Of a stretch of DNA of 64,000 nucleotides, positions 1-64,000 are shown one piece after another. Both the position numbers and the translations under genes were made by a program. Within the stretch, counting starts at the first letter, position 1. Each line of letters opens with the position of its first letter. The notes beneath the pieces are model-generated. The model had not been told where the DNA came from and did not search any database. It saw only the letters and a program-made list of their open reading frames with translations. Source of the DNA: Schlesneria sp. (GTDB taxonomy: Bacteria; Planctomycetota; Planctomycetia; Planctomycetales; Planctomycetaceae); the NCBI GenBank assembly GCA_028291515.1, contig JAQGHU010000062.1, positions 1-64,000 on the forward strand, in the 5' to 3' direction.

Positions 1-117
1 GTGGAAGCGACTACGTTCGCTCCGCTCACTCCGTCCCTTCCACCCCCATTCCAGAGTAGAAGGAATGTGTCACCCATGTCCCCGAACACCTGTTACCCTT
101 GACTCCGGTCCAAACAG

Positions 118-139
118 AAGCGGCCAACCAGTGGCACGG
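118..139. repeat. Partial copy of a GCGGCCAA-CCAGTGGCACGG repeat
   Basis: This short noncoding stretch near the window edge matches most of the repeat unit at 48571-48595 (AAGCGGCCAATCCAGTGGCA) apart from one missing base. A related hairpin form lies at 14182-14218. The surrounding bases 1-184 hold no convincing gene. A weak hairpin (GTGGAAG at 1-7 with CTTCCAC at 37-43) is also visible. Confidence 0.45.
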
Positions 140-184
140 CTGACTCACTTCAGAACGATAAGGCTGTGTCACACCGCCTCCAAC

Positions 185-3016
185 TCATACGCCGCTTTGC
201 GTTGCCATCGCGGTCGACAGAGTCGCCATCAGCGTGTCGTTGTTGACGGGCTTGACCAGGTGTCCGTCGAAGCCCGCTTCTTCGGATTGGCGGCGGTCTT
301 CGTCTTTGCCCCAGCCGGTGAGTGCGATGATTGTCATCTGCTTGCCCCAGGGGCTTTGTCGGATGGTGCGGCAGGCTTCGTAGCCGTTCATCGTCGGCAG
401 GCCGATGTCGAGCAGGATGACGTTGGGGCGATAGGTTTCGGCGACGCGGCAGGCTTCGCCTCCGTCGTGTGCCATGATCGCTTCGTGACCGTGGATGCTC
501 ATCAGCATCTGCAGCGTGATGGCGGCGTCGCGGTTGTCGTCCACGACCAGAACTTTCAGATGAGACATCTCTGTGGGAATGATCGGGTTTAATGTCGGCA
601 ACTTCGCGTCACTGACAGCGGCAATCGGCAGTTTGACGATGAACTGGCTGCCGCGGTTGGGGCCGTCGCTGTGCGCTTTAATCGTGCCACCGTGCATCTC
701 GACCAAACGGCGTGCCAGCGACAGGCCGATCCCCAGTCCGCCGCGTGAACGTCCGATCGGCAGCAATTGTGTGAACATCTCGAAGACTCGTTCGAGGTTC
801 TCAGGTGGGATCCCCAACCCGTCGTCCTGCACGGTGATCTCCGCCTGTGCTCCCTGCCGAGTGGCGGTCACGACGATCTCACTGTTCGGCGAGCTGAATT
901 TGCAGGCATTGTTGAGCAGGTTGCTGAAGACTTGCGCCAGCCGAACCGCGTCCGCTTCCAGTTTGATTGGTTGCTTGGGCAGGTTCAGCTTGATCGACTG
1001 GTGCTCGCGGTCCGCCAATGGTTGCGATGTTTCGATCGCCTGGTTGATGACGTGGGCGAGGTCGACGCGTTGCTTGCGAAGTTCCAGCTTGTCGTGACTG
1101 ATGCGACCGACATCCAGCAGGTCGTCGACCAGTCGAACCAGGTGCGTGACTTGTCGATCCATGGCATTGAGCACGCTACCTTGAATCTCGCGATTGCCAT
1201 CGGCTCGCTTGAAGATCTCCAGACCGTTACGAAGTGGAGCAAGCGGGTTCCTGAGCTCGTGCGCCAACACGGCCAGAAATTCGTCCTTGCGGCGATCGGC
1301 CAGCTTCAGCGATGCCTCGGCTTCTTGGAGTGAGCGGTATGCCAGGGCGTTCTGCACCGCGATTGCCGCCGCTTGTGAGACCGCCAGCAACAGTTCCTGA
1401 TCAGACGAAGTGAACCCCGATCCATCTCGCTTGTTGTGAATCTCGAAGAACCCGATCACTTCGCCCTGAGCGGTCATGATCGGTGTCGAAATCGCGGACC
1501 AGACCCCAAACTGCTGACACAGTTCCTGAATGATTTGCGGGTCTGCTTTCGCATCGTTCGTCAGATAGGGGATCTTGTGAACGATCAACCAGCCAGGCAG
1601 CCCATGCAGCGGCGGCCAGCAATATTCCAGCGGCAGAACCTCCCCTTTGCGGAAGTACTTGCTGCAGACCATTCCCTTTCGCGTGAGTAGCCCCGAGACC
1701 CCCGCCTCGGCACCGATCAGACTGATCGCTTCTTGCGCCAGAATGTCCAGTAGTCCGTCGATGCTGAGCGTCGAGTTCAACTGCTTGCTGATACGAAGCA
1801 GCGAACTGACCGTTTCTTCGGCTCGCTTCCGGTCGGTGATATCGATGGCGATGCCACCGATCAATGCCGACTCGTGGCTGCTATTGGCAATGGGAAATTT
1901 GCTGACGATGGAATGGTGAACAGTGCCATCTTCGTGCTTCAGCGTTTCGACGATCTGCACCCCCTTGCTGCTGGTCAGGGCTTCAGTATCGTTCTGTCGA
2001 AACTGTGTGGCGACTTCCAACGGGAAGAGATCCAGGTCCGTCTTTCCCTGCAGCAGTTCACGCGGCACGCCGAAGACTCGTTCGGCCGCCTCGTTGACGT
2101 AGACGTAGCGTCCCTGCAAATCTTTGATCCAGGCCAAGCCGGGAAGCCGTTCCATGAATCGCGAAAAGCGATCTTCGCTTTGCTGCAGGGATTCTTCGCG
2201 AACCATCACTGTCGAGACACCCCACCACAGCACCGCGCACAGCGTGATGATCAGCGACAGCACCAATAGGGCAATCGCCATAGCGGGATCGTAGTAGCCG
2301 TTGCGTTGACCGCGAACGCACATCAATCCCAGAAAGAGAGGCAGGATGATCACGATCGGCAGGCCGCGCCTGGCCAGTGCGCCGGCGGCGGTATCGGCCA
2401 GCAGAATTCTCACGGGAGGTAGCTGTGGCGCGGTCGAAACCAGACCGATTCCCACAGCGAGCAGAATCGTCCCCGTTTGCAGCGCAATCGCAGTAAACCG
2501 GGGCCACGCATACAGGATGTCGGCTCCGAACAGGTAGCCAACCAGCGACAGCCCGGCAATCGCGGAGATCATCATGCCGATCACGGGAACGGCGAGCGGG
2601 ATGACCTTTCGGCGACCCAGCAAGATCACGGCGACGCCCGCCAGCGTCCACGACACGGCCGCAGGGATCCCCATTCGTCCCGGAACCACGGTCCCGCGAC
2701 TCCCCCAGGGGCGACCGAACAGCAGCATCCCATCGATACCAAAATTGAATCCGAAAGCGTGTTCCAGCAGCGTAGACCCGGCAATCGCGATCACGATGAT
2801 GCCCAGAGCCGTTTTTCGTGCTCCCGACTTAACCGGCAGCAGTGCGATACCGATCAGCACCGCCGCCAGACCGGTATTCGGCAGCATGGCGATCCCATCA
2901 CCGTCCCAGTCCGCCAGGCGCGACACATCCAGCACCCAGCCCAGCACAGTCACGATACCGCCGATGAGCGCATAGCATCCGGCGGCCGTCGGGAGCCAGT
3001 GCAGAACGCGCCTCAT
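185..3016 (-). CDS. Membrane-bound hybrid sensor histidine kinase
   Basis: The protein (943 aa) senses a signal at the cytoplasmic membrane and relays phosphate from its own histidine to its own receiver domain. In order it shows about eight hydrophobic segments in the first 275 residues, a PAS domain (about 285-395, with LPGLAWIKDLQGRYVYVN), a GAF domain (about 410-560), a HisKA domain with H-box AHELRNPLAP near residue 586, an HATPase with DDGLGIPPE and GGLGIGLSLARRLVEMHGG, and a C-terminal receiver (VLVVDDN, LLDIGLP with the phospho-acceptor Asp, LTGWG, VKPV). I chose the ATG at 3016 because AAGAAAG precedes it. An in-frame start at 3100 would add 28 uncharacteristic residues. No partner regulator or output gene is adjacent, so the target is unknown. 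Confidence 0.93.
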   Translation of the reverse strand: MRRVLHWLPTAAGCYALIGGIVTVLGWVLDVSRLADWDGDGIAMLPNTGLAAVLIGIALLPVKSGARKTALGIIVIAIAGSTLLEHAFGFNFGIDGMLLFGRPWGSRGTVVPGRMGIPAAVSWTLAGVAVILLGRRKVIPLAVPVIGMMISAIAGLSLVGYLFGADILYAWPRFTAIALQTGTILLAVGIGLVSTAPQLPPVRILLADTAAGALARRGLPIVIILPLFLGLMCVRGQRNGYYDPAMAIALLVLSLIITLCAVLWWGVSTVMVREESLQQSEDRFSRFMERLPGLAWIKDLQGRYVYVNEAAERVFGVPRELLQGKTDLDLFPLEVATQFRQNDTEALTSSKGVQIVETLKHEDGTVHHSIVSKFPIANSSHESALIGGIAIDITDRKRAEETVSSLLRISKQLNSTLSIDGLLDILAQEAISLIGAEAGVSGLLTRKGMVCSKYFRKGEVLPLEYCWPPLHGLPGWLIVHKIPYLTNDAKADPQIIQELCQQFGVWSAISTPIMTAQGEVIGFFEIHNKRDGSGFTSSDQELLLAVSQAAAIAVQNALAYRSLQEAEASLKLADRRKDEFLAVLAHELRNPLAPLRNGLEIFKRADGNREIQGSVLNAMDRQVTHLVRLVDDLLDVGRISHDKLELRKQRVDLAHVINQAIETSQPLADREHQSIKLNLPKQPIKLEADAVRLAQVFSNLLNNACKFSSPNSEIVVTATRQGAQAEITVQDDGLGIPPENLERVFEMFTQLLPIGRSRGGLGIGLSLARRLVEMHGGTIKAHSDGPNRGSQFIVKLPIAAVSDAKLPTLNPIIPTEMSHLKVLVVDDNRDAAITLQMLMSIHGHEAIMAHDGGEACRVAETYRPNVILLDIGLPTMNGYEACRTIRQSPWGKQMTIIALTGWGKDEDRRQSEEAGFDGHLVKPVNNDTLMATLSTAMATQSGV

Positions 3017-3343
3017 CAAAGTCTTTCTTGGTACAATGCTTCCATGCCATCCGCCAGCGATCTCGTCCGGTCGAGATGAGCAATCTGTCTGGCAGTTCAC
3101 AATTGCCGAGCCATACTCCCCTGAGCATGTCGCCCCAGCACCGCCTCAGTGTTCGCACTTTCCTCGACAGGTGCAAGCCTGCGAACATTTTCTGGCCAGA
3201 AGTCTGCACCGTAGACTGCACGTCTTTTCAGAGGCGCAACGAGCGCGGACGCGGTCAATTCGTCGTACCAAGCCTATAGTTCAACAAGTGCATTCCTGGC
3301 GGCAGTCAGGGGGTGAGATTGTCCACCCGGTAGCGAGCACCAG

Positions 3344-3532
3344 ATGGAACAAGCCGACAACACAACGGATCGATCTCATCAGACATGGATGGTTTATCGC
3401 CAGGACGACCACGGCAATCGCTTCGTCGTCGCGTCGGATTTGAGTCGCGAAACCGCAGAACATCTGATCGCCCTTTACGAACAACGAGGCCATAAGCAAC
3501 ACTACTGGGCTGAAGATAAAAAAGACGAATGA
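3344..3532 (+). CDS. Small conserved-looking hypothetical protein (62 aa)
   Basis: A short soluble protein with an N-terminal part resembling a beta hairpin (TWMVYRQDDHGNRFVVA) followed by a helix (SRETAEHLIALYEQRGHKQHYW). This pattern, with the closing GHKQxYW, recurs in small uncharacterised bacterial proteins I recall from planctomycetes, but no function is known to me. It lacks a signal peptide and membrane segment. The ribosome binding site is weak (CGAG upstream). It sits alone between the divergent kinase gene and a small membrane protein gene on the same strand. Coding status rests on the protein-like composition only. Confidence 0.6.
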   Translation: MEQADNTTDRSHQTWMVYRQDDHGNRFVVASDLSRETAEHLIALYEQRGHKQHYWAEDKKDE

Positions 3533-3633
3533 CGCGGCTTGGCGCGGGCAACAAATGATTTCAGGTGAACTGTGCTGCGTTTGCACGCGGATCACTTCGT
3601 TAGCGAATCGTGATTTGAAAGATTCTGTCTGAC

Positions 3634-3924
3634 ATGAACCAACCACTGACCATCCTGTCGTTTGGAATCGGTGCCGTGGCGGTTGTCGCTGTTCAGTTTG
3701 CCTATTGGGTGAAGATCGAGCCGACGTTACGCTTTCTGAAGCTGATCGACCAACCCCGGTTCGTTGGGTTTTGGAATCCCTTATTCTGGGAATACAAAAA
3801 CTATTGCGTGAGAGAACGAGAGCCGTTGATCTGGTGGTGGATCTATTGGGCCTGCTTGTGGACTGTGATCGTAGTGCAAGTCGGCCTGGCATGCCTCGGT
3901 TTACCGATCGGCGCTAAATTCTGA
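3634..3924 (+). CDS. Small hypothetical membrane protein (96 aa)
   Basis: Two hydrophobic segments are visible: residues about 7-28 (ILSFGIGAVAVVAVQFAYWV) and about 68-92 (the Trp-rich WWWIYWACLW onward). A polar loop of roughly 40 residues lies between them. No family was recognised. It follows the preceding small gene by 101 bp on the same strand. The start ATG follows TTCTGTCTGAC, with no clear ribosome binding site. It may be a real small inner-membrane protein; a function cannot be assigned. Confidence 0.6.
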   Translation: MNQPLTILSFGIGAVAVVAVQFAYWVKIEPTLRFLKLIDQPRFVGFWNPLFWEYKNYCVREREPLIWWWIYWACLWTVIVVQVGLACLGLPIGAKF

Positions 3925-4171
3925 GGATTGAAGAATCCAGATCATTCCGCTCTATGGAATCAAGCGCGATGTTGGATCCGCCATGAGTTCGTGGAATGAA
4001 GCTTGGGGTGTGTCGGTCTGAACCTGATCGTGGCCTGCGCTGTCAATTGCGATAAGTTACATGCTGAGAATAGCGCGATACCGGATGAGGAGCGTGTAAC
4101 GGGCCCTGCAAGAGTCATCCGAGAAGTACGTGGATTTGCCTCGCGATCATGCGATAAACGAGTAACACCAC

Positions 4172-4846
4172 ATGGAAGCGTTCGATAGATTGCTGCAGGC
4201 CATCGAAGATTGCGATGTCTTAGCCGTTCGTCAGTTGGTCGCTGCTCATCCGGCACTTTTAGAGCAGACTGACGAATATGGATGTACGGCGCTGATGGAC
4301 GCGGTTTCGTGTCCTTCTCGCGACGTCGCCGTGATTCGGGAATTTCTTGATGCAGGCGCAAAGGTGAATTGGCAAACGGTTGAGGGGTACACAGCTCTAC
4401 ACTGCGCGATCGACGTGAATTTTGAAGCCAACCTCAATAGTCGAGAAGTGTTAACGCTGCTCATCGACGCGGGGGCCGATCTCACGCTGAAGCAACACTA
4501 CGGTTGGACCCCACTATTGAGGGCGGTGGTGGAGGGGACGCCGATGGAAGTAGATACGCTATTGTCTGCGGGGGCGAATCCAAACGAGACGTTGCCACAG
4601 GATACGCTACCAGCGTTCAATGCTGGCCACACCACATTGATGGCGGCATTGCCAACATGCGACAGCGAAGCGAAGATCGAAAGTCTGCTACTGGCCGGCG
4701 CCGATCTGCGTGCGCGCGACGCCAACGGTGCCACGTTTTTCGACTACTGCGCGGACCTGTTGGGCCAGTACCCGGAAGGAGAATTTGCGGAGAAGATTAT
4801 TCGTTGTCGCGAGATGGCTCTCAAATTTGATCACGGTGCTTCCTAG
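4172..4846 (+). CDS. Ankyrin-repeat protein
   Basis: The 224-residue protein consists almost wholly of ankyrin-type helical repeats, which normally mediate protein-protein contacts. Repeat signatures are visible as YGCTALMDAVS, EGYTALHCAID, YGWTPLLRAVVEGTPMEVDTLLSAGANPN, and GHTTLMAALP followed by LLLAGADLRARDANG. There is no signal peptide or transmembrane segment, so a cytoplasmic location is likely. The start follows a stretch without a strong ribosome binding site (CGAGTAACACCAC). Neighbours give no clue to the binding partner. The 247 bp before it hold no gene I can support. Confidence 0.8.
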   Translation: MEAFDRLLQAIEDCDVLAVRQLVAAHPALLEQTDEYGCTALMDAVSCPSRDVAVIREFLDAGAKVNWQTVEGYTALHCAIDVNFEANLNSREVLTLLIDAGADLTLKQHYGWTPLLRAVVEGTPMEVDTLLSAGANPNETLPQDTLPAFNAGHTTLMAALPTCDSEAKIESLLLAGADLRARDANGATFFDYCADLLGQYPEGEFAEKIIRCREMALKFDHGAS

Positions 4847-4989
4847 TTTCTAACGGTGACGCGACAGCGAAGCTTCGCCAAGTACGTGGAACTGACGGCT
4901 CGCCAACTTACCTTAAGATTTGCCAACAAGGCTTCTGTCTCGCATGCGGACCGCAATCCGGTTGACCCGGCCGTGAGTAGGGCATAGAG

Positions 4990-7113
4990 TTGTCCATCAT
5001 GCCAAATCAGCAATCCAGTGATTTCACGCGCGTAGCCGCTTTGCCAGCTTCAACTTCCGACGAATCAGCAGACAACCAAATGATGCTGATGGCGGGACCG
5101 GGAGGTAAGGGGTCCAGTCCGCGCAAGCCGGTGCCGCCTGGTGGCGGGGCCAAACGTCCCGATCGGGGCCAGTCCACGAACCTGTTCTGGTTCCTGATGA
5201 TTGCGCTGGTTGTGGCGATCATTGCGTTTGGGTTCTCGACCAGTTGGCGACCCAAAACGATGACGTACAGCGACTTCAAATCGAAAATCGCGACCGATAA
5301 GTTCGGACCTCAGAACGTCTACGAACTGACGATCGGCTTGAAAGGGATGACGTTCCAGAACGCGCCCAAGTCGAACAGCACCACGAAGCCTGCGCCTGAG
5401 CAGTATTCGGTTTCGGTCGTGGGGATGCAGGGGCAGAACGAAGCCAAGCTGACCGAGTTGCTGGACGAAAAAGGGATCAACTGGAGATACGAAGAACCAC
5501 AGTCGCCCTGGCGCGATATTCTGTTCCTGTCGCTGTTTACGTTGCTCTGTGTCGGCTTCCTGTTCGTCGCATTGAGACGCATGGGCGGTCCCGGATCTGC
5601 CATCGCCTTCAGCCGCAGCCGCGGGAAACTGTACGCTCAGGAAGAGCTCGGGATCACGTTTAATGATGTGGCCGGGATCGACGAAGCGGTCGAAGAGCTG
5701 CGCGAGATCGTCGAGTTCCTGCGTAATCCTTCGAAGTACCAGGCCCTGGGGGGACGCATTCCACGCGGTTGCCTGCTGGTCGGTCCTCCTGGAACGGGGA
5801 AAACGTTGCTCGCCAAGGCTGTGGCTGGCGAAGCGGGCGTGCCGTTCTTCGGACTGTCGGGCTCTGACTTTGTCGAGTTGTTCGTCGGGGTCGGTGCCGC
5901 TCGAGTTCGTGATATGTTCCAACAAGCGGGACAACGCTCGCCCGCGATCATTTTCATCGACGAACTGGACGCGATCGGCAAGGTTCGAAGCCACGGTTCA
6001 CCCGGTGGCGGTGAAGAACGCGATCAGACGTTGAATGCCTTGCTGGTCGAGATGGATGGCTTCAGTTCCGATCAAAGCGTGATCGTGCTGGGTGCGACCA
6101 ACCGGCCCGAGACGCTGGACCCCGCGCTGATGCGACCCGGTCGCTTTGACCGTCACATCCTGGTCGACCGACCTGACATCAAAGGTCGCGAAGCGATTCT
6201 GAAGGTGCATGCGGCCAAGGTGAAGATGGACGACAGCGTCAATCTGAAGCATATCGCCAAACTGACGGCCGGCTTTGTCGGAGCGGACCTCGCCAACCTG
6301 GTGAATGAAGCGGCGCTGTTGGCCGCACGAAACAACAAGACGGCGGTGACTCGCACTGAATTTGAAGAGGGCTTTGAACGCGTGGTCGCCGGTCTGGAAA
6401 AGACGGCTCGCGTGATGCCTGAAGAGGTCAAACAGCGAGTCGCCTGGCACGAAGTGGGGCACACGCTGGTTGCCTGCTCACTGCCGCACGTCGATCCGGT
6501 TCATAAGGTCTCGATCATTCCTCGCGGACTGGGTGCGCTCGGCTATACCCTGCAACGTCCCGAAGACGATCGACAACTGGTCACGAAGACCGAATTGTTT
6601 AATCGCATCTGTGTGCTGCTGGGCGGCATCGCAGCGGAAGACGTGGTCTATCAGGAAAGTTCGACGGGTGCGTCGAACGATCTGCAGCGCGCGACCGATA
6701 TGGCTCGTCGAATGATCACCGAGTTCGGGATGAGCCCCAAGCTGGGTCGAGTCCACTACAGCGAATCTCGCAGCAGTCCATTCCTGGCTGGTGCGGGAAC
6801 GTCGTCCGGTTACTCGCACAGCGAAGAGACGATTCGCGAGATCGATCTGGAAGTCCGTCGAATCATCGATGCGGCGTATGACGTTGCCAATGATGTCCTG
6901 TCGACGCGACGCCCCGTCATGGAGCATCTGACACGTGAACTGATGGAACGCGAAACGATTGACGCCCCGATGATTCAAGCGATTCTCGACCAGTACAAAA
7001 CGGGCCTGCAGATTAAGCCCGGAACCTACGTCGAAACGATCGCGCCACCCGGCCCCACGAGCGAATATCGTGGCGAGACGGGCTTGCACGGTGAGAGTGC
7101 TCAAAGCGGTTGA
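4990..7113 (+). CDS. ftsH: ATP-dependent zinc metalloprotease FtsH
   Basis: FtsH degrades membrane and regulatory proteins using ATP and assembles as a membrane-anchored hexamer. Seen here: a Gly/Pro-rich N-terminal cytoplasmic tail, a first membrane segment at about 65-84, a small periplasmic domain, a second segment at about 177-196, the AAA domain with Walker A GPPGTGKT (265-272), Walker [12 protein letters not shown] (320-330), the arginine-finger region RPGRFDRH (381-388), and the zinc motif HEVGH (486-490; HEAGH is usual). A third ligand is expected in [18 protein letters not shown]. The first candidate start is TTG at 4990 with AGGG seven bases before it; ATG at 4999 is the alternative. 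The long N-terminal tail is typical of planctomycete paralogs as I recall them. Confidence 0.95.
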
Positions 7114-7137
7114 GATGTTCGCTCGCGCGGACTGTCC

Positions 7138-7272
7138 GTCATTCCCGCGCAGGCGGGAATCCAGCGAGTTGCAGGACGGTAACGATCTATGAACGACACG
7201 ATCTGCTGAAATCGCAAGCTTCGGCGATGACTTGAGACAGAAGGACTGGATTCCCGCCTGCGCGGGAATGAC
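7138..7272. repeat. Inverted pair of 27-bp dRS3-like palindromes
   Basis: Two identical 27-bp units in opposite orientation (7138-7164 and 7246-7272) each contain the palindrome ATTCCCGCCTGCGCGGGAAT. They lie in the convergent gap between the FtsH gene and the first VOC gene and could act as a bidirectional terminator. The core resembles the dRS3 element described in Neisseria. The same 27-mer recurs at 50567-50593 and a two-substitution variant at 52113-52139. Confidence 0.8.
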
Positions 7273-7308
7273 GGGCAAATCCAATAGGATTCCGCGCCGT
7301 CGTGACGG

Positions 7309-7716
7309 CTATTGTGGCTGGACAAAGCTGGGATCCATGTAGAACAGCCCCCAAGCGTGCCCGTCCAGATCCATATAGCCGTGGCTGTACATGAATCCAT
7401 GGTCTTCCGCATCTTCGACGGTTCTGCCTCCCGCCGCCACAGCCTTGGCAACCAACTCATCCACGCGAGCTCGGTTTTCACACGACAGGCTGATCAGCAC
7501 TTCGTTGCTTTTGGTGGTATCGCAAATCGCGCTCGGAGCAAACTGCTTGAACTTGTCATGAGTCAGCAGCATCGCGTAGATGTTTTCGCTGATCACCATG
7601 CACGTCGAGGTCTCGTCCGTGAACTGCTTGTTGAAGGTATAGCCGAGGCTCGTGAAGAACGTGACGGACTTCTTGAGGTCGGCAACGGGCAGGTTCAAAA
7701 AAATCTTGGTCGTCAT
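7309..7716 (-). CDS. VOC superfamily protein (glyoxalase/bleomycin-resistance-like), copy 1
   Basis: A 135-residue single-module vicinal-oxygen-chelate protein, the fold used by glyoxalases, extradiol dioxygenases and antibiotic-binding proteins. It has the two beta-alpha-beta-beta-beta halves, starting MTTKIFLNLPVADLKKSV and ending DLDGHAWGLFYMDPSF. It is about three quarters identical by eye to the next gene upstream (7769-8176), so the pair arose by tandem duplication. In this copy the residue after the final Trp is Gly (GHAWGL), whereas copy 2 has Glu (GHIWEL), the position commonly used as a metal ligand in the superfamily. Metal-dependent catalysis is therefore doubtful here. The gene is last in a minus-strand run typical of ECF42-associated neighbourhoods. 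The start has GAAAG upstream. Confidence 0.9.
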   Translation of the reverse strand: MTTKIFLNLPVADLKKSVTFFTSLGYTFNKQFTDETSTCMVISENIYAMLLTHDKFKQFAPSAICDTTKSNEVLISLSCENRARVDELVAKAVAAGGRTVEDAEDHGFMYSHGYMDLDGHAWGLFYMDPSFVQPQ

Positions 7717-7768
7717 GGTTTTACTTTCTAGTAGTTGAAATATCAGCCCGAATTTATCACGACTTCGA

Positions 7769-8176
7769 CTACTGCTTCTGGACGAAACTGGGGTCCATGT
7801 ACATCAATTCCCAGATGTGTCCGTCGAGGTCCTGGTAGCCGTGTCCGTACATGAATCCGTGATCTTGCGGATCTTTGAAGGTCTTGCCACCCGCCGCCAC
7901 AGCCTTGCGAACAAGGTCACCCACCTGGGCTCGGTTTTCACAAGAGAGACAGACCAGTACCTCGGTGCTTTTGGTCGCGTCGCAAATCGGGTTTGGCGTG
8001 AATTCTTTGAACTTGGGATAGGTCAATAGCATTGCATAGATGTCTTCGCTGATCACCATGCAGGTGGCAGTCTCATCGGTGAACTGCAAGTTGAAGGTAT
8101 AGCCCAGGCTCTTGAAGAATTCGACGGACTTGTCGAGATCTTTCACCGGCAGGTTCACAAAAATCTTGGTCGTCAT
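7769..8176 (-). CDS. VOC superfamily protein (glyoxalase/bleomycin-resistance-like), copy 2
   Basis: Paralog of the adjacent VOC gene, also 135 residues, from which it is separated by 52 bp. It keeps the C-terminal GHIWEL motif, so it is the more likely active member of the pair. The substrate is unknown. Proteins of this type (start MTTKIFVNLPVKDLDKSVEF) are often found beside YCII/DGPF proteins and ECF41/ECF42 sigma factors, and that is the context here. AGAAAG lies upstream of the ATG. No signal peptide is present, so it should be cytoplasmic. Confidence 0.9.
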   Translation of the reverse strand: MTTKIFVNLPVKDLDKSVEFFKSLGYTFNLQFTDETATCMVISEDIYAMLLTYPKFKEFTPNPICDATKSTEVLVCLSCENRAQVGDLVRKAVAAGGKTFKDPQDHGFMYGHGYQDLDGHIWELMYMDPSFVQKQ

Positions 8177-8213
8177 GGCTTGGCTTTCTGATGGATAAGG
8201 AGTGTGTTCAGCG

Positions 8214-8236
8214 TAGGTTATGCTTCAGCATAACTT
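8214..8236. repeat. TAGGTTATGCTTCAGCATAACTT palindrome, single copy
   Basis: The core GTTATGCTTCAGCATAAC (8217-8234) is a perfect 8-bp stem around a 2-base centre. It lies between the second VOC gene and the DoxX-like gene. Two more copies in inverted orientation occur at 20383-20452. Confidence 0.75.
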
Positions 8237-8282
8237 CTTCTGGCGATGTCGATGAAAAGTTGCCAGCAACGCAGTCTTAGGG

Positions 8283-8690
8283 TTACCTTCGCCACGGCAA
8301 TAGTGCTCGCAGTCGCGTATCGCGAAGAACGAGACCTCCCCAGAGCATGGCACCGAAAATCACGGGGAAGACAATTTCAAACGCGCCGTTTCCGACGCGA
8401 ACGTGAGTGGCCACCGCACCACCCAGATACCCCGTCAACAGGATGGTTCCCAAGACCGCCGTCTGCGGGATGATGTACAGCACGGTACAGATCAGCAGGG
8501 TGATTCCCAGCGGCACAATCACGTTTTCCTGATAGCCCAACTGGGTGGTCGCTTCGACGACGAACGATGGCTTGGGGATTTTCATCGCGCCGTCGAGCAG
8601 CAAGAACATCGTGGGTAGAGCACTCAGGACTCGACCCGTCCACAGTTGCTTCGTCGTTGGGCGGCCAGAGAGTTCAATCGATGTGGACAT
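8283..8690 (-). CDS. DoxX-like integral membrane protein
   Basis: A 135-residue membrane protein with four hydrophobic stretches: VLSALPTMFLLLDGAMKI, VIVPLGITLLICTVLYIIP, TAVLGTILLTGYLGGAVATHV, and IVFPVIFGAMLWGGLVL. The GYLGGAVATHVRVG motif is characteristic of the DoxX-like (DUF4345/DoxX_2) group. The biochemical role is unsettled. The ATG at 8690 is chosen because AGGAGG lies seven bases or fewer upstream (AGGAGGATCC-ATG); an in-frame ATG at 8732 would add 14 residues without such a site. It shares the minus-strand run with YCII and VOC genes, a recurring company for ECF42-linked clusters. Confidence 0.88.
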   Translation of the reverse strand: MSTSIELSGRPTTKQLWTGRVLSALPTMFLLLDGAMKIPKPSFVVEATTQLGYQENVIVPLGITLLICTVLYIIPQTAVLGTILLTGYLGGAVATHVRVGNGAFEIVFPVIFGAMLWGGLVLRDTRLRALLPWRR

Positions 8691-8783
8691 GGATCCTCCT
8701 GAGACATTTCGGGCGCAGTTTCGCTGCGGCATCAGCAGTGCTGCGCCTTGGGTGTATGGTAGACTGATTGGTTTGGGACGTGC

Positions 8784-9143
8784 TTATGACGCGTACGGCA
8801 GATTAGGCAGTTCGAGAATCGGCCGGATTTCAATCGTCCCCTTCTTGGCCGCGGGCAATCGATCGGCGATGCTGATGGCATCATCCAGATCGGTCGCTTC
8901 GATCAGGAAGTAGCCGCCGAGTTGTTCGTGCGTTTCCGCAAACGGGCCGTCACTGATCAGTCGCTTGCCGTCGCGAATTCGCAGCGTGGTCGCCACCGAG
9001 ATGGGTTGCAGAGGCGACGCGGCCAGGAACTTGCCCGCCGCCATCAGCTCGTGAGAAACCTGAGTCGATTCTTCGAAGCAGGCTTCCCGCTCCGATTCGG
9101 TCCACGAGTTTTCGTTGGAGTAAATCAGCAGCATGTACTTCAT
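8784..9143 (-). CDS. YCII-related (DGPF) domain protein
   Basis: A 119-residue protein of the YCII/DGPF family, a small ferredoxin-like fold with a conserved His/Asp region. It starts with the typical MKYMLLIYSNE, carries the eponymous DGPF motif (ISDGPFAETHEQLGGYFLIEA), and ends with the usual VEIRP-like strand (TIEIRPILELP). GGAGAA precedes the ATG. Its start overlaps the stop of the upstream gene by four bases (ATGA), implying translational coupling. DGPF proteins are the hallmark neighbours of ECF42 sigma factors, one of which lies at 12892-14142. The molecular role of the DGPF family is not established. Confidence 0.93.
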   Translation of the reverse strand: MKYMLLIYSNENSWTESEREACFEESTQVSHELMAAGKFLAASPLQPISVATTLRIRDGKRLISDGPFAETHEQLGGYFLIEATDLDDAISIADRLPAAKKGTIEIRPILELPNLPYAS

Positions 9144-9535
9144 CGTGGTTCTCCGATCAATCGGGGTGACAGGTCTGAATTGTCTTGAGTCGTCAGTTCA
9201 ACCGGGTGCAGTTCGAAGACTCCATCCCAGAGTAAAGGATGCTTGGACAACAGTGCAATCGCATGATTCAGGTCGAAGGCTTCTAGAATCACGATCCGCA
9301 TCAGTTGTTCGTCCCCTTCCGTCAGCGGACCGTTCCGCACACTGGGCTGGCCATGATTGTTGCGGATTGTGATCGCATTCTGATCAGAGGGGACGCAGGC
9401 GGTCCCCTGCAGATATCCTAACTGCCGCAACTCGTCATCGTACGCCTGGCATTGCTCGAGAAATCCGGCTCGCTGAACGCAGGACATCTGCCTCCATCGC
9501 ATCCTATCCCGAAACTGCAATCCCACAAATCGCAT
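9140..9535 (-). CDS. YCII-related (DGPF-like) protein, divergent member
   Basis: A 131-residue protein with the same organisation as its downstream neighbour: a helical part (MSCVQRAGFLEQCQAYDDELRQLGYLQGTACV), the central VRNGPLTEGDEQLMRIVILEA replacing the DGPF segment, and the terminal strand FELHPVEL. The D of DGPF is N here (RNGPL). It lacks the canonical N-terminal MKYMLxIY strand, having MRFVGLQFRDRM instead. It overlaps the following DGPF gene by four bases. The upstream sequence has TTGGAAAC before the ATG. A regulatory or heteromeric partner role is an inference. Confidence 0.8.
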   Translation of the reverse strand: MRFVGLQFRDRMRWRQMSCVQRAGFLEQCQAYDDELRQLGYLQGTACVPSDQNAITIRNNHGQPSVRNGPLTEGDEQLMRIVILEAFDLNHAIALLSKHPLLWDGVFELHPVELTTQDNSDLSPRLIGEPR

Positions 9536-9723
9536 GGCGTTTCCAACAGTGTGTCAGCTACTTCTGACAATTAGTCGTTCAGAAAACGCGAGATTCGACA
9601 AGTCGCAAGGAAAAATCTTGGAACCCGCTTTCGCGCAATTTCTGCGGAAATCACCGGGCCGGGGCACGTCCCTGACGCCTTGGACGTGACGTCACGACAG
9701 AATTGCCATCGAATCCCGATCGC

Positions 9724-11877
9724 TTAAGTCGCCTTAACCACCGGCCGGGGCCGCTGCATCACCAGCACTGTTATGGCTCCAATCGCCAACACGCCGGCAC
9801 CGATTAGCCAGGACGCCGGCAGATGCTCTTGTTCGCCGCTACCGATTCCCCAGGCCTTCAGTTGCTCCGTATAATTCGACACCGTCAGCAACAGGCCGTT
9901 GTGAATGCAGTGCAGCACAATCCCCGGCCAGACGCTGCCGGTTTTCAAACAAACGATTCCCAGGATCAACCCCAGGAAACACGTTGGAGCGAATCGTTCG
10001 AAGAACAGGGCGTCGCGAACGACAACATGGAATAACCCGAACAGAGTGCTCGACAGGATCACTGCCAAGGGACTGGCCATTTCCGCTCGAAAAGTCGTCT
10101 GCAGGAAACCGCGAAAGAACAGTTCTTCGCAAGCCGCGGGAACCAGGGCCAGGGCAATCAATTTCCATGCTAATGGCACGGCATCAATCTGAGCCTTGAT
10201 CGATTCGAACAGTTTGACAAACTCCGTCAGCCGATCGGGCGACTGGACCAGAACCAGTTCATAAGCAAACGGCCATAACGAAAGGCCCAGCACGGCTGCA
10301 GCAATGAACGACAGCGGCGAAGCCGTTCGTAGCGACAATCCTGAATTCCAGGCGATCGCGAAATAGCGAGTCAGCACCAGCGGCAGCACGGCAAACAACA
10401 GAATCGTGATCGCCATGTTGATCGCCAGGCGACTCTCGATCGACAGGTGAGCCAGCCGCGAGGCTGTTCCTCCCAGGATCAGAAACGTGGGAAACAAGAT
10501 CGCCAAAGCGAACATCGCCTGCCCCAACGTCGCCTGCGGACGCGGGATTTCCGGTCGACGAAACAGGTCCGACCAGCTTCCATCACCGCCGTAAAGCACG
10601 GCATCTGTTCCAAAGATCCGGGCGGCAGCCGACAACGCGACCGCGGCATACAGGGCTGTCGACAGCAATGTCGCCAGCGCCCAGATCGGCACCACGCGAT
10701 TGTCGAACACATCGCGAGCCAGTAACACAATGTTCGCCAGCGGCGTGACAGCCAGCCACGTATTGAACTCAATCCCCGGCAACAGACAGATGATGCCAGG
10801 TGCCAGCGAGACCAGCATTAACGGGATCAGATAGGCCTGCGCTTCCTTAAAGCTGCGAGCAAAACTCGTCAGGATCAGGATCACGGCCGAGAAGAACGCC
10901 GCGAACACGAACAGCAGGCTCAGCGTCAGCACAACCAGTCGCAGGGAAAGCCCGCCCGAACCAAACAGCAAACCCTCCAGCCCACTGGCATAGGCGGTCA
11001 CGATCATCGAAACCAGGTTCGCCACCGCGGTCATGACAGCCACGGTCACCACCGCGACGTACTTCGCAAACAGCAATTCGTGACGAGGGACCGGGGATGA
11101 AACCAGGGCCTCCAACGTGCCACGTTCGCGTTCCCCCGCCGTCAAATCGATCGCGGGATAGACCGCTCCGGTGACCGTCATCAGGATCAGGATCAGCGGA
11201 ACCAAAGTCGCCAGCGACAGCGGAGGGCCCGCCTGGTTTCCGACCGGTGTCAGCGATTCGACCCGGATATCGTAAGGGAACGGGATCGCTGGAGTTTCTT
11301 CGGCCAGTGCATGACGAGCGAAATCTTCATTCAAAGCTCGAAATCGATCTTCGATAAATCGTCGCGCGTCACGGCTGACCGGCGATCCTGATCGATAGAT
11401 GATCTCCATCCCCATAATGCGGTTGTCGGGGTGTGACCCAAAGAGCACCGCGATGTCGGCTTCTCCCTCCGCAACCGCTTTGCCTACATCGCCCCCCCCG
11501 TCTTCTTGATCCGGAATCATCAGTTCGATGATCGGATCGTCGATGGTTCCCTGGGGATGCTGTTGCATGTCGACGGTGCGTCCTTCACGCCGGGAAACCA
11601 ACTGGTTACCTAGCGAGAAGAGCTTTCGGAACGTCGGTTCCTCGTGGCGCGATGGCAGTGCGACTCGATATTCGACACGAGTTCGAGTGACCTGCGCCAG
11701 AATCAGCTTCTGCAGAGTGACACCCAACAAGGGATAGATCAGCAACGGCATGGCGACCAGCGTGATGATCGTACGGCGATCACGCAGGATTTCGCGGAGT
11801 TCTTTGACCGTTAACCGCCACCAGCGCGGTGAAGTCCAGCCATGGTGGGAATCTGGCGTGCCGGACTCGTCAGACAT
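9724..11877 (-). CDS. ABC-2 type permease fused to a CPBP intramembrane protease
   Basis: A 717-residue membrane protein with two modules. Residues about 1-420 form an ABC-2/NatB-like exporter permease: N-terminal membrane helix, a large extracytoplasmic loop, and a helix bundle including the signature [30 protein letters not shown]. Residues about 500-690 form a CPBP (Abi/type II CAAX prenyl endopeptidase-like) domain with [16 protein letters not shown] and the later [10 protein letters not shown], where the Glu pair and His residues are expected to bind metal. It overlaps the ATPase gene start side by eight bases (11870-11877), so the two form an exporter. NatAB exports sodium in Bacillus, but the substrate here is unknown. 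Confidence 0.92.
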
Positions 11878-12634
11878 GCGCGGTCTCTCCGAAGGTCGAC
11901 CCGGATTGATTGCCGATCAATTGCAGAAACATTTCAAACAGGTTGCTGCATCCTGTGGCTTGTTGCAGCTCGGCAAACGTTCCCTCGTGCTTCAATCGCC
12001 CTCGATGCAATAGCCCCATGCGGTCGCACACGTGCGAAGCTTCGTCGAGGCGATGAGTCGACACCACAACCGCCTTACCCAGCGATCGCAGTTTCGTGAT
12101 ATATTCGAAGACGACATGAGTCCCGATCACATCTAGGCCGCGCGTCGGTTCATCCAGCAGCATCACCGGGGGGTCGTGCATTAGAGCGCGAGCCAACGTG
12201 ACACGCTGCTTCTGTCCGGTACTCAGCGTCGCACAGCGTTGATCCAGGAATCGGCCGATGTCGAACAGATTGCTCAGTTCTTCCAGTCGGATGCGCGCTG
12301 CTGCAGGGGCGACCCCGTAAAGATCCGCAAAAAACATCAGCGTTTCGCGAGGTGTCAGCCATTGATACAAACCCGAACTGGCCGAGACCAGGCCGATTCG
12401 ACGCTTCACCTCATCCGGTTCCCGGGTCGCTCGAAAACCGTCGACTTCCGCATCGCCACTGGTGGGTGACAGCAGACCAAGAATCATTCTCAGTGTGGTC
12501 GTCTTTCCGGCCCCGTTGGGTCCAAGCAACCCGTAGACTTCACCCGATTGAACTTGAAACGACAGATGGTCCACAGCAACGATGGGCCCGTTGCTGGACC
12601 GGAAATGTCGAGTGATTTCGGAGACAGAGATCAT
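11870..12634 (-). CDS. ABC transporter ATP-binding protein (NatA-like)
   Basis: A 254-residue ATPase that should power the adjacent permease-protease fusion. Visible motifs are Walker [11 protein letters not shown]-loop region [17 protein letters not shown], signature [15 protein letters not shown], Walker [13 protein letters not shown] and the switch His in [11 protein letters not shown]. The ATG at 12634 begins [11 protein letters not shown], the normal first strand; upstream in-frame codons to 13015 would run into the divergent sigma-factor gene and read as non-protein-like sequence, so I reject them. The C-terminal end overlaps the start of the permease gene by eight bases. The gene is divergent from the ECF42 sigma factor, with a 257-bp intergenic gap. 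Confidence 0.94.
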
Positions 12635-12891
12635 GTGTTTTGATAGGTCGCGGTGGCAGACCGGCAAACTGGGCGTTAGACATCCTATCGAGGGGCGAGG
12701 CCACTTGCGCCTCTCGGAATCGGCAGCAGAGACTATTTTGTCCAGAACCCGCCACCGCATTCCGATGTATTGGACCGTTTTGATGGCTCGGGTGTCGCGG
12801 CGATTCACCAAATGGCACACAATACATTTCGCCCCGTTTTGAGAACCGTCATCGTATCCGACCACCCGCATCCGTTTTGAAGATTGCCGAG

Positions 12892-14142
12892 ATGACCGAC
12901 GATCCAGTTCTCCATGTTCGCCAGACGCTGGACGAAACATACCGAAATCAATCACGAAAAATATTCGCCACGCTCGTACGATTGATCGGCGATTTCGACC
13001 TGGCCGAAGAAGCATTGCACGAAGCCTTCGCTATGGCGTTGACGCAATGGCAGCAGGACGGCATCCCCGGTAATCCGGCCGCCTGGCTGGTTTCGACAGG
13101 ACGCTTCAAAGCAATCGACGTGATTCGTCGTCGAACGCGGTTCGACGCTTCTCTGGGAACTGTCGCCAAGCGTCTGGATGATGCCGCCGCGACGAATGCC
13201 GCCCGTTCCGAACAAGAGATCGAAGACGACCGCCTGAGACTGATTTTCACCTGTTGTCACCCGGCATTGGCATTGGACTCTCAAGTCGCGCTGACGCTAC
13301 GCGAAGTCTGCGGACTCACCACCGAAGAAATCGCCAGCGCGTTCCTCACTGCGGCACCGACGATCGCGCAACGCATCGTCCGCGGCAAAGCCAAGATCAA
13401 AATGGCGGCGATCCCGTTCGTCGTCCCTTCGAAAGCAGACATTCACGACCGACTGGAATCCGTGCTGTCGGTCATCTATCTCGTCTTCAACGAAGGCTAC
13501 TACGCTTCGTCGGGCGAAATGCTCATGCGAGCCGATCTCTCTGACGAAGCGATTCGACTCGGCCGACTGCTCGTCGAATTGCTGCCCGACCCAGAAGCAC
13601 TCGGGCTGCTCGCACTGATGCTGTTTACCGAATCACGGCGTACCGCGCGAGTGACTGACACCGGTGATTTGATTCTCCTCGAAGATCAGGATCGATCCCT
13701 TTGGAATCGTGCCCAGATCGAAGAAGGAATCAGCCTGGTCGAAAAAGCGATCGCGGCCGAGCACGTCGGGGTCTACACGATCCAGGCCGCGATCGCCGCG
13801 ACCCATGCGAATGCCTCCGATACCAAATCGACCGACTGGACTCAAATCGTCGGCTGGTACGACATTCTCTTTCAAGCCAATCAGTCACCAGTGATCGAAC
13901 TGAACCGAGCCGTCGCCGTGGCGATGCGTGATGGCCCGCCAGCAGGACTGCAACTGATCGACGCGATCCTCGATCGAGGTGCCTTGCCTGACTACCACTT
14001 GATCCACGCCGCGAAGGCCGACTTATGGCGCCGTCTTGGAAAAAAGGCCAACGCCAAAGCCTCGTACGAGACCGCCCTGCGACTGGCCAAACAAGAACCC
14101 GAACGCCGCTTCCTGCAGAGACGCCTCAGCGAGTTGGAGTGA
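12892..14142 (+). CDS. ECF42-type RNA polymerase sigma factor
   Basis: A 416-residue extracytoplasmic-function sigma factor with the usual sigma-2 ([29 protein letters not shown] and [11 protein letters not shown]) and sigma-4 ([36 protein letters not shown]) regions, then a long C-terminal TPR-like extension (about 190-416). The extension holds the motif [32 protein letters not shown], which marks the ECF42/SigJ-like group. ECF42 proteins lack a cognate anti-sigma factor in most genomes and are linked with DGPF proteins, which are present at 8784-9535. ATG 12892 is preferred over TTG 12877. The C-terminal extension is thought to regulate activity, but the signal is unknown. Confidence 0.93.
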
Positions 14143-14181
14143 CTGCGTTCGCCGCTATCATCGACCCCTACCACGACAGGC

Positions 14182-14218
14182 GTGCCACTGGATTGTCCGC
14201 TTCGGACAACCCAGTGCC
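14182..14218. repeat. Hairpin repeat GTGCCACTGG...CCAGTGCC
   Basis: Inverted arms CACTGGATTGTCCG and CGGACAACCCAGTG surround a short centre. The unit lies in the convergent gap between the sigma-factor gene and the GmhB-type gene, where it could stop transcription from both sides. Related copies occur at 48561-48595 and, in part, at 118-139. Confidence 0.7.
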
Positions 14219-14309
14219 GATGCTATTTGGCTATGACGGTCACGCCTTGTAGCTGCGTTCGCCGAGAACGCGGGTCAAGTGAAGCCTCCGCCTCAAACCC
14301 TGCGACCAA

Positions 14310-14981
14310 CTACGAAGTCTGAATCTGCGTCTGAGAACGCAGCCAAGCTTCCACAGCCTCACCAACAGTCGAGAACACCCCAAAAAACCGAGCTGGTGTC
14401 GTCTCACCGCCCAAGGTGACAAACGCCCCATAACCCGTCCGCACCAACGCCGACTCGCAGCCAGCCGCCGCACCCGCTTCAATGTCTCCCAGCCGATCAC
14501 CGATCATCAACGATCGCGTCCGGTCGATATTCAATTCGTTTGCGGCACTGGTCAACATCCCCGGTTTCGGCTTCCGGCAACCGCAATCGATCTTATAGCT
14601 GCCGGTCCCCTCAATCGGATGATGAGGACAGTATTCATAACGGTCGATCACAGCTCCATGCTCGGCCAGCAGTTCATCCAGCCGAGCATGCACTTCAGCA
14701 ATGCGGCTCTCGGGAAAATAGCCACGAGCGATCCCGGCCTGATTCGTCACGATAGCGACCGGAATCCCGAGTTGATTCAAATGAGCGATCGTGTCACCGG
14801 CGGTCGGCAGTAGTTCCACATCCTCCGGCTGGCACAGGTAGTGCTTTTCCTCGATGACGGTTCCATCGCGATCGAGGAACACACCGGGACGCGGTGATGA
14901 TGAGTGATTCGACAAGTCGATTGCCCAAATTGAGAAGCGATGATTGTTAATCAACAGAGAAAAATCGGGGATGGTTGTCAC
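14310..14981 (-). CDS. gmhB: HAD-IIIA phosphatase, GmhB-like (heptose bisphosphate phosphatase family)
   Basis: GmhB removes the C7 phosphate from D-glycero-D-manno-heptose 1,7-bisphosphate during lipopolysaccharide heptose synthesis; relatives act on histidinol phosphate. Seen: HAD motif I FLDRDGTVIEE, motif II IVTNQAGIARGYF, the zinc-loop cysteines and histidines in CPHHP and CGCRKPKPGM, and motif IV MIGDRLGDIEAG. At 223 residues it has about 30 extra N-terminal residues; the first usable start is GTG at 14981, only three bases after the LRR gene's stop, but an internal TTG at 14915 (LSNHSSSPRPGVFLDRDG) is also possible. It ends a three-gene minus-strand operon. The sugar substrate is inferred from family only. 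Confidence 0.88.
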   Translation of the reverse strand: MTTIPDFSLLINNHRFSIWAIDLSNHSSSPRPGVFLDRDGTVIEEKHYLCQPEDVELLPTAGDTIAHLNQLGIPVAIVTNQAGIARGYFPESRIAEVHARLDELLAEHGAVIDRYEYCPHHPIEGTGSYKIDCGCRKPKPGMLTSAANELNIDRTRSLMIGDRLGDIEAGAAAGCESALVRTGYGAFVTLGGETTPARFFGVFSTVGEAVEAWLRSQTQIQTS

Positions 14982-14984
14982 GTT

Positions 14985-15806
14985 TCACGGATTTGGAAAG
15001 ATCGCACACTTCGGGAATGTTTTTCGAAGTCTCTCTCGTGCTTCGGCAGTCACTTGTGTCCGTTCTACATCGAGAAAATCGAAATTCGGCAACGAGTGGA
15101 GAAATTCCAAACCATTGTCGGTGACGTTTGAGTTGCCAACGCCGAGTTGACGCAGTCTTGTAAGCCCCCTCAAATGCGGCAGCCCTTCGTCGGAGACTTG
15201 TATCTGATCGAGATCAAATAGGTCCAGGCGTACCAGTTCTCCGACTGATTTCAGTCCTTGATCCGTAATCTGTGTTCTTCCAATGTAAAGACGTTCGAGA
15301 TCTGTCATCTTACCAATCTGCGCAAGTCCAACATCGGTAATTGCCGTTTTGCGAAGGTCGAGAATTCGCAGTGTATTTAATCCCATCAGATGTCCCAATT
15401 CTCGATCAGTAATATCGGAACCGTAGAACCTGATCAATTTGACGTTGGAGAGAGCCTTCACATCAGAAATGATCATCGAGACCTGGGAACACTCGGTGAG
15501 TTCGAGGCCTGAAATTCTGTTAAAAATTACCAACCTTTCTTGAAACCGCCGGGGTATCCAAGCTGGTCCGAAGCATCCAAACTGGATTCCGACTGTGCCA
15601 ACGGAAGCCTTGATCTTGCTGGCGATCCACATCTCTCGCTGATACGGCATCCAGATCAGCAGAACGCCAAACAGCGCGACAGACAGGACGAAGCCAATCG
15701 CGATTTGCACAGCGCGTCGTCGTGGAAGTCGCATCAGAATGCCGTCGGATTGAAGTAAATCGGGACCGCCAGCGAGCGTGGGAATGCTCTCCGTCTCCCC
15801 AATCAA
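14985..15806 (-). CDS. Membrane-anchored leucine-rich repeat protein
   Basis: A protein of up to 273 residues with a single N-terminal membrane segment (about 32-53, IAIGFVLSVALFGVLLIW after an RRR positive patch) followed by leucine-rich repeats. Repeat units have the planctomycete-type form LxxLxxLxIxxTxITDxGLxxL, for example MTDLERLYIGRTQITDQGLK and LTRLRQLGVGNSNVTDNGLE. Such domains bind proteins. The first start is TTG at 15806, three bases after the upstream stop; ATG at 15734 begins MRLPRRRAVQ and is an equally good candidate. The tight packing between a LarA-like gene and a GmhB-like gene suggests one transcript, though no functional link is evident. Confidence 0.85.
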   Translation of the reverse strand: MIGETESIPTLAGGPDLLQSDGILMRLPRRRAVQIAIGFVLSVALFGVLLIWMPYQREMWIASKIKASVGTVGIQFGCFGPAWIPRRFQERLVIFNRISGLELTECSQVSMIISDVKALSNVKLIRFYGSDITDRELGHLMGLNTLRILDLRKTAITDVGLAQIGKMTDLERLYIGRTQITDQGLKSVGELVRLDLFDLDQIQVSDEGLPHLRGLTRLRQLGVGNSNVTDNGLEFLHSLPNFDFLDVERTQVTAEARERLRKTFPKCAIFPNP

Positions 15807-15809
15807 CGC

Positions 15810-17084
15810 TCAATGTCCGGATTGGATCACGACATCCGACAAATCGCCCCGCGCATCAAATGCCATCGCTTCCGGCTCCGAAAGCTGCTCAAGATCGGAT
15901 CGTTCGGCGAACTGCGGCAAGTACGCTTCGCTGACCAGCACCTCCGCCAGATGCAGCGTGTTCGGAATCTGGATCACCTTGGAATTGGGCGGCTCGACCA
16001 GTCCGCAGGTATGCAGCGCGTTGGTAACCACTTCGCGATCAGTGTCGAACGCGATCGGAATCATCGCGGCCGTCGGGTGCAGACCGGTGATGCAGTTGAT
16101 CGCCGTGATCTTGCGATCAATGGCATCAGCCGTGCGTTGATTGATGAACTCGGCAATGCCGATCCCGGTGGCGTTTCCGTGTGTTTCGTGGGTCAATCCC
16201 CGAACAAAGATCCGCTTGCATCGAACCGTGTCGCGATCGGTGGCGGCATGATCGTTGTACTTGCGGCCGATCACATTGGTATCCATCCCCGTGCCACTGA
16301 TGTTCTTACCCATCTTGTCGATGATCAGCAGGTCGCAGTACGGGAATGGCAGTCGTGGCAGCCATTGAATCGCCAGCTTCAGCAATTGCGTTTCGCGTTC
16401 GAGAAACTTCTCAGGAGGAACCGCTTCGATCAACGCCGTTTCGTCATACGCATTCTCGACGATGCCAATGCCACCGACCACGCGGCACTTCTGGATCACC
16501 GATTCGCCGACCGCCATGATGATCTCCATGAAGCTGTAATCGGCGATGGCTCGATGATAGATCTTGGCCCCTTCGTGCTTGCCCAGGCCGATCAGCATCA
16601 TCTTGTGCAGGCCCGATTCCACGTCGCCGACGAAACCGGTGTGAGGCTTAATCCGCCCCACGATCAGCACGTGGTCGGCCTGCGAGGCATGCTTATCAAA
16701 ATGAACCGGAATCCCTTGAGAGGTCCGGTCGACAATGATCGTCTCCATCGACGCTCGCAGTTCGCACCCCATCTTTTCGGGCGTGATTCCATAGTGCTCC
16801 AGGATCTGAAGCTGTCCTTCGGCCGTTCCGCCCCCATGGCTCCCCATCGCCGGCACGATGAACGGAACTCCACCGAGGCTCTTCACATGATCAACCGCCG
16901 TGCGAATAATCTGGCCGATATGCGCGATCCCGCGGCTTCCCGCAGTAATCGCGACCGTCTGCCCCGGTTTGACCTTATCGCCCAGCTTCAGCGTCGCCAG
17001 TTGAGCAGCGACCTCGGCGGGAACATCGGCGATGCGATGAGCATCAAACTTCTGGCGAACTCGGATCATGCGCGGAAACGACAT
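15810..17084 (-). CDS. DUF2088 / LarA-like (lactate racemase N-terminal-type) protein
   Basis: A 424-residue soluble protein related to the nickel-pincer lactate racemase LarA. Recognisable parts are the Rossmann-like segment AITAGSRGIAHIGQIIRTAVDHVK, PFIVPAMGSHGGGTAEGQ, VGRIKPHTGFVGDVESGLHKMM and GLGKHEGAKIYHRA. The HGGGTAEGQ motif marks the LarA-like subgroup, but the Lys that carries the nickel-pincer cofactor could not be pinned down by eye, so racemase activity is not shown. The likely start is ATG 17084 (MSFPRMIRV); codons back to 17177 look non-coding. It is the first gene of a minus-strand operon with the LRR and GmhB-like genes. No larB, larC or larE genes are in the window. Confidence 0.85.
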   Translation of the reverse strand: MSFPRMIRVRQKFDAHRIADVPAEVAAQLATLKLGDKVKPGQTVAITAGSRGIAHIGQIIRTAVDHVKSLGGVPFIVPAMGSHGGGTAEGQLQILEHYGITPEKMGCELRASMETIIVDRTSQGIPVHFDKHASQADHVLIVGRIKPHTGFVGDVESGLHKMMLIGLGKHEGAKIYHRAIADYSFMEIIMAVGESVIQKCRVVGGIGIVENAYDETALIEAVPPEKFLERETQLLKLAIQWLPRLPFPYCDLLIIDKMGKNISGTGMDTNVIGRKYNDHAATDRDTVRCKRIFVRGLTHETHGNATGIGIAEFINQRTADAIDRKITAINCITGLHPTAAMIPIAFDTDREVVTNALHTCGLVEPPNSKVIQIPNTLHLAEVLVSEAYLPQFAERSDLEQLSEPEAMAFDARGDLSDVVIQSGH

Positions 17085-17287
17085 GGCGGGCCTGCGATTC
17101 AAGGAGCTATTCGAGCCAGTACGCGGATTTTGTCCGGCGGACCGATCAGTCGGTCGCCCCATTCGCAAGATCTGCATACGATAAGACTAAAGTCTATGAG
17201 TTTCCGGGAATCCAATCTACTGCGCGAACCTGCCGGGCCAGCGCGTGTCGAAGGATGTTCCTGATGCGTCGTCGCCGATTCTGCTAT

Positions 17288-17315
17288 GTTTAACCGCGTG
17301 GGCAACGCCCACGCG
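17288..17315. repeat. GTTTAACCGCGTGGGC hairpin repeat
   Basis: CGCGTGGGC and GCCCACGCG form a 9-bp stem around AAC. The 16-bp start GTTTAACCGCGTGGGC recurs exactly, on the other strand, at 44839-44854 beside the MMPL transporter gene. Confidence 0.6.
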
Positions 17316-17372
17316 TCACTTGGGCCGCCGACAACAATCATCTGCCCTCAGTCCTATTTGTCCCATTGGAAT

Positions 17373-17435
17373 GGGGTGCCACGGTCTTGGAGTCTTCGAC
17401 ATGGCCGTGTCTTCGATTAATGACACGGCCACCCC
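17373..17435. repeat. GTGCCACGG-GGAGTCTTCGACA-GGCCGTGTC repeat, copy 1
   Basis: Copy of a dispersed palindromic family also found at 30236-30385, 33217-33273 and 58447-58535. Here TGGCCGTGTC (17402-17411) pairs with GACACGGCCA (17422-17431), and GGGGTG at the left edge can pair with CACCCC at the right. It precedes the ArfB-like gene. Confidence 0.75.
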
Positions 17436-17492
17436 GAACCAAATCGAAAATAACCTTTGTCGCCAACAACCGCTTAACCAAACCCCAAAATC

Positions 17493-17939
17493 ATGTTTCC
17501 CGCCGATACCGAAATCCTCGATGTCACCCCCCGAATTCGCATCTCCTGCGGCGAATTCGACTGGGGCGTCGCGCGCAGTTCGGGGCCGGGTGGTCAAAAT
17601 GTGAACAAGGTCAATTCCAAGGTGATGTTGCGTTGGCCTTTGCTGACATCGGCCGGCCTGCCCAGCGACGTTCGTGACCGGTTTGTGGCCGCGTACAAGC
17701 GACGAATGACCAACGAAGGCGATTTGGTTCTCAGCAGCGAACGTTTTCGCGATCAACCGAAGAACGTGACCGATTGTCTGGAAAAGCTACGGGCCTTACT
17801 GCTGACGGTCGCCGTCGCCCCCAAGCCGCGTCGAGTTTCCAAGCCGACCAAGGCCTCCAAGCGACGGCGAGTTGAAGCGAAAAAGCAACGCACCGAAGTC
17901 AAACAGCGCCGCCAGCCTCCGTCGTTCGACGATCGCTAA
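17493..17939 (+). CDS. arfB: ArfB-like peptidyl-tRNA hydrolase (class I release factor family)
   Basis: ArfB frees ribosomes stalled on truncated mRNA by hydrolysing peptidyl-tRNA. The 148-residue protein has the catalytic loop SSGPGGQNVNKVNSKVMLRW with GGQ at about 33-35 and lacks the stop-codon-reading domain of true release factors. Its C-terminus is strongly basic (KRRRVEAKKQRTEVKQRR), matching the ArfB tail that enters the empty mRNA channel. The start MFPADTEILDVTPRIRI follows an AAAATC stretch without a strong ribosome binding site. It stands alone between a repeat-rich gap and the TerC gene. A Pth4/mitochondrial ICT1-type relative is the only serious alternative. Confidence 0.9.
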   Translation: MFPADTEILDVTPRIRISCGEFDWGVARSSGPGGQNVNKVNSKVMLRWPLLTSAGLPSDVRDRFVAAYKRRMTNEGDLVLSSERFRDQPKNVTDCLEKLRALLLTVAVAPKPRRVSKPTKASKRRRVEAKKQRTEVKQRRQPPSFDDR

Positions 17940-18095
17940 ACCGGCAGATTCTGCCGTTCTCCGCACCGGCGACACCAATTCACCCCAATCGGTACGTTCG
18001 CTGCTCAATTCCCTGATCCAACGCTATACTCCGCCGTTCTCACTTAGTCCGCCGCATTTTGCGCGCGGCATTTGGTTTTGGTGGAAGGAATTCGC

Positions 18096-19142
18096 ATGGT
18101 CTGGGCAGTGTTCGTACTGCTGGTGCTGGTCATCCTCGCCTTCGATCTGGGCATCCTCAGCCGGGAATCGAAGGCGTTAACCGCTCGAGAAGCGCTCATC
18201 CGCACAGGGGCCTACTTCGTCCTGGCGTTGATGTTTACTGTCTTCGTCTACTTCGCTTACGAAAACAAATGGTTCGGACTCGGCGTCTACGACGAGGTGA
18301 AAGTCGAAGCCGGTCATGGGCCGAAAATGACCGCGCTCCCGGCCAACGGATTGGAAGCCGCCGCCCAGTTCTTCATGGGCTATATCCTCGAGCAATCGCT
18401 CAGCATCGACAACATCTTCGTGATCGCCTTGATCCTGGCTTACTTCCAAGTCCCTGCGGCGCTCCAGCATCGAGTCCTCCTCTGGGGTATCTTGGGCGCA
18501 CTCGTCATGCGCGGCGTGATGATCTACCTCGGCATTGAATTGATTCACCGCTTCGCGTTCACGATGTACATCTTCGGAGCGCTGCTGCTTTACACCGCTT
18601 TCAAAATGCTCTTTGCCGGTGAAGGAGAAGTCGATTTCGAAAACAGTCGGATGGTTCGTATCACGCGACGTTTCTTCCGTTTGCACCCCAGCTTCGTGGA
18701 CGATCACTTCTTCACGCGGGTCGACGGCAAGCTGGCAATGACGCCGATGTTCCTGGCACTCGTGATCGTCGAAACCACCGATCTGGTCTTCGCGATCGAT
18801 TCCATCCCGGCCGTGATTGGACTGACGCAGGATCCGTTCCTGGTCTTCACTTCCAACGTTTTCGCGATCCTTGGCCTACGCAGCTTGTACTTCGCGCTGG
18901 CCGATCTGCTGGGGCGATTCCACTACCTGAAGTACTCGCTGGTTGCCATCCTGGCCTTCGTCGGCATCAAGATGCTGGTCCACGACTTCCTGCCCCACGA
19001 ACAAACCAGCCTGATCACGCTGGTCTCGCTCGCCTTCATCGCCATCGCCCTCGGAGTCGGCATCGGCGCCTCATTGATGCTGCCCGAAAAGCACGATCCA
19101 GAACCAGAGTCGGCGCCTGATCCGGAAAGCCAGCCCAGCTGA
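18096..19142 (+). CDS. TerC family integral membrane protein
   Basis: A 348-residue polytopic membrane protein of the TerC family. Members are linked with tellurite resistance or with metal (manganese) homeostasis at secretion sites. Characteristic motifs are LEQSLSIDNIFVIALI and the second half repeat ETTDLVFAIDSIPAVIG, both with conserved Asp residues inside membrane helices. Eight or nine hydrophobic segments are visible. The C-terminus is an acidic Pro-rich tail (EKHDPEPESAPDPE). ATG 18096 is chosen because GGAAGGA lies just upstream; a TTG/GTG-type start at 18072 would add eight residues. A strong terminator follows at 19242-19281. Confidence 0.93.
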   Translation: MVWAVFVLLVLVILAFDLGILSRESKALTAREALIRTGAYFVLALMFTVFVYFAYENKWFGLGVYDEVKVEAGHGPKMTALPANGLEAAAQFFMGYILEQSLSIDNIFVIALILAYFQVPAALQHRVLLWGILGALVMRGVMIYLGIELIHRFAFTMYIFGALLLYTAFKMLFAGEGEVDFENSRMVRITRRFFRLHPSFVDDHFFTRVDGKLAMTPMFLALVIVETTDLVFAIDSIPAVIGLTQDPFLVFTSNVFAILGLRSLYFALADLLGRFHYLKYSLVAILAFVGIKMLVHDFLPHEQTSLITLVSLAFIAIALGVGIGASLMLPEKHDPEPESAPDPESQPS

Positions 19143-19241
19143 CCTTGGGAAAACCGCATTGCGAATTGACGAAAAGAGCGACAGCCGACCAATTCGGATG
19201 TCTTCCAATTCGAAATCTCTTCCCCTCCACGCGAAGAAATG

Positions 19242-19281
19242 ACAGCCCTTCACCGATCTCGATGAAGGGCTGTTTGTCTTT
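19242..19281 (+). terminator. Rho-independent terminator after terC
   Basis: ACAGCCCTTCA (19242-19252) and TGAAGGGCTGT (19263-19273) form a perfect 11-bp stem with a 10-base loop, followed by a T-rich run (TTTGTCTTT). It lies 100 bp after the TerC stop codon and 110 bp before the next gene. Confidence 0.85.
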
Positions 19282-19392
19282 CCTGCAGAGCCCCTCAGCC
19301 AGCGGCGGACGCAAACTGTCCTTGCACTGGAATTGGCTTTCCTCTAATTTCCGAAATCTAGCTTTCAGCATCTTGCAGTATTCGGAGCGGGA

Positions 19393-20292
19393 ATGGACAC
19401 CCAGGCGTTGGCGAATGTGTCGTTGAATCAACAGGTCTCCCCGGTGCTCGCTGCGACAGCAATTGCCGAACCATCGAAGCAATCGCTGCGCAACGCTTGG
19501 CGGTATACCAAGAAAGTCCTGAAGCGGGCTGCGCCATTGCTGATCGTCGGAGTGATCTTTCCTCCATTGGCGATTGTGTACGTGGCATGCGGGCTGTACG
19601 AAGTTCTTCGCCACGGCCGAGATCGCGGCGCGATCGCTCACCACTTCTTTTTGGTCAACGGCGGATTGACCTGGGCTCTCAGCCCAATGAACACCTTGAT
19701 CGACATCCTCAGCTTGCCGTTCGTCAACAAGAAGATCTACAAGCTGTCCGATTTCCCTAAGGCGTACCAGGAAGAGATTCGGCAGGTTACCGAAGGCTGT
19801 CCGGCCGAAGAAATCATCGCGGAAGTCCACCGTCGCAGCCAGGCGGACGAACGAACGTTGATGATCTACAAATGGTACGGATTCAACAACGCGGCAGCGG
19901 ACTGCAGCCTGTTCCAGAAGAAATTCAAGTACATCCAGACCATTGGTGTTTCCACGTTCTTCCCGCAGACCAAAACGAGCAAGCACTTTGGCTGGCTCCG
20001 GGCAGGGGTACGAGTTCTGTACAACATCGGCCCCGCGCCAAGTGAGGGCGCCCATATCGTCGTGAACGGAACGAAACATACCTGGTGTAAGGACGGTCCA
20101 CTGTTCATGTTCGACGACACGGTCGTTCACCAGTCGTTCAACTTGACGGACATGGAACGACACTGCCTGTTCATTGATGTGCTTCGACCATCCTACTGCC
20201 CGATGCTGTTGAGGAGCCTCATCAACTTCATGGGCTACGTCTGGACCCGGCTCCCCTTCCTGGGCAAGCATACGAATTGGCGCCTGATCTAG
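19393..20292 (+). CDS. Aspartyl/asparaginyl beta-hydroxylase-like membrane protein
   Basis: A 299-residue protein with a membrane segment at about 47-71 (APLLIVGVIFPPLAIVYVACG) and a C-terminal beta-hydroxylase-type jelly-roll. Family members are Fe(II)/2-oxoglutarate dioxygenases. The C-terminal half aligns by eye with AspH: HFG (198-200) with PHTG, VRVLYNIG with RLRMHLG, FDDTVVHQSF (240-249) with FDDSFEHEVW, and ERHCLFIDVLRP with FRLIFIVDVWHP. The second iron His (246) and the oxoglutarate Arg (256) are kept, but the first iron His is replaced by Asn211. Catalysis may thus be altered or lost. It follows the TerC terminator and is probably transcribed alone. Confidence 0.8.
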   Translation: MDTQALANVSLNQQVSPVLAATAIAEPSKQSLRNAWRYTKKVLKRAAPLLIVGVIFPPLAIVYVACGLYEVLRHGRDRGAIAHHFFLVNGGLTWALSPMNTLIDILSLPFVNKKIYKLSDFPKAYQEEIRQVTEGCPAEEIIAEVHRRSQADERTLMIYKWYGFNNAAADCSLFQKKFKYIQTIGVSTFFPQTKTSKHFGWLRAGVRVLYNIGPAPSEGAHIVVNGTKHTWCKDGPLFMFDDTVVHQSFNLTDMERHCLFIDVLRPSYCPMLLRSLINFMGYVWTRLPFLGKHTNWRLI

Positions 20293-20382
20293 CGAGTCAT
20301 CTTATATCAGCTGTTGGCTGCTATCCCCCCCACCGAATTCATCTCGGTGGAGTTCGGGCCTTCGCCCTGGGGCCTCAGCCTT

Positions 20383-20452
20383 GTAGGTTATGCTTCAGCA
20401 TAACTCTTTACACCTCGGCTGAGTGCCAACGTTATGCTGAAGCATAACCTAC
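20383..20452. repeat. Inverted pair of 22-bp GTAGGTTATGCTTCAGCATAAC elements
   Basis: Copies at 20383-20404 and 20431-20452 are exact reverse complements, each itself nearly palindromic. They lie in the convergent gap between the beta-hydroxylase-like gene and the DUF2292 gene, a natural place for a bidirectional terminator. A third copy is at 8214-8236. Confidence 0.85.
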
Positions 20453-20456
20453 GAGC

Positions 20457-20651
20457 TTACCCGCGTCGCGTCGGCTCTGCCGGCAACCGAAATCGATCCG
20501 TCCGATCGATCTGCATCACGCGTCCATCTTGAACAATCACCGTCACCTGCCCGAAGCGCAGCCCATTTAGTGCCTGCAAAATTGCCTGCACAGTTGCTTC
20601 GGAAACACCAGATTGAGCCAAGTCGGCCTGCAGTATCGTTTCGAGACTCAT
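20457..20651 (-). CDS. DUF2292 (YezD-like) small protein
   Basis: A 64-residue protein with the DUF2292 pattern: a helix (VSEATVQAILQALNGLRFGQVTVIVQDGRVMQIDRTDRFRL in the family arrangement), of which GLRFGQVTVIVQDGRVMQI is the most diagnostic part. YezD-type proteins recur beside sulfate or sulfur-assimilation genes, and here it closes a sulfate importer operon 58-70 bp after cysA. Its mechanism is unknown to me. ATG 20651 (MSLETILQ) is used; a GTG at 20663 would add four residues. Confidence 0.8.
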   Translation of the reverse strand: MSLETILQADLAQSGVSEATVQAILQALNGLRFGQVTVIVQDGRVMQIDRTDRFRLPAEPTRRG

Positions 20652-20721
20652 AGGGACGCTCACAAAAAATCTCAGCAGAACGTGCAGTAGAGCAGGTCGT
20701 CAGGACCACCAGCACACCGGA

Positions 20722-21783
20722 TCAAATGACATAGTCGTCAGGCAGGAAGACTCGCAATCGCTTGGGTGTCGCAAAGACCTGGTCGCCTGGGCGTAGCGCC
20801 AATTCTCGATAACGACCCGGCGACAGATCGACGTTGATCGCCGCTCCGAACGCATCAGACACCAACCGCACTCGAGTCACCGGGCCAGCCGGATTCACAT
20901 GCACGACACGCACGGGCAGGCTCGTCTCCAGTTGTGGAGTCCGATCGAGTTCCACTTCATGCGGCCGAACGTAAGCCGTGGCATCTCGAGAAGTCGCATG
21001 CTGGTACTCCGGGTATTCCATCGCGAAGCCAGGCAGATGCATCTGTCCCGCTTCCAACCGACCGTGAAACACGTTGACGTGACCCAAAAAGTCCATCACG
21101 AACGGCGTGGCCGGGTGATCGAACACATCCTGCGGAGTTCCCGCCTGCTCGATATGCCCTTGCTTCATCACGACGACGCGGTCAGCCACTTCAAACGCCT
21201 CTTCTTGATCGTGCGTCACGAAGACGGTCGTCACGTGCATCTCTTCGTGCAGGTTCCGCAGCCATGTTCGCAGCTCTTGTCGAACCTTGGCATCGAGTGC
21301 TCCGAACGGTTCATCGAGCAGCAGCAAGCGAGGTTTGACCGCCAGCGCACGGGCCAAAGCAACTCGTTGTCGTTGACCGCCAGAGAGCTCGGACGGGTAG
21401 CGATTGCCCAGTCCTTCCAGACGCACCAGATGCAGCAGTTCGTTCACGCGAGGACGCACTTCGGCATCCTTCAAATGACGTACCCGCATCCCGAACGCAA
21501 TGTTCTCGAACACCGACATATGCTTGAACAGCGCGTAGTGTTGGAACACGAACCCGACTTCGCGATCGCGAGCCGACAGTTGCGAGACATCTTCGTCCTG
21601 CACCTTGATGTGACCCGAGTCCGCCTGTTCCAGCCCCGCGATGATTCGCAGCAGCGTCGTCTTGCCCGAACCCGAAGGCCCCAGCAGCGCCAGCAGCGAT
21701 CCCGAAGGAACTTCCAGACTCACGTCCTTCAACGCCACGAAGTCGCCGAACTGCTTGCTGATATTGCAAATACTGATGCTCAT
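20722..21783 (-). CDS. cysA: Sulfate/thiosulfate ABC transporter ATP-binding protein CysA
   Basis: The ATPase of the sulfate importer, 353 residues. It shows Walker [10 protein letters not shown], signature [16 protein letters not shown], Walker [13 protein letters not shown], the switch His in [10 protein letters not shown], and a C-terminal TOBE-like regulatory region ([23 protein letters not shown]). The [18 protein letters not shown] start and the AYVRPHEVE block are typical of CysA rather than of sugar importers. It follows cysW by 40 bp on the minus strand and should work with CysT, CysW and the binding protein upstream. Expression is likely tied to sulfur status, but no operator was identified. 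Confidence 0.95.
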
Positions 21784-21823
21784 GTCGTTCTCTCAAGCGA
21801 TTGTTTCGACAATGATTCGCAGG

Positions 21824-22702
21824 CTATTCCACAGCGTCCGTCGCCATCTGGCGAGCGATGTATTGTTCCAGCAGGTACTTACCAAACAGCGTGGCCAGGG
21901 CCATCAGCGTCAGCACGGACGCCACCGCGAACGAACCGGGGTTGTTGTATTCCTGAAACAGCTTTTCGACTCGTAGCGGCATCGTGTCTGTCTCACCGGC
22001 GATATGACCGGACACCACATAGACCGCTCCAAACTCGCCGATCGCGCGAGCGTGACATTGAATCATGCCGTAGACCAGACCCCATTTGATGTTCGGCAAT
22101 GTGATCCGCCAGAACAGTTGCCAGGGATTGGCTCCCAGGCTGACGGCGGCGGTTTCCTCTTCATCGCCCAGCGATTCCATCAGCGGAATCAGTTCACGAG
22201 CGACAAACGGCAACGTCACGAACATGGTCGCCAGCAGCAACCCAGGCCACGCGAAAATGACCTTGATTCCCCATTCGCGTAACGTCGGACCAAGGAACCC
22301 CTGCATTCCGAACAGCAGCACCAGCATCAGTCCGACAACCACCGGCGAAATCGCAAACGGCACGTCCAGCAACGTCACCAGTAGCGTGCGACCCGGAAAC
22401 TTGAACTTGGTAATCGTCCAAGCGGCAGCCAGACCGAAGATCGTATTCAGCACCACCGTCAGCGGTGCCAGAGTCATCGTCAGCCACATCGAATGCAGCG
22501 TGTCGGGGTCTTTCCACAGATTCTTGACCAGACCTTCCCAACCTTCGGCCATTGCCTGCCAGAAGACATATGCCATCGGGACCAGAATCAGCAGGCCGAT
22601 GATCAGATACACCGCCGTGATCAGCAGGATCCGCAGCCACAGCGGTTCATCAGCAACAAACCGTCCCGCTGTCTTCTTGGTTCGCAGTGAACTAGGGTGC
22701 AT
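21824..22702 (-). CDS. cysW: Sulfate ABC transporter permease CysW
   Basis: One of two membrane subunits of the sulfate importer, 292 residues with six hydrophobic segments. The EAA loop that docks on the ATPase is visible as EEETAAVSLGANPWQLFWRITLPN, and the CysW hallmark ARAIGEFGAVYVVSGHI follows it. The N-terminus carries a roughly 20-residue hydrophilic extension (MHPSSLRTKKTAGRF). The gene overlaps the end of cysT by 11 bases (22692-22702), so the two permeases are probably translationally coupled. Confidence 0.95.
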   Translation of the reverse strand: MHPSSLRTKKTAGRFVADEPLWLRILLITAVYLIIGLLILVPMAYVFWQAMAEGWEGLVKNLWKDPDTLHSMWLTMTLAPLTVVLNTIFGLAAAWTITKFKFPGRTLLVTLLDVPFAISPVVVGLMLVLLFGMQGFLGPTLREWGIKVIFAWPGLLLATMFVTLPFVARELIPLMESLGDEEETAAVSLGANPWQLFWRITLPNIKWGLVYGMIQCHARAIGEFGAVYVVSGHIAGETDTMPLRVEKLFQEYNNPGSFAVASVLTLMALATLFGKYLLEQYIARQMATDAVE

Positions 22703-23519
22703 AACGACGGCTCCTTCGTTCCAGCCAGTTCACCAGGGCCAGCGACACCAGCGACATCGCCATCAGCACGACGGCGATTGCGGTCGCCTCCGCGTAGGCA
22801 AACTGTTCCAGTCGAGCCACAATCAGCACCGGAGCGATCTCGGTCTTGAACGGCATGTTGCCCGAGATAAAAATCACCGAACCATATTCACCCAGACCGC
22901 GAGCGAACGACAGCGCGAAGCCGGTCATCAAGCTGGGTTGTAGAGCCGGCAGCAGGACTCGCCACATCGTCTGCCAGCGATTGGCCCCCAGCATCGCGGC
23001 CGCCTCTTCCGTATCCCCTTCCAAGCTTTCCAGCACTGGTTGAACCGTACGCACGACGAACGGCAGGCCGACAAAGACCAGGACGATGATGATCCCCAAT
23101 TGCGAGTAGGCCCCTTTGATTCCCAGCGGAACCAGCACTTGTCCGTACCAGCCTTTTTCAACGAGCAAGCTCGAAAAGACCAGCCCCGCGACGGCGGTCG
23201 GCAAGGCGAACGGCAGGTCGATCAGCGAATCCAGGAACCGGCGTCCCCAGAACTCATACCGAACCAACACCCAGGCCAATAGCAGGCCGATCGCGACGTT
23301 GATCACTGCCGCGACCAATGACGCACCAAAGCTTAGCAAATAGGTGGCGCGGGCTCGCTCCGTCCACACCGCAGCAAAAAACTGCGTTGGTGTCAGCGTC
23401 GCCACTTTCAACAAGCACGCCACCAGCGGCAAGATCAATAACAATGTCAGGATCGTGACCGTATATCCCAGGCCCACATGAAAGCCGGGAAGGACACGAT
23501 GAGACTTCGACAACCACAT
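22692..23519 (-). CDS. cysT: Sulfate ABC transporter permease CysT
   Basis: The second membrane subunit of the sulfate importer (also called CysU), 275 residues with six hydrophobic segments. It starts with the family-typical MWLSKSHRVLPGFHVGLGYTVTI, and contains DLPFALPTAVAGL, the EAA loop EEAAAMLGANRWQTMWRVLLPA and ARGLGEYGSVIFISGNMP. It is preceded by the binding-protein gene with a gap of 97 bp and overlaps cysW. No frameshift or truncation is visible. Confidence 0.95.
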   Translation of the reverse strand: MWLSKSHRVLPGFHVGLGYTVTILTLLLILPLVACLLKVATLTPTQFFAAVWTERARATYLLSFGASLVAAVINVAIGLLLAWVLVRYEFWGRRFLDSLIDLPFALPTAVAGLVFSSLLVEKGWYGQVLVPLGIKGAYSQLGIIIVLVFVGLPFVVRTVQPVLESLEGDTEEAAAMLGANRWQTMWRVLLPALQPSLMTGFALSFARGLGEYGSVIFISGNMPFKTEIAPVLIVARLEQFAYAEATAIAVVLMAMSLVSLALVNWLERRSRRYAP

Positions 23520-23616
23520 TGAGTGCCTCCCGTCGACGGGTCAGCGGAGTGTGAATCGTTGGAATCAGGCTTGAGGCGCATGATCGGCATGCGCCCGCCA
23601 ACTGAGTGTTCGATTG

Positions 23617-24657
23617 TTACTTCGACTGATAGATCGAATCGAACAATGCCCCTTCGGCGAAGAACTTCGCTTGAGCGTCGTCCCAGCCCTTGGAGATCTC
23701 GGTGATCGCAAACAGCTTCAAATCGGGAAAACGATCACGGTGGCTGGCCAGCAGTTCCGCGTTAAAGGGTCGATAGTAGTGCTTCGCAATGATCTCCTGG
23801 CCAGCGGGCGTGTAGAGATAATTGAGATAGGCCTCAGCCACTTCGCGAGTCTTCTTACGATCGACGTTGGCATCGACAATCGCCACGTGCGGTTCAGCCA
23901 GGATGCTGAGTGAGGGATAGAGGATTTCGAGTTCACCCTTGGCCTCAGCCACTTCCAGGTGAGCTTCGTTTTCCCAGGTCAGATGCACATCGCCCTGGCC
24001 CTTCTGAGCGAACGTCGTCGTGGCACCGCGGGCGCCTGCTTCCAGTGTGGGTGCTCGTTTGTACAGTTCGGTCACGAACGCTTTGGCCTGCTCCTCCGTT
24101 CCGCCCTTCAAGACCACGCTACCCCAAGCCGCCAGGAAGGCCAGCTTGCCGTTGCCCGAAGTCTTGGGGTTCGGCGTGATGATCTCAACATCAGGCTTGG
24201 TCAGGTCCGACCAGTCCTTGACCTTCTTGGGATTTCCCTTGCGGACGACGAAGACGATCGTCGACGTGTAGGGCAAGCTGCGGTTCGGGAATTTCTCTTC
24301 CCAGCCTTCCTTAATCAGCTCCTTCTTGCGAAGTTGATCCGTATCACTCCAGAGGGCCAGCGAAACAACGTCGGCTTCCAACCCGTCGACGACCGAACGA
24401 GCCTGGCTGCCCGATCCGCCATGCGACTGCTTGATCTTCACCGTGTTGCCAGATTCCTTCTGGTAGTGGGCGGAGAAGGCTCCGTTGAAATCCTTCCACA
24501 ATTCCCGAGTCGGATCGTAAGAGACATTCAGAAGTTCGAATGACTGCCCCCCCTTGGCGGGCGTCCCATCCGCCTGCACAGCAGGCTTGGTCGGCTGGGG
24601 GGCGCAACCGACCAGAGTGGCGATTGCGATCAGGAACGCGGCATGAACAGGTTTCAT
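23617..24657 (-). CDS. sbp: Sulfate-binding lipoprotein (Sbp/CysP family)
   Basis: The periplasmic receptor that hands sulfate or thiosulfate to CysTW, 346 residues. A lipoprotein signal is clear: MKPVHAAFLIAIATLVGC with the lipidated Cys at about 18. Family motifs include ELLNVSYDPTRELWKDFNGAF, KQSHGGSGSQARSVVDGLEADVVSLAL, NPKTSGNGKLAFLAAWG and GQGDVHLTWENEAHL. ATG 24657 is preceded by GGAAGTGAGA; a TTG four codons upstream is less likely. It is the first gene of a five-gene operon. The upstream region (24670-24730) is AT-rich and probably holds the promoter. Confidence 0.95.
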   Translation of the reverse strand: MKPVHAAFLIAIATLVGCAPQPTKPAVQADGTPAKGGQSFELLNVSYDPTRELWKDFNGAFSAHYQKESGNTVKIKQSHGGSGSQARSVVDGLEADVVSLALWSDTDQLRKKELIKEGWEEKFPNRSLPYTSTIVFVVRKGNPKKVKDWSDLTKPDVEIITPNPKTSGNGKLAFLAAWGSVVLKGGTEEQAKAFVTELYKRAPTLEAGARGATTTFAQKGQGDVHLTWENEAHLEVAEAKGELEILYPSLSILAEPHVAIVDANVDRKKTREVAEAYLNYLYTPAGQEIIAKHYYRPFNAELLASHRDRFPDLKLFAITEISKGWDDAQAKFFAEGALFDSIYQSK

Positions 24658-24659
24658 TC

Positions 24660-24730
24660 TCACTTCCAATGAATCAGATATGACTTAATTAGTGCTATAT
24701 TCTGTTTTTAGATCTACAACATACTGCTGT
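24660..24730 (-). promoter_or_regulatory. AT-rich probable promoter region of the sulfate operon
   Basis: Reading toward the binding-protein gene, the strand contains AGAATATAGCACTAATTAAG, much richer in A and T than the surroundings, with possible minus-10-like hexamers (TATAGC, CATATC). No consensus minus-35 box at proper spacing was found, so exact boundaries are a guess. This is the only region upstream of the five-gene operon. Confidence 0.25.
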
Positions 24731-24932
24731 GAAAAGCCTTGCGACTCGAAATCACCACCACATTCACAGTCCGCAGCGGCCGGTGGACTGAATTATCGGT
24801 TCAATCGCACCCAAACGCCAGTAAATTCTCACTAAGTTAGTCAGCATTTTATTTAGGCAAGGAATCTGTGTCAACCGAACTTCGGATCCAGATCGCGCCT
24901 CCTTGGAACTGGATTGAGTTCAAGGAGCGGTC

Positions 24933-25572
24933 ATGATCGGTTTGGAAAATGTGGAATTGAAGCCGGTCCTGGAGTTAGAACCCTTTCGGTTTAGCACGCA
25001 AGACCGATCTTTGGCTTGGCGCGCTGACGTGGAAGAACGGCATCGGTACTGGCTGGAATGCTTGTCAGATTCTGGCCTTCATGGTCTGACGCCGCTCAGG
25101 ATTCCGTCTTGGCACGTCCCCACGACCGAGTTCCGCGACCCAATCGTGCTTGGCAGATATCTCGCTGTCATCATCGAGCACTGGGGCGGAATGGATATCC
25201 TGGATGAACGGTGGCTATTCCCTTTGCCAAGGCGAATCCGCCTTCATCGAACCACAATGCTGTTGTGATCTGAGCAACATCACCGATTGGGAACATGCCG
25301 TCGAGGCCCACGACGCCGATTGGCAAATGCTTTGGATCGGCCATCCTCACGTCGTGGTAAAGCGACAGGCGGACAGATTGATCATTCGCGAATCGCAAAA
25401 CGGAGATGCGAACGCAGCCTGGTCGGTACCTATCGCCAACTTGATACGAGCCATCACCACTGCGAAAGTCGAACAACAACGATTCGCTCATCAGCTACAA
25501 CCAGTCCTCGTCACGTTAGGCTATCGCGGCGACTCAGAACTGATGTCGAGGAAACTCGCGGGTCTCAGCTAA
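24933..25572 (+). pseudogene. Frameshifted hypothetical gene (about 213 aa if repaired)
   Basis: Two overlapping reading frames make one coherent protein if a single G is removed from the GGGG run at 25183-25186. The first frame (from ATG 24933, MIGLENVELKPVLELEPF) runs through LGRYLAVIIEHW; the second continues as AEWISWMNGGYSLCQGESAFIEPQCCCDLSNITDWEHA to a stop at 25572. The phrase GGY...FIEPQCCCDL looks like a conserved core known from small uncharacterised proteins near toxin/immunity or SMI1-like genes, but I cannot name a family. GAGCGGTC precedes the ATG. It may be a true frameshift, programmed slippage or a sequencing error. Confidence 0.65.
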
Positions 25573-25628
25573 TTCGGATGAATTCAGGTGAGTCAGCACA
25601 CGGACCGATGGCTCAGGCAGGGGAGAGA

Positions 25629-25773
25629 ATTTGAAACACAGAGGCACAGAGAGTCACGGAGGACACAGAGAATTTGATCTTCATTTCTCATTGACTTCAT
25701 GCTGTGTTTTTCGTGTGTTCCATGGTTCAATTCTTCCTCTTCTCTGTTCCCTCCGTGCCTCTGTGTTTCAAAT
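25629..25773. repeat. Inverted repeat with 18-bp arms (ATTTGAAACACAGAGGCA)
   Basis: Arms at 25629-25646 and 25756-25773 are exact reverse complements, and the flanks (CACGGAGG, CCTCCGTG) extend the similarity. It lies in the convergent gap between the frameshifted gene and the 25820-26782 gene. The sequence is typical of short dispersed repeats I recall from planctomycete intergenic DNA. Confidence 0.75.
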
Positions 25774-25819
25774 CTCTTCTGCCTTTCCGTGCAGGCATGA
25801 ACATCCGAACCGCTCTCGA

Positions 25820-26782
25820 TCAGTCCAATTTGAACTCTTTATACCCCTGCCACTTCAAAGTGGGATCAAAGCAATCGGCTGAAAGAGACTCATTGATGGT
25901 TCGCGTCCCCAATTTGTAGACGACTTCAAGGTTACCGCTAGCATCGAAACACTTCACGGCTGTGACGCACCATGTTTTGTCGTCAACTAGAATCCAGCAC
26001 TCGGAATATCTTCGCTTCAGCGCGGTAGCCCTGGGAATCGCTCGCAGGATGATGCCGTCTTTGTGAGTTCGGAGGAGTGATAGTTTCCAATCTAAGCGAA
26101 GTTGGTGGGATTGCAGGTCAAACAGAAATGGTGGAGGTAACGTCGCCAACCATCCCCAAGAGTACGTCTCGCGAATCTCACGTGTCATCTGCAATCGGTG
26201 AAAGGTCTTTGATTCACAATCCCCGCACGCAATTTCGTCCGGCAACCACATCCATGACTCCCCTCGGCTCCTTTCCAGGCGAAATGGATTGCCGCTCTTT
26301 CCAATTCGCGATGATCTCGTACCTCTTGGAACTTCCGATGACCGCAGGTCGATGCTCCGCTTCTCGGGCGATTCGAAATAAAGCACTCCCTCGGATATTG
26401 CCTCCGTTTCAAAAACGAGGTTGTAAACTGTCTGGATCACGACGACTTTTGAAGTCTTCACCTCTCGTGAAACGGCTTCGCACTTATCCAGTATTTCCGC
26501 AACTTCCGCAGTCACCTCCGACGGATCAGTCGGATCGCTGTTTTTGACGATCGCGGTCTCCGCCTTCGCAGCTTCCGCCATCGCGATCGCCGTCAGGGCA
26601 CTAGCAGGAGCCCACTCGGATTCGCCCCGAATCATCTCTTCGCCGATACACTCGGCTGATTCGAGCATCGTGATGAAGACGCCGGTCACCGGACTCACCA
26701 ATCGAACGGCTTGCTCCATTCTCGACGGCTTCGTCGGCTCAGCACAGATCGGACACATGACTAAGAGCATCGCGCTAAACAT
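25820..26782 (-). CDS. Hypothetical protein, LolA-like planctomycete family, paralog A
   Basis: A 320-residue protein probably exported, with a short hydrophobic start (MFSAMLLVMCPICA). The central and C-terminal part reads as a series of beta strands (VYNLVFETEAISEGVLYFESPEKRSIDL, WKLSLLRTHKDGIILRAIPRA, SECWILVDDKTWCVTAVKCFDASGN) like the LolA-like/TIGR03009-type proteins of planctomycetes, though I cannot confirm the family. It shares block-by-block similarity with the next gene upstream: EVAxxLDxxE, TxYNLxxExE, GxPFxxExxxxExWxW, WxLxLLxxxxxxIxLxAxPRxxxxKxRxSxC. The two form a minus-strand pair 32 bp apart. Confidence 0.65.
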   Translation of the reverse strand: MFSAMLLVMCPICAEPTKPSRMEQAVRLVSPVTGVFITMLESAECIGEEMIRGESEWAPASALTAIAMAEAAKAETAIVKNSDPTDPSEVTAEVAEILDKCEAVSREVKTSKVVVIQTVYNLVFETEAISEGVLYFESPEKRSIDLRSSEVPRGTRSSRIGKSGNPFRLERSRGESWMWLPDEIACGDCESKTFHRLQMTREIRETYSWGWLATLPPPFLFDLQSHQLRLDWKLSLLRTHKDGIILRAIPRATALKRRYSECWILVDDKTWCVTAVKCFDASGNLEVVYKLGTRTINESLSADCFDPTLKWQGYKEFKLD

Positions 26783-26814
26783 CTGGTGATCCGGTTACGA
26801 GTTGGCACACACGG

Positions 26815-27858
26815 TCATTGCCACTTCATGGGAACGCTGACATAACCCTTGTGTTGACTTCCGCGTCCTTGCAAGCCATAGGGCAGAACTCCTGCATTCA
26901 GTTGACGACAGCGATCAAGCACATACACCGTCTCGTGAACTTGATCGGCATCAACGTACTTAATCGCCGATAGCTCCAAGGAGTTTGCATTGAGAAGGAG
27001 CAAGCATCTACTAAAGCGGTGCTTACGAGCTGCAGTTCTTGGTGTCGCTTCGAGTATGACGTGTGACGAGCCTTGCTTGAGCAGCGTCAACGACCATTCG
27101 CGACGTATTGAATCTGTGCGAATGTCGACGATGAATGGCGCGTGTTCTTGGATTGACTGCAGGAAGATGTTCTGCGATTTCGGTCTCACGGCGCGAGGCA
27201 ACGGCACCACAGAATATGTCTTGTTCGTGTGATTGACGTGTAAGAGTTCCGATTCCCTCCACTCCCAAAACTCAGACGCGCCGGCTTCGATCGTAAATGG
27301 CTTTCCCTGTGCGTTCTTTCTGTTCGATGTTCGTGTGGAGTCAATACCTTCATCCTCGAATCGAAATTCTCCTCGGTCTGATGCTACGTAACAGAAACTT
27401 CCTCTTGCCCTTGTTTCCACTTCATTGATCAGATTGTACTTGGTCCGACAAAATGTCAGTTGTCTTGAAGATTGCGTAGCCCCTTTCTCCCAATGATCAA
27501 GCAAGTCGGCTACTTCAGGCGTCACGACAGACCGGTCCTTCGGATCATTGCTGCTGTCGATCACCGTACCTTGAGGCGAATTCCAAGTACCAAACAGCGG
27601 TCCAAAGACTCCGGCGGCATTGTGCCACCCCTGGGCATTGAGAATCGCAGGAGCCGGCGGGACGCCATTTACGAACGGGGCCACCTCTTCAGGTGCTGGC
27701 CATGGCGCATCGTTCGGCACTTCATCAGCGCGTGAGGGGGTCGCATGACTCCATTCGGGTCGAGCCGCTGTCGCCAATGACGGGGTCGGGCGGATCGTGG
27801 CTCGACTGTTTTGGTTTTCAATCCACCACTGCGCGACGATGAGTAGAATCTCGAACAT
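26815..27858 (-). CDS. Hypothetical protein, LolA-like planctomycete family, paralog B
   Basis: A 347-residue paralog of the downstream gene. The conserved blocks are VTPEVADLLDHWEKG, CRTKYNLINEVETRARGSFCYV, GKPFTIEAGASEFWEW, VNHTNKTYSVVPLPRAV, REWSLTLLKQGSSHVILEATPRTAARKHRFSRCLLLL and DQVHETVYVLDR. The N-terminus (MFEILLIVAQWWIENQNSRATIRP) is only weakly hydrophobic, and the first 100 residues are Pro/Ala-rich and unlike paralog A. Function unknown; a lipid-carrier-like fold is an inference from the strand pattern. Upstream lie about 1.5 kb of noncoding repeats. Confidence 0.6.
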   Translation of the reverse strand: MFEILLIVAQWWIENQNSRATIRPTPSLATAARPEWSHATPSRADEVPNDAPWPAPEEVAPFVNGVPPAPAILNAQGWHNAAGVFGPLFGTWNSPQGTVIDSSNDPKDRSVVTPEVADLLDHWEKGATQSSRQLTFCRTKYNLINEVETRARGSFCYVASDRGEFRFEDEGIDSTRTSNRKNAQGKPFTIEAGASEFWEWRESELLHVNHTNKTYSVVPLPRAVRPKSQNIFLQSIQEHAPFIVDIRTDSIRREWSLTLLKQGSSHVILEATPRTAARKHRFSRCLLLLNANSLELSAIKYVDADQVHETVYVLDRCRQLNAGVLPYGLQGRGSQHKGYVSVPMKWQ

Positions 27859-28055
27859 CGCATAACCTCCCTGTTATGACGCTCGAACAATATCCGCAGA
27901 TAGTATCCGGCAGATTATGCCGGTGGAACATCAGTTCGTTGGCGAACCGTTAGCTCATTACCGATCAAGAGTTTGCGGCGCAAGAGATTCAGCCTCTTGG
28001 CAAGATTGGATATGTGGCTCTGAACGCGGGTCGCGATCCTGAGTTTGGCCTCTGT

Positions 28056-28337
28056 CCTGAGGCCCAAGGGGCCGGCACTTTGCCCAGCCAGGGCCCTTCG
28101 GCCCTGGAATTTCGCCCATCAATAAACCCTCAGGCCTGAAGGGCCGGTCATTTCAATCAGGTCGCGATAGCACAATCCCTGGCAGTCTGCACTAGAGATC
28201 AGCGAGCGTAATTCTAGAGAGAATATGCGTGAGATGAATGGACCGGCCCTACAGGCCTCAAGAGATGTGATTGTAAGCCCAATTCCGGGGCCTAAGGGCC
28301 CCGGCTAGGCAAAGTTCCGGCCCCTTGGGCCTGAGAA
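28056..28337. repeat. Cluster of GGCC-rich palindromic elements
   Basis: Six related units share the pattern CCTGAGGCCCAAGGGGCCGG: 28056-28080, 28088-28107 (CCAGGGCCCTTCGGCCCTGG, a perfect hairpin), 28130-28154, 28236-28262 (opposite orientation), 28287-28304 (GGGGCCTAAGGGCCCCGG) and 28311-28337 (opposite orientation). They look like REP/BIME-type mosaics. Confidence 0.7.
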
Positions 28338-28800
28338 CTTGCGAGATTTCCGCATCAATTCGCATCTCCAAAATCGTTCCCCGCGTTGCATCCGCACTCG
28401 CCAAACGACCGCCAATCAATTCGCCAGATTCTTGCAAAATAGGCAAATCAACGGATTGACTGAGTCAAACAATTCGTGTGACACTGCGACTCAGATCTTC
28501 GTGTCGATTCGAACAGAAACACGAACGTCTCGGTGAGACTCTCGCCGCATTTGCTCTCTAACAATCAGTGTGAGACGGCAGGCGTTTTTGCTGGCGCCAT
28601 CTGTTCTCAGATTTCGTCGAACCAGGATTGATTCGCAGATCGATCAATTCTTCCACGACCGCAGCTTCTCTAAGCTGTCGGCAGAAGGTTCCGCCGGACG
28701 CAGGATTCATCAAGTCCGCTTTAAGCTCCCGCCAATCTCGCCAAGAGATTGGGTCTTCGTTGTTGGAACGAAGCCATCCCATCTCAGAATGTGACAACGC

Positions 28801-29318
28801 CAGGTTGTGTCATGCACAGGTCGCAGCCAGCCCGCTCGCTCAGCAACCGTCTGGTCTTGCGGTCCTCTATTATCGCAGGGTTTCCTTTTGGCCTCGCCCG
28901 GAGTTGTGTCGGTTGTGTCATGCGCGTTCACGCGTCAGGAACGCACCCACCTCGACACGCCAGAACGGCTGGCCATTTTTGCAGTTATCACTCCCGATCT
29001 GAATCGGAATCACGATTCGCAATCTGGCCGATGAGTTTCGTCGGACACGTCTCAGTCGTTCGCCGAGGTTGTGTCAGTTGTGTCATGCAGATATTCACCT
29101 GCAACGACGAACTCGTTCGACGGCTGGTGTCTTCACAAACTCCGGTACCCCCGGGTTGTGTCATGCAGACATGTGTCGCAAGACATCCATTCGGCGCATC
29201 CACGCGACGAAAGTCACGACAAGTGAATGCACTTAAAGTACGAACTCTTTATCTGTGTTCAATCCGTGTTTCATCCGTGGCTAAACTCTTCTCCGCAGGT
29301 TCTGTCGGTTGTGTCATA
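28801..29318. repeat. Five spaced direct copies of GGTTGTGTCATGC
   Basis: The core GTTGTGTCAT begins at 28804, 28912, 29077, 29154 and 29308 (the last followed by AC instead of GC). Copies two, three and five have an extra upstream half (GTTGTGTC, GGTTGTGTCA or GTTCTGTC), giving a short tandem arrangement. Spacing is irregular (108, 165, 77 and 154 bp) and spacers are unrelated. Confidence 0.75.
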
Positions 29319-29340
29319 CAACTCTTCGCCGAACGAGCGA

Positions 29341-30111
29341 CTACTTCTTCTTACGGCGAATCTCGTAGTTGCCGCGAGTTTCGTCGTAGTCGAGTTCGAT
29401 CAGGCCCTGGTCGGCGATGTCTTCGATCATGTCCGAGAAGCTGCTGTAGCCATAGTAGCCTTCGTTGAAGCCGGGATACACGCGGCGGATCGTTTGCTTC
29501 AGCATCGAACCCCAGATCGGATCGTAGTCCTGTTCGAGCGACTGCAGCACTTCCAACAGGCGGTCGGTCGCTTCCTGCTTCTTGTCGTCGACCTTCGGTT
29601 TTCCCGGCTTCGGGGCGGCCACGGTCTTGGGCTTCTGGGCCGCACGGATCAGGTCGTCGTAATAGATGAATTCGTCGCAGTTCGAGATCAGCAGGTCCGA
29701 TGTGGAACTCTTCACGCCACAGCCCAGGACGCGCTTGTTGTTTTCTTTCAGCTTGGAGACCAGCGGCGAAAAATCGCTGTCCCCCGAAATCAGGGCGAAG
29801 ATGTCGATATGCGTCTTCGAGTAGCACAGGTCCAGGGCATCGACAACCATGCGAATGTCGGCGCTGTTCTTACCGCTCATTTTCGACTGCGGGATATCGA
29901 TCAATTCGATCCCCTGCATGTGAAACTCACGGACGGCGTCGCGATAGTGACTCCAATCGCAGTAGGCTCGCTTGTGAACGATGCGGCCCTTTTCGAGCAG
30001 CCGTTTCAGGATGAGCTGGATCTGGAACGCACCCGATTTCATGTCGCGGACGCCGATGGCCAGGTTTTCGAAGTCGACGAAGACGGCAATCAGCGGAACC
30101 TCTGACGACAT
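29341..30111 (-). CDS. NYN-domain protein with C-terminal OST-HTH/LOTUS domain
   Basis: A 256-residue protein joining a PIN-like NYN nuclease fold (LabA/DUF88 type) to an OST-HTH/LOTUS RNA-binding domain. The NYN part has VFVDFENLAIGVRDM, the helix-strand RMVVDALDLCYSKTHIDIFALISGDSDFSPLVSKLKENNKRVLG, and a cluster of Asp residues that would bind metal. A Lys/Pro-rich linker (AAPKPGKPKVDDKKQEA) leads to the LOTUS part RLLEVLQSLEQDYDPIWGSMLKQTIRRVYPGFNEGYYGYSSFSDMIEDI. A role in RNA processing or binding is inferred. ATG 30111 is preceded by AAGGAAGAG; a start at 30177 is less likely. Confidence 0.92.
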   Translation of the reverse strand: MSSEVPLIAVFVDFENLAIGVRDMKSGAFQIQLILKRLLEKGRIVHKRAYCDWSHYRDAVREFHMQGIELIDIPQSKMSGKNSADIRMVVDALDLCYSKTHIDIFALISGDSDFSPLVSKLKENNKRVLGCGVKSSTSDLLISNCDEFIYYDDLIRAAQKPKTVAAPKPGKPKVDDKKQEATDRLLEVLQSLEQDYDPIWGSMLKQTIRRVYPGFNEGYYGYSSFSDMIEDIADQGLIELDYDETRGNYEIRRKKK

Positions 30112-30235
30112 GGACACTCTTCCTTGATGTGGGGATGGGGATTTGACGCGGGAATGAACGCGATCGACGAATGTCATGTCGGGAAGGATAACACTCCATC
30201 AGACTCGGCAACAGGCTGCCACAATTCGTAAGCGT

Positions 30236-30385
30236 GGGTGCCACGGTTTTGGAGTCTTCGACAAGGCCGTGCTGGCTGGGATTCAATCTGCAAGGTGATC
30301 GCTTTTCTGTCGAGAACGATTGGCAAGACATCTGATCAACGAGAGCAGACACGGCCTTGTCGAAGACTCCAAAACAGTCACCGTC
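30236..30385. repeat. GTGCCACGG family repeat, copy 2: 25-bp perfect inverted repeat
   Basis: Arms 30247-30271 and 30350-30374 are exact 25-bp reverse complements (TTTTGGAGTCTTCGACAAGG plus CCGTG). They are separated by 78 bp of unrelated sequence, whereas other family members have compact centres. It lies between the DUF6655-like lipoprotein gene and the NYN gene, both on the minus strand. Confidence 0.8.
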
Positions 30386-30397
30386 ATGCACGGTTCT

Positions 30398-31399
30398 TTA
30401 GTTAGTCGAACCAGCTCGTTTCTGCAGGATCATCAAACCTGCCGCCGTCGTACTTCCGCCAGTCCCGAATTTCGTGTCCGTCGCTGTATTGGAAAAGCCC
30501 GAAGCGGGTGTGGATGATGTTGTGGAACTAGGAGTCGTTGACGGGATTCGACCCGGTTGGGGCTGACTGGGTGGAACGGCCGGTGTAAATGAAGCCGGGG
30601 CCACCGAGTTCTCCTTCCCTTTGTCCTTCTTCTCTGCTTTTGCAATCTTCGCCGCCTCGATCAGATCGGGATCTTCTGGAAACGAGTTGCCGACGACAAC
30701 CGACATGCCCGGGGCGGGGGTCCGTCCGTCCGATTTTGATTTTCGGCTGAACACGCTGTTGCCTGCCAGATTCGTGCCCGCATAGATCGAACCGCGCTGG
30801 AACGGGCCTGTTCCCAGAATCCACGTATCACGAGCATCGGCGGTAATCGGATAGGTCCCCGACTGCCAGACGGCCTGGCCGGTTTCCTGGTTGTAAGCAA
30901 AGGCCGCCAGCTTCACGATCCCGCGCTGTTGAGTCTTCTTCGCGAAAGGAATCTCGGGAATCACCGACGGCGCACCCGCCACGGCAGCGCCAGTCGGCAG
31001 ATTGACTTGAGGGATTCCGATCAAGACGTCCTGGCGATTCGTCCCCACGGTGCCGGCCCGGGCTTCCACGATGTAGGCCGCGTCGTCTCGACTGGTCTTC
31101 AGCAAGGCCCCTTCCGCCAACAGCCGCTGACGCAGCGAACTGATGATGTAGCCTTCGTCTGAGACTCCCTTCAAGTATTGAGGATCGAAGTAGACCGTTT
31201 TGCCGTTCATTACCGAAAGGTCCATGTCATTGATCGCTCGCTCGATCGCGGTCGACAACAACAGTTGCTCGGTTCCCGTTCGCAACGTGTCCGAACTACG
31301 AGTCGTCCCGCATCCTGCCAGGCACGCTGTCAGGATCACGCAACCGAGAACGAGCCGTACACGTTCCGCGCTGTTCGAAGAATAGCCACCAAACCACAT
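30398..31399 (-). CDS. DUF6655-like lipoprotein
   Basis: A 333-residue lipoprotein with signal VRLVLGCVILTACLAGCG and lipidated Cys near residue 29. The mature start GTTRSSDTLRTGTEQLLLSTAIERAINDMDLS matches a planctomycete family I recall as DUF6655, which has no known function. The middle part (VYFDPQYLKGVSDEGYIISSLRQRLLAEGALL, AAYIVEARAGTVG) resembles envelope proteins that present a beta-sandwich. The last 100 residues are low-complexity Pro/Ser/Thr. ATG 31399 is chosen because it places the signal peptide at the N-terminus; an upstream in-frame ATG at 31531 would precede it by 44 residues. Confidence 0.8.
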   Translation of the reverse strand: MWFGGYSSNSAERVRLVLGCVILTACLAGCGTTRSSDTLRTGTEQLLLSTAIERAINDMDLSVMNGKTVYFDPQYLKGVSDEGYIISSLRQRLLAEGALLKTSRDDAAYIVEARAGTVGTNRQDVLIGIPQVNLPTGAAVAGAPSVIPEIPFAKKTQQRGIVKLAAFAYNQETGQAVWQSGTYPITADARDTWILGTGPFQRGSIYAGTNLAGNSVFSRKSKSDGRTPAPGMSVVVGNSFPEDPDLIEAAKIAKAEKKDKGKENSVAPASFTPAVPPSQPQPGRIPSTTPSSTTSSTPASGFSNTATDTKFGTGGSTTAAGLMILQKRAGSTN

Positions 31400-31780
31400 C
31401 GTTTCTGAGTTCGCCAATAGTAGAATTCTGAGAGTGAGCAGAGGGCGAACTGTACCGAACAACTCCTCGATCGACCAATGCCAGAATCGACCTCTCTCCC
31501 CCGCAGTTTCTGCCGGTGCTCGCAATGCCAACCAATCAACTGACTACAACATGGCACTCTGCTAACGATTGGTACTAGCCGGTCTTGCAGCGCCGAATGA
31601 GCCACGGCGGAATGGGCATGCATAAGTGTTGACTACTCCATCTGAAGATGACAGACTGTGAATGGCCCTTCCGAATAACTCGCGAATTCTTCGCCAGAAA
31701 TCAACGTCCAAATCTGTTTCTTGATCGCACGGCATGTTGTGAAAGTCTCGCTGCACCCCTCTTCACAAGTCACCCGCACA
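31400..31780. other. Divergent intergenic region
   Basis: A 381-bp gap between the minus-strand lipoprotein gene and the plus-strand lipoprotein gene at 31781. It must contain both promoters, but no consensus box stands out to me. No repeat family member or convincing short gene is visible. Confidence 0.45.
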
Positions 31781-32197
31781 ATGAAAATCGCGCCTGCTCT
31801 TTGCCTGATTTCCTTGACCATCCTTTCCGGCTGCGGTGGGCGCAGTGACAAGATCAAAGTGGCGCCGGCGAGCGGCATCGTGAAGTACAAAGGGGAACCT
31901 CTCGCGGACGCCAATATTACGTTCTATCCCGAGAAGGGCCCCGTCGGTACGGCCAAGTCCGATGCCAAGGGTGCGTTTCAGATCCAGACCAACGGTCAGC
32001 CAGGTGCTGTTCCGGGTAAAAGCAAGGTCACTGTTAGTGTCGCCAGCTCCACCATTCCCCCCAGCGACGGTCGCGCCCACGAGTTTGTCGCGGAGTCCAA
32101 GATTCCTAAGAAGTATGCCAGCGATGCAGAGACGGATCTGACAGTCGACGTCGCGCCGGCTGGCAGCAAGGACCTGCAACTGAATTTAACAGAATGA
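31781..32197 (+). CDS. Lipoprotein with carboxypeptidase-regulatory-like fold
   Basis: A 138-residue lipoprotein: signal MKIAPALCLISLTILSGC then a beta-sandwich of about 110 residues. The strand pattern APASGIVKYKGEPLADANITFYPEKGPVGTAKSDAKGAFQI is that of carboxypeptidase-regulatory-like (CarboxypepD_reg) domains, and such lipoproteins are usually found next to DUF1559 genes in planctomycetes. The DUF1559 gene follows 72 bp downstream on the same strand. Its role is unknown; a surface structural part is an inference. The chosen ATG yields a proper signal peptide; no strong ribosome binding site precedes it. Confidence 0.88.
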   Translation: MKIAPALCLISLTILSGCGGRSDKIKVAPASGIVKYKGEPLADANITFYPEKGPVGTAKSDAKGAFQIQTNGQPGAVPGKSKVTVSVASSTIPPSDGRAHEFVAESKIPKKYASDAETDLTVDVAPAGSKDLQLNLTE

Positions 32198-32269
32198 GCT
32201 TCCACTTTTCATTGAGTCATTTTTTTCGGACTGTTGTCCGGTATCGACTTGTCTCGTTAGGGGAAAACC

Positions 32270-33187
32270 ATGCGCCGACGAACTGGATTTACGCTTATCG
32301 AACTGTTGGTGGTCATCGCCATCATCGCGGTCTTGATTGCCTTGCTGCTGCCTGCCGTTCAGCAGGCCCGCGAATCGGCTCGGCGAACCCAATGTAAGAA
32401 CCAGTTGAAGCAACTCGGACTGGCTCTGCACAACTACGTTGATTCGAACCGCTATTGTCCCATCAGTTGGCAGACCAATGGCGGCTGGACTGAAACGGCC
32501 TCCATTTCTGAATCGTGGTTGTTCGGGATTCTGCCCTACATCGACCAGGGAAACCTGTTCACCTCGGCAGACCAGAAGCAACTGTGGTCAGCAACTGTCA
32601 ACCAGCCGATCACCCTCAAGGTGATGCCGATGTTTCTGTGTCCGTCGGATTCATCAAGTAAAGGTACGGAAGTGAATCTGACCAACCTGACTGCCAGCAC
32701 CGCATTCGCCGTTACGGGGTACAAGGCCGTGGCAGGGAACAACTGGGCTTGGGGCACTTTCACGCACAATCATCCCTCTGGTCGTTTCCCCAACCAAGGT
32801 GATGGGCTCAACAATGGCAATGGTTGGCTATGCCGTAATGACAACGGGAATGGACCAGTACAAACGCAATTGAGGGATGTCACTGACGGTCTCACCAACA
32901 CGCTGTTCATCGGTGAAGCTTTGCCGGGACGTTGCTCGCACAGCGCCTGGTGGTGGTTCAATCACACGACCGCCACCTGCTCGATCCCGTTGAACTACTA
33001 CGAGAAGAACAGGACCATCGATCGTACCGATTGGCCCAACAACTACTCGTTCGCCAGCAAGCACGTCGGCGGGGGGCACTTCACGATGGGCGATGGTTCG
33101 GTTCGGTTTATCTCCGAAAACATCGACATCAACACGTATCGCAACCTGGCCTCGATTGATGGTGTCGAAACGGTGGGTGAGTTCTAA
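32270..33187 (+). CDS. DUF1559 protein with prepilin-type N-terminus
   Basis: A 305-residue member of the large planctomycete DUF1559 family. The prepilin cleavage/methylation segment is textbook: MRRRTGFTLIELLVVIAIIAVLIALLLPA, where the F of GFTLIE becomes residue 1 after processing, followed by VQQARESARRTQCKNQLKQLGLALHNY. The C-terminus has the family motif GGGHFTMGDGSVRFISENID. The protein is probably processed by prepilin peptidase and assembled or anchored at the cell envelope. AGGGG precedes the ATG. It sits with the upstream lipoprotein, the usual arrangement. No pilus assembly genes are nearby. Confidence 0.96.
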   Translation: MRRRTGFTLIELLVVIAIIAVLIALLLPAVQQARESARRTQCKNQLKQLGLALHNYVDSNRYCPISWQTNGGWTETASISESWLFGILPYIDQGNLFTSADQKQLWSATVNQPITLKVMPMFLCPSDSSSKGTEVNLTNLTASTAFAVTGYKAVAGNNWAWGTFTHNHPSGRFPNQGDGLNNGNGWLCRNDNGNGPVQTQLRDVTDGLTNTLFIGEALPGRCSHSAWWWFNHTTATCSIPLNYYEKNRTIDRTDWPNNYSFASKHVGGGHFTMGDGSVRFISENIDINTYRNLASIDGVETVGEF

Positions 33188-33216
33188 CTGATCGTGCTCA
33201 TTCTGCTTTTTGTCAT

Positions 33217-33273
33217 GGGTGCCACGGACTTGGAGTCTTCGACATGGCCGTGTCTTTAACGAAAGCACGGCCA
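33217..33273. repeat. GTGCCACGG family repeat, copy 3
   Basis: Unit in the convergent gap between DUF1559 and the LUD gene. TGGCCGTG pairs with CACGGCCA around a 14-base centre. The left part GGGTGCCACGGACTTGGAG is shared with the copies at 17373, 30236 and 58447. Confidence 0.75.
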
Positions 33274-33341
33274 CTCTGAAGACGATGAGACCGTGACTCC
33301 ACCCCGAAATAGCCATCACCCAACATGGTTATTTGGTGCGA

Positions 33342-33932
33342 TCAACCAACGACGAACACCGTCATTGATCGGGGACCGTGAGCCCCGATCACTAACGACT
33401 GTTCGATATCAGCGGTTTTCGACGGGCCGGCGATGAAGCCGCCAAAAGGAGAACTGCCAACGTTCAACCGAGCATAGGCTTCGTGCATGTTGTGTACGAA
33501 GTCCTGTGCAGGAACGACCAGCGACAGATGCTGGCACAGGAAGTAAATGACGCGGTGCTTGATCGCTTCATCACTCACCCAGACCGCGGCGTTTTCTGCG
33601 ACGCCAAACTGACCAGGTAGAATCGCAAAATCAATGTCTTCCAGCGCGTGAGGATCGGCGATGGCATTCAAATCAACGGTCGGCGTTCCCACCCCAGGGA
33701 TCGTCGAAACCACCTGCTTCGCCGATACGTAGACGGGCAGCGTCTCCAGCTCGGCATTGATCGCTTCCATGTTCGGCACACGCACGCATCGCCCGCCGAT
33801 CATTTCCAGCACGCTGGCAAACTGAGCGATCGGATCGGGGTATTGGATCCAGGGACCATTCAAATCCGGCAGCGGCATCGCCTCGGGCAGATGTTTGCGA
33901 ATGGCCAACAGGATTTCATCACGAGAACTCAT
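33342..33932 (-). CDS. LUD-domain (LutC/YkgG-like) protein
   Basis: A 196-residue protein of the LUD family. LutC is part of a LutABC lactate-oxidation complex in Bacillus, but lone LUD proteins exist and their function is uncertain. Visible features are the start MSSRDEILLAIRKHLP, the PxP linker and the conserved C-terminal block LPGQFGVAENAAVWVSDE, then GGFIAGPSKTADIEQSLVIGAHGPRSMTVFVVG, which is characteristic. LutA and LutB are absent nearby. ATG 33932 is preferred over an in-frame ATG at 33944. The gene faces DUF1559 across a repeat. Confidence 0.9.
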   Translation of the reverse strand: MSSRDEILLAIRKHLPEAMPLPDLNGPWIQYPDPIAQFASVLEMIGGRCVRVPNMEAINAELETLPVYVSAKQVVSTIPGVGTPTVDLNAIADPHALEDIDFAILPGQFGVAENAAVWVSDEAIKHRVIYFLCQHLSLVVPAQDFVHNMHEAYARLNVGSSPFGGFIAGPSKTADIEQSLVIGAHGPRSMTVFVVG

Positions 33933-34081
33933 TGATACGATCACTCAATGGCAGCGGCAGAAAATTGATCACTGCGAACATTCTAGCTCGAAGAACGCGA
34001 CGAATCACGCGAGGCACTCTGCTCCCATTAAACTGGTCATTTGGAAATAGAGTAACGCGTTGATTGGTTGGTTAGGATATT

Positions 34082-34600
34082 GTGAAGGGGCGTCGCATCG
34101 CTCAAGTGCGGGCAAGTGGTTTTGAAAGCTCGGTGGCAGTCCAAACAATGACTAATGGCGACCAGCATCTTCCGAGACAGAGAGATTTTGCCGACTCCAA
34201 GGACGACCTTGATGGAATGTCGGCTTGGAAGAATTTCGGCGGCTTGACCGTGTCCGCGGCACACCAGAAGTTCTGTGAAATCCCGGAATGCTATCAGGAA
34301 GATTTCATGTTTATGGGCGGGGTGGCATTCTTGTTTTATTTTCCTGTCATTGACCGATACATCCGCGAGTCGGCCGTGGATGATGACAGCGATGGGGTCG
34401 AGGCAATTTGGATTCTCGCTCACGCAATCAACACACAGTTCCAGGTCCCAGACCATTCAGTCATTGAATCTCTACGGTCGCAGGTCCAGGATTTGGTCAC
34501 TTATGTGCTTGGTCATCTGCCGCAGTATGACAAATTCCCTCATGAGCAGGAACGCATCGGCGCCGCATGGCGAGAGTTGCAAGCCAGGGTCGCAAGTTGA
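34082..34600 (+). CDS. Hypothetical protein (up to 172 aa)
   Basis: A soluble-looking protein with a plausible globular core (GGVAFLFYFPVIDRYIRES, GVEAIWILAHAINTQFQVPD) but no family I recognise. It starts at GTG 34082 with AGGA five bases upstream; ATG 34148 (MTNGDQHL) and a later ATG at 34217 (MSAWKNF) are alternatives, the last giving the compact core alone. It precedes mutY by 81 bp on the same strand. The opposite-strand frame over it lacks protein-like character. It could be an SMI1-like or immunity-type protein, but this is only an impression. Confidence 0.55.
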   Translation: MKGRRIAQVRASGFESSVAVQTMTNGDQHLPRQRDFADSKDDLDGMSAWKNFGGLTVSAAHQKFCEIPECYQEDFMFMGGVAFLFYFPVIDRYIRESAVDDDSDGVEAIWILAHAINTQFQVPDHSVIESLRSQVQDLVTYVLGHLPQYDKFPHEQERIGAAWRELQARVAS

Positions 34601-34681
34601 ACGCGACTGATTGAAGCCGAGGCCAGGGGGCTTACGCCGCCCCGCTCTGAAATTAATTGCATTGAGATAAAGGACATTCCG

Positions 34682-35758
34682 CTGGACGCTTCGCAATACG
34701 CTGCCTTCCGCAAACCGCTGATACGCTGGTATCAACAGTTCGCCCGCGATCTGCCTTGGCGGCGGACTTCGGATCCGTATCGGATCTGGATCAGCGAGAT
34801 CATGCTGCAGCAGACGACCGTCGTGGCTGTCGTCCCTTATTTCGAGCGCTTCATGACTCGCTTCCCCACGGTGCAGCAACTGGCCGAGGCCGAGGAGTCC
34901 GAAGTGCTGAAGCAGTGGGAGGGACTTGGCTACTACAGCCGGGCTCGCAACATTCACAAGGCAGCTCAGATCGTTTCCTCTCAGCTTGGCGGAATCTTCC
35001 CCTCTGACGTGGCGGGCCTGCAAGAGCTACCAGGGATCGGCCGGTACACCGCGGGGGCGATCGTCTCATTCGCCTATGACAAGCGAGCCCCCATCGTCGA
35101 GGCGAACACGCTGCGCCTCTACGCTCGGCTGCTGGGCTATGACGGCGACCCTCGTTCGAAAGAGGGTCAACAGGTGTTGTGGTCGTTCGCCGAAGCGGTC
35201 CTGCCGAAGACGCAGCCGGGTCGCTTCAATCAAGCTCTGATGGAACTCGGAGCCAGCCTCTGTTCGCCGAAGTTGCCCGATTGCGAACAATGTCCGGTGA
35301 GCGGCTTCTGCCGAGCGTTTCGCGATCAGACGCAGCTCGAAATCCCGCAGCTGGCCAAGCGAGCCGTCATCACCGACGTGACCGAAGCCTCGATCGCAGT
35401 CCGTCGTAACAACGCCTACTTGCTGCGTCGTCGAACCACGGGCGAGCGATGGGCCGGGCTCTGGGACTTCGTGCGATTCGAACTGGCCGCCGCCACAACG
35501 GACGATGTCCCGCACATCGTGGAGTCAGTCCATCAACGAACTGGCTTAAAGATCGATCTCGGACCGCAACTGGCCGAACTCAAGCACGGCGTCACGCGCT
35601 ATCGCATCACGCTCAAGTGCTTCGTGGCCGATTCAGTCGCGGGCACGCTTCGCGACGGCGAAGAATGGCAGTGGGTCAAGGCAGCCAAGTTTGACGACTT
35701 CGCGTTATCGGTCACAGGTCGCAAGTTCGCCAAGCTGCTGGCCGAGAGTTTGTTCTGA
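34682..35758 (+). CDS. mutY: A/G-specific adenine glycosylase MutY (probable CTG start)
   Basis: MutY removes adenine mispaired with 8-oxoguanine. The first ATG in frame (34802) would cut off the conserved N-terminus, because the sequence before it reads RDLPWRRTSDPYRIWISEI, which is classic MutY including the catalytic Glu39. The only sensible start is CTG 34682, with AAGGA seven bases upstream, giving 358 residues. Further features are the HhH motif LPGIGRYTAGAI (116-127), the [4Fe-4S] cysteines 194, 201, 204 and 210 (C-x6-C-x2-C-x5-C), and a C-terminal MutT-like recognition domain. The usual catalytic Asp (LDGN in E. coli) is Glu140 (VEAN), an important deviation. Active or diverged function is uncertain. 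Confidence 0.88.
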   Translation: MDASQYAAFRKPLIRWYQQFARDLPWRRTSDPYRIWISEIMLQQTTVVAVVPYFERFMTRFPTVQQLAEAEESEVLKQWEGLGYYSRARNIHKAAQIVSSQLGGIFPSDVAGLQELPGIGRYTAGAIVSFAYDKRAPIVEANTLRLYARLLGYDGDPRSKEGQQVLWSFAEAVLPKTQPGRFNQALMELGASLCSPKLPDCEQCPVSGFCRAFRDQTQLEIPQLAKRAVITDVTEASIAVRRNNAYLLRRRTTGERWAGLWDFVRFELAAATTDDVPHIVESVHQRTGLKIDLGPQLAELKHGVTRYRITLKCFVADSVAGTLRDGEEWQWVKAAKFDDFALSVTGRKFAKLLAESLF

Positions 35759-35798
35759 GTTCATTGTTTGTAACCAAGCCGACAAGGAACGGTCTTCT

Positions 35799-37154
35799 AT
35801 GGCAGAAGTTGCCAATTTTGGAGCGAGCGGTGACGGCGTCACCGACGACACGGCCGCGCTCGAGCATGCGTTGCACGATGGCGACGGCGTCCTGCGGCTT
35901 CACAAAGGGACGTTTCGGCTATCGCGGTCTCTGGTGATCGATCTGGCGAAGACAGGCTATGCCGCGATCATTGGCGATGGGGGAACGTCGCGATTACTGA
36001 TGACCGGGCCCGGGCCGGCGATCAAGATTGTCGGAACTCATCAGGGAACTTCGGTGCCCAAATCCGTGACTGACGCCACGTGGCAGAAGGAACGATTTCC
36101 GACGCTGAGCGGTTTCGAAATTGTGGGCGATCATTCCGCGGCTGTGGGCATTGAATTGACGCGATGTTTTCAGCCGACCATCTCGCAGGTTTCCGTGCGC
36201 CGCTGCCGCTACGGGATCCACCTGACCGAACGCAACCGCAACGTCTTGATTACCGATTGCCACCTGTACGACAACGAAGTTTATGGCCTGTACTTCGACC
36301 ACTGTGATCTGCATCAAACCAACGTGACGGGCTGTCACATCAGCTTCAACAAACGAGCGGGCATCAAGTCGCTGGCAGGCGACGTTCATAACCTGCAGAT
36401 CACCGGCAACGACATCGAATACAACAACCGGCCCGGCATCGATGCGGCCGACGAAGGAGGAGCCGAGATCGACTTTGATGCCGCCGAAGGAGCGATCAGC
36501 GAAGTTACTATTAGCAGCAACACGATCCAGTCGACGATCCAACCCGGCGGTGCGAACGTCCGCATCAGAGGATCCCAGTCCGGAACGAATCAAGGAGCTT
36601 GCTTGATCGCGATCACCGGCAATGTGATCGGCAGCAACTCACGCGGTTTGGACCTGAGTCACGTCTATCGACTCACCGCGACCGGCAACACGATCTACGA
36701 TTCCGGGGAATACTCGATCCTGGCAAAGTCGTGCCGCGGTCTGGCACTTGGGACCAACACGATCTGCTGGAAAGCCGACGACACCCTGCCACCTCGAGAT
36801 GGCGTGCTGTTCGACGATTGCGAGCAGGTCACGATCACGGGACTCACTGCCGAGCGACTCGGCTCGGGCAGTGACGACACCGGAGCGGGAATCATGTTCC
36901 ACAATTGCCGCGATCTGCAGATGACAGGTTGTCAGATCATCGATCCGATTCACGCCGGCCTGGAACTGAAAGCATGTACTCGCTGCATGCTGACAGGCAA
37001 CAGCATCGTCGATCGTCGCGATCCAACTCGCATGAAGCACGCGATCCGACTGGTCGGACCCAACAAAGACGTGGTGATCCAGCACAACCTTCTGCGCGGT
37101 GCCAGCGCGTTACCAATGGCGGGCCCACGCGAAGGAGTCTTCGCCAGGAACTAG
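35799..37154 (+). CDS. Right-handed parallel beta-helix protein (pectate-lyase superfamily)
   Basis: A 451-residue protein starting with the pectate-lyase superfamily N-terminal motif VANFGASGDGVTDDTAALEHAL, which caps a right-handed beta-helix. Helix rungs follow as repeated turns of the type GIHLTERNRNVLITDCHLYDNEVYGLYF, NVTGCHISFNKRAGIKS, LQITGNDIEYNN, VTISSNTI, ITGNVI and MLTGNSIV, giving at least eight coils. It lacks an obvious signal peptide, unusual for polysaccharide-active family members. AAGGAAC precedes ATG 35799; an in-frame start at 35691 overlaps mutY and is rejected. The substrate is unknown, and a lyase or hydrolase activity is not proven. Confidence 0.9.
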   Translation: MAEVANFGASGDGVTDDTAALEHALHDGDGVLRLHKGTFRLSRSLVIDLAKTGYAAIIGDGGTSRLLMTGPGPAIKIVGTHQGTSVPKSVTDATWQKERFPTLSGFEIVGDHSAAVGIELTRCFQPTISQVSVRRCRYGIHLTERNRNVLITDCHLYDNEVYGLYFDHCDLHQTNVTGCHISFNKRAGIKSLAGDVHNLQITGNDIEYNNRPGIDAADEGGAEIDFDAAEGAISEVTISSNTIQSTIQPGGANVRIRGSQSGTNQGACLIAITGNVIGSNSRGLDLSHVYRLTATGNTIYDSGEYSILAKSCRGLALGTNTICWKADDTLPPRDGVLFDDCEQVTITGLTAERLGSGSDDTGAGIMFHNCRDLQMTGCQIIDPIHAGLELKACTRCMLTGNSIVDRRDPTRMKHAIRLVGPNKDVVIQHNLLRGASALPMAGPREGVFARN

Positions 37155-37243
37155 AAGCAACTCCCATCACCGAATCTGCGATCCCTTTCTGTCTTACACG
37201 TTAACAATCGACCGGCACTGTGCCATCCCAAAGATTCAATCAC

Positions 37244-38764
37244 TCAGCGACTCTCAGCCGTGTCCAATAACACACCAATCGCGATCGCCATCCGGCGGTC
37301 GAGCATCCGCGTTCGATCGGGACTGCAATCGAGGACATAACGATCCAGCAGCGTAAACTTCCGGTTGAACTCACCCATCAACGGTCCGTCCTGGCCCGGT
37401 TTGCCCACTTGATGAATGACGAAATTGGTGCGTAAGATTCCATAGAACGAGCCCAGGAAGCGACGCAGTAGCGACAGGACGATCGAGTCTTCGCGGATCA
37501 CACATACATGGTTCCCTTCCGAGTCGAAGCCGTCCCACTTCTTTCGCAGCAGGTTGGCCAGATAGTCTTTGCGAAACCGCCCTAACACGTGTCCAGCGGC
37601 ATCCCGCACTGTGTAGCCCATCATGCGGATGGTGAATTTCTGATCCTGCAGGACTTCCAGCAGCTTTTGTTCAAAGCGAGCATCTCGATAAAAGGTAATG
37701 TGTCGCTTGGGGGCCAGTAGGCAATAAGTAAAGATCGCAGGAATGATGCTCATCATGATCCCAATCACAATGATGACGCCGGTGGCTGTTTCACCAATCG
37801 TCGAAGCGAGACTGACTCCAATGATGACGACCAACCCCACCATCAGGACCACTTGGAAGATGACAACAAACACGGCCAGCAACGTCCGAAACAGATGAGT
37901 CGGCCTCATCACATGCATGATTTCCTGACCTTTTTCATCGCACACCGCGTACCGCGTGTTAATCGACAGCAGTTTTTGATGCAGCAGAAACTTGTCGCGT
38001 TGGAACGCCGGATCCAGGTCCGAGTCATGCGGCTGGGAGGGCGCCACTGTTCTCGACCGAAGATCGATTTCGACATCGCACCCGGGACACCAAACCTTCC
38101 TGGGACTGCGCCGTGACAGTACTGCTTCTTTCGCAGCAGACGCGGCAGCGGTGTCTGAAGCTGCTTTCAGATTTGCGGTCGCATCTCTGACCTCGCTGTC
38201 CGCGGCAGCCATCTGTGCCAACGCGGTGTCTCGGGAAACGGTGGCGACGTTCAGAGAATTCGTGGCCAGAGCAACCGCGCTGCTCTTGGCTGTCATGTGA
38301 TGGAGGGCTTCCTCCTTGTGTCGATTCAATTCGGCGAGCAGAGTCGTTCCGTATTTGAGCTTGTCCGCCAACTCAGTTGCCGCCACCTTCAGATCGTGAT
38401 CTTCCGGGTTCGCATGAACGGCGGTCATTGCCTGCGTGGTGGCCGTTTCACCGGCAGCCACTACAGATGTCGCGGCTGATATCTTGGCATCCAGATCCGC
38501 ACTCAACTGCTCAAGAGCATCTCGGTCTGCCGTGGCACTCGCCAAAGAGGTCGCTGCGGTCGTGAAGTTGGTATCTGCCGTTTGCAGCGCGATGGATTTC
38601 GCGTGACGGTTGGCCCCTGTCGCCATCATGACTTCCGTAGCCGCTTGGACGGCTTCTGCAGCTTTTTTTGCCGCCGCCGTAATGGCCAGGCGGTCGGTCG
38701 TTTCGGGTTCATCCTGCACCACAAACGTCGTGTGGCAATCCGAACAAACAACTTCCGTGGACAT
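37244..38764 (-). CDS. Membrane protein: split zinc ribbon, Ala-rich helical region and LURP-one/scramblase-type domain
   Basis: A 506-residue protein of unusual build. CSDC (7-10) and CPGC (226-229) look like the two knuckles of one zinc ribbon, interrupted by about 200 Ala/Thr-rich helical residues (20-220). Residues 256-290 (KFLLHQKLLSINTRYAVCDEKGQEIMHVMRP) and 350-470 (HITFYRDARFEQKLLEVLQDQKFTIRMMGYTVRDAAGHVLGRF) read as one LURP-one/phospholipid-scramblase-type beta-barrel, interrupted by two membrane helices (about 293-318 and 327-350). I infer a membrane-associated lipid- or ligand-binding protein; no activity is shown. It faces the beta-helix gene across 89 bp. Confidence 0.7.
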   Translation of the reverse strand: MSTEVVCSDCHTTFVVQDEPETTDRLAITAAAKKAAEAVQAATEVMMATGANRHAKSIALQTADTNFTTAATSLASATADRDALEQLSADLDAKISAATSVVAAGETATTQAMTAVHANPEDHDLKVAATELADKLKYGTTLLAELNRHKEEALHHMTAKSSAVALATNSLNVATVSRDTALAQMAAADSEVRDATANLKAASDTAAASAAKEAVLSRRSPRKVWCPGCDVEIDLRSRTVAPSQPHDSDLDPAFQRDKFLLHQKLLSINTRYAVCDEKGQEIMHVMRPTHLFRTLLAVFVVIFQVVLMVGLVVIIGVSLASTIGETATGVIIVIGIMMSIIPAIFTYCLLAPKRHITFYRDARFEQKLLEVLQDQKFTIRMMGYTVRDAAGHVLGRFRKDYLANLLRKKWDGFDSEGNHVCVIREDSIVLSLLRRFLGSFYGILRTNFVIHQVGKPGQDGPLMGEFNRKFTLLDRYVLDCSPDRTRMLDRRMAIAIGVLLDTAESR

Positions 38765-39006
38765 TTGTTTCCCAACCTTCTCGGTGGAGGATCAATCGAC
38801 ATAGGGATTTGCGATTATTGAACGGAACTGGCTACTCTCGGGTCAAGCTTAATGAGCAACTCCAAAAGATAACGAAGAACCTGTTGCTCATCAGCCGATC
38901 TTTATGATAAGCTGAAGTGCTCACCGAAACTGACTCCCGCCGTCCCTGAACCAACCGATCGCCACCACCTCGCGACCTTAGTCGTGCTGATTTGAGGATT
39001 CCGCCG

Positions 39007-40383
39007 ATGCTGACCATTTTTGGAAAGGCTCATCGTCAAGGAGGATTTTGTGACGGTGTTTCGCGTCGTGACTTCCTCACGATCGGTGGATCGGTTCTCG
39101 CAGGCGGATTGACGCTGCCAAAGCTGCTGGCTGCGGAAGCCACGGTTGGCCGCCGACAATCGCACAAAGCGATCATCAACGTCTTCCTGCCGGGTGGCCC
39201 TCCCCATATCGATATGTGGGACTTGAAGCCGAATGCGCCGAGCGAGATTCGTGGCGAATTCAATCCGATCCAGACGAATGTCCCCGGCCTTGAAATCTGC
39301 GAGCACTTCCCGCGCATCGCCAAGATGATGGACAAGTTCGCGGTCATCCGTTCGCTGGTCGGTTGCAGTGGTGATCACGATGCTTATCAGTGCATGACCG
39401 GCCGCAAGAAGAGCGACCGCAAACCACCAGGTGGCTGGCCGTCAATGGGAGCCTGGGTGTCGAAGTACAAGGGGCAAGTCAATAAGGCGATCCCGCCAAA
39501 CTTGTCGTTGATGTACCGTACGGGCAATCGCACGTGGGGCGAACCTGGTGATGGCGGCTTCCTCGGCATGTCGCACACACCGTTTGGTCTGGTCGGCGGA
39601 CGCGAAAACAATCTCAAGTCGGACAACATGACCCTGCAAGGGATCACATTGGAGCGACTGCAGGATCGCGGCCAGTTGCTGCAGTCGCTGGATGGATTCA
39701 AGCGTGAAGCGGATCTAACAGGATCGATGGGGGGGATGGATTCGTTCCACGATCAAGCCGTCGGCATCCTGACATCGACCACTCTGGCCGATGCACTCGA
39801 TCTGTCGAAGGAAGATCCTGAAGTCGTCGCGCGCTATGGCGTCGACGATATCGAATTCGAACGTGACGGTGCCCCGCGCATGGTGCGTAACTTCTGCATC
39901 GCGCGCCGACTGGTCGAAGCGGGTGCGCGAGTCGTTACGATGAACTTCACACGCTGGGACTGGCACGGTCCCGACGGCAAGAACTTCGTCCAAGGCCGCA
40001 AAGACATGCCTCTGCTGGATCAGGGCTTGTCCGCATTGGTCACTGACTTGCACGAACGCGGCATGGAAAACGATGTCTCGGTCGTCGTCTGGGGCGAATT
40101 CGGACGCACGCCGCGCATCAACAAAGACGCCAGCCGCGATCACTGGCCACAGGTGTCGTGCGCGATGCTGGCTGGCGGCGGCATGAAGATGGGCCAGGCC
40201 ATCGGCTCTACGAATCGACTTGGCGAATACGCCGTCGACCGTCCGGTCCAGTTCCAGGAAGTCTTCGCGACCCTGTACTCGAAGATGGGCCTCGACGTGG
40301 GCCAGATCCGAGCCTTCGACGACAGCGGCGTCCCCCAGTACCTGGTCGATTCGGGCATCGCTCCGATCCGCGAATTGATGTAA
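39007..40383 (+). CDS. DUF1501 protein (Tat-exported, sulfatase-like fold)
   Basis: A 458-residue member of the DUF1501 family, abundant in planctomycetes and related to the alkaline-phosphatase/sulfatase fold; function not established. A twin-arginine signal is visible: SRRDFLTIGGSVLAGGLTLP, so the folded protein is exported. Family motifs are INVFLPGGPPHIDMWDLKPNAPSEIRGEF, LVGCSGDHDAYQCMTGR, WDWHGPDGKNFV and WGEFGRTPRINKDASRDHWP. In other genomes DUF1501 genes commonly follow a DUF1549/DUF1553 cytochrome gene, absent here. ATG 39007 gives MLTIFGKAHRQGGFCDGVSRRDF; ATG-like alternatives further upstream are less likely. Confidence 0.95.
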   Translation: MLTIFGKAHRQGGFCDGVSRRDFLTIGGSVLAGGLTLPKLLAAEATVGRRQSHKAIINVFLPGGPPHIDMWDLKPNAPSEIRGEFNPIQTNVPGLEICEHFPRIAKMMDKFAVIRSLVGCSGDHDAYQCMTGRKKSDRKPPGGWPSMGAWVSKYKGQVNKAIPPNLSLMYRTGNRTWGEPGDGGFLGMSHTPFGLVGGRENNLKSDNMTLQGITLERLQDRGQLLQSLDGFKREADLTGSMGGMDSFHDQAVGILTSTTLADALDLSKEDPEVVARYGVDDIEFERDGAPRMVRNFCIARRLVEAGARVVTMNFTRWDWHGPDGKNFVQGRKDMPLLDQGLSALVTDLHERGMENDVSVVVWGEFGRTPRINKDASRDHWPQVSCAMLAGGGMKMGQAIGSTNRLGEYAVDRPVQFQEVFATLYSKMGLDVGQIRAFDDSGVPQYLVDSGIAPIRELM

Positions 40384-40876
40384 GGCGCACGGCGTCAATC
40401 CAGTTCGATGCCATTCCCTCAGTGATCCAGGTGAACCGCGCAGCGGACTCTTCGGTTGGGTCGATCGCTGTCATCGTCGTGCCGGCCAATGTCGCGGAAA
40501 CTGCCGCCACAGAATCGTCATCAACATTCGTGCAATCGCGAATCCTGGGGACGGCGCGCGGAGCTGTTTGTTGCCGTTACCTGAAACACGTCTGGATTGA
40601 GCCATCCAGAGGTCTGGTTCTTTTCACACCTACCGTCCGGATTACGATCGCCTTGTGCCGCAGCCAGTGACACAAAATTATCATTTGGTTCCTATCGCCT
40701 CCAAGCGGTATCGTGAAGACGGACTGTCTGCACGATTCGTAATCTGCGCACCATCCATGAAGAAGGTTCTTGCGCGATTCCCCCATTGACTTCTGACTTC
40801 GCTTCTGGTCGCGAATTCCGTTCTCTCCAGACGGGCAAGCAGGTTCTGCGTGATCAGATAGAGAAAGGAGATTCAG
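40384..40876. other. Intergenic region of about 490 bp
   Basis: Between the DUF1501 and WD40 genes, both on the plus strand. I see no supported gene, no member of the repeat families and no strong hairpin with a T-run. A promoter for the WD40 gene is expected here. Confidence 0.5.
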
Positions 40877-42328
40877 ATGCCTGCTATTCACAATGGCAAG
40901 CTGTCTCATCGATACCTCACATCAGCAATCTTGCTCTACGCCTTTTCAACAGTCACTACGGGCGTGTGGGGCCAAGTGACCAAGCCTGACAAGAAATACG
41001 CATGTCGATTCGACTTTGTGAAGATCCTGGAGGAAGGTGACGCTGGTTACCGCGAGGGCTTCCAGAGCTTTAAGCTTCGGCTCGGCTCGGGAGACTGGGA
41101 AGGGGCCAAGGTCATGGAGTCCAGCGCATGGGGCGGCGGGAAGGATTTGTGGGGGTGGAACGGCGGAGCAGATGTGGCGCACTCCGAAGTGGCGAAGGAT
41201 CAAACCGGCTACTTCTTCATCTATTCCTTGAAAGCGGATGGCGCGTCGAAGTGGATCGCCGCGAACTTTCGATATGAACTGGCCGATGGTTCTAAAGGTG
41301 TCGGGCAAGCGCTATTTCCGTATTCAAAAGAGGCGGACGAAGCCGACAGTCGGCTCGCGGAGACTTCCAAATCAGCAGCCGTCACCTTGAAGCTACGAGC
41401 CACTCTAAAAGGACATCCAGCGCTGGTCTACAATGTTCAATTCACCTCAGACGGTAAGACACTCGTCTCCAGCAGCTTTCGCGGTTCCAAGCAGAACAAA
41501 CAAGACTCCTATACAATCATCGCATGGTCAGTGGCTGATGCCGGCAAGAGCAGGGTTTTCATTCCTGCCGATCAGTCGATTACCTGCTTCGGCATCAGCG
41601 CGGCTGGTAAACAGGCTGCAGTCGGCAAGAATGACTACGTCGCCACCTATGATCTTAAGACGAGCAAAGAAGTAGGTAAGCTGCCTGGCCCAGGAATGGT
41701 GTCACCTCTTTGCGTCGCAGCCACAGAAAAGGGAACCGTGATCGCAGCGGGACTGCAAAACTACGACATCGTGCTGTGGGATACCAAGACGAGGAAGGCG
41801 ACTCGAACACTGAAGGGACACTCCGGCGCCGTCATCTCGCTGGCGTTTTCTCCAGATGGGACGCAGTTGGTATCGGGTGGAACTGACAATGCGGCGCGCC
41901 TGTGGGATGTGGCGAGCGGCAAAGGTCTGCACGTTCTTAAACCGGAAGGAGTCGACTCTCCAGTGGCTGTCGTTCGGTATTCACACGACGGAAGCACGTT
42001 GGCTACTTGTGCGAACACGGTTCATTTCTGGAATCCCAAGACAGGTGAAGCGAAGCAAGTTCTTCCCCCCGAAGAACTGTACGGCTCGCGAGCGTTCGCA
42101 TTCTCTCCAGATGGCAAGCTGGGAGCATCGACGTCGATCAATCTGGAGGACTACAAGCAAGGCAAAATCACGATCTGGGATTTGGGCACGAAGAAGAAAT
42201 CTGTGGAAGTGATCGATGCCGATGGCCTCGTCTATGACCTTACGTTCTCACCGGATAGCAAGCAACTGGCGAGCGGCGGCGGTGAGACGGTGAAACTCTG
42301 GACGATTGTTCAGGACGAGACACCCTGA
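40877..42328 (+). CDS. Secreted WD40 beta-propeller protein
   Basis: A 483-residue protein with a signal-like N-terminus (YLTSAILLYAFSTVTTGVWG), a unique domain of about 130 residues, then WD40 blades. Blades are visible as ATLKGHPALVYNVQFTSDGKTLVSS, YDIVLWDTKTRKATRTLKGHSGAVISLAFSPDGTQLVSGGTDNAARLWDV, VAVVRYSHDGSTLATCANTVHFWNP and VYDLTFSPDSKQLASGGGETVKLWTI; six or seven blades are likely. The N-terminal part (SFKLRLGSGDWEGAKVME...) has no known family to me. GAAAGGAG precedes the ATG. Only 17 bp separate its stop from the convergent MMPL gene. Role probably protein binding at the envelope. Confidence 0.9.
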   Translation: MPAIHNGKLSHRYLTSAILLYAFSTVTTGVWGQVTKPDKKYACRFDFVKILEEGDAGYREGFQSFKLRLGSGDWEGAKVMESSAWGGGKDLWGWNGGADVAHSEVAKDQTGYFFIYSLKADGASKWIAANFRYELADGSKGVGQALFPYSKEADEADSRLAETSKSAAVTLKLRATLKGHPALVYNVQFTSDGKTLVSSSFRGSKQNKQDSYTIIAWSVADAGKSRVFIPADQSITCFGISAAGKQAAVGKNDYVATYDLKTSKEVGKLPGPGMVSPLCVAATEKGTVIAAGLQNYDIVLWDTKTRKATRTLKGHSGAVISLAFSPDGTQLVSGGTDNAARLWDVASGKGLHVLKPEGVDSPVAVVRYSHDGSTLATCANTVHFWNPKTGEAKQVLPPEELYGSRAFAFSPDGKLGASTSINLEDYKQGKITIWDLGTKKKSVEVIDADGLVYDLTFSPDSKQLASGGGETVKLWTIVQDETP

Positions 42329-42345
42329 ATATCGAGATCGATCGT

Positions 42346-44766
42346 TCAAGGGGCAGCAATAGTCCCGACCTCGGCCTCTGTTGTTGACTTGTCACGATCC
42401 GGCAACAACGCGCCGTTCGCGGCTTTCTCCTCGGCTGTTGGCAGTGCGTAAACGGCGAGCAGTGCTGGCAGGATGATCAGGTCACCGATCATCGCGGTGA
42501 GCATTGTCAGCACGCCCATGCTCGCGAAGATGCGCTGATCGCGCATGTCGCTGAACGTGACGGTAGTGAACCCGACCACCAGGACCATCGTGGTCATCAG
42601 CATTGATGTTCCCACTGCCTGGAACGTATTGCGGATCGCTTCCTTGCGAGTGGCCGAGCGTGGTAGCTCTTCCTGGAATCGAGTCAGAAAGTGGATCGTG
42701 TCGTCGACGGCGATTCCCAGGCAGATCGTGAAGCTGCAGACAGTCACGATTTCCAGCGGCTGGTCGGTGAAGAACATCCACGTCGCGCAGATCACCAGCG
42801 GGAAAATATTGGGGATCATCGCGATCAGCCCTAACCGCACCGAGCGGAACACCAGTCCGAGAATGCAGATGATGATGAAGGTTTCACTCCCCAGGCTGGA
42901 ACCGAGGTCGACGACGATGCGATAGAGATCTCGCCAGCGATGGATTGCCGATCCGGCTAGTGACAAATTGAATTCGGGATGTTGACCGACAATCTCTTTC
43001 AACCCAGCTTCAATGCGATGAAACACCGCATCGTATCGCGCGATCCCGATGTCCAGCACGCGGAAGGTGACCGTCGCAAACTGATCTTCCGGCTTGTAGA
43101 AGGCTCGCTTCAGCGGGGGCGGCAATAGTTCAATCATTGACGCTCGCTCTTCGGTGGGACTATCACCAGGGAGCGCATCTAACAGACTGCGGATGGAGAT
43201 CGACGTGCCGATCAATGGTTCGGACTTCAACAGGTCATCAACCTGCGTCACCACCTTCAAGACTTCGGCTGAATCAGACGGCACTTTTGCTGACCAGCGA
43301 ATCTGAACCTCGGAGAACTCCAGGCCTCCCAGCGCCTTGTCCATTTGATGCAGTGCCTTCGTTGCTTCGGCATGTTCGGGCAGGAAGCTGGACCGTCGTT
43401 CATCCGGTCGAAGCTGGAGTGCAATTGCCGCACAGACCAAGGTCACTGCAATCCCTGCCCACGCGACGGGCTTGGGTCGCCGCAGGACAAGATCGACAAG
43501 CGAGATCACGCGATGCAGGTGACGCTCGATGAAGCCTTCCTGCTGCTCGATGGGCTCCAATCGCACCCCCAGGACTTTGTAGCGGAGGCTTTTTCTCAGC
43601 ACCTTCGCGGGTCGCGAAAGGTAGGCCAAGGGGATGACAGTGAGGATGGCAAGTACGGTGAGAACAACTCCCAGCACACAACTCCAGCCAAATTCGCGGA
43701 CGATTTCATGCTGAGCAAGCGACAGCGACCAAAAGCCGATGCTGGTCGTGATCGCGGTGAGGAAACAGGCGAGTCCCACTTCCTCCAGGCCGGCTCGCGC
43801 GGCGTCTTTGTCGCTCATCCCCGCCGCATGAAATCTTCTGATCTGCACCATCATATGGACGCCGTCGGCGAGTCCCACCAGACTCAGCAAGACCGGCAGC
43901 ACGACATCATTGAACGGGTTGTCCTGCATGTCGAAGAAGTTCAGGAAGCCGATCGTCCAGAAGATTCCCAGTGCCGGCCCCATCGACAGGATCACAACCG
44001 ACACCACGCCGCGAAACAGGATCGCGGCCATGATCAGTACGACGCCGTATCCGATCACGCGAAACTTGATGTTGTTCCGCTCGTGAGTCTGCATCATCGT
44101 CAGACGGATCGGGACGTTACCGGTGACACCGACCGTGAACTTCACATCGGGATATTTGGCCAACGCGGCTTCGGCGGTCTTTCTCAGATTGACGGTGCAG
44201 TCATCGTCGCTGGTGATGTACAGCCAATCGAAGTTGACCGTCACGATCAGTGTCCGACCGTCCACCGACATCAGTTGACCCTTCACCAACGGATGGCGCA
44301 GGGCATGATCTTTCGCGGCGGCGAATCGAGCGGGCGATGCATCTGACTTCGGAAACAACGGTTCGCGCAGACCGAAGATATTGAGGACCGGAACGCGGTC
44401 CATCCACAGCACGCGGCTTACGTAGGGGACCGCTTCCAGCGTTTCGATCATGTCCCGCAGGGCCTTCGCGCCCGAAGGCGTAAAGACATCGTTCGACTGG
44501 ATGACGAGGATGGCGTCAGACCGAGTGAGATCGAGTGCCTGAACATTGGGTCGAGGTTTACGAGGCGCGGCAGGAGCGTCAGCGATCGGCGCCACTGGAG
44601 GTGCGGCCACTTGCACTGGTGGAGGTTGAAAGAAGCGTCTGACTCGTTCTGGAGCGATATAGCCAACAGTGGCAATCGAACTCATCACGAACAGAAACAG
44701 ATAGGCCCAGGCGGGGCAATCGACGATCCACGCTGTCGAACGACCGAAGCGATGAGAAATTGACAA
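42346..44766 (-). CDS. MMPL/RND-family transporter (SSD-type)
   Basis: A membrane transporter with two 6-helix halves and two large extracytoplasmic loops. Hallmarks are an N-terminal membrane helix, the first-half helix region VVLPVLLSLVGLADGVHMMVQIRRF and the second-half ICLGIAVDDTIHFLTRFQEE, with the conserved Asp pairs used for proton coupling. Family members export lipids, hopanoids or hydrophobic compounds. The first available start (GTG 44844) lies within a repeat (44839-44854) and gives a non-natural N-terminus, so TTG 44766 with GAGAGGG upstream is preferred (806 residues). No periplasmic adaptor or outer-membrane partner gene is adjacent. Confidence 0.88.
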   Translation of the reverse strand: MSISHRFGRSTAWIVDCPAWAYLFLFVMSSIATVGYIAPERVRRFFQPPPVQVAAPPVAPIADAPAAPRKPRPNVQALDLTRSDAILVIQSNDVFTPSGAKALRDMIETLEAVPYVSRVLWMDRVPVLNIFGLREPLFPKSDASPARFAAAKDHALRHPLVKGQLMSVDGRTLIVTVNFDWLYITSDDDCTVNLRKTAEAALAKYPDVKFTVGVTGNVPIRLTMMQTHERNNIKFRVIGYGVVLIMAAILFRGVVSVVILSMGPALGIFWTIGFLNFFDMQDNPFNDVVLPVLLSLVGLADGVHMMVQIRRFHAAGMSDKDAARAGLEEVGLACFLTAITTSIGFWSLSLAQHEIVREFGWSCVLGVVLTVLAILTVIPLAYLSRPAKVLRKSLRYKVLGVRLEPIEQQEGFIERHLHRVISLVDLVLRRPKPVAWAGIAVTLVCAAIALQLRPDERRSSFLPEHAEATKALHQMDKALGGLEFSEVQIRWSAKVPSDSAEVLKVVTQVDDLLKSEPLIGTSISIRSLLDALPGDSPTEERASMIELLPPPLKRAFYKPEDQFATVTFRVLDIGIARYDAVFHRIEAGLKEIVGQHPEFNLSLAGSAIHRWRDLYRIVVDLGSSLGSETFIIICILGLVFRSVRLGLIAMIPNIFPLVICATWMFFTDQPLEIVTVCSFTICLGIAVDDTIHFLTRFQEELPRSATRKEAIRNTFQAVGTSMLMTTMVLVVGFTTVTFSDMRDQRIFASMGVLTMLTAMIGDLIILPALLAVYALPTAEEKAANGALLPDRDKSTTEAEVGTIAAP

Positions 44767-44838
44767 ACGGACCCTCTCATCACCTGGTTGGGAACAGGAC
44801 TTGGGGAACTGATGTTGGTTGCCCTCGCGCGGGGCGCT

Positions 44839-44854
44839 GCCCACGCGGTTAAAC
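44839..44854. repeat. GTTTAACCGCGTGGGC repeat, reverse copy
   Basis: Exact 16-bp match, on the opposite strand, to the hairpin at 17288-17303. It sits in the 94-bp gap between the MMPL start and the end of the thioredoxin/copper protein gene. Confidence 0.55.
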
Positions 44855-44860
44855 GAAGCA

Positions 44861-46858
44861 CTAGCGTTTTCGATGTTCTGCGGCGGATTGGATTTCTGCG
44901 CGACTCAATTTGCCATCGCGGTTCGAATCAAACTCATGGAAACCAAACCTGCGGAAACCGAGCGGTGTTTCTTTCGCTTCCACGATACCGTCGCCGTTCT
45001 TATCGAACCGCTTGAAGAAGTCGGCGACGAACTTGTCGTCTGATTCGCGTGGATTGTTTTCGGATCCAGTATTCACGATCAATTTCTGCTTGTTGCGTTG
45101 TGGCTCATCCTCGATGACTCCGTCGTGCGGGACCGAGACTTCGAAGAACGCGATCGACATCTCTTCCCAAGTTTGATCGCCCCATGTCACTGATTGAGAC
45201 GGGTCAGGATTCGAGGGATTGTGTTTGGAATTATCGAACCGCGTCGTGAACTCCAGTTTGTCGACGGATTCCAGCTTCAATGGCTTCGACAGTTCATAGA
45301 CATGCTGCCAGTTGAAGTCATACCTTGGCACATCGAGCAAGGTTTCCGTTTTGTCGCCTTGTCGGCTGGTGGCCTGAAAGGATTTTCCGCGGACATGCAT
45401 GTGAGGGATAATCGCGAGCAAGTCGGCTCGTTTCGGGAACCAACCCACGTTGCCATGCACAGGGAAGTCTGGTGCATACGGCGGGATCTCGAATTCCTGG
45501 TCGATCCCCAGCAGCGTCAAGACTTCGTGCGTCACCTTCGACTCGGGAATGAATGTCATCCCGAGTTGAGTCAGATCATCCTGCTCGATGCCGTTTGGAG
45601 TGTAGTGCATCTGGAACACAAACTTCGATCCGGCGGGAACTCGGCGAGCGTACCCTTCTGGCAGCATGAAGCTGCGTTGACCGGGGACATAGCCCGTCAG
45701 ATAGCCTACTCCGCGGACATCGGTTCCATCGGGCGTTCGCACGAACACAATCGTGTGATGGACGGTCGGCCGACTTCCCGGAATGACCTGTGCGCCGGAC
45801 ACCCAGTGGTCTTCTTCAAAGTGAGGATCGACAACGAAGTACTGGTATTCGATAGTGCCGGTGGCGGGGACATGATACGGCCGCTCGCGCATCTTCATCA
45901 CCAGATCTGGTTCGCGATTGAGCAGCCAGCCTGAAGAATACTCCTGTTTTGGTGGCAGATCAGTTGCCTCACCGTAAGGCATGCCGGCTTTGACCCAGTC
46001 GCGCAGCACTTGCTTATCGGCCTCGGGCATGGAGCGAGCGTTCTGGAAGTGACCGATGTTTGGATTGGCATTCCAGGGGGGCATGCGGCCCGAATCGATC
46101 GACTCCAGGATCGTGTCACCCCAGCCTGTGATCTCGTTGTAGTCGGTTAATGAGAACGGGCCGATTTCACCGGGGCGATGACATTCGACGCAGTGTTGAT
46201 TCAAGATTCGTGAGACTTGTTTGCAGAACGTGTATTCGGAAGTGACGAGCGGTGTACGGACTCGTCCGATGGAGCAACCAGAGGTCTCGGTCACAGCGAC
46301 ATTCACTGGCTTACCGGCGAGCAACTCTTCCAGTGCGATTCGCAGATCCTGTCGTGTCGCTTGCGAACGCATCACGCCCGGCAGGAACTGATCGTCGACT
46401 CGCCCGTGGTAGCGGATTGTGAGTGCCTGATCGAGCACAAACACCTCGACCATGTGCCGCGCATCGAACTGGTCCGCGACCTTGTTGCCGGGGTCTTTGA
46501 GAATAGGGAACGAGATCCCATATTCCTTCGTGAAGGCAGCGACCTCTTTTTGCGAATCTTGCGAGTTGCTATTCACCCCCACAAACCGAACATTCTGTGC
46601 GGCGAATTCTGTCGCCAGCTTATTCAATCGCGGCCCATACTGCCGGGCCATTGGGCATTCGATCCCCAGGAAGCAGACGACTGTCAGTTGCTTCTTGGAT
46701 TGAGCGGCCACCTCAACCGCTTTCCCATCGGCATCCGCCAATCGAAACCCGAAACTGGCCGGAGGGTTTACCGGAGAGACGACCTCGGCTGCAGAGGCAC
46801 AAGTCGTCCACACGACCAGGAACGGCGCGATCGCCAGCGGAAATTTACAATAGAACAT
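44861..46858 (-). CDS. Thioredoxin-like / heme c / copper-monooxygenase-like protein with EF-hands
   Basis: A secreted 665-residue protein with signal FPLAIAPFLVVWTTCASA and four parts: a thioredoxin-fold redoxin (about 27-180; VVCFLGIECPMARQYGPRLN), a single heme c motif CVECH (in ILNQHCVECHRPGEIGPFS), a PHM-like two-domain copper module (HHTIVFVRTPDG, FVFQMHYTPNG, IPHMHVRGKSF supply His and Met ligands) and two EF-hands (DKNGDGIVEAKE and DSNRDGKLSRAE). Peptidylglycine monooxygenase-type hydroxylation is plausible but unproven. This architecture is familiar in planctomycetes. ATG 46858 puts the signal at the N-terminus; an ATG at 46894 is possible. Confidence 0.88.
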   Translation of the reverse strand: MFYCKFPLAIAPFLVVWTTCASAAEVVSPVNPPASFGFRLADADGKAVEVAAQSKKQLTVVCFLGIECPMARQYGPRLNKLATEFAAQNVRFVGVNSNSQDSQKEVAAFTKEYGISFPILKDPGNKVADQFDARHMVEVFVLDQALTIRYHGRVDDQFLPGVMRSQATRQDLRIALEELLAGKPVNVAVTETSGCSIGRVRTPLVTSEYTFCKQVSRILNQHCVECHRPGEIGPFSLTDYNEITGWGDTILESIDSGRMPPWNANPNIGHFQNARSMPEADKQVLRDWVKAGMPYGEATDLPPKQEYSSGWLLNREPDLVMKMRERPYHVPATGTIEYQYFVVDPHFEEDHWVSGAQVIPGSRPTVHHTIVFVRTPDGTDVRGVGYLTGYVPGQRSFMLPEGYARRVPAGSKFVFQMHYTPNGIEQDDLTQLGMTFIPESKVTHEVLTLLGIDQEFEIPPYAPDFPVHGNVGWFPKRADLLAIIPHMHVRGKSFQATSRQGDKTETLLDVPRYDFNWQHVYELSKPLKLESVDKLEFTTRFDNSKHNPSNPDPSQSVTWGDQTWEEMSIAFFEVSVPHDGVIEDEPQRNKQKLIVNTGSENNPRESDDKFVADFFKRFDKNGDGIVEAKETPLGFRRFGFHEFDSNRDGKLSRAEIQSAAEHRKR

Positions 46859-47156
46859 CTCAATACCGCTCTCATTTGGCGACGTGATCAACATCGCGAC
46901 TCAGGCAGAACCAGCAGCGAACAACTCATTCTCCGACCCTCGGATTGAATGTCAATTCCGTTGATCGGCGAGTCGTGATGGGAACGAAGGGATTGACCGT
47001 CGGCACCTTCCGCCGATTTGAAGTTCAATTGCTCTAACCTGCGACCTGCAAACGACTCGGCGACGGGTTCCATATTGACCGTTGATTCCCTTCAAAAATA
47101 GAGTCCAGCGAAGATTCGACAAGAGTTGGGCAGTTTGGCTGTAGAAGGGTTCCGAA

Positions 47157-47717
47157 ATGCTTCGCCATTGGATTTGGATACCGCTTCTGCTGTGTTGCTC
47201 GCTGACCGGTTGTCTGTCTCTCACTTCGAGCGACCTGTACTCGGGAATGGGTCCAAGAATCGAAGACGACGTCTCTCTGGATATCGACTTGGAGGACCCC
47301 ACCGAAACCCGAAAGGTCCTGGCGAACCGGGATCGTGAGTTTCAAAAAGAACTGCTGTTCCGTACGCCACGCGGTTCGCAAGTGGGCATCGTCGATAAAT
47401 CGGATCGTCGGTTGATGGGGACACTACTAAGTGCGAATCGGGACGACATCAAACTGATGAGTTGCATCTCGAAGGAGATCGTGGATGGTCCCAATGGAAA
47501 GATGCAGAAGACCAGCCATGTCCCTTTCGAATCGCTGAAGACATCGTCCATCACCGATTTTCTCGTCATCTCTCCGCCACCACCGAATTTCGATTCGCGC
47601 GAAGCAGTGGAAGATGGCTGCGATTACACTGTGGACTCGTTTGTCTTCAAGAGTGGTCGCCGCCAGAGTTTGTGGAAGCCGCCCGAGAAGGGATCTCAAA
47701 CAAGCGAGGATCAATGA
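47157..47717 (+). CDS. Hypothetical lipoprotein (186 aa)
   Basis: Signal MLRHWIWIPLLLCCSLTGC ends in a lipobox, so the mature protein is probably lipid-anchored. The mature part includes a 20-residue acidic stretch (RIEDDVSLDIDLEDPTE) and an SH3-like or Sm-like strand pattern (GSQVGIVDKSDRRLMGTLLSANRDDIKLMSC, SHVPFESLKTSSITDFLVI). No family was recognised. The stop codon overlaps the start of the next gene (ATGA at 47714-47717), so the two are translationally coupled and may be functional partners. The gene is divergent from the thioredoxin/copper protein gene. Confidence 0.75.
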   Translation: MLRHWIWIPLLLCCSLTGCLSLTSSDLYSGMGPRIEDDVSLDIDLEDPTETRKVLANRDREFQKELLFRTPRGSQVGIVDKSDRRLMGTLLSANRDDIKLMSCISKEIVDGPNGKMQKTSHVPFESLKTSSITDFLVISPPPPNFDSREAVEDGCDYTVDSFVFKSGRRQSLWKPPEKGSQTSEDQ

Positions 47718-48070
47718 ACACCTTTTCGGCAAATATTGACGAGGCCTGTCGCTTGATCCGCAGTCAGATCGTCGACTCTTCTGCTCGACTGCGGATCGTC
47801 ATTGAAACGGGAGCGGACGAAGCAGTTGCCGTCGGCACAGTGAATGCTTATTTGCGACTGGCATTGGCTGCCCTGGAGTTCGCACAGCAAACACGGACCG
47901 CAGAGACCACGACGTTCAACGTTGGTCCGCACCGTCTGCCATGCACGAATTCATTCGGGACAATCTTCAGCGGATTAGAGGTATGCTTGGACGGTGGATT
48001 CCTGACCGAATCAGAATCGGAAACGCAGCTTGTTGCCGACTATTTCCAAGAGCTGTCGCCACCCTCTTAA
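47714..48070 (+). CDS. Hypothetical protein (118 aa), coupled to the lipoprotein gene
   Basis: A small soluble protein (MNTFSANIDEACRLIRSQI), apparently alpha/beta, with no signal peptide and no recognised family. GCGAGGA lies upstream of the ATG, which overlaps the previous stop by four bases. Residues such as ETGADEAVAVGTVNAYLRLALAALEFAQQ suggest a helical core. Translational coupling implies a shared task with the lipoprotein, but what that is cannot be read from the sequence. Confidence 0.7.
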   Translation: MNTFSANIDEACRLIRSQIVDSSARLRIVIETGADEAVAVGTVNAYLRLALAALEFAQQTRTAETTTFNVGPHRLPCTNSFGTIFSGLEVCLDGGFLTESESETQLVADYFQELSPPS

Positions 48071-48124
48071 GAGAAGTCGTCTCGAGAAGATCAACAATAG
48101 GCGGCCTTGCGAACACTATCGAAG

Positions 48125-48544
48125 TCAGGCACTACGTCCGCGCCATAGGCTCGCCCCCAGGCCAAGACTGACCGGGACGGCGACAAAGTGCCTGAGGGAT
48201 GTCGCTAGATCGACCCCTTGCCAGACGACTAACCCATCGACGGCAGGCACCAACGCACCGATAAAGAGGACCATGGCCAGCGAATGCGTGTCACCACGCA
48301 GGGCGAGTAGCGCGATTACCAGGCCGAATGCGAGTTGGCGCACTCCCACCACCCTTAGCGACGCAGTATCGCCCACGCTCATTCCGAAGACGGCGGTTCC
48401 CGCGTGTGGAGCGAACAGGAACAGTGCTCCGCTGACAGTAAGAAACGCGCCGAGGAGCATCGAGGCAATCAGAACATAGTTCGATTTCGTCGCCAATCGG
48501 GGATCCTTCAATTTTGGAGCATCGGGTAAGTTGTTGCGCTTCAT
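48125..48544 (-). CDS. DUF4267-like small membrane protein
   Basis: A 139-residue protein with four hydrophobic segments: YVLIASMLLGAFLTVSGALFLF, LRVVGVRQLAFGLVIALLAL, LAMVLFIGALVPAVDGLVVW and the terminal VAVPVSLGLGASLW. The GVRQLAFGLVIALLALRGD core fits the DUF4267 family, of unknown function. ATG 48544 begins MKRNNLPDAPK; an in-frame start at 48604 would lie inside the repeat at 48561-48595 and is rejected. It converges on the unknown gene ending at 48070. Confidence 0.75.
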   Translation of the reverse strand: MKRNNLPDAPKLKDPRLATKSNYVLIASMLLGAFLTVSGALFLFAPHAGTAVFGMSVGDTASLRVVGVRQLAFGLVIALLALRGDTHSLAMVLFIGALVPAVDGLVVWQGVDLATSLRHFVAVPVSLGLGASLWRGRSA

Positions 48545-48560
48545 GCTGGGACCGCGATCG

Positions 48561-48595
48561 CACTGGGTTGTCCAAAGCGGCCAATCCAGTGGCAC
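48561..48595. repeat. Hairpin repeat CACTGGGTTGTCC...GGCCAATCCAGTG
   Basis: Inverted arms CACTGGGTTGTCC and GGCCAATCCAGTG (imperfect) form a hairpin related to that at 14182-14218. It lies just upstream of the DUF4267-like gene, between it and the transglutaminase-like gene, both on the minus strand. A partial copy occurs at 118-139. Confidence 0.65.
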
Positions 48596-48641
48596 GAGTG
48601 GCACGGCGTTAAAGATTGCATCACACCGATGAGTTGCCGGC

Positions 48642-49877
48642 CTACTCCGTCTCCTCCTCCTCTTCTTCAGCCTGCGGTGCTTCGATCAACTTCTGATTCG
48701 ATTTGAAACCGATCGGCAGGATGCCGGCTTTGCGAGCGGCTGAGATGGAGATCATGCTGTAGTCGCCATTCTTCGGGTCCCGGAATTCTTTCTCGTGCTT
48801 TTTCAGATGTGCTGTGCCGTGGGCGATGGCGGCGGCAAAGGTCTTCCAGGAATTCTCGGCTTGAGCTTCTTCGTCAACCACATCCTCAAGGCCGCCGACT
48901 TTCAGAGCTTCCCCTTCGATCAGGCTGCCGATCATCGTCGTTTCCAACGCGGTCAGCTCTTTCCCTTCTGCGTCCAGATAGAACGCCAGGTAACAGTGGC
49001 CCGGGACATGCACCAGCATCGGTTCGATGTTGATCTTTCGCAGTAGCGATGCGAACAGCGCGCTGCCATCGACGCAGTTCGCCTGACCGTTGTTGATCGA
49101 TTCGTCGAGGAGCCGGATGTGCTGGCTGCCGACTGTGTCGGAGATGGCGGCGCTTTTGGTCACGCTACTGTAACGAACGTCGCGATTGCTCATCACGTGC
49201 CACAGTGCATAAGCCTGTCGGTAGACTTCGGTAGACTCCTTGGCCTGGTATCCCGAGAACGAATCGACGATGCCGGTATCCAAGGCTTCGCGCAGGATCT
49301 TATCGACAAACGGATGCTGCTCGTTCACGTACGCCGTGAACATGAACCGGATGCTGGTCCAGACACCATCTTTGACAAGGCTGAAGGGACAATCATTGAT
49401 CGTGCGCAAGGTCAGGACTTCGGTCTGCTCTTCGACCTCATCGCCGATTTCGACTTTGTACGTCACGGTGATCGGACCGGTTTGAGTGTGCTTGGTTAAC
49501 TTGTCGTATTTGTATTTGATCTTGGGGTTCACGAGGTAAGTTTCCCCCGCTTCAGACAGGGTACATGTGAACTCGCTCGGCTCCATGATCGCATCGCACG
49601 AGATGGTGACTGTGACTTCTTGATCGTCCTCGTCGGCTTCCAGCGTCACTCCCAGGAGTCCCCGTTTGTCGCCCAGCACTTCGACTTCGCTGTCGGTATC
49701 GTCATCTTCCGGCTCAGGGACTTTCATTGTTGCCGTGGCAACGATGAAAGACGGAAAAAGGTGCCCACTCCACCCTTTGTTCGGTTCAAACTCGGCACAC
49801 GCGGGCTTGCCGGGCATCAGCATCAATGCACCTAGCAACACGAATGTGCCGGCGCTGGTTGGGAATGGAATCGTCAT
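48642..49877 (-). CDS. Secreted transglutaminase-like protein
   Basis: A 411-residue exported protein (signal FPTSAGTFVLLGALMLMPGKPACA). The C-terminal half contains a papain-fold transglutaminase-like core: INNGQANCVDGSALFASLLRKINIEPMLVHVPGHCYLAFYLD, with the putative catalytic Cys (NCVDGS) and His (GHCYLAF), and an acidic residue further on (ALETTMIGS). The N-terminal part is a beta-rich, acidic domain with EDDDTDSEVEVLGDKRG. A very acidic tail (EEEEEETE) ends the chain. AGGA precedes the ATG. Activity could be cysteine protease-like or cross-linking; no substrate is indicated. Confidence 0.82.
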   Translation of the reverse strand: MTIPFPTSAGTFVLLGALMLMPGKPACAEFEPNKGWSGHLFPSFIVATATMKVPEPEDDDTDSEVEVLGDKRGLLGVTLEADEDDQEVTVTISCDAIMEPSEFTCTLSEAGETYLVNPKIKYKYDKLTKHTQTGPITVTYKVEIGDEVEEQTEVLTLRTINDCPFSLVKDGVWTSIRFMFTAYVNEQHPFVDKILREALDTGIVDSFSGYQAKESTEVYRQAYALWHVMSNRDVRYSSVTKSAAISDTVGSQHIRLLDESINNGQANCVDGSALFASLLRKINIEPMLVHVPGHCYLAFYLDAEGKELTALETTMIGSLIEGEALKVGGLEDVVDEEAQAENSWKTFAAAIAHGTAHLKKHEKEFRDPKNGDYSMISISAARKAGILPIGFKSNQKLIEAPQAEEEEEETE

Positions 49878-50194
49878 GAAAAGTAGTCCTGGTCGCGAAA
49901 GAAAAATTGTCCCACGCCGAACTCTAACTTCGGTTAGAGAGGGCTCGACATAATTCCGGCGTTCCGATGAGTGAATATTGTATGTCCACTATCGCCCACG
50001 TCGGAATAGTTCGTCTTGGTAAACTGTGCGTGCGCCAGCGCAGACTACTGGACTTGAAGCGACTTCGAACGGACCAGGCCACGGGCAGTGCCGAGCGAAA
50101 CCTTCAATGATACTGGCAACAAGACTTGGCCACGATATCATCGACGGCCCTGCTCGGTCGCCAGTCCCCTTCGGTAGTCCCTTCCTTTGCCTGG
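49878..50194. other. Divergent intergenic region
   Basis: Between the transglutaminase-like gene (minus) and a small membrane-protein gene (plus). No repeat family member or supported gene is seen. If the small gene starts further upstream (TTG/ATG-type at 50126) the gap is shorter. Confidence 0.45.
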
Positions 50195-50467
50195 ATGCTG
50201 CAAATGAATCAGTTGTACCTGCTGTTGGCAAGAAACGAAGCGCTCAACAAATGGCTTGGCGAGCACCCCATGGTCCTCGGGGGCATCTTCGTGGCCCTCG
50301 GACTTGCCTTGGGAGGTTCGGGCGTTTACGAACTTCGAACGGGCGTGACCCGCGACAAGTACGGGAATGTCGTGACGGGCACCTGGGGCAAGTTACTGAC
50401 AAACATTCGCGTAGTGGGCGGCATCGCGTGCATCGCCTTTGGCGTCTATAAACTCATCATGGGTTGA
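50195..50467 (+). CDS. Small hypothetical membrane protein (90 aa)
   Basis: Two hydrophobic stretches are visible: EHPMVLGGIFVALGLALGGSGVYEL and VVGGIACIAFGVYKLIMG. The pattern resembles small inner-membrane proteins without assigned function. ATG 50195 (MLQMNQLYLLL) and ATG 50204 are near-equal choices; an upstream start at 50126 is less protein-like. It faces the MotA/TolQ/ExbB-type gene across a dRS3-like repeat. Confidence 0.6.
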   Translation: MLQMNQLYLLLARNEALNKWLGEHPMVLGGIFVALGLALGGSGVYELRTGVTRDKYGNVVTGTWGKLLTNIRVVGGIACIAFGVYKLIMG

Positions 50468-50566
50468 GCTGACGCTTAGCCTCTGACAGTCGTCTTGCCG
50501 TAATGAAGAGTCCGTGTGCTGATCAAGATTCCGGGGTTCTCGTATCGACATCGGCTTGACGACTTG

Positions 50567-50593
50567 CTGGATTCCCGCCTGCGCGGGAATGAC
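50567..50593. repeat. 27-bp dRS3-like palindrome, single copy
   Basis: CTGGATTCCCGCCTGCGCGG plus GAATGAC, identical to both units at 7138-7272. It lies in the convergent gap between the small membrane-protein gene and the MotA/TolQ/ExbB-type gene and may terminate transcription. Confidence 0.8.
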
Positions 50594-50604
50594 CGAAGTA
50601 GCGG

Positions 50605-51885
50605 CTAGGCGGCTTCCGACTCGGCGATGCCGATCTCGCGATTGCGGGAGGTCAGCAAGTGGATGGCCGCGCTCAGGCCGTGCAGGGCCGAATCGAGCTG
50701 GCTGGTTTCGTGCAGGACGCGAAGATTGTTCGAGAGCGAGGACTGCAGTTCGACCAGGCGTCCTTCGCCGCGAGCAATGGCACTCAGCGATTGGAGCAGT
50801 CCGGCGATGTCTTCTCGGAACGCGGCGGCACGTTCGATGACCGCCATCATTTGCGCGTTGCTCTTGTCCTGCTTCAAGTCCATGATCGCGATGACCTGCC
50901 GCAAGCGATCTTCGTGCGTTGACTCATAATTCTGGTGGCTGGCAAACAGGCGTTCGATGACTCCTTCGGCACGAGACGCTTCCTGCAGTTGGCGCTTGTC
51001 GAATCGTTCGAACAGCGTATCGAAACTTTGTGACCACAACTGCACCTGCTGCTGCAGCGTCTGTTCCAACCGAGTCAACGACTCTTGATTTGCCTGGTCG
51101 ATGACAGTCAGGAACGGAAGGATATTCGGATCTTTGATCTCAAAGCGATGCAGCAGCTCGCTATCAACCAGCCGATCGGTCGACGCGACAAAGCTTTGGT
51201 CGACGCGTTCACACAGGAAACTGAGGAACATCATCGTCATGGCGGTGGCCAGGGCAACGCTGGTCGTATTGAAGGCCGTTCCCATGCCGGCGACGATTTC
51301 AGGAAGCTTAGAGGACATGTCATCGAACGAGAAGCTACCGATCGCTCCCCCGAAGTGAACCACGGTTCCCAGGAATCCCAGGATCGGGGTCACCGCGATC
51401 ACGAAGCGGATGACGGTGTACTTGCCGTGAAGTTCTTGATCGGCAAGATCTGCCAGATGACGAATATGCTCGCGATAGTCATCAGCCGAACCCTTGTCGG
51501 CCACAAAACTCAGGGCGTGGACAATCCGCTTTCCGGGGTTCGATGCCAAAAGCCATGGGGGGTTCTGCAAGACGCCGTTCAGCAGTTCGCGCGCTTTGCT
51601 GGCGGGTTCGCGGCCCGTTCGCGGTGGTAACCATTCATGGCGTGCCGCGAGAAGTTCACGCGGAAACGAGAGTAGCTTGAGCGTGACATCGAACATGCCC
51701 CAGAAAAACAGCGTCACGATGACGTATTCCACGGCGTGTTCGGTGGTGTAATGAGCCAGCACAGTTTCCTGCATGGCCGGCTGAAACATGATCACGTAAT
51801 AGACGATGCTGCTGGCGAGTCCCAGCATTAAAGCGGGGTCTGTTTTCAGGAACGAAAGAATCTTGCCGCGCCGCTTCATTCGCAT
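50605..51885 (-). CDS. MotA/TolQ/ExbB proton-channel family protein with long C-terminal tail
   Basis: A 426-residue protein with N-terminal membrane segments (DPALMLGLASSIVYYVIMF, HAVEYVIVTLFFWGMFDVTLKLLSF) and the conserved core VTPILGFLGTVVHFGGAIGSF and VAGMGTAFNTTSVALATAMTMMFLSFLCERVD, which matches the MotA/TolQ/ExbB domain that forms the pentameric proton channel. The final 190 residues are a predicted coiled coil (QESLTRLEQTLQQQVQLWSQSF onward). ExbD, encoded divergently at 52416, is the natural partner. ATG 51885 and ATG 51879 are both near an AAGAGG site. The driven process (uptake, envelope or motility) is unknown. Confidence 0.88.
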   Translation of the reverse strand: MRMKRRGKILSFLKTDPALMLGLASSIVYYVIMFQPAMQETVLAHYTTEHAVEYVIVTLFFWGMFDVTLKLLSFPRELLAARHEWLPPRTGREPASKARELLNGVLQNPPWLLASNPGKRIVHALSFVADKGSADDYREHIRHLADLADQELHGKYTVIRFVIAVTPILGFLGTVVHFGGAIGSFSFDDMSSKLPEIVAGMGTAFNTTSVALATAMTMMFLSFLCERVDQSFVASTDRLVDSELLHRFEIKDPNILPFLTVIDQANQESLTRLEQTLQQQVQLWSQSFDTLFERFDKRQLQEASRAEGVIERLFASHQNYESTHEDRLRQVIAIMDLKQDKSNAQMMAVIERAAAFREDIAGLLQSLSAIARGEGRLVELQSSLSNNLRVLHETSQLDSALHGLSAAIHLLTSRNREIGIAESEAA

Positions 51886-52415
51886 CGCCTCTTGAGAGTG
51901 ACTTGTGATCTGATCTCAGACCGTCGTCGTCGCCCGTTTTTTAGTCGAAGTTCGAATGGACATCTATCAGAAAATCGAGAGGTCGACTAGCGGAATTTTT
52001 ACTCGCCACGGACGCGAAACCTTCGCGAGGATTACTCGGGATGAGATGGTCGCCTGGGCTGCTTCTGTTCGCTATTCCCGCGTTCTCTCATCACCACCGC
52101 CTTGTTGACTCGCTGGATTCTCGCCTGCGAGGGAATGACGAAAGCATTGCCTCAAGTGTATACTTTACAAGCAGTTGCGTCTAATAATTCGCCCCAAGGA
52201 AGGTGAGCGAGTTGGATCTTGTCGAGCATGGCGAACCGGCCGACCGTCTCTGCATTGAATGAGGCGGACGTGAATCTCGCGGATCGATGTTGGCGATCGG
52301 GATGTATCCGGATTACATTTCATTGCCAGCCAGTGGGTTGGCGAGCCAGTCGAAACCCGATCCAATGACATGAAGTCTGCTCAGCTAAAGTACTTTCATC
52401 CGCAAGGATCGCATC
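51886..52415. other. Divergent intergenic region between proton-channel gene and exbD
   Basis: About 530 bp between divergently transcribed partners, likely holding both promoters. It contains one dRS3-like unit (52113-52139). No supported gene is seen. Confidence 0.55.
52113..52139. repeat. dRS3-like palindrome, diverged copy
   Basis: CTGGATTCTCGCCTGCGAGG plus GAATGAC differs from the units at 7138-7272 and 50567-50593 by two substitutions that weaken the stem. Confidence 0.65.
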
Positions 52416-52832
52416 ATGCCTCTCAAAATGGCACCGCTGGAAGAGCCAGCCATCAACATGACGTCTTTGCTCGACATCATTCTGTTTCTGGTGATGTTCT
52501 TCATGATCGGGGCTCATTTCTCGGAGAACGAACAGACGACAGATATTCAGATTCCCAGCGCGATGGCGGCTTCGACATTGTCGGGCGCGCCCGATGCGAT
52601 CGTCGTCAACGTTGCCACCGATGGCCAGGTGACCGTGAAGGGTGAGACGAAAACGCTCGAAGGGCTGATGGCGTTACTGACCACGGCACGGACGCAATTC
52701 CCCGGGCAAAGCGTCGTCATCCGAGGTGACGGCCGCTGCCAGTACCAGCAAGTCATGGACGCCTTGTCCATTTGTACCGAGGCGGGAATCCACAACGTCT
52801 CGGTGGCTCATCTGCCACGCAAGCAGAATTAG
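52416..52832 (+). CDS. ExbD/TolR-type biopolymer transport protein
   Basis: A 138-residue protein with a short cytoplasmic N-terminus, one membrane segment (MTSLLDIILFLVMFFMIGAHF) holding the proton-relay Asp in LLDIIL, and a periplasmic domain (VVNVATDGQVTVKGETKTLEGLMALLTTARTQFPGQSVVIRGDGRCQYQQVMDALSICTEAGIHNVSVA). It should form a channel complex with the MotA/TolQ/ExbB-type protein encoded divergently. AAGGA precedes the ATG. The family size is normal. No TonB or TolA gene is adjacent. Confidence 0.92.
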   Translation: MPLKMAPLEEPAINMTSLLDIILFLVMFFMIGAHFSENEQTTDIQIPSAMAASTLSGAPDAIVVNVATDGQVTVKGETKTLEGLMALLTTARTQFPGQSVVIRGDGRCQYQQVMDALSICTEAGIHNVSVAHLPRKQN

Positions 52833-52938
52833 AGCGCATCCCGCCTCACTGTGGCGACCCGCGAGCGGAAACCCACTGTGTCTAACCCCTGTTTCAACGC
52901 GACACGGAAGTGCGACCCCCACCAGGCGTTCAGCCGAC

Positions 52939-54513
52939 CTATGACTTCGGACTGACGTAGCGCCCTATGAACAGGATGTTGGCGGTTTCGCGGTCACGAA
53001 TTAAAAAGACGAACGGCTTGTTCGCTTTGAAGATGGGATTGAAAGGACGAGTCTTCGGTCGATCTGGCGGAGCCTCGGCCGACACACCCATGAGGACAGC
53101 AGTGGCCGCGGCTGCTTCTGTGCCAATTTCACTGACATCGACAAACGTCTTGTGCAGCACGTCAGAGATGTACAGACGATCTTCAGGTCGTCCGGTTGAA
53201 CTCAATTTGTCGAACTGTGCTCCGTGAGGATCCTGCCCTGGATCGACGAAAGCTCGCACCATTCCTAAGGATTGCAGGGTCTTCGTCAACTGGTGTGTTG
53301 ATTCGAGTTTGTACTTTGGAATCGAAAGATCGACGGTGCGGGATTCCAACTGATCGATCCATCGTTGGAGTTTTTCGTACGTCAAAGAGGTCTCAAGCTC
53401 GGCCAGTCCGGCTGCGGATTGCGGCACGAGGAACACCATCTGAATCTTGCCGCCCTGATAGCCCAGTGACAGCATCGTGTGGCCGTCTTTATCGGGGTAG
53501 AGCGATGGGTCGTCGTCTTTGAGATCGATACGAACTTCGTGAGGAGTCGGGAAGAGGTCTCCATTCGCGACGAATGCACCATAGCCGACGGATTCCCTAT
53601 TCCACTGACGCATCATGCTGAGCTTGATCGATTGATCTTCCGATACCTGAAATGATTCTGGACGGGTCTGTGATGGTTCAAAGGGCTTGGCCCAATCCCC
53701 TTTGAAATAGACCGCGTTCGTAATCACCAGCTTCGTTAAGTCGGTAATGCTCTGTGGGGCGAGCAAGTCCTGGATCCGATCGTTCGTCTGCTGAGCGACC
53801 CACTGATTGATCTGTAAGCGCACCGGTTCTGCGCGCTGCTTGAAATCGACAGGAAACAAGACCGCTCCATAGTTTGGCTTCAAGACGGAGAGGAAGCTCG
53901 GTTGAATCGAGTACGTCTTTTCCAGCCAGAGCGCATTCGCAATCTGCAGTTCGTAGGCGGAAGTCCGTTTCAAGAGCGCGTTGAGTTCATCCGCGAGCTT
54001 CTGTCCGGTCGCGGACGATACTTGGGCTTCACGAAATTGTTTTGCTTTTTCGAACGCCTTGGTGCGATCGTTGGCGTCTTTCAATTGAGCCCGCAGGGTG
54101 GTGAGTCGCTTGACGACTTCTGGCGGGACTCGAGGAATCGCCGAGCGTTGTAGCTCGTGTTGTCCCGGATGAATCCTTGCCAAGTCCCCTTTGGCGATGT
54201 GCAACACGTCCGTCATCTGATCGAGTGTCTGATCAACAGCACCCTCGGCGGTCATCGTCAGCGCGAGGGAAACCGAGAACGGCGAGAGGAATATGTTTTT
54301 GCCAGATTCCTCCTCAGCCAGCCGGCGATACAGGTCAATCGCAAAGCGACCATTGGCTTGCGAAGCCGCCAACACATCACCTGGGGCTGCTCTCGATCCC
54401 TGCTCCGGCAGCGGTTGTTCTGCGCCGGCGATCGCAGTCACAGTGAGGCCGATCATGAAAAACAACATGCGGCTGATGTTCAGGGACGATCGAAGATGAG
54501 CGGCGTCATGCAT
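52939..54513 (-). CDS. Secreted serpin (serine protease inhibitor)
   Basis: A 524-residue serpin with an N-terminal signal (LNISRMLFFMIGLTVTAIAGA). Serpin landmarks are NIFLSPFSVSLALTMTAEGA, NAVYFKGDWAKPFEPSQTRPESF, VFLVPQSAAGLAELE and the hinge EIGTEAAAATAVLMG (about 462-476), whose Ala-rich sequence is that of inhibitory serpins. The P1 residue is probably Ser or a neighbouring Val/Met, suggesting an elastase- or chymotrypsin-like target. The chain is longer than usual (about 370-400): an inserted Lys/Glu-rich coiled-coil-like segment (about 130-185) and an extra N-terminal part are visible. AGGAAGG precedes ATG 54513. Confidence 0.93.
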   Translation of the reverse strand: MHDAAHLRSSLNISRMLFFMIGLTVTAIAGAEQPLPEQGSRAAPGDVLAASQANGRFAIDLYRRLAEEESGKNIFLSPFSVSLALTMTAEGAVDQTLDQMTDVLHIAKGDLARIHPGQHELQRSAIPRVPPEVVKRLTTLRAQLKDANDRTKAFEKAKQFREAQVSSATGQKLADELNALLKRTSAYELQIANALWLEKTYSIQPSFLSVLKPNYGAVLFPVDFKQRAEPVRLQINQWVAQQTNDRIQDLLAPQSITDLTKLVITNAVYFKGDWAKPFEPSQTRPESFQVSEDQSIKLSMMRQWNRESVGYGAFVANGDLFPTPHEVRIDLKDDDPSLYPDKDGHTMLSLGYQGGKIQMVFLVPQSAAGLAELETSLTYEKLQRWIDQLESRTVDLSIPKYKLESTHQLTKTLQSLGMVRAFVDPGQDPHGAQFDKLSSTGRPEDRLYISDVLHKTFVDVSEIGTEAAAATAVLMGVSAEAPPDRPKTRPFNPIFKANKPFVFLIRDRETANILFIGRYVSPKS

Positions 54514-54825
54514 AATGCGATGCCTTCCTGAATGCAGTCTTGTTGAAGTCACATACTCTTACAGCAATGGAAGCGCGGATGTGTTCAGACGGGAAATGGA
54601 CCAGCGGATTGTAGCAAATCCTTGATGCGGATGAACTTTTAGCGTCGCTTCGACCGCCCGTTGAAATGGCCCACGGCTCGATTGGCCCTCGAGGGCGAAG
54701 GGGCGCTAAGCTGGAGAAAATAGGCTCACAAATGAAGTCTTGTCAATTTTCATGAAAGGTTTTATATCGCGGCGAGTATCCCCATTAGGGATCTGATATT
54801 CGAGGTTGAATGAAAGGAAAGCGTG
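54514..54825. other. Intergenic region upstream of a small membrane-protein gene
   Basis: A 312-bp gap between the divergent serpin gene and the small gene at 54826. It includes an AT-rich segment (54721-54790), likely promoter DNA. No supported gene or repeat copy is visible. Confidence 0.45.
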
Positions 54826-55008
54826 ATGTCAACAAATCTGACCGATGAGATGTTGCCATTTATTCCACGCCATGCGGTATTCGCTCGGCGAACTCCGATT
54901 GAGTCCAGCTCGTCGAGTGGCGCTGATCTAGTGCGTCAAAATGTCGTGAGCTTGGCCGCGTTCGTCGCCATCGCCGCAATTGTGGTTTATCTCGTATCAA
55001 GAGCGTAG
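54826..55008 (+). CDS. Small membrane protein (60 aa)
   Basis: A short protein with a single C-terminal hydrophobic segment (VVSLAAFVAIAAIVVYLVSRA). AAAGGA lies eight bases upstream of ATG 54826; a GTG three bases earlier is also possible. No family is recognised. The gene is 217 bp upstream of the TetR gene, so it may be a separate transcript. Confidence 0.5.
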   Translation: MSTNLTDEMLPFIPRHAVFARRTPIESSSSSGADLVRQNVVSLAAFVAIAAIVVYLVSRA

Positions 55009-55225
55009 TACCGCTTGGGCGCGGCTTGATGGGCGCAGGGTGTAGCCCGCGACGACGATCAACGGGAGGATCTTTGACTCGGGCGGCTCAACAATGAGGT
55101 GCGGCCGGAAGCTTTCCTGGTGGACAACATCCTCTTGACGGCTTTTTTTCAGTGGCGTATATGCAAAGCCGTGCGGACGGGCGCGTCCGTTCTCTGATAG
55201 GGATGATCCTGGTGGGAGCGAATTG

Positions 55226-55858
55226 ATGAGCGACACCATCCTTAAGCCGAAAGCGTCAGAGACGCAACGAGAGATCTTGATCGTGGCGGCGGACGTGTTC
55301 GCCGCCGAAGGGTTCCGGAACACGGATGTGCAGGTGATTGCGGATCGCGCCGGAGTTGGTAAAGGGACTGTTTATCGCCACTTCGGGAACAAGGAGCAGT
55401 TGTTTCTGGCGACTGCTCAGTATTGCATGGGGCGACTCGAAGAGCATGTGACGGAACAGCTTGAGGGTTATCCAACAGCAGAGGCGTATCTGGAGGCCCA
55501 TGGGGCGGCCGATGTGCTACGTCTGATCGCCCGCGCCTGTGCTCAGTTCTATCAGCAGAATCCTCTGTATCTTGAAATCCTGATCCAGGAACGGGTCGAG
55601 TTTCGAGAGGCGAACGATCCACTGCAGGTATTGATGCGCAAGAACACGCGGGCAGGTTTGGACAAGCTTATGGAAACTGCCATCAAGAGCGGGGATTTGC
55701 GCAAGGGGAAAGTCAAATCCGCGTCCGATGCCTTTGGCGACCTGCTGTATGGAAGCCTGGTCCAGGGGAGTGTCGACGGAGACAGTCAGAGGTTGGTTCA
55801 GCGAGTCGAGCAATCTGTTGAACTACTTCTCAATGGACTTCTCGCCAGTCCAAGTTGA
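55226..55858 (+). CDS. TetR/AcrR-family transcriptional regulator
   Basis: A 210-residue repressor-type protein. The N-terminal helix-turn-helix is clear: TQREILIVAADVFAAEGFRNTDVQVIADRAGVGKGTVYRHFGNKEQLF. The C-terminal ligand-binding part is helical, with an unusual RLIARACAQFYQQNPLYLEILIQERVEF segment known from envelope-linked TetR proteins. It lies 73 bp before the patatin-like gene on the same strand and probably controls the operon, including itself. The ATG at 55226 is preceded by GGTGGGAGCG; a TTG at 55223 is an alternative. Confidence 0.93.
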   Translation: MSDTILKPKASETQREILIVAADVFAAEGFRNTDVQVIADRAGVGKGTVYRHFGNKEQLFLATAQYCMGRLEEHVTEQLEGYPTAEAYLEAHGAADVLRLIARACAQFYQQNPLYLEILIQERVEFREANDPLQVLMRKNTRAGLDKLMETAIKSGDLRKGKVKSASDAFGDLLYGSLVQGSVDGDSQRLVQRVEQSVELLLNGLLASPS

Positions 55859-55931
55859 AGAATGCGATGCCAGGGAAGGACTCCTCTCGGCCCGCGTGAG
55901 AAGCCGTTGCTTTCGAGAAAAGGAATTCTCG

Positions 55932-57176
55932 ATGTCTCGTTTCATCGTTCTGATGTTGGTCTCTACCGCGACGATCTGTCTGCCGGTGGGGTGCCAATCC
56001 ATTCGCCAATATCCGCCCGTTCCTGCGAACCTGCAATCGGTCGAAAGAGGCCGCGCTCAAGATTCGAACGGCGATTCCATTCGTCACGTTGATCATGAAG
56101 ATTGGAATAGCGAGGAGCGAGCACGACCGCCGGAGAACATTCTGGTTCTGTCCGGAGGTGGGATCAATGGAGCCTTTTCTGCCGGAATGCTCGTCGGTTG
56201 GACGCAATCAGGCAATCGTCCCGAATTCGATATTGTGACCGGGGTCAGCACGGGGGCTCTGATCGCTCCGTTGGCGTTTCTCGGGACTGACTATGACGAA
56301 GAACTGAAACGGCTATACACGTCCGAGAGCGCCACTCGCATCTACAAGATACTCCCGCTGTTTCTCTGGTCCAACGCGGTGGCGAGTTCCAAGCCGCTCG
56401 ACACGCAGATCCGCAGTGTGGTGACACAGGATCTGCTCGATCGCATTGCTCAGGAACATCGTCATGGTCGACGGCTTTATATTGGCACTACGAACCTGGA
56501 TACGCAGCGGCCCGTGGTCTGGGACATCGGTGCCATCGCGGCAGGCCATGCTCCTGGCAAGGTGAAATTGGTGCAGGATGTCATTCTCGCATCGTGCTCC
56601 GTTCCCGGTTTGCTTCCGCCCATTGAGATCAACGTTGAGATTAACGGCAAGCGATACTCCGAGTTGCATGTCGACGGAGGCGTGGGCGCGTCGATGTTTC
56701 TGCCGCCACAATCGCTCAAGCCACCGTCTCTAAGCAGCTTCACACACCTTGGTACGACCAGCGAAAGGATGAGACAGACAACTGTGTACACGATTGTGGC
56801 CGGGAAGGCGGATCCCGATCCGGTGCCCGTCAAGCAAGGGTTGCTGCAGTTGTCCGGGGCCTCGTTATCGGGAGTGCTGCGTGCTCAGCAAGAGCATGAC
56901 CTGATCCGGATCTATCTGTTGACTTACTTTGCCAACGCCCGCTTTCAATTGGCGGCGATCCCCCAGGAATATGCGGCTCCAGCAAGTTCACTTGAGTTCG
57001 ATTTGAAGACCATGCGGGCGCTGTTTGACGAAGGCCAGCGGCTGGGGAGTTCGTCGGCTGTCTGGACCGATACGCCTCCTGGAATCGATCCGCAGAGCTG
57101 GACTAACCCCCGGACGGGTACACGGCTGGGTTCCCATTCTCTCTCTTCCTCCGCTGTGTCGGGAGATCGACCATGA
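55932..57176 (+). CDS. Patatin-like phospholipase, lipoprotein form
   Basis: A 414-residue lipid hydrolase candidate with a lipoprotein signal (MSRFIVLMLVSTATICLPVGC, Cys21). Patatin motifs are complete: oxyanion loop LSGGGINGAFSAG (73-85), nucleophile GVSTG with Ser106, and the catalytic Asp in DGG (248-250). A spacer of about 45 residues links the anchor to the domain. AAAAGGAAT precedes ATG 55932; a longer frame from 55728 overlaps the TetR gene and is rejected. Its stop overlaps the start of the next gene by four bases. Membrane lipids at the envelope are the probable substrate; activity is inferred. Confidence 0.92.
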   Translation: MSRFIVLMLVSTATICLPVGCQSIRQYPPVPANLQSVERGRAQDSNGDSIRHVDHEDWNSEERARPPENILVLSGGGINGAFSAGMLVGWTQSGNRPEFDIVTGVSTGALIAPLAFLGTDYDEELKRLYTSESATRIYKILPLFLWSNAVASSKPLDTQIRSVVTQDLLDRIAQEHRHGRRLYIGTTNLDTQRPVVWDIGAIAAGHAPGKVKLVQDVILASCSVPGLLPPIEINVEINGKRYSELHVDGGVGASMFLPPQSLKPPSLSSFTHLGTTSERMRQTTVYTIVAGKADPDPVPVKQGLLQLSGASLSGVLRAQQEHDLIRIYLLTYFANARFQLAAIPQEYAAPASSLEFDLKTMRALFDEGQRLGSSSAVWTDTPPGIDPQSWTNPRTGTRLGSHSLSSSAVSGDRP

Positions 57177-58411
57177 TTCAATCGGTTGAGCTAGAAACGA
57201 ACGCCGTCCATCGCAACAAGACTCATCATCAGTCGTCATTGGACGAGACGTTCGAAGGACCGGACGAGCTGGCGGCGAAGCTTCGGCCGTACTTCGATCC
57301 CGCTGTCGCCGGCATTGACGACCTCTCGCGACTGATCAAGCTGCTATATCACGCCAGCCTGATTCCAGAGGAAGGGCGCTATCCCCGCTTCCGAGTGATT
57401 TGTGGCCGCGAATCCTTTGGGCATACGGTCGAATTCGATGTTCCCTGGCCGAGCATGAATTCGGTAGAAGCCATTCGTCGCCTGGTTCCGGCCATTTCCG
57501 ATCCGAATACGGCGGTCAGAATTGTGGGAGATGCCCAGCGCGGCTTTAGCGCGTTTCAGATTCTCGATTTTCGAGAGCATTCGGCCCAAGGCAATGTCGA
57601 GGCGATTTCCGAAGTCTCCTTGCCGGAAGGAACACTGACGGTGCGAGTGGACGGGCCTGGAGAACTGCGTGCCACCATCCAGCCGGGCCCCGTGTTTCAT
57701 CTGCGGGGAAACAGAATCCGAGAATTGATCGCCTTTGACAAAGCGGTCCTGCCGTTTCGGACACTGGTCAGACAGCTCTGCGAGGAGTTTGAGGGGCCGC
57801 TGCTGGCGCTCACCGGCCAGCAAGCTTTGTCGGCGGACTTGCTGGTGGATGGCTTCCTGTACGTCTGGGCGACGATGATGGCGGATGTCATTAACTCGCC
57901 GCATGGCGGTGCTTTCCTGATCGTGCCGCATCGCGAGTGCTCTTGTGTGGAGCCGAGATTTCTGGCGAAAGGCAATCTCTTTCACGCCTTCAAGTCAACG
58001 ATCATGACGCTGGCTCGGCGTGCGGGCGAGAACTTCTCGGAAGGCCGCAAGCAATGGTTGCTTCAACGAGAACACCTGCTGCGAGTGGCGCGGATGTACG
58101 GAAAGCTGTCCGCCACAGATGGTGCGGTCCTGTTCGACAGCGAACTGAGTTTGTGCGGCTTCGGTGCGAAAATTGTCGTGACAGCGCCGAAGTTGTCGCT
58201 TCACGACGCGATCACGGGTCGACAGCTCGATGAGGGAGGCGGTGGAGGAATGCGACACAGCTCGGCCGCGGAACTTGTCCGCGCGGTTCCCGGGGCCATC
58301 GCCTTCGTGATCTCGCAGGACGGGGATTTGTCCGCATTCTACAGCGATAACACGCGCGCCTATCGACTGCCGCATCTTGACGCTTGGGGAACGGTCTCGG
58401 ATTTCCTCTAA
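57173..58411 (+). CDS. Sensor-like protein with DisA/DAC-type C-terminal domain (DACNV-like)
   Basis: A 412-residue soluble protein. The C-terminal part (about 300-400) resembles the diadenylate cyclase (DAC) fold: DGAVLFDSELSLCGFGAKIV (DGA 316-318) and GGGGMRHSSAAELVRAVPGAIAFVISQDGDLSAF (RHSSA 361-365, where active DACs have RHRTA). The N-terminal part (about 35-290) includes RGNRIRELIAFDKAVLP and HGGAFLIVP, consistent with the predicted DACNV sensor group, of which I recall only the domain name. It overlaps the patatin gene by four bases, so both are made together. Either c-di-AMP-like synthesis or nucleotide binding is possible; the altered RHSSA makes binding without catalysis plausible. 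Confidence 0.7.
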   Translation: MIQSVELETNAVHRNKTHHQSSLDETFEGPDELAAKLRPYFDPAVAGIDDLSRLIKLLYHASLIPEEGRYPRFRVICGRESFGHTVEFDVPWPSMNSVEAIRRLVPAISDPNTAVRIVGDAQRGFSAFQILDFREHSAQGNVEAISEVSLPEGTLTVRVDGPGELRATIQPGPVFHLRGNRIRELIAFDKAVLPFRTLVRQLCEEFEGPLLALTGQQALSADLLVDGFLYVWATMMADVINSPHGGAFLIVPHRECSCVEPRFLAKGNLFHAFKSTIMTLARRAGENFSEGRKQWLLQREHLLRVARMYGKLSATDGAVLFDSELSLCGFGAKIVVTAPKLSLHDAITGRQLDEGGGGGMRHSSAAELVRAVPGAIAFVISQDGDLSAFYSDNTRAYRLPHLDAWGTVSDFL

Positions 58412-58446
58412 GTAGTCGGGCGATTCTGCTCATTGGAATCGTGACG

Positions 58447-58535
58447 TTGGGTGCCACGGACTCACCGTCTTCGGGGTGGCCGTGTCTTCGTCGAAGACAC
58501 GGCCATGTCGAGGACTCCAAGTCCGTGGCACCCAA
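58447..58535. repeat. GTGCCACGG family repeat, copy 4 (long palindrome, bidirectional terminator-like)
   Basis: TTGGGTGCCACGGACT (58447-58462) pairs with AGTCCGTGGCACCCAA (58520-58535), and inner arms TGGCCGTGTCTTCG and CGAAGACACGGCCA (58477-58505) form a second stem. It occupies the convergent gap between the DAC-like gene and the sulfatase gene. Confidence 0.8.
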
Positions 58536-58577
58536 ACCAAATCCCCGCCAACGTGGGAACTGATGCGGCGAGACCAG

Positions 58578-60125
58578 TTACTTGGCCTCGCGGATTGCTT
58601 CCAGGATCGAGAGCATTTCGGCAACTTTGTCGGGGTGCGCGTCAGCCACGTTGGTTGTTTCCCCGAGGTCCGACTTCAGGTCGTACAACTGCGGTGAGGC
58701 GTGATTTCCGAGGTCGGTATTTGTGGCGGCGTTTCGCGCGGGACCCTTCCCATTTTCGATCAGCTTCCACGTTCCCTGACGCAACGAGAGCACTCCGGCA
58801 TGTTCGACCAACGTTTGTCGGCCGGTCTGGGAATCGCCCAACAGCGCGGGCAATATGTTCTGGCTGTCACGAGCTGTCGACTTGTCGAAAGTGCTTCCCG
58901 TCAGGGCGGCGAAGGTCGCTGGGAAGTCAACTTGGCAGACGAGCGCGTCTGAGACGCCAGGTCTGATGCGGCTTGGCCAGCGTACGAGGAACGGGACTCT
59001 GGTTCCTCCTTCGAAGTTGCTGTATTTGCCACCTCGCAACGGACCGGCGGGACGATGACCGTTCAGCTTTTCAACCGCGTCGTCTTTGTAACCGTCGTCG
59101 ACGACGGGCCCGTTGTCGCTGGTGATGATGACCATCGTGTTGTCTGCGAGGTGTTGCTTGTCGAGCAGATCCAGCAGTTCGCCCACGCACCAGTCGAACT
59201 CCAGCAGCGCGTCACCGCGCGGACCCAGTCCGCTCTTGCCGAGGAACCGCGCGTGGGGCAGTCGCGGGACATGCACGTCGTGCGTGGCAAAGTAGAGGAA
59301 GAACGGTTGCTGGGCGTCCGCTGCGACGTGCCGCGAGATGAACGATTTCGCTCGATCAACAAACGTGTCGGCCATGTCCTGATCAATCCAGTGTGCGGCT
59401 TTGCCCCCGGTCATGAAGCCGATGCGACTGACGCCGTTGATGATCGTCTGGTCGTGTCCGTGGCTGGGATGCATCGTCAGCAGTTCGGGATGTTCCTTGC
59501 CCGTCGGTTCCTGGCCGATCTTCTGGCCGAATCGCACCTGGATCGGATCGGCCGGGTCCAGCCCAAGGACTCGCTTGTTGTCGACATAGACGCAGGGGAC
59601 TCGATCGCCTGTGGCGGGCATCAGGAAGCATTCGTCAAAGCCCAGATCGAGCGGCCCGGGCGAAATGTCGCCGTTCCAATCCAAGCCCGCGTTTCCCAAG
59701 CCCAGATGCCACTTGCCGACGACCCCGGTGTGATACTTGGCTTGTTTCAGGATCGATGCCAGGGTCATTCGACCTGGTTCGATGATCAGCGAGGCATCGC
59801 CCGGCAGAACGCCCGTTCCCTTCTTTCGCCAGGCATATTCACCCGTCAGCATCGCATATCGTGACGGTGTACAGGTTGCGGAAGCACAGTGTCCGTCGGT
59901 GAAGCGCAGTCCCTCGCGAGCCACACGATCGACATTCGGCGTCGCGATCTTTGTGGCTCCATGACAACTGACATCACCGTAGCCGATGTCATCTGCATAA
60001 ATCAGCACGATGTTCGGACGACTGGTGGTTGGTTTGTCCGCAGCCCATAAGTGAAGTGGCGCGACGATCAGACCGAAGATCAGCGTGATTGCTGGCCAGC
60101 GAAACCAGTGTGAAGGAGATCGCAT
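58578..60125 (-). CDS. Type I sulfatase (arylsulfatase family)
   Basis: A 515-residue exported sulfatase. The formylglycine signature CTPSR occurs in GHCASATCTPSRYAMLTGEY, where the Cys is oxidised to formylglycine and attacks the sulfate ester. Other family features are NIVLIYADDIGYGDVSCHG (metal-binding Asp pair), GKWHLG and the later TSDNGPVV motif. The N-terminus (SHWFRWPAITLIFGLIVAPLHLWAADK) is a signal peptide. The length is normal. Target sulfate ester is unknown. Planctomycetes encode many such enzymes. The gene faces the DAC-like gene across a palindromic repeat; a second terminator is not evident. Confidence 0.95.
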   Translation of the reverse strand: MRSPSHWFRWPAITLIFGLIVAPLHLWAADKPTTSRPNIVLIYADDIGYGDVSCHGATKIATPNVDRVAREGLRFTDGHCASATCTPSRYAMLTGEYAWRKKGTGVLPGDASLIIEPGRMTLASILKQAKYHTGVVGKWHLGLGNAGLDWNGDISPGPLDLGFDECFLMPATGDRVPCVYVDNKRVLGLDPADPIQVRFGQKIGQEPTGKEHPELLTMHPSHGHDQTIINGVSRIGFMTGGKAAHWIDQDMADTFVDRAKSFISRHVAADAQQPFFLYFATHDVHVPRLPHARFLGKSGLGPRGDALLEFDWCVGELLDLLDKQHLADNTMVIITSDNGPVVDDGYKDDAVEKLNGHRPAGPLRGGKYSNFEGGTRVPFLVRWPSRIRPGVSDALVCQVDFPATFAALTGSTFDKSTARDSQNILPALLGDSQTGRQTLVEHAGVLSLRQGTWKLIENGKGPARNAATNTDLGNHASPQLYDLKSDLGETTNVADAHPDKVAEMLSILEAIREAK

Positions 60126-60393
60126 TCAGGCTTCTCGTGAGTTGATGAGAGGAATCGGCATCAATTAGACCGTTCGCAATTCTGCTTCCGAAATAGGTGA
60201 TGTTCGTGATTGGGAGGGCGAGGCGCGAGGCTCCTGCCGAGCCGCGCATGTTAGTGTGAGTCCATCGACTTCGCATTCACCGGTACCTCGATGTGATACT
60301 CTAGGGAATACCCACCCAATTCGAACTCGACAACCACATCAATGACACTGCGTTTGCAGAGGCGGCTGTCCGGCGGTTGCTGGCGTTGACTGC

Positions 60394-60726
60394 TCATCGG
60401 ACTCCCGCGTTGGGAGAATACGTGATGGCAGTGAATGGGCGTCCCAGGTGCAGGCGCGGCTTGTAGAACGGCTGTTCCTGCTTCGTCTCGACGTCCCAGA
60501 CCCGGACGAATTGTGCGTCACCGGAAACAAGAACTGGACCGGGACCAAATGCCAGGCTGTAAATGTGCGTGGAATATCCGGTGATGGTTCCAGCCGCGCC
60601 CCACTCCTGACCTGCAGCAGCCTGCTCCATTGCCGGATCTGTTTGAGCCAAGCACGCCAGGTCAGTGGCTGCGAACAGCAACCCGATCAACAACAAAGCA
60701 GCTCGAAAATCAAGCGGTGATCGCAT
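60394..60726 (-). pseudogene. Truncated WD40-type secreted protein (110 aa)
   Basis: The product begins with a signal peptide (DFRAALLLIGLLFAATDLACLA) and one WD40-like blade (TGYSTHIYSLAFGPGPVLVSGDAQFVRVWDVETKQEQPFYKP) followed by the start of a second (RPFTAITYSPNAGVR), then stops at 60394. A WD40 propeller needs at least four blades, so the gene is probably truncated or decayed; neither flanking frame continues the pattern. It may also be a very short novel gene. The adjacent 267 bp downstream hold no recognisable gene. Confidence 0.55.
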
Positions 60727-61024
60727 GAGCTCTGTCCTGATTCACGATCGAGATCGGTGTATTACGTTGAGAACCGTCAGATACCATCGCAAAGATACGC
60801 GACCGTACGCAATGACTTCAACTTGAATCGAGAGTTCTCGTTAATGTCAGATTGTCAGCGCCATAGATCAGACAGGGATGTCGTTTGATGATCCGATCGT
60901 CAGGCATGACCTGATCGGTTGACGGTCTTAAGACGTGTTCATTGTCAGTGCGTTTGTAATACATGTTCGTCACTCAGTACACTGGCGTCGGGTCGAATTG
61001 ACAGTTATTCGCCGGGATCCCCAC

Positions 61025-61864
61025 ATGTTCCGTAGCCTGACGTCTGCTCTCTTGGTCTGCGCGTTTGCCGGTGTCGTGATCGCCGCCGAGAAGTCTCCTG
61101 CGGAACTGGCAATCGCCAAGGCGATCGCGGTTCTCGACGCGGATCGCGACAAGGCTGAGGATCCTCTTGAGAAGGCCAAGATCGACAAGGCGATTCGTGA
61201 ACTGGAAGCGCTGATTGACGATCCGGACGCGGAATCCAAGCCGAATGCGGCGAAATCCTCGGCTATCAAATTCGTCGTCAAACCAGCCGTCCTGAAAAAG
61301 AAGTTCGGAGGCAAGTCGGCATTCAACCCCAAGACCGGCGAGTTGACTCTGACGTATGATTTCTCGCAGAAAGGCCAACTTGCGGATTTTGAGACAAAGT
61401 CCGTCAAGGCTCCAATCGCTCAAGGCACCGTACTCATTGACGGCAGCGAAACACTGACACATATCGCGAAATTCAAAAGCGTGTCGGTCTCGACCAACAT
61501 GAGTTTCAAGTCGATGCGAGGCTGTGGAATCAGTTCGACCGGCGGAGCAAAGTTTTACACTGGTGGACAAAATCCGGATACGATTTATTTGGCGGTCGAC
61601 GGCAGTGAAGGGGCCGCGACAATTGTTCCTGGAAACAGGCGCACGGGCACTGTCCCTGTCGCGTTGACGATCAGCCCGAGTGCCGCGAGCGTCCGATTCG
61701 CGGACGATCGATTGGTCGTGAAAATCGGCAAAAATGCAGTGCCTGGTCATGAAGACGTTCATCAACTCGTATTCGAGGGTGGCGTCGAAGGGGCGGGCTT
61801 CTCCAACATCATCATCGCTGGCATCCCCGACCCCGACTGGCTCAAGCAGTTCGTCGGTGAATGA
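61025..61864 (+). CDS. Secreted hypothetical protein (279 aa)
   Basis: Signal peptide MFRSLTSALLVCAFAGVVIAAEK, a short charged helix (ELAIAKAIAVLDADRDKAEDPLEKAKIDKAIRELEALIDD) and a C-terminal beta-rich domain (LTLTYDFSQKGQLADFE, TLTHIAKFKSVSVSTNMSF, VALTISPSAASVRFADDRLVVKIG) that looks like a lectin/jelly-roll type sandwich. No exact family was recognised. ATG 61025 gives the signal peptide; a start 30 codons upstream is possible. It precedes, on the opposite strand, the alkaline phosphatase gene with only 65 bp between the stops. Confidence 0.75.
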   Translation: MFRSLTSALLVCAFAGVVIAAEKSPAELAIAKAIAVLDADRDKAEDPLEKAKIDKAIRELEALIDDPDAESKPNAAKSSAIKFVVKPAVLKKKFGGKSAFNPKTGELTLTYDFSQKGQLADFETKSVKAPIAQGTVLIDGSETLTHIAKFKSVSVSTNMSFKSMRGCGISSTGGAKFYTGGQNPDTIYLAVDGSEGAATIVPGNRRTGTVPVALTISPSAASVRFADDRLVVKIGKNAVPGHEDVHQLVFEGGVEGAGFSNIIIAGIPDPDWLKQFVGE

Positions 61865-61929
61865 CCTCCAGCGCTGAAGCTAGTCCATCGATCTGGATCT
61901 TTTTCGCCATGTAAGGCCATGACGCTGAT

Positions 61930-63651
61930 TCAGGGCTTCGGCGTGATCAGCAGTTCGGGCTTTTCCAGAATCAGGTAATGTCCATGATCGGCGGTCACGA
62001 TCACCAGCGACTCATTCCAGTTGCTGTGCTTTTCGACCCAGTCGGTTACTGTCTTGACGGCATTATCGCCGGCCAGGGTCGCTCCGATCGAATTATCAAT
62101 GTTGTTGTCGTGGTTTCCCCAGTCGACATCGCCCGCTTCGACCATCAGCCAGAACCCCTTCGGATTCTTGGACAGCACCTCAATCGCCGCCGAGGCCATG
62201 TCGGTCAGCAGCGGATTCTCTTCCAGATCCGCTGGTTCGTAGACTTCGATCTTTTTCGGACCGCCGCGACCAATCGGGGGATCGTACTGCCCATCGGCGG
62301 TGGCGAACGGCAGATGGCCACTGTATTTGCCGTTGCCGTAGAAACCGAGCAATCGCTTGCCAGATGCGGCCGCATCGCGAGCAGCGTCGGCCAGACGCTG
62401 ACGACCGTTCACTCCCGGGGTCCGAACAGCCGTCACATACTTGCCGCCATTCTTCACGTCGACTGTCGCCAGATCGGCATCGGTCAGATACATGTTTCCC
62501 GGAACGAAGTTGCCGCCGGCCGGGTGTTTCGCGGGTTCAGCCTCGGTCGCTTCAACAAGGTCCGTCTTCTTCACATGGCCATAGCCGCCACCAATCAGAA
62601 CATCCAATCCGGTCAACGGTTGATCGGGATGAATAATTGACTTCAAGCCGATCATGTCCCGTGTCAGATCCTGATAGTCATCACGCTCGACATTGTGAGC
62701 ATACGCCGCGGCGGGTGTCGCATGGCTGATCGGGACGCTCGTGACGGCCCCCACGGAATAGCCTTGTTCTTGAGCCCAATGAGCAACCGTTCGCACTGGC
62801 TTGCCGGTCCAATCGATATTCACCCCGTCATTAAATGTCTTGATGCCGCAGGTCATGCTTGTCGCAGAACTGGATGAATCCGTGTACGCATGTTGAAAGC
62901 CTTTCTCGGTCGACTTGCCGATCAGATACAGGCGATCGGTCCCAGGAGTCCATGGGTTGGGACCCCCATGTTCGACGTTGTACCCACCGAACATCGTTCC
63001 GCCGGGATTCAACACTGTTTGAGTATCGGGATCCGTCTTCGTCCCGGCGTTGTGTGGGCTGGTACACATGAATCCAAACTGTGTCGTGCCACCGGCCTTG
63101 TAGTCCTGGAAGTGCAATCCTGTTCCCCGACCACTGTCGTAGGCAATGGACTGAGTCTTGTAGATCGAAGCGGCGCGCGTCGTTGGCCAGTCCATGCCGT
63201 CGAAGACGACCAGGAACACATACTTTTTGCCGCTCGCAAACCCAGCCATCTGCAGATCATAGATGTTGGTCTGATCCAGGTACTCAGCCTGCGGATTGAC
63301 CGTGTTCGGCGGGATCCGCCCGTACAGGCGTCGCAAGGCGGCTTCACTGCGATAGGGACTGTTGGGACCAGTGAAGTTCCTGAGATCCACCGGGGGCAAC
63401 TTCGCGTCCGTGGCACTGCTGCTCAGTGTTCCAAACGTGTAAACGGGGATCAGACGGTTCGAGTGAGTTCCCCACTGCTTGTAGTTTGCAGGGTCGTAAC
63501 CCCAATGGCCGAACTCAGATTTATTGTTCTCAATCGCGTTCGTCTGCAAATCGTGGAGATGGTCAGCGCTGACGATCGATTCGCAGCAGAACAGACAGAA
63601 CAGCGCGAGCACAGCAGCCCGTCCGGATGATCTCAGATCGTTCATCAGCAT
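61930..63651 (-). CDS. Alkaline phosphatase (PhoA family), secreted
   Basis: A 573-residue phosphatase with signal RAAVLALFCLFCCESIVSADH. Motifs are the metal-binding VFLVVFDGMDWPTTRAA, the nucleophile region DSSSSATSMTCGIK (Ser in the phospho-acceptor position), EAGDVDWGNHDNN and TADHGHYLIL, which carry the zinc and magnesium ligands. The protein is longer than E. coli PhoA (about 450), with N-terminal and internal insertions. It releases phosphate from organic esters in the periplasm. A second in-frame ATG at 63645 is better spaced from GAAAG. No Pho-box was identified. Confidence 0.93.
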   Translation of the reverse strand: MLMNDLRSSGRAAVLALFCLFCCESIVSADHLHDLQTNAIENNKSEFGHWGYDPANYKQWGTHSNRLIPVYTFGTLSSSATDAKLPPVDLRNFTGPNSPYRSEAALRRLYGRIPPNTVNPQAEYLDQTNIYDLQMAGFASGKKYVFLVVFDGMDWPTTRAASIYKTQSIAYDSGRGTGLHFQDYKAGGTTQFGFMCTSPHNAGTKTDPDTQTVLNPGGTMFGGYNVEHGGPNPWTPGTDRLYLIGKSTEKGFQHAYTDSSSSATSMTCGIKTFNDGVNIDWTGKPVRTVAHWAQEQGYSVGAVTSVPISHATPAAAYAHNVERDDYQDLTRDMIGLKSIIHPDQPLTGLDVLIGGGYGHVKKTDLVEATEAEPAKHPAGGNFVPGNMYLTDADLATVDVKNGGKYVTAVRTPGVNGRQRLADAARDAAASGKRLLGFYGNGKYSGHLPFATADGQYDPPIGRGGPKKIEVYEPADLEENPLLTDMASAAIEVLSKNPKGFWLMVEAGDVDWGNHDNNIDNSIGATLAGDNAVKTVTDWVEKHSNWNESLVIVTADHGHYLILEKPELLITPKP

Positions 63652-63802
63652 CTTTCAAGAGTATCAATCAGCTAACGCACGCAATACCTCGCTGGTGCGG
63701 TCGCTTACTGCTACCCGAATCAGACGCGACCATGCAACTGGACCAGATGAACTTTTCGCGAATCTGGCCAGTGAATGGCTTTTCTGGACAACTCTGACAG
63801 GC

Positions 63803-64000
63803 CTAGCCACCAAGTTGCCGGCGTAAATCTTCGAACTTGTCCAGCAGATCGCGGAATTCCGAACGGACTGAATTCAGTTCGTCCTTCAGATCGCGGAGCT
63901 GGCTCTCCAGTGCTGTCACGCGTTCTGATGAGCCGGAATCCGGTGCCGAACGGGGTTGCTGGTACACGGGACTGGCAACCGCTGCACGAGCGACAGGGGC
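63803..64000 (-). CDS. C-terminal end of a coiled-coil protein (5' part beyond the window)
   Basis: A partial reading frame entering from the window edge and stopping at 63803-63805 (66 codons seen including the stop). It ends in a heptad-like coiled coil: SERVTALESQLRDLKDELNS and VRSEFRDLLDKFEDLRRQLGG, preceded by a Pro/Ala/Ser-rich stretch. Codon use is in keeping with neighbouring genes. No domain can be assigned from this end. It runs the same way as the alkaline phosphatase gene, 151 bp downstream. Confidence 0.7.
   Translation of the reverse strand, partial: APVARAAVASPVYQQPRSAPDSGSSERVTALESQLRDLKDELNSVRSEFRDLLDKFEDLRRQLGG

Follow-up and report, generated by a model that had tools for sequence, protein, structure and literature searches.

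The operon at positions 55226-58411 of the window (the whole 64,000-nucleotide stretch of Schlesneria sp. DNA analysed here) is best read as a mobile module that is induced through TetR and serves in envelope stress or in something like defence, a new variation on the patatin-DAC theme. The account that we favour, tentatively and at somewhat less than an even chance, is a self-contained, horizontally mobile accessory operon that is induced through TetR and in which the DAC and an envelope patatin would act in parallel. If this is true, a TetR-inducible mobile operon of patatin and DACNV-DAC genes extends DAC-phospholipase partnerships to the cell envelope. Similar gene pairs exist in other phyla, and the operon offers a testable regulator and operator.

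All three genes lie on the forward strand and encode a TetR-family regulator of 210 aa (55226-55858; ATG start, with a TTG 3 nt upstream), a patatin-like phospholipase of 414 aa with a signal-peptide cysteine, belonging to a lipoprotein-type family (55932-57176), and a DACNV-DAC protein of 412 aa with a diadenylate cyclase fold (57173-58411). The spacing between tetR and the patatin gene is 73 nt, and the TGA stop of the patatin gene and the ATG start of the DAC gene overlap as ATGA, which suggests translational coupling; the open reading frames and coordinates thus bear out the three co-directional genes, the last two with a 4-base stop/start overlap, of the initial annotation. The patatin reading frame is open further upstream, to an ATG at 55728 within tetR, and its start was set at 55932 because a signal peptide results from it. 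The 3' end of the patatin gene, the ribosome-binding site of the DAC gene and the ATGA overlap form a conserved stretch (57154-57176, forward strand), in which the motif TGTCGGG-(A/G)-ATC...ATGA is common to the window, Singulisphaera GP187 and the congener G096. Since this overlap and the operator described below recur in relatives, and the patatin is the sole PF01734 match in the genome, the arrangement appears to be more than chance. At 0.54-0.60, the operon matches its flanks in GC content, and there is therefore no compositional sign of recent import.

The TetR_N domain (PF00440) of the regulator scores 60.1 bits against a cut-off of 24, as expected for the TetR-type protein first proposed. 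Upstream of tetR, a putative sigma70-like promoter, TTGACG-17 nt-TATATG, is located at 55135-55163 on the forward strand, and the congener has TTGACG-17-TACAAA at the same place; the automatic promoter scan passed it over, as its -10 element is without T at position 6. A putative TetR operator, CGGACGGGCGCGTCCG, with 6-bp arms and a 4-bp centre, follows at 55174-55189 (forward strand). This 16-bp palindrome stands 5' of tetR, with identical sequence, in the window genome and in G096, and in each of these two genomes it is the single match at no more than one mismatch; the operon therefore looks TetR-autorepressed and is probably self-regulated. The three genes also look to be under TetR control as one unit, as originally suggested, with the putative operator conserved in G096, whose tetR is 66% identical to that of the window and adjoins the DAC gene there. 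More distant TetR relatives (G062, 39% identity; G520, 33%) have RND-efflux genes as neighbours: both stand beside outer-membrane efflux and HlyD genes, and that of G520 additionally beside an AcrB-type gene.

The patatin passes the PF01734 model (80.8 bits, cut-off 27.7), and its motifs GGGINGA, GVSTG and DGG are present, so that the intact Ser-Asp dyad read initially from GVSTG and DGG stands. The proposed lipobox fared less evenly. The cysteine follows a signal peptide, and a G-C after a hydrophobic stretch occupies the same site in all 18 full-length lipoprotein-type homologues (17 from one set plus G048), but the window sequence is L-P-V-G-C, and the textbook lipobox rule limits the residue at -3 and does not permit the Pro found there. 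The window lipase is predicted to belong to a family whose N-terminus is of the exported lipoprotein type, whereas the sequence of the DS-2-type patatin of Herpetosiphon has no G-C at the lipobox place.

Comparison with close relatives indicates that parts of the operon appear to move between species. The locus occurs sporadically, in 2 of 15 genomes of the genus, the window genome included; of the 25 match places outside the window genome, 20 were taken with wide flanks (G038, G118, G087, G128 and one of three in G093 were left out). The DAC of the window is 85% identical to that of GP187, far above the 50% for PhoH, and the DAC and PhoH identities to the congener are 79% and 76%. This implies horizontal transfer of the DAC gene, as judged by comparison with one marker gene, PhoH. 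In GP187, a decayed tail of a window-type patatin is still found 5' of the DAC gene; shuffles equalled it in 0/5000 cases with the ribosome-site part and 0/5000 without, and the peptide test gave 1/10000 and 7/10000. The corresponding tail in G096 is weakly supported (shuffles 2/5000 with the ribosome-site part and 287/5000 without; peptide test 8/10000 and 325/10000), and the Planctomyces MAG gave no clear patatin tail (shuffles 232/5000 and 122/5000).

These relatives also bear on the explanation that tetR and DAC are the functional unit and that a patatin whose usual place is elsewhere joined them by chance and is now on its way to being lost. In the congener, tetR and DAC are 84 nt apart, without a patatin in the operon, and the patatin is 1.08 Mb away; a constant patatin-DAC pair, as first envisaged, is thus not kept even in the closest relatives. 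Patatin matches occur in 22 of 150 genomes of the family (the window genome and three weak matches included), the 18 patatin stretches outside the locus (L098-L115) gave no DAC match to the window protein by phmmer, and the window-type patatin of GP187 has decayed. Against this stand the tight ATGA coupling, the presence of a different lipoprotein-type patatin 5' of the GP187 DAC, outside the window clade (support 86/97, short of the star threshold of the tool, in a tree of modest inner support whose bootstrap had not settled), and the patatins that adjoin DACNV-DAC genes in Herpetosiphon and Hymenobacter too. A chance passenger is rather unlikely.

The proposed search for adjacent patatin and DAC-like genes succeeded in part. 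Among 47 other distinct DACNV-DAC loci (seven repeat loci left out), three have a co-directional patatin gene as the immediate 5' neighbour, whereas 44 stretches, some ended by contig ends, contain no patatin. The chance expectation of a patatin anywhere in those loci is 0.17. The underlying patatin rate is that of five genomes, and the pair itself is present in two of them; at three and five times that density, the probability of at least three is 0.015 and 0.056. In Herpetosiphon giganteus (L146), only 38 nt separate the DACNV-DAC gene from the gene on its 5' side, which encodes a DS2_1 patatin (507.6 bits against a cut-off of 400), an integrase fragment is also beside it, and a CD-NTase-like gene adjoins on the other strand (PADLOC cyclase 106.9 bits; SMODS 24.8 of 26.5); TetR was not found in this 4.9-kb contig. 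On a Hymenobacter plasmid, a patatin is directly 5' of DACNV-DAC. With the Herpetosiphon DAC as the query, the plasmid search returned two Hymenobacter records, this one and a second in which the DACNV gene is split into pieces and no patatin is present, and the phage search returned no matches. The plasmid search with the window DAC gave no matches, and viral contigs held no confirmed relative. Among five DS-2-type plasmid loci, two (L164, L167) have a neighbour that is annotated as DS2_3/DAC or scores as DS2_3; none is annotated in the other three, and the large neighbour tested in L166 is without a DAC.

A second explanation is that the locus works as CBASS or DS-2 would, infection leading the DACNV-DAC protein to make a dinucleotide that switches on the patatin, so that the membrane is destroyed and the infection aborted. 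DS-2 is described in the DefensePredictor paper as a validated anti-phage system of phospholipase, cGAS and DAC, whose defence is lost on mutation of the predicted catalytic DAC residues; the paper also states that DS-2 was the first case in which a role of DACs in phage defence was validated (PMC13092281). The arrangement in Herpetosiphon and the mobile appearance of the module fit this explanation. On the other hand, the window patatin has an export-type N-terminus and is neither DS2_1 (NF053870, 30.6 of 400 bits) nor a CBASS lipase (NF041079, 42.2 of 200 bits), the TetR operator suggests ligand induction, and the DAC motif reads RHS. No CD-NTase was found among the neighbours scanned, and the genome gave no match to SMODS at E 0.1, a search with one model that scores the Herpetosiphon enzyme below cut-off too. 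A defence island was also considered, and the genes nearby encode a serpin, a sulfatase and an alkaline phosphatase; in a PADLOC scan of six neighbours, five were without a match and a MotA/ExbB/TolQ-type protein weakly resembled ZorA (31.9 bits). PADLOC phospholipase-effector models reach E 1e-19 (69.0 bits) at best with the window patatin, but they are generic for patatins, matching those of GP187 and Hymenobacter too. CBASS membership was rejected, and such a defence system is unlikely here.

The DACNV-DAC protein consists of an N-terminal DACNV domain (residues 27-192; 57251-57748, forward strand) and a C-terminal DAC domain (residues 193-412; 57749-58408, forward strand, assigned from alignments). 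It passes the DACNV model (PF21751, 34.0 bits, cut-off 27) and falls below the cut-off of the DAC model (PF02457, 12.0 bits, cut-off 27). The structure prediction that had been proposed was run, and the DAC fold of the C-terminal domain is confirmed in the resulting full-length model (pLDDT 77.8), for which Foldseek gave a DAC at best E 2.8e-4 (prob 1.00) and VIA gave DAC domains at Z up to 11.9 (rmsd 2.8, 140 aligned), with unrelated rows at Z no higher than 3.0. The DisA-like C-terminus first described thus holds by fold but not by Pfam sequence score, and the description is corrected to a two-domain protein whose RHR motif reads RHS. DGA and RHR are active-site motifs named for CdaA (PMC10243994). 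DGA is present in the window protein, with DG at residues 316-317 and RH at 361-362; the third RHR residue is Ser, and cyclase activity may therefore be impaired. The genome also has a second DAC, above the PF02457 cut-off, and a PgpH-type match, which make c-di-AMP turnover plausible. It is very unlikely that the protein lacks catalysis and serves as a nucleotide sensor or scaffold in a lipid-remodelling operon answering c-di-AMP from that other DAC. The sub-threshold score, the second DAC and an RHS found in the window alone among 48 loci speak for this reading; against it, every aligned family member keeps DG and RH, the third position varies elsewhere too (Q in 10, K in 2 and L in 2 of the 48), and the three nearest orthologues carry RHR.

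The DACNV domain, too, may have a DAC fold, in degenerate form. In VIA-align, the first 11 entries for this domain (model pLDDT 80.4) are all DAC domains, at Z 5.9-7.5, a range that by the tool's own account is often seen with models that match nothing clearly, and the next entry has Z 2.9. Foldseek found nothing (best E 0.59), a profile search of solved structures found no DAC, and hhalign of the N-terminal against the C-terminal domain gave a probability of 0.3%; the likeness therefore depends on VIA-align and a single predicted model. In phmmer, residues 147-208 resembled Lon N-domains (E 0.0023), a result that was not repeated with profiles. It is conceivable, if somewhat unlikely, that DACNV is a degenerate DAC domain, that DACNV-DAC is a built-in asymmetric DAC dimer with one half catalytic and one dead, and that, as a mobile membrane-attack response, several lineages paired it with patatins (envelope-facing in planctomycetes and Hymenobacter, cytoplasmic and DS-2-type in Herpetosiphon). 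The Pfam label of PF21751, 'probable sensor domain DACNV', would then change its meaning.

In the mobile, TetR-induced operon that we prefer, TetR would release its operator on binding an amphiphile or a membrane-damage product, the soluble DAC would then raise c-di-AMP in the cytoplasm or, given RHS, make it weakly or sense it, and the patatin would deacylate envelope phospholipids. The outputs would run in parallel through co-expression, with no direct nucleotide gating, because the lipase is predicted to lie across the membrane. The likely trigger would be envelope or membrane attack, possibly by a phage or competitor. In our weighing, the unique palindrome, the ATGA overlap with the GP187 tail, the transfer, the sporadic presence, the DAC fold, the TetR kin beside efflux genes, the c-di-AMP turnover and the patatin neighbours (3/47) were counted for this operon. 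Counted against it were the patatin missing in the congener, the DAC orthologues that persist without a patatin, the 44/47 loci without one, RHS, the non-canonical lipobox, the flank-like GC content and a transfer read from one marker gene.

The pairing is related to, yet distinct from, the DS-2 anti-phage system. Both combine a phospholipase gene with a DAC-type gene. The envelope lipase module linked to nucleotide signalling was called undescribed at first, but a link between phospholipase and DAC is already known from DS-2 (PMC13092281), which the initial annotation overlooked. DS-2 includes a CD-NTase, and its DS2_3 protein contains DACNG and DACNH domains (NF053872), whereas the window combines a lipoprotein-type patatin with a DACNV-DAC protein and TetR and shows no CD-NTase; its DAC had no NCBIfam match up to E 1. 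The initial view that this is not a known defence system stands, as the patatin and the DAC fail the DS-2 models and the CBASS lipase score is low. CapV of CBASS likewise couples a patatin phospholipase to a nucleotide-cyclase-type partner, but the window lipase differs from it in its score and, as first noted, in its export-type N-terminus, and its genome has no SMODS match. Herpetosiphon shares the patatin directly 5' of DACNV-DAC, but its patatin is a DS2_1 equivalog without an export-type N-terminus, and a CD-NTase-like gene is adjacent. Other DACNV-DAC proteins have the same two-domain architecture, and the window protein stands apart from them in its low-scoring DAC, its RHS motif and its operon with tetR and a patatin.

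Three co-directional genes on the forward strand form the locus, as the initial annotation had described: tetR (55226-55858) and the patatin gene (55932-57176), both read as ORFs and confirmed by Pfam (TetR_N and Patatin), and a third gene (57173-58411), whose DACNV domain was confirmed by Pfam. The last two share the 4-base overlap, an ATGA that holds both the stop codon of the patatin gene and the start codon of the DAC gene, and the patatin is the sole PF01734 match of its genome (E 0.001). A serpin gene (52939-54552; PF00079, 342 bits) is divergent from tetR; a MotA/ExbB/TolQ-type protein (50605-51885) has a weak ZorA match (31.9 bits), and a small ORF near its gene (52416-52832) has no PADLOC match. 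At 98 nt, a tRNA-Trp predicted at 11784-11881 is above the usual length.

The DisA-like C-terminal domain proposed for the third protein is borne out by fold, its Pfam DAC match being below the cut-off. With an AlphaFold2 model built from 14 sequences (pLDDT 77.8, pTM 0.79), Foldseek gave exclusively DAC-domain structures among the 50 matches shown (best E 2.8e-4), and over residues 193-407 the protein aligns to DisA, CdaA, DacM and similar structures (129-141 residues, Z 9.9-11.9), compared to Z of at most 3.0 for unrelated structures. A PDB search with a 19-relative family profile returned 18 sequences at E <=10, of which 17 are named diadenylate cyclase, CdaA, DisA or DAC-domain and one is a hypothetical membrane protein (2fb5; best E of the set 0.0018, most >0.01). 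The modelled fold thus identifies the C-terminus as a DAC domain. The DG and RH motifs are retained, and G.RH is found in 48 of 48 loci, window counted. The residue after it is R in 33 loci, Q in 10, K and L in 2 each, and S in the window copy alone. All three nearest orthologues have R at this third RHR position, which makes the window copy no more than a putative cyclase.

The N-terminal DACNV domain (residues 27-192) was modelled separately (pLDDT 80.4). Foldseek found no significant match to this model; in VIA-align the top 11 entries were all DAC (Z 5.9-7.5 over 113-126 residues) before a drop to Z 2.9, although Z <8 may reflect merely a common arrangement, and sequence profiles gave no support for a link between the DACNV and DAC domains. 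That DACNV may be a degenerate DAC, and hence the protein an internal pseudo-dimer, is a lead rather than a demonstration. Residues 147-208 (57611-57796) resemble Lon N-domains in phmmer (E 0.0023), a likeness absent when profiles were used.

The close DAC subfamily is rare, occurring, window genome counted, in 2 of 15 genus genomes (E 1e-20) and, at >70% identity, in 3 of 150 family genomes, 23 of which hold any relative (E 1e-5); in the 392-genome phylum sample, PF21751 occurs in 24. The window DAC is 85%, 79% and 72% identical to those of Singulisphaera sp. GP187, the congener G096 and a Planctomyces MAG, whereas PhoH (Pfam 290 bits) identities are 50%, 76% and 51%, respectively. The simplest explanation, based on one marker gene, is that the DAC region moved between lineages; the GC content of the operon is not distinct from its flanks.

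Patatin and DAC are not a constant pair. In G096, tetR immediately precedes DAC with no patatin between, the patatin being 1.08 Mb distant, and the MAG has DAC without tetR or patatin within its 8-kb contig. Likewise, tetR accompanies DAC in G096 but is absent from that contig and from the GP187 DAC stretch (zero TetR matches). GP187 carries a lipoprotein-type patatin (41% identical) upstream of DAC and, between the two, a duplicated, frameshifted remnant of the window-type patatin 3' end, which enters the DAC start through the same ATGA (0 of 5000 shuffles). Patatin-DAC coupling thus predates the window strain and was lost at least once.

Among 47 other loci, a patatin lies beside DACNV-DAC in three (GP187, Herpetosiphon giganteus and a Hymenobacter monticola plasmid), each time as the next gene 5' and co-directional. 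About 0.17 patatins are expected by chance anywhere in their 560 kb (Poisson P(>=3) 0.0007, P(>=2) 0.013), a rough density estimate that at fivefold density gives P = 0.056, with GP187 non-independent of the window. The Hymenobacter patatin (locus L150:5683-9209), directly upstream of DACNV-DAC, is fused to an Omp85-type domain and so is probably an envelope protein too. Elsewhere, DACNV-DAC is followed by a co-directional ~550-aa protein with cNMP-binding and pyridine nucleotide-disulphide oxidoreductase domains (L039:5818-8774, L044:5813-8812) or by a giant-protein gene (L029:7986-14000, L034:7257-14000, L037:7391-13999), with glycoamylase and GH94 domains in the L029 product, the one of these three that was searched for domains.

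The palindrome CGGACGGGCGCGTCCG (55174-55189) ends 36 nt 5' of the tetR ATG, and the identical 16-mer lies 5' of tetR in G096. At <=1 mismatch neither the window genome nor G096 has any further match, GP187 has a single one-mismatch match elsewhere in its genome and the MAG has none; a reversed control pattern gave 1 match in the window genome and 3 in G096. Promoter-like TTGACG-17-TATATG precedes the palindrome in the window, where the automatic promoter scan did not list it, and TTGACG-17-TACAAA in G096. The natural reading is that TetR would repress its own operon alone via this putative operator. More distant TetR relatives (G062, 39% identity; G520, 33%) adjoin outer-membrane efflux (OEP) and HlyD genes, and in G520 also AcrB-type genes.

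The proposed lipid-anchored lipase outside the cytoplasm agrees with a lipidation-type exported N-terminus across the patatin family, the localisation itself being predicted. Direct gating by a cytoplasmic dinucleotide would then be unlikely. A second DAC of the window genome (PTS_EIIA_2-DacZ_P-DAC, DAC domain above cut-off; L116:4988-6349, C112) and a PgpH-type match imply that c-di-AMP metabolism is probably present. The favoured mechanism, each functional step of which we infer, is that patatin and DAC would be parallel outputs of a single TetR-controlled stress module.

According to PMC13092281, DS-2 (phospholipase, cGAS and DAC) protects against phage, defence is abolished by mutating predicted catalytic DAC residues, 15 of 30 DS-2 DAC homologues are co-located with a CBASS, and the CBASS-DAC association is credited to Galperin 2023. 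A phospholipase-DAC pairing is thus already described there, which qualifies the claim of an undescribed combination. Our literature search, with most subscription journals outside its scope, found no mention of DACNV and no co-mention of patatin, lipoprotein and diadenylate or of CBASS and DAC domain; six papers name both c-di-AMP and patatin. In both plasmid DS-2 loci tested, the DACNG-DACNH protein passes NF053872 (DS2_3); one of these two proteins also scores above the cut-off of the Pfam DAC model. The window patatin scores 30.6 of 400 against DS2_1, its DACNV-DAC protein is unmatched by NF053872-type models and the genome has zero SMODS matches; the operon is not classed as DS-2 or CBASS. 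In the Herpetosiphon giganteus DSM 589 locus (L146:680-3930), the patatin passes DS2_1 (507.6 of 400) and precedes DACNV-DAC, and a CD-NTase-like gene in divergent orientation (SMODS 24.8 of 26.5 bits, DS2_2 80.4 of 350, PADLOC cyclase 106.9 bits) and an integrase fragment lie alongside; the locus is DS-2-like but has DACNV-DAC where DS-2 has the DACNG-DACNH protein. The likeness of the window operon to DS-2 and CBASS is that it pairs similar enzymes.
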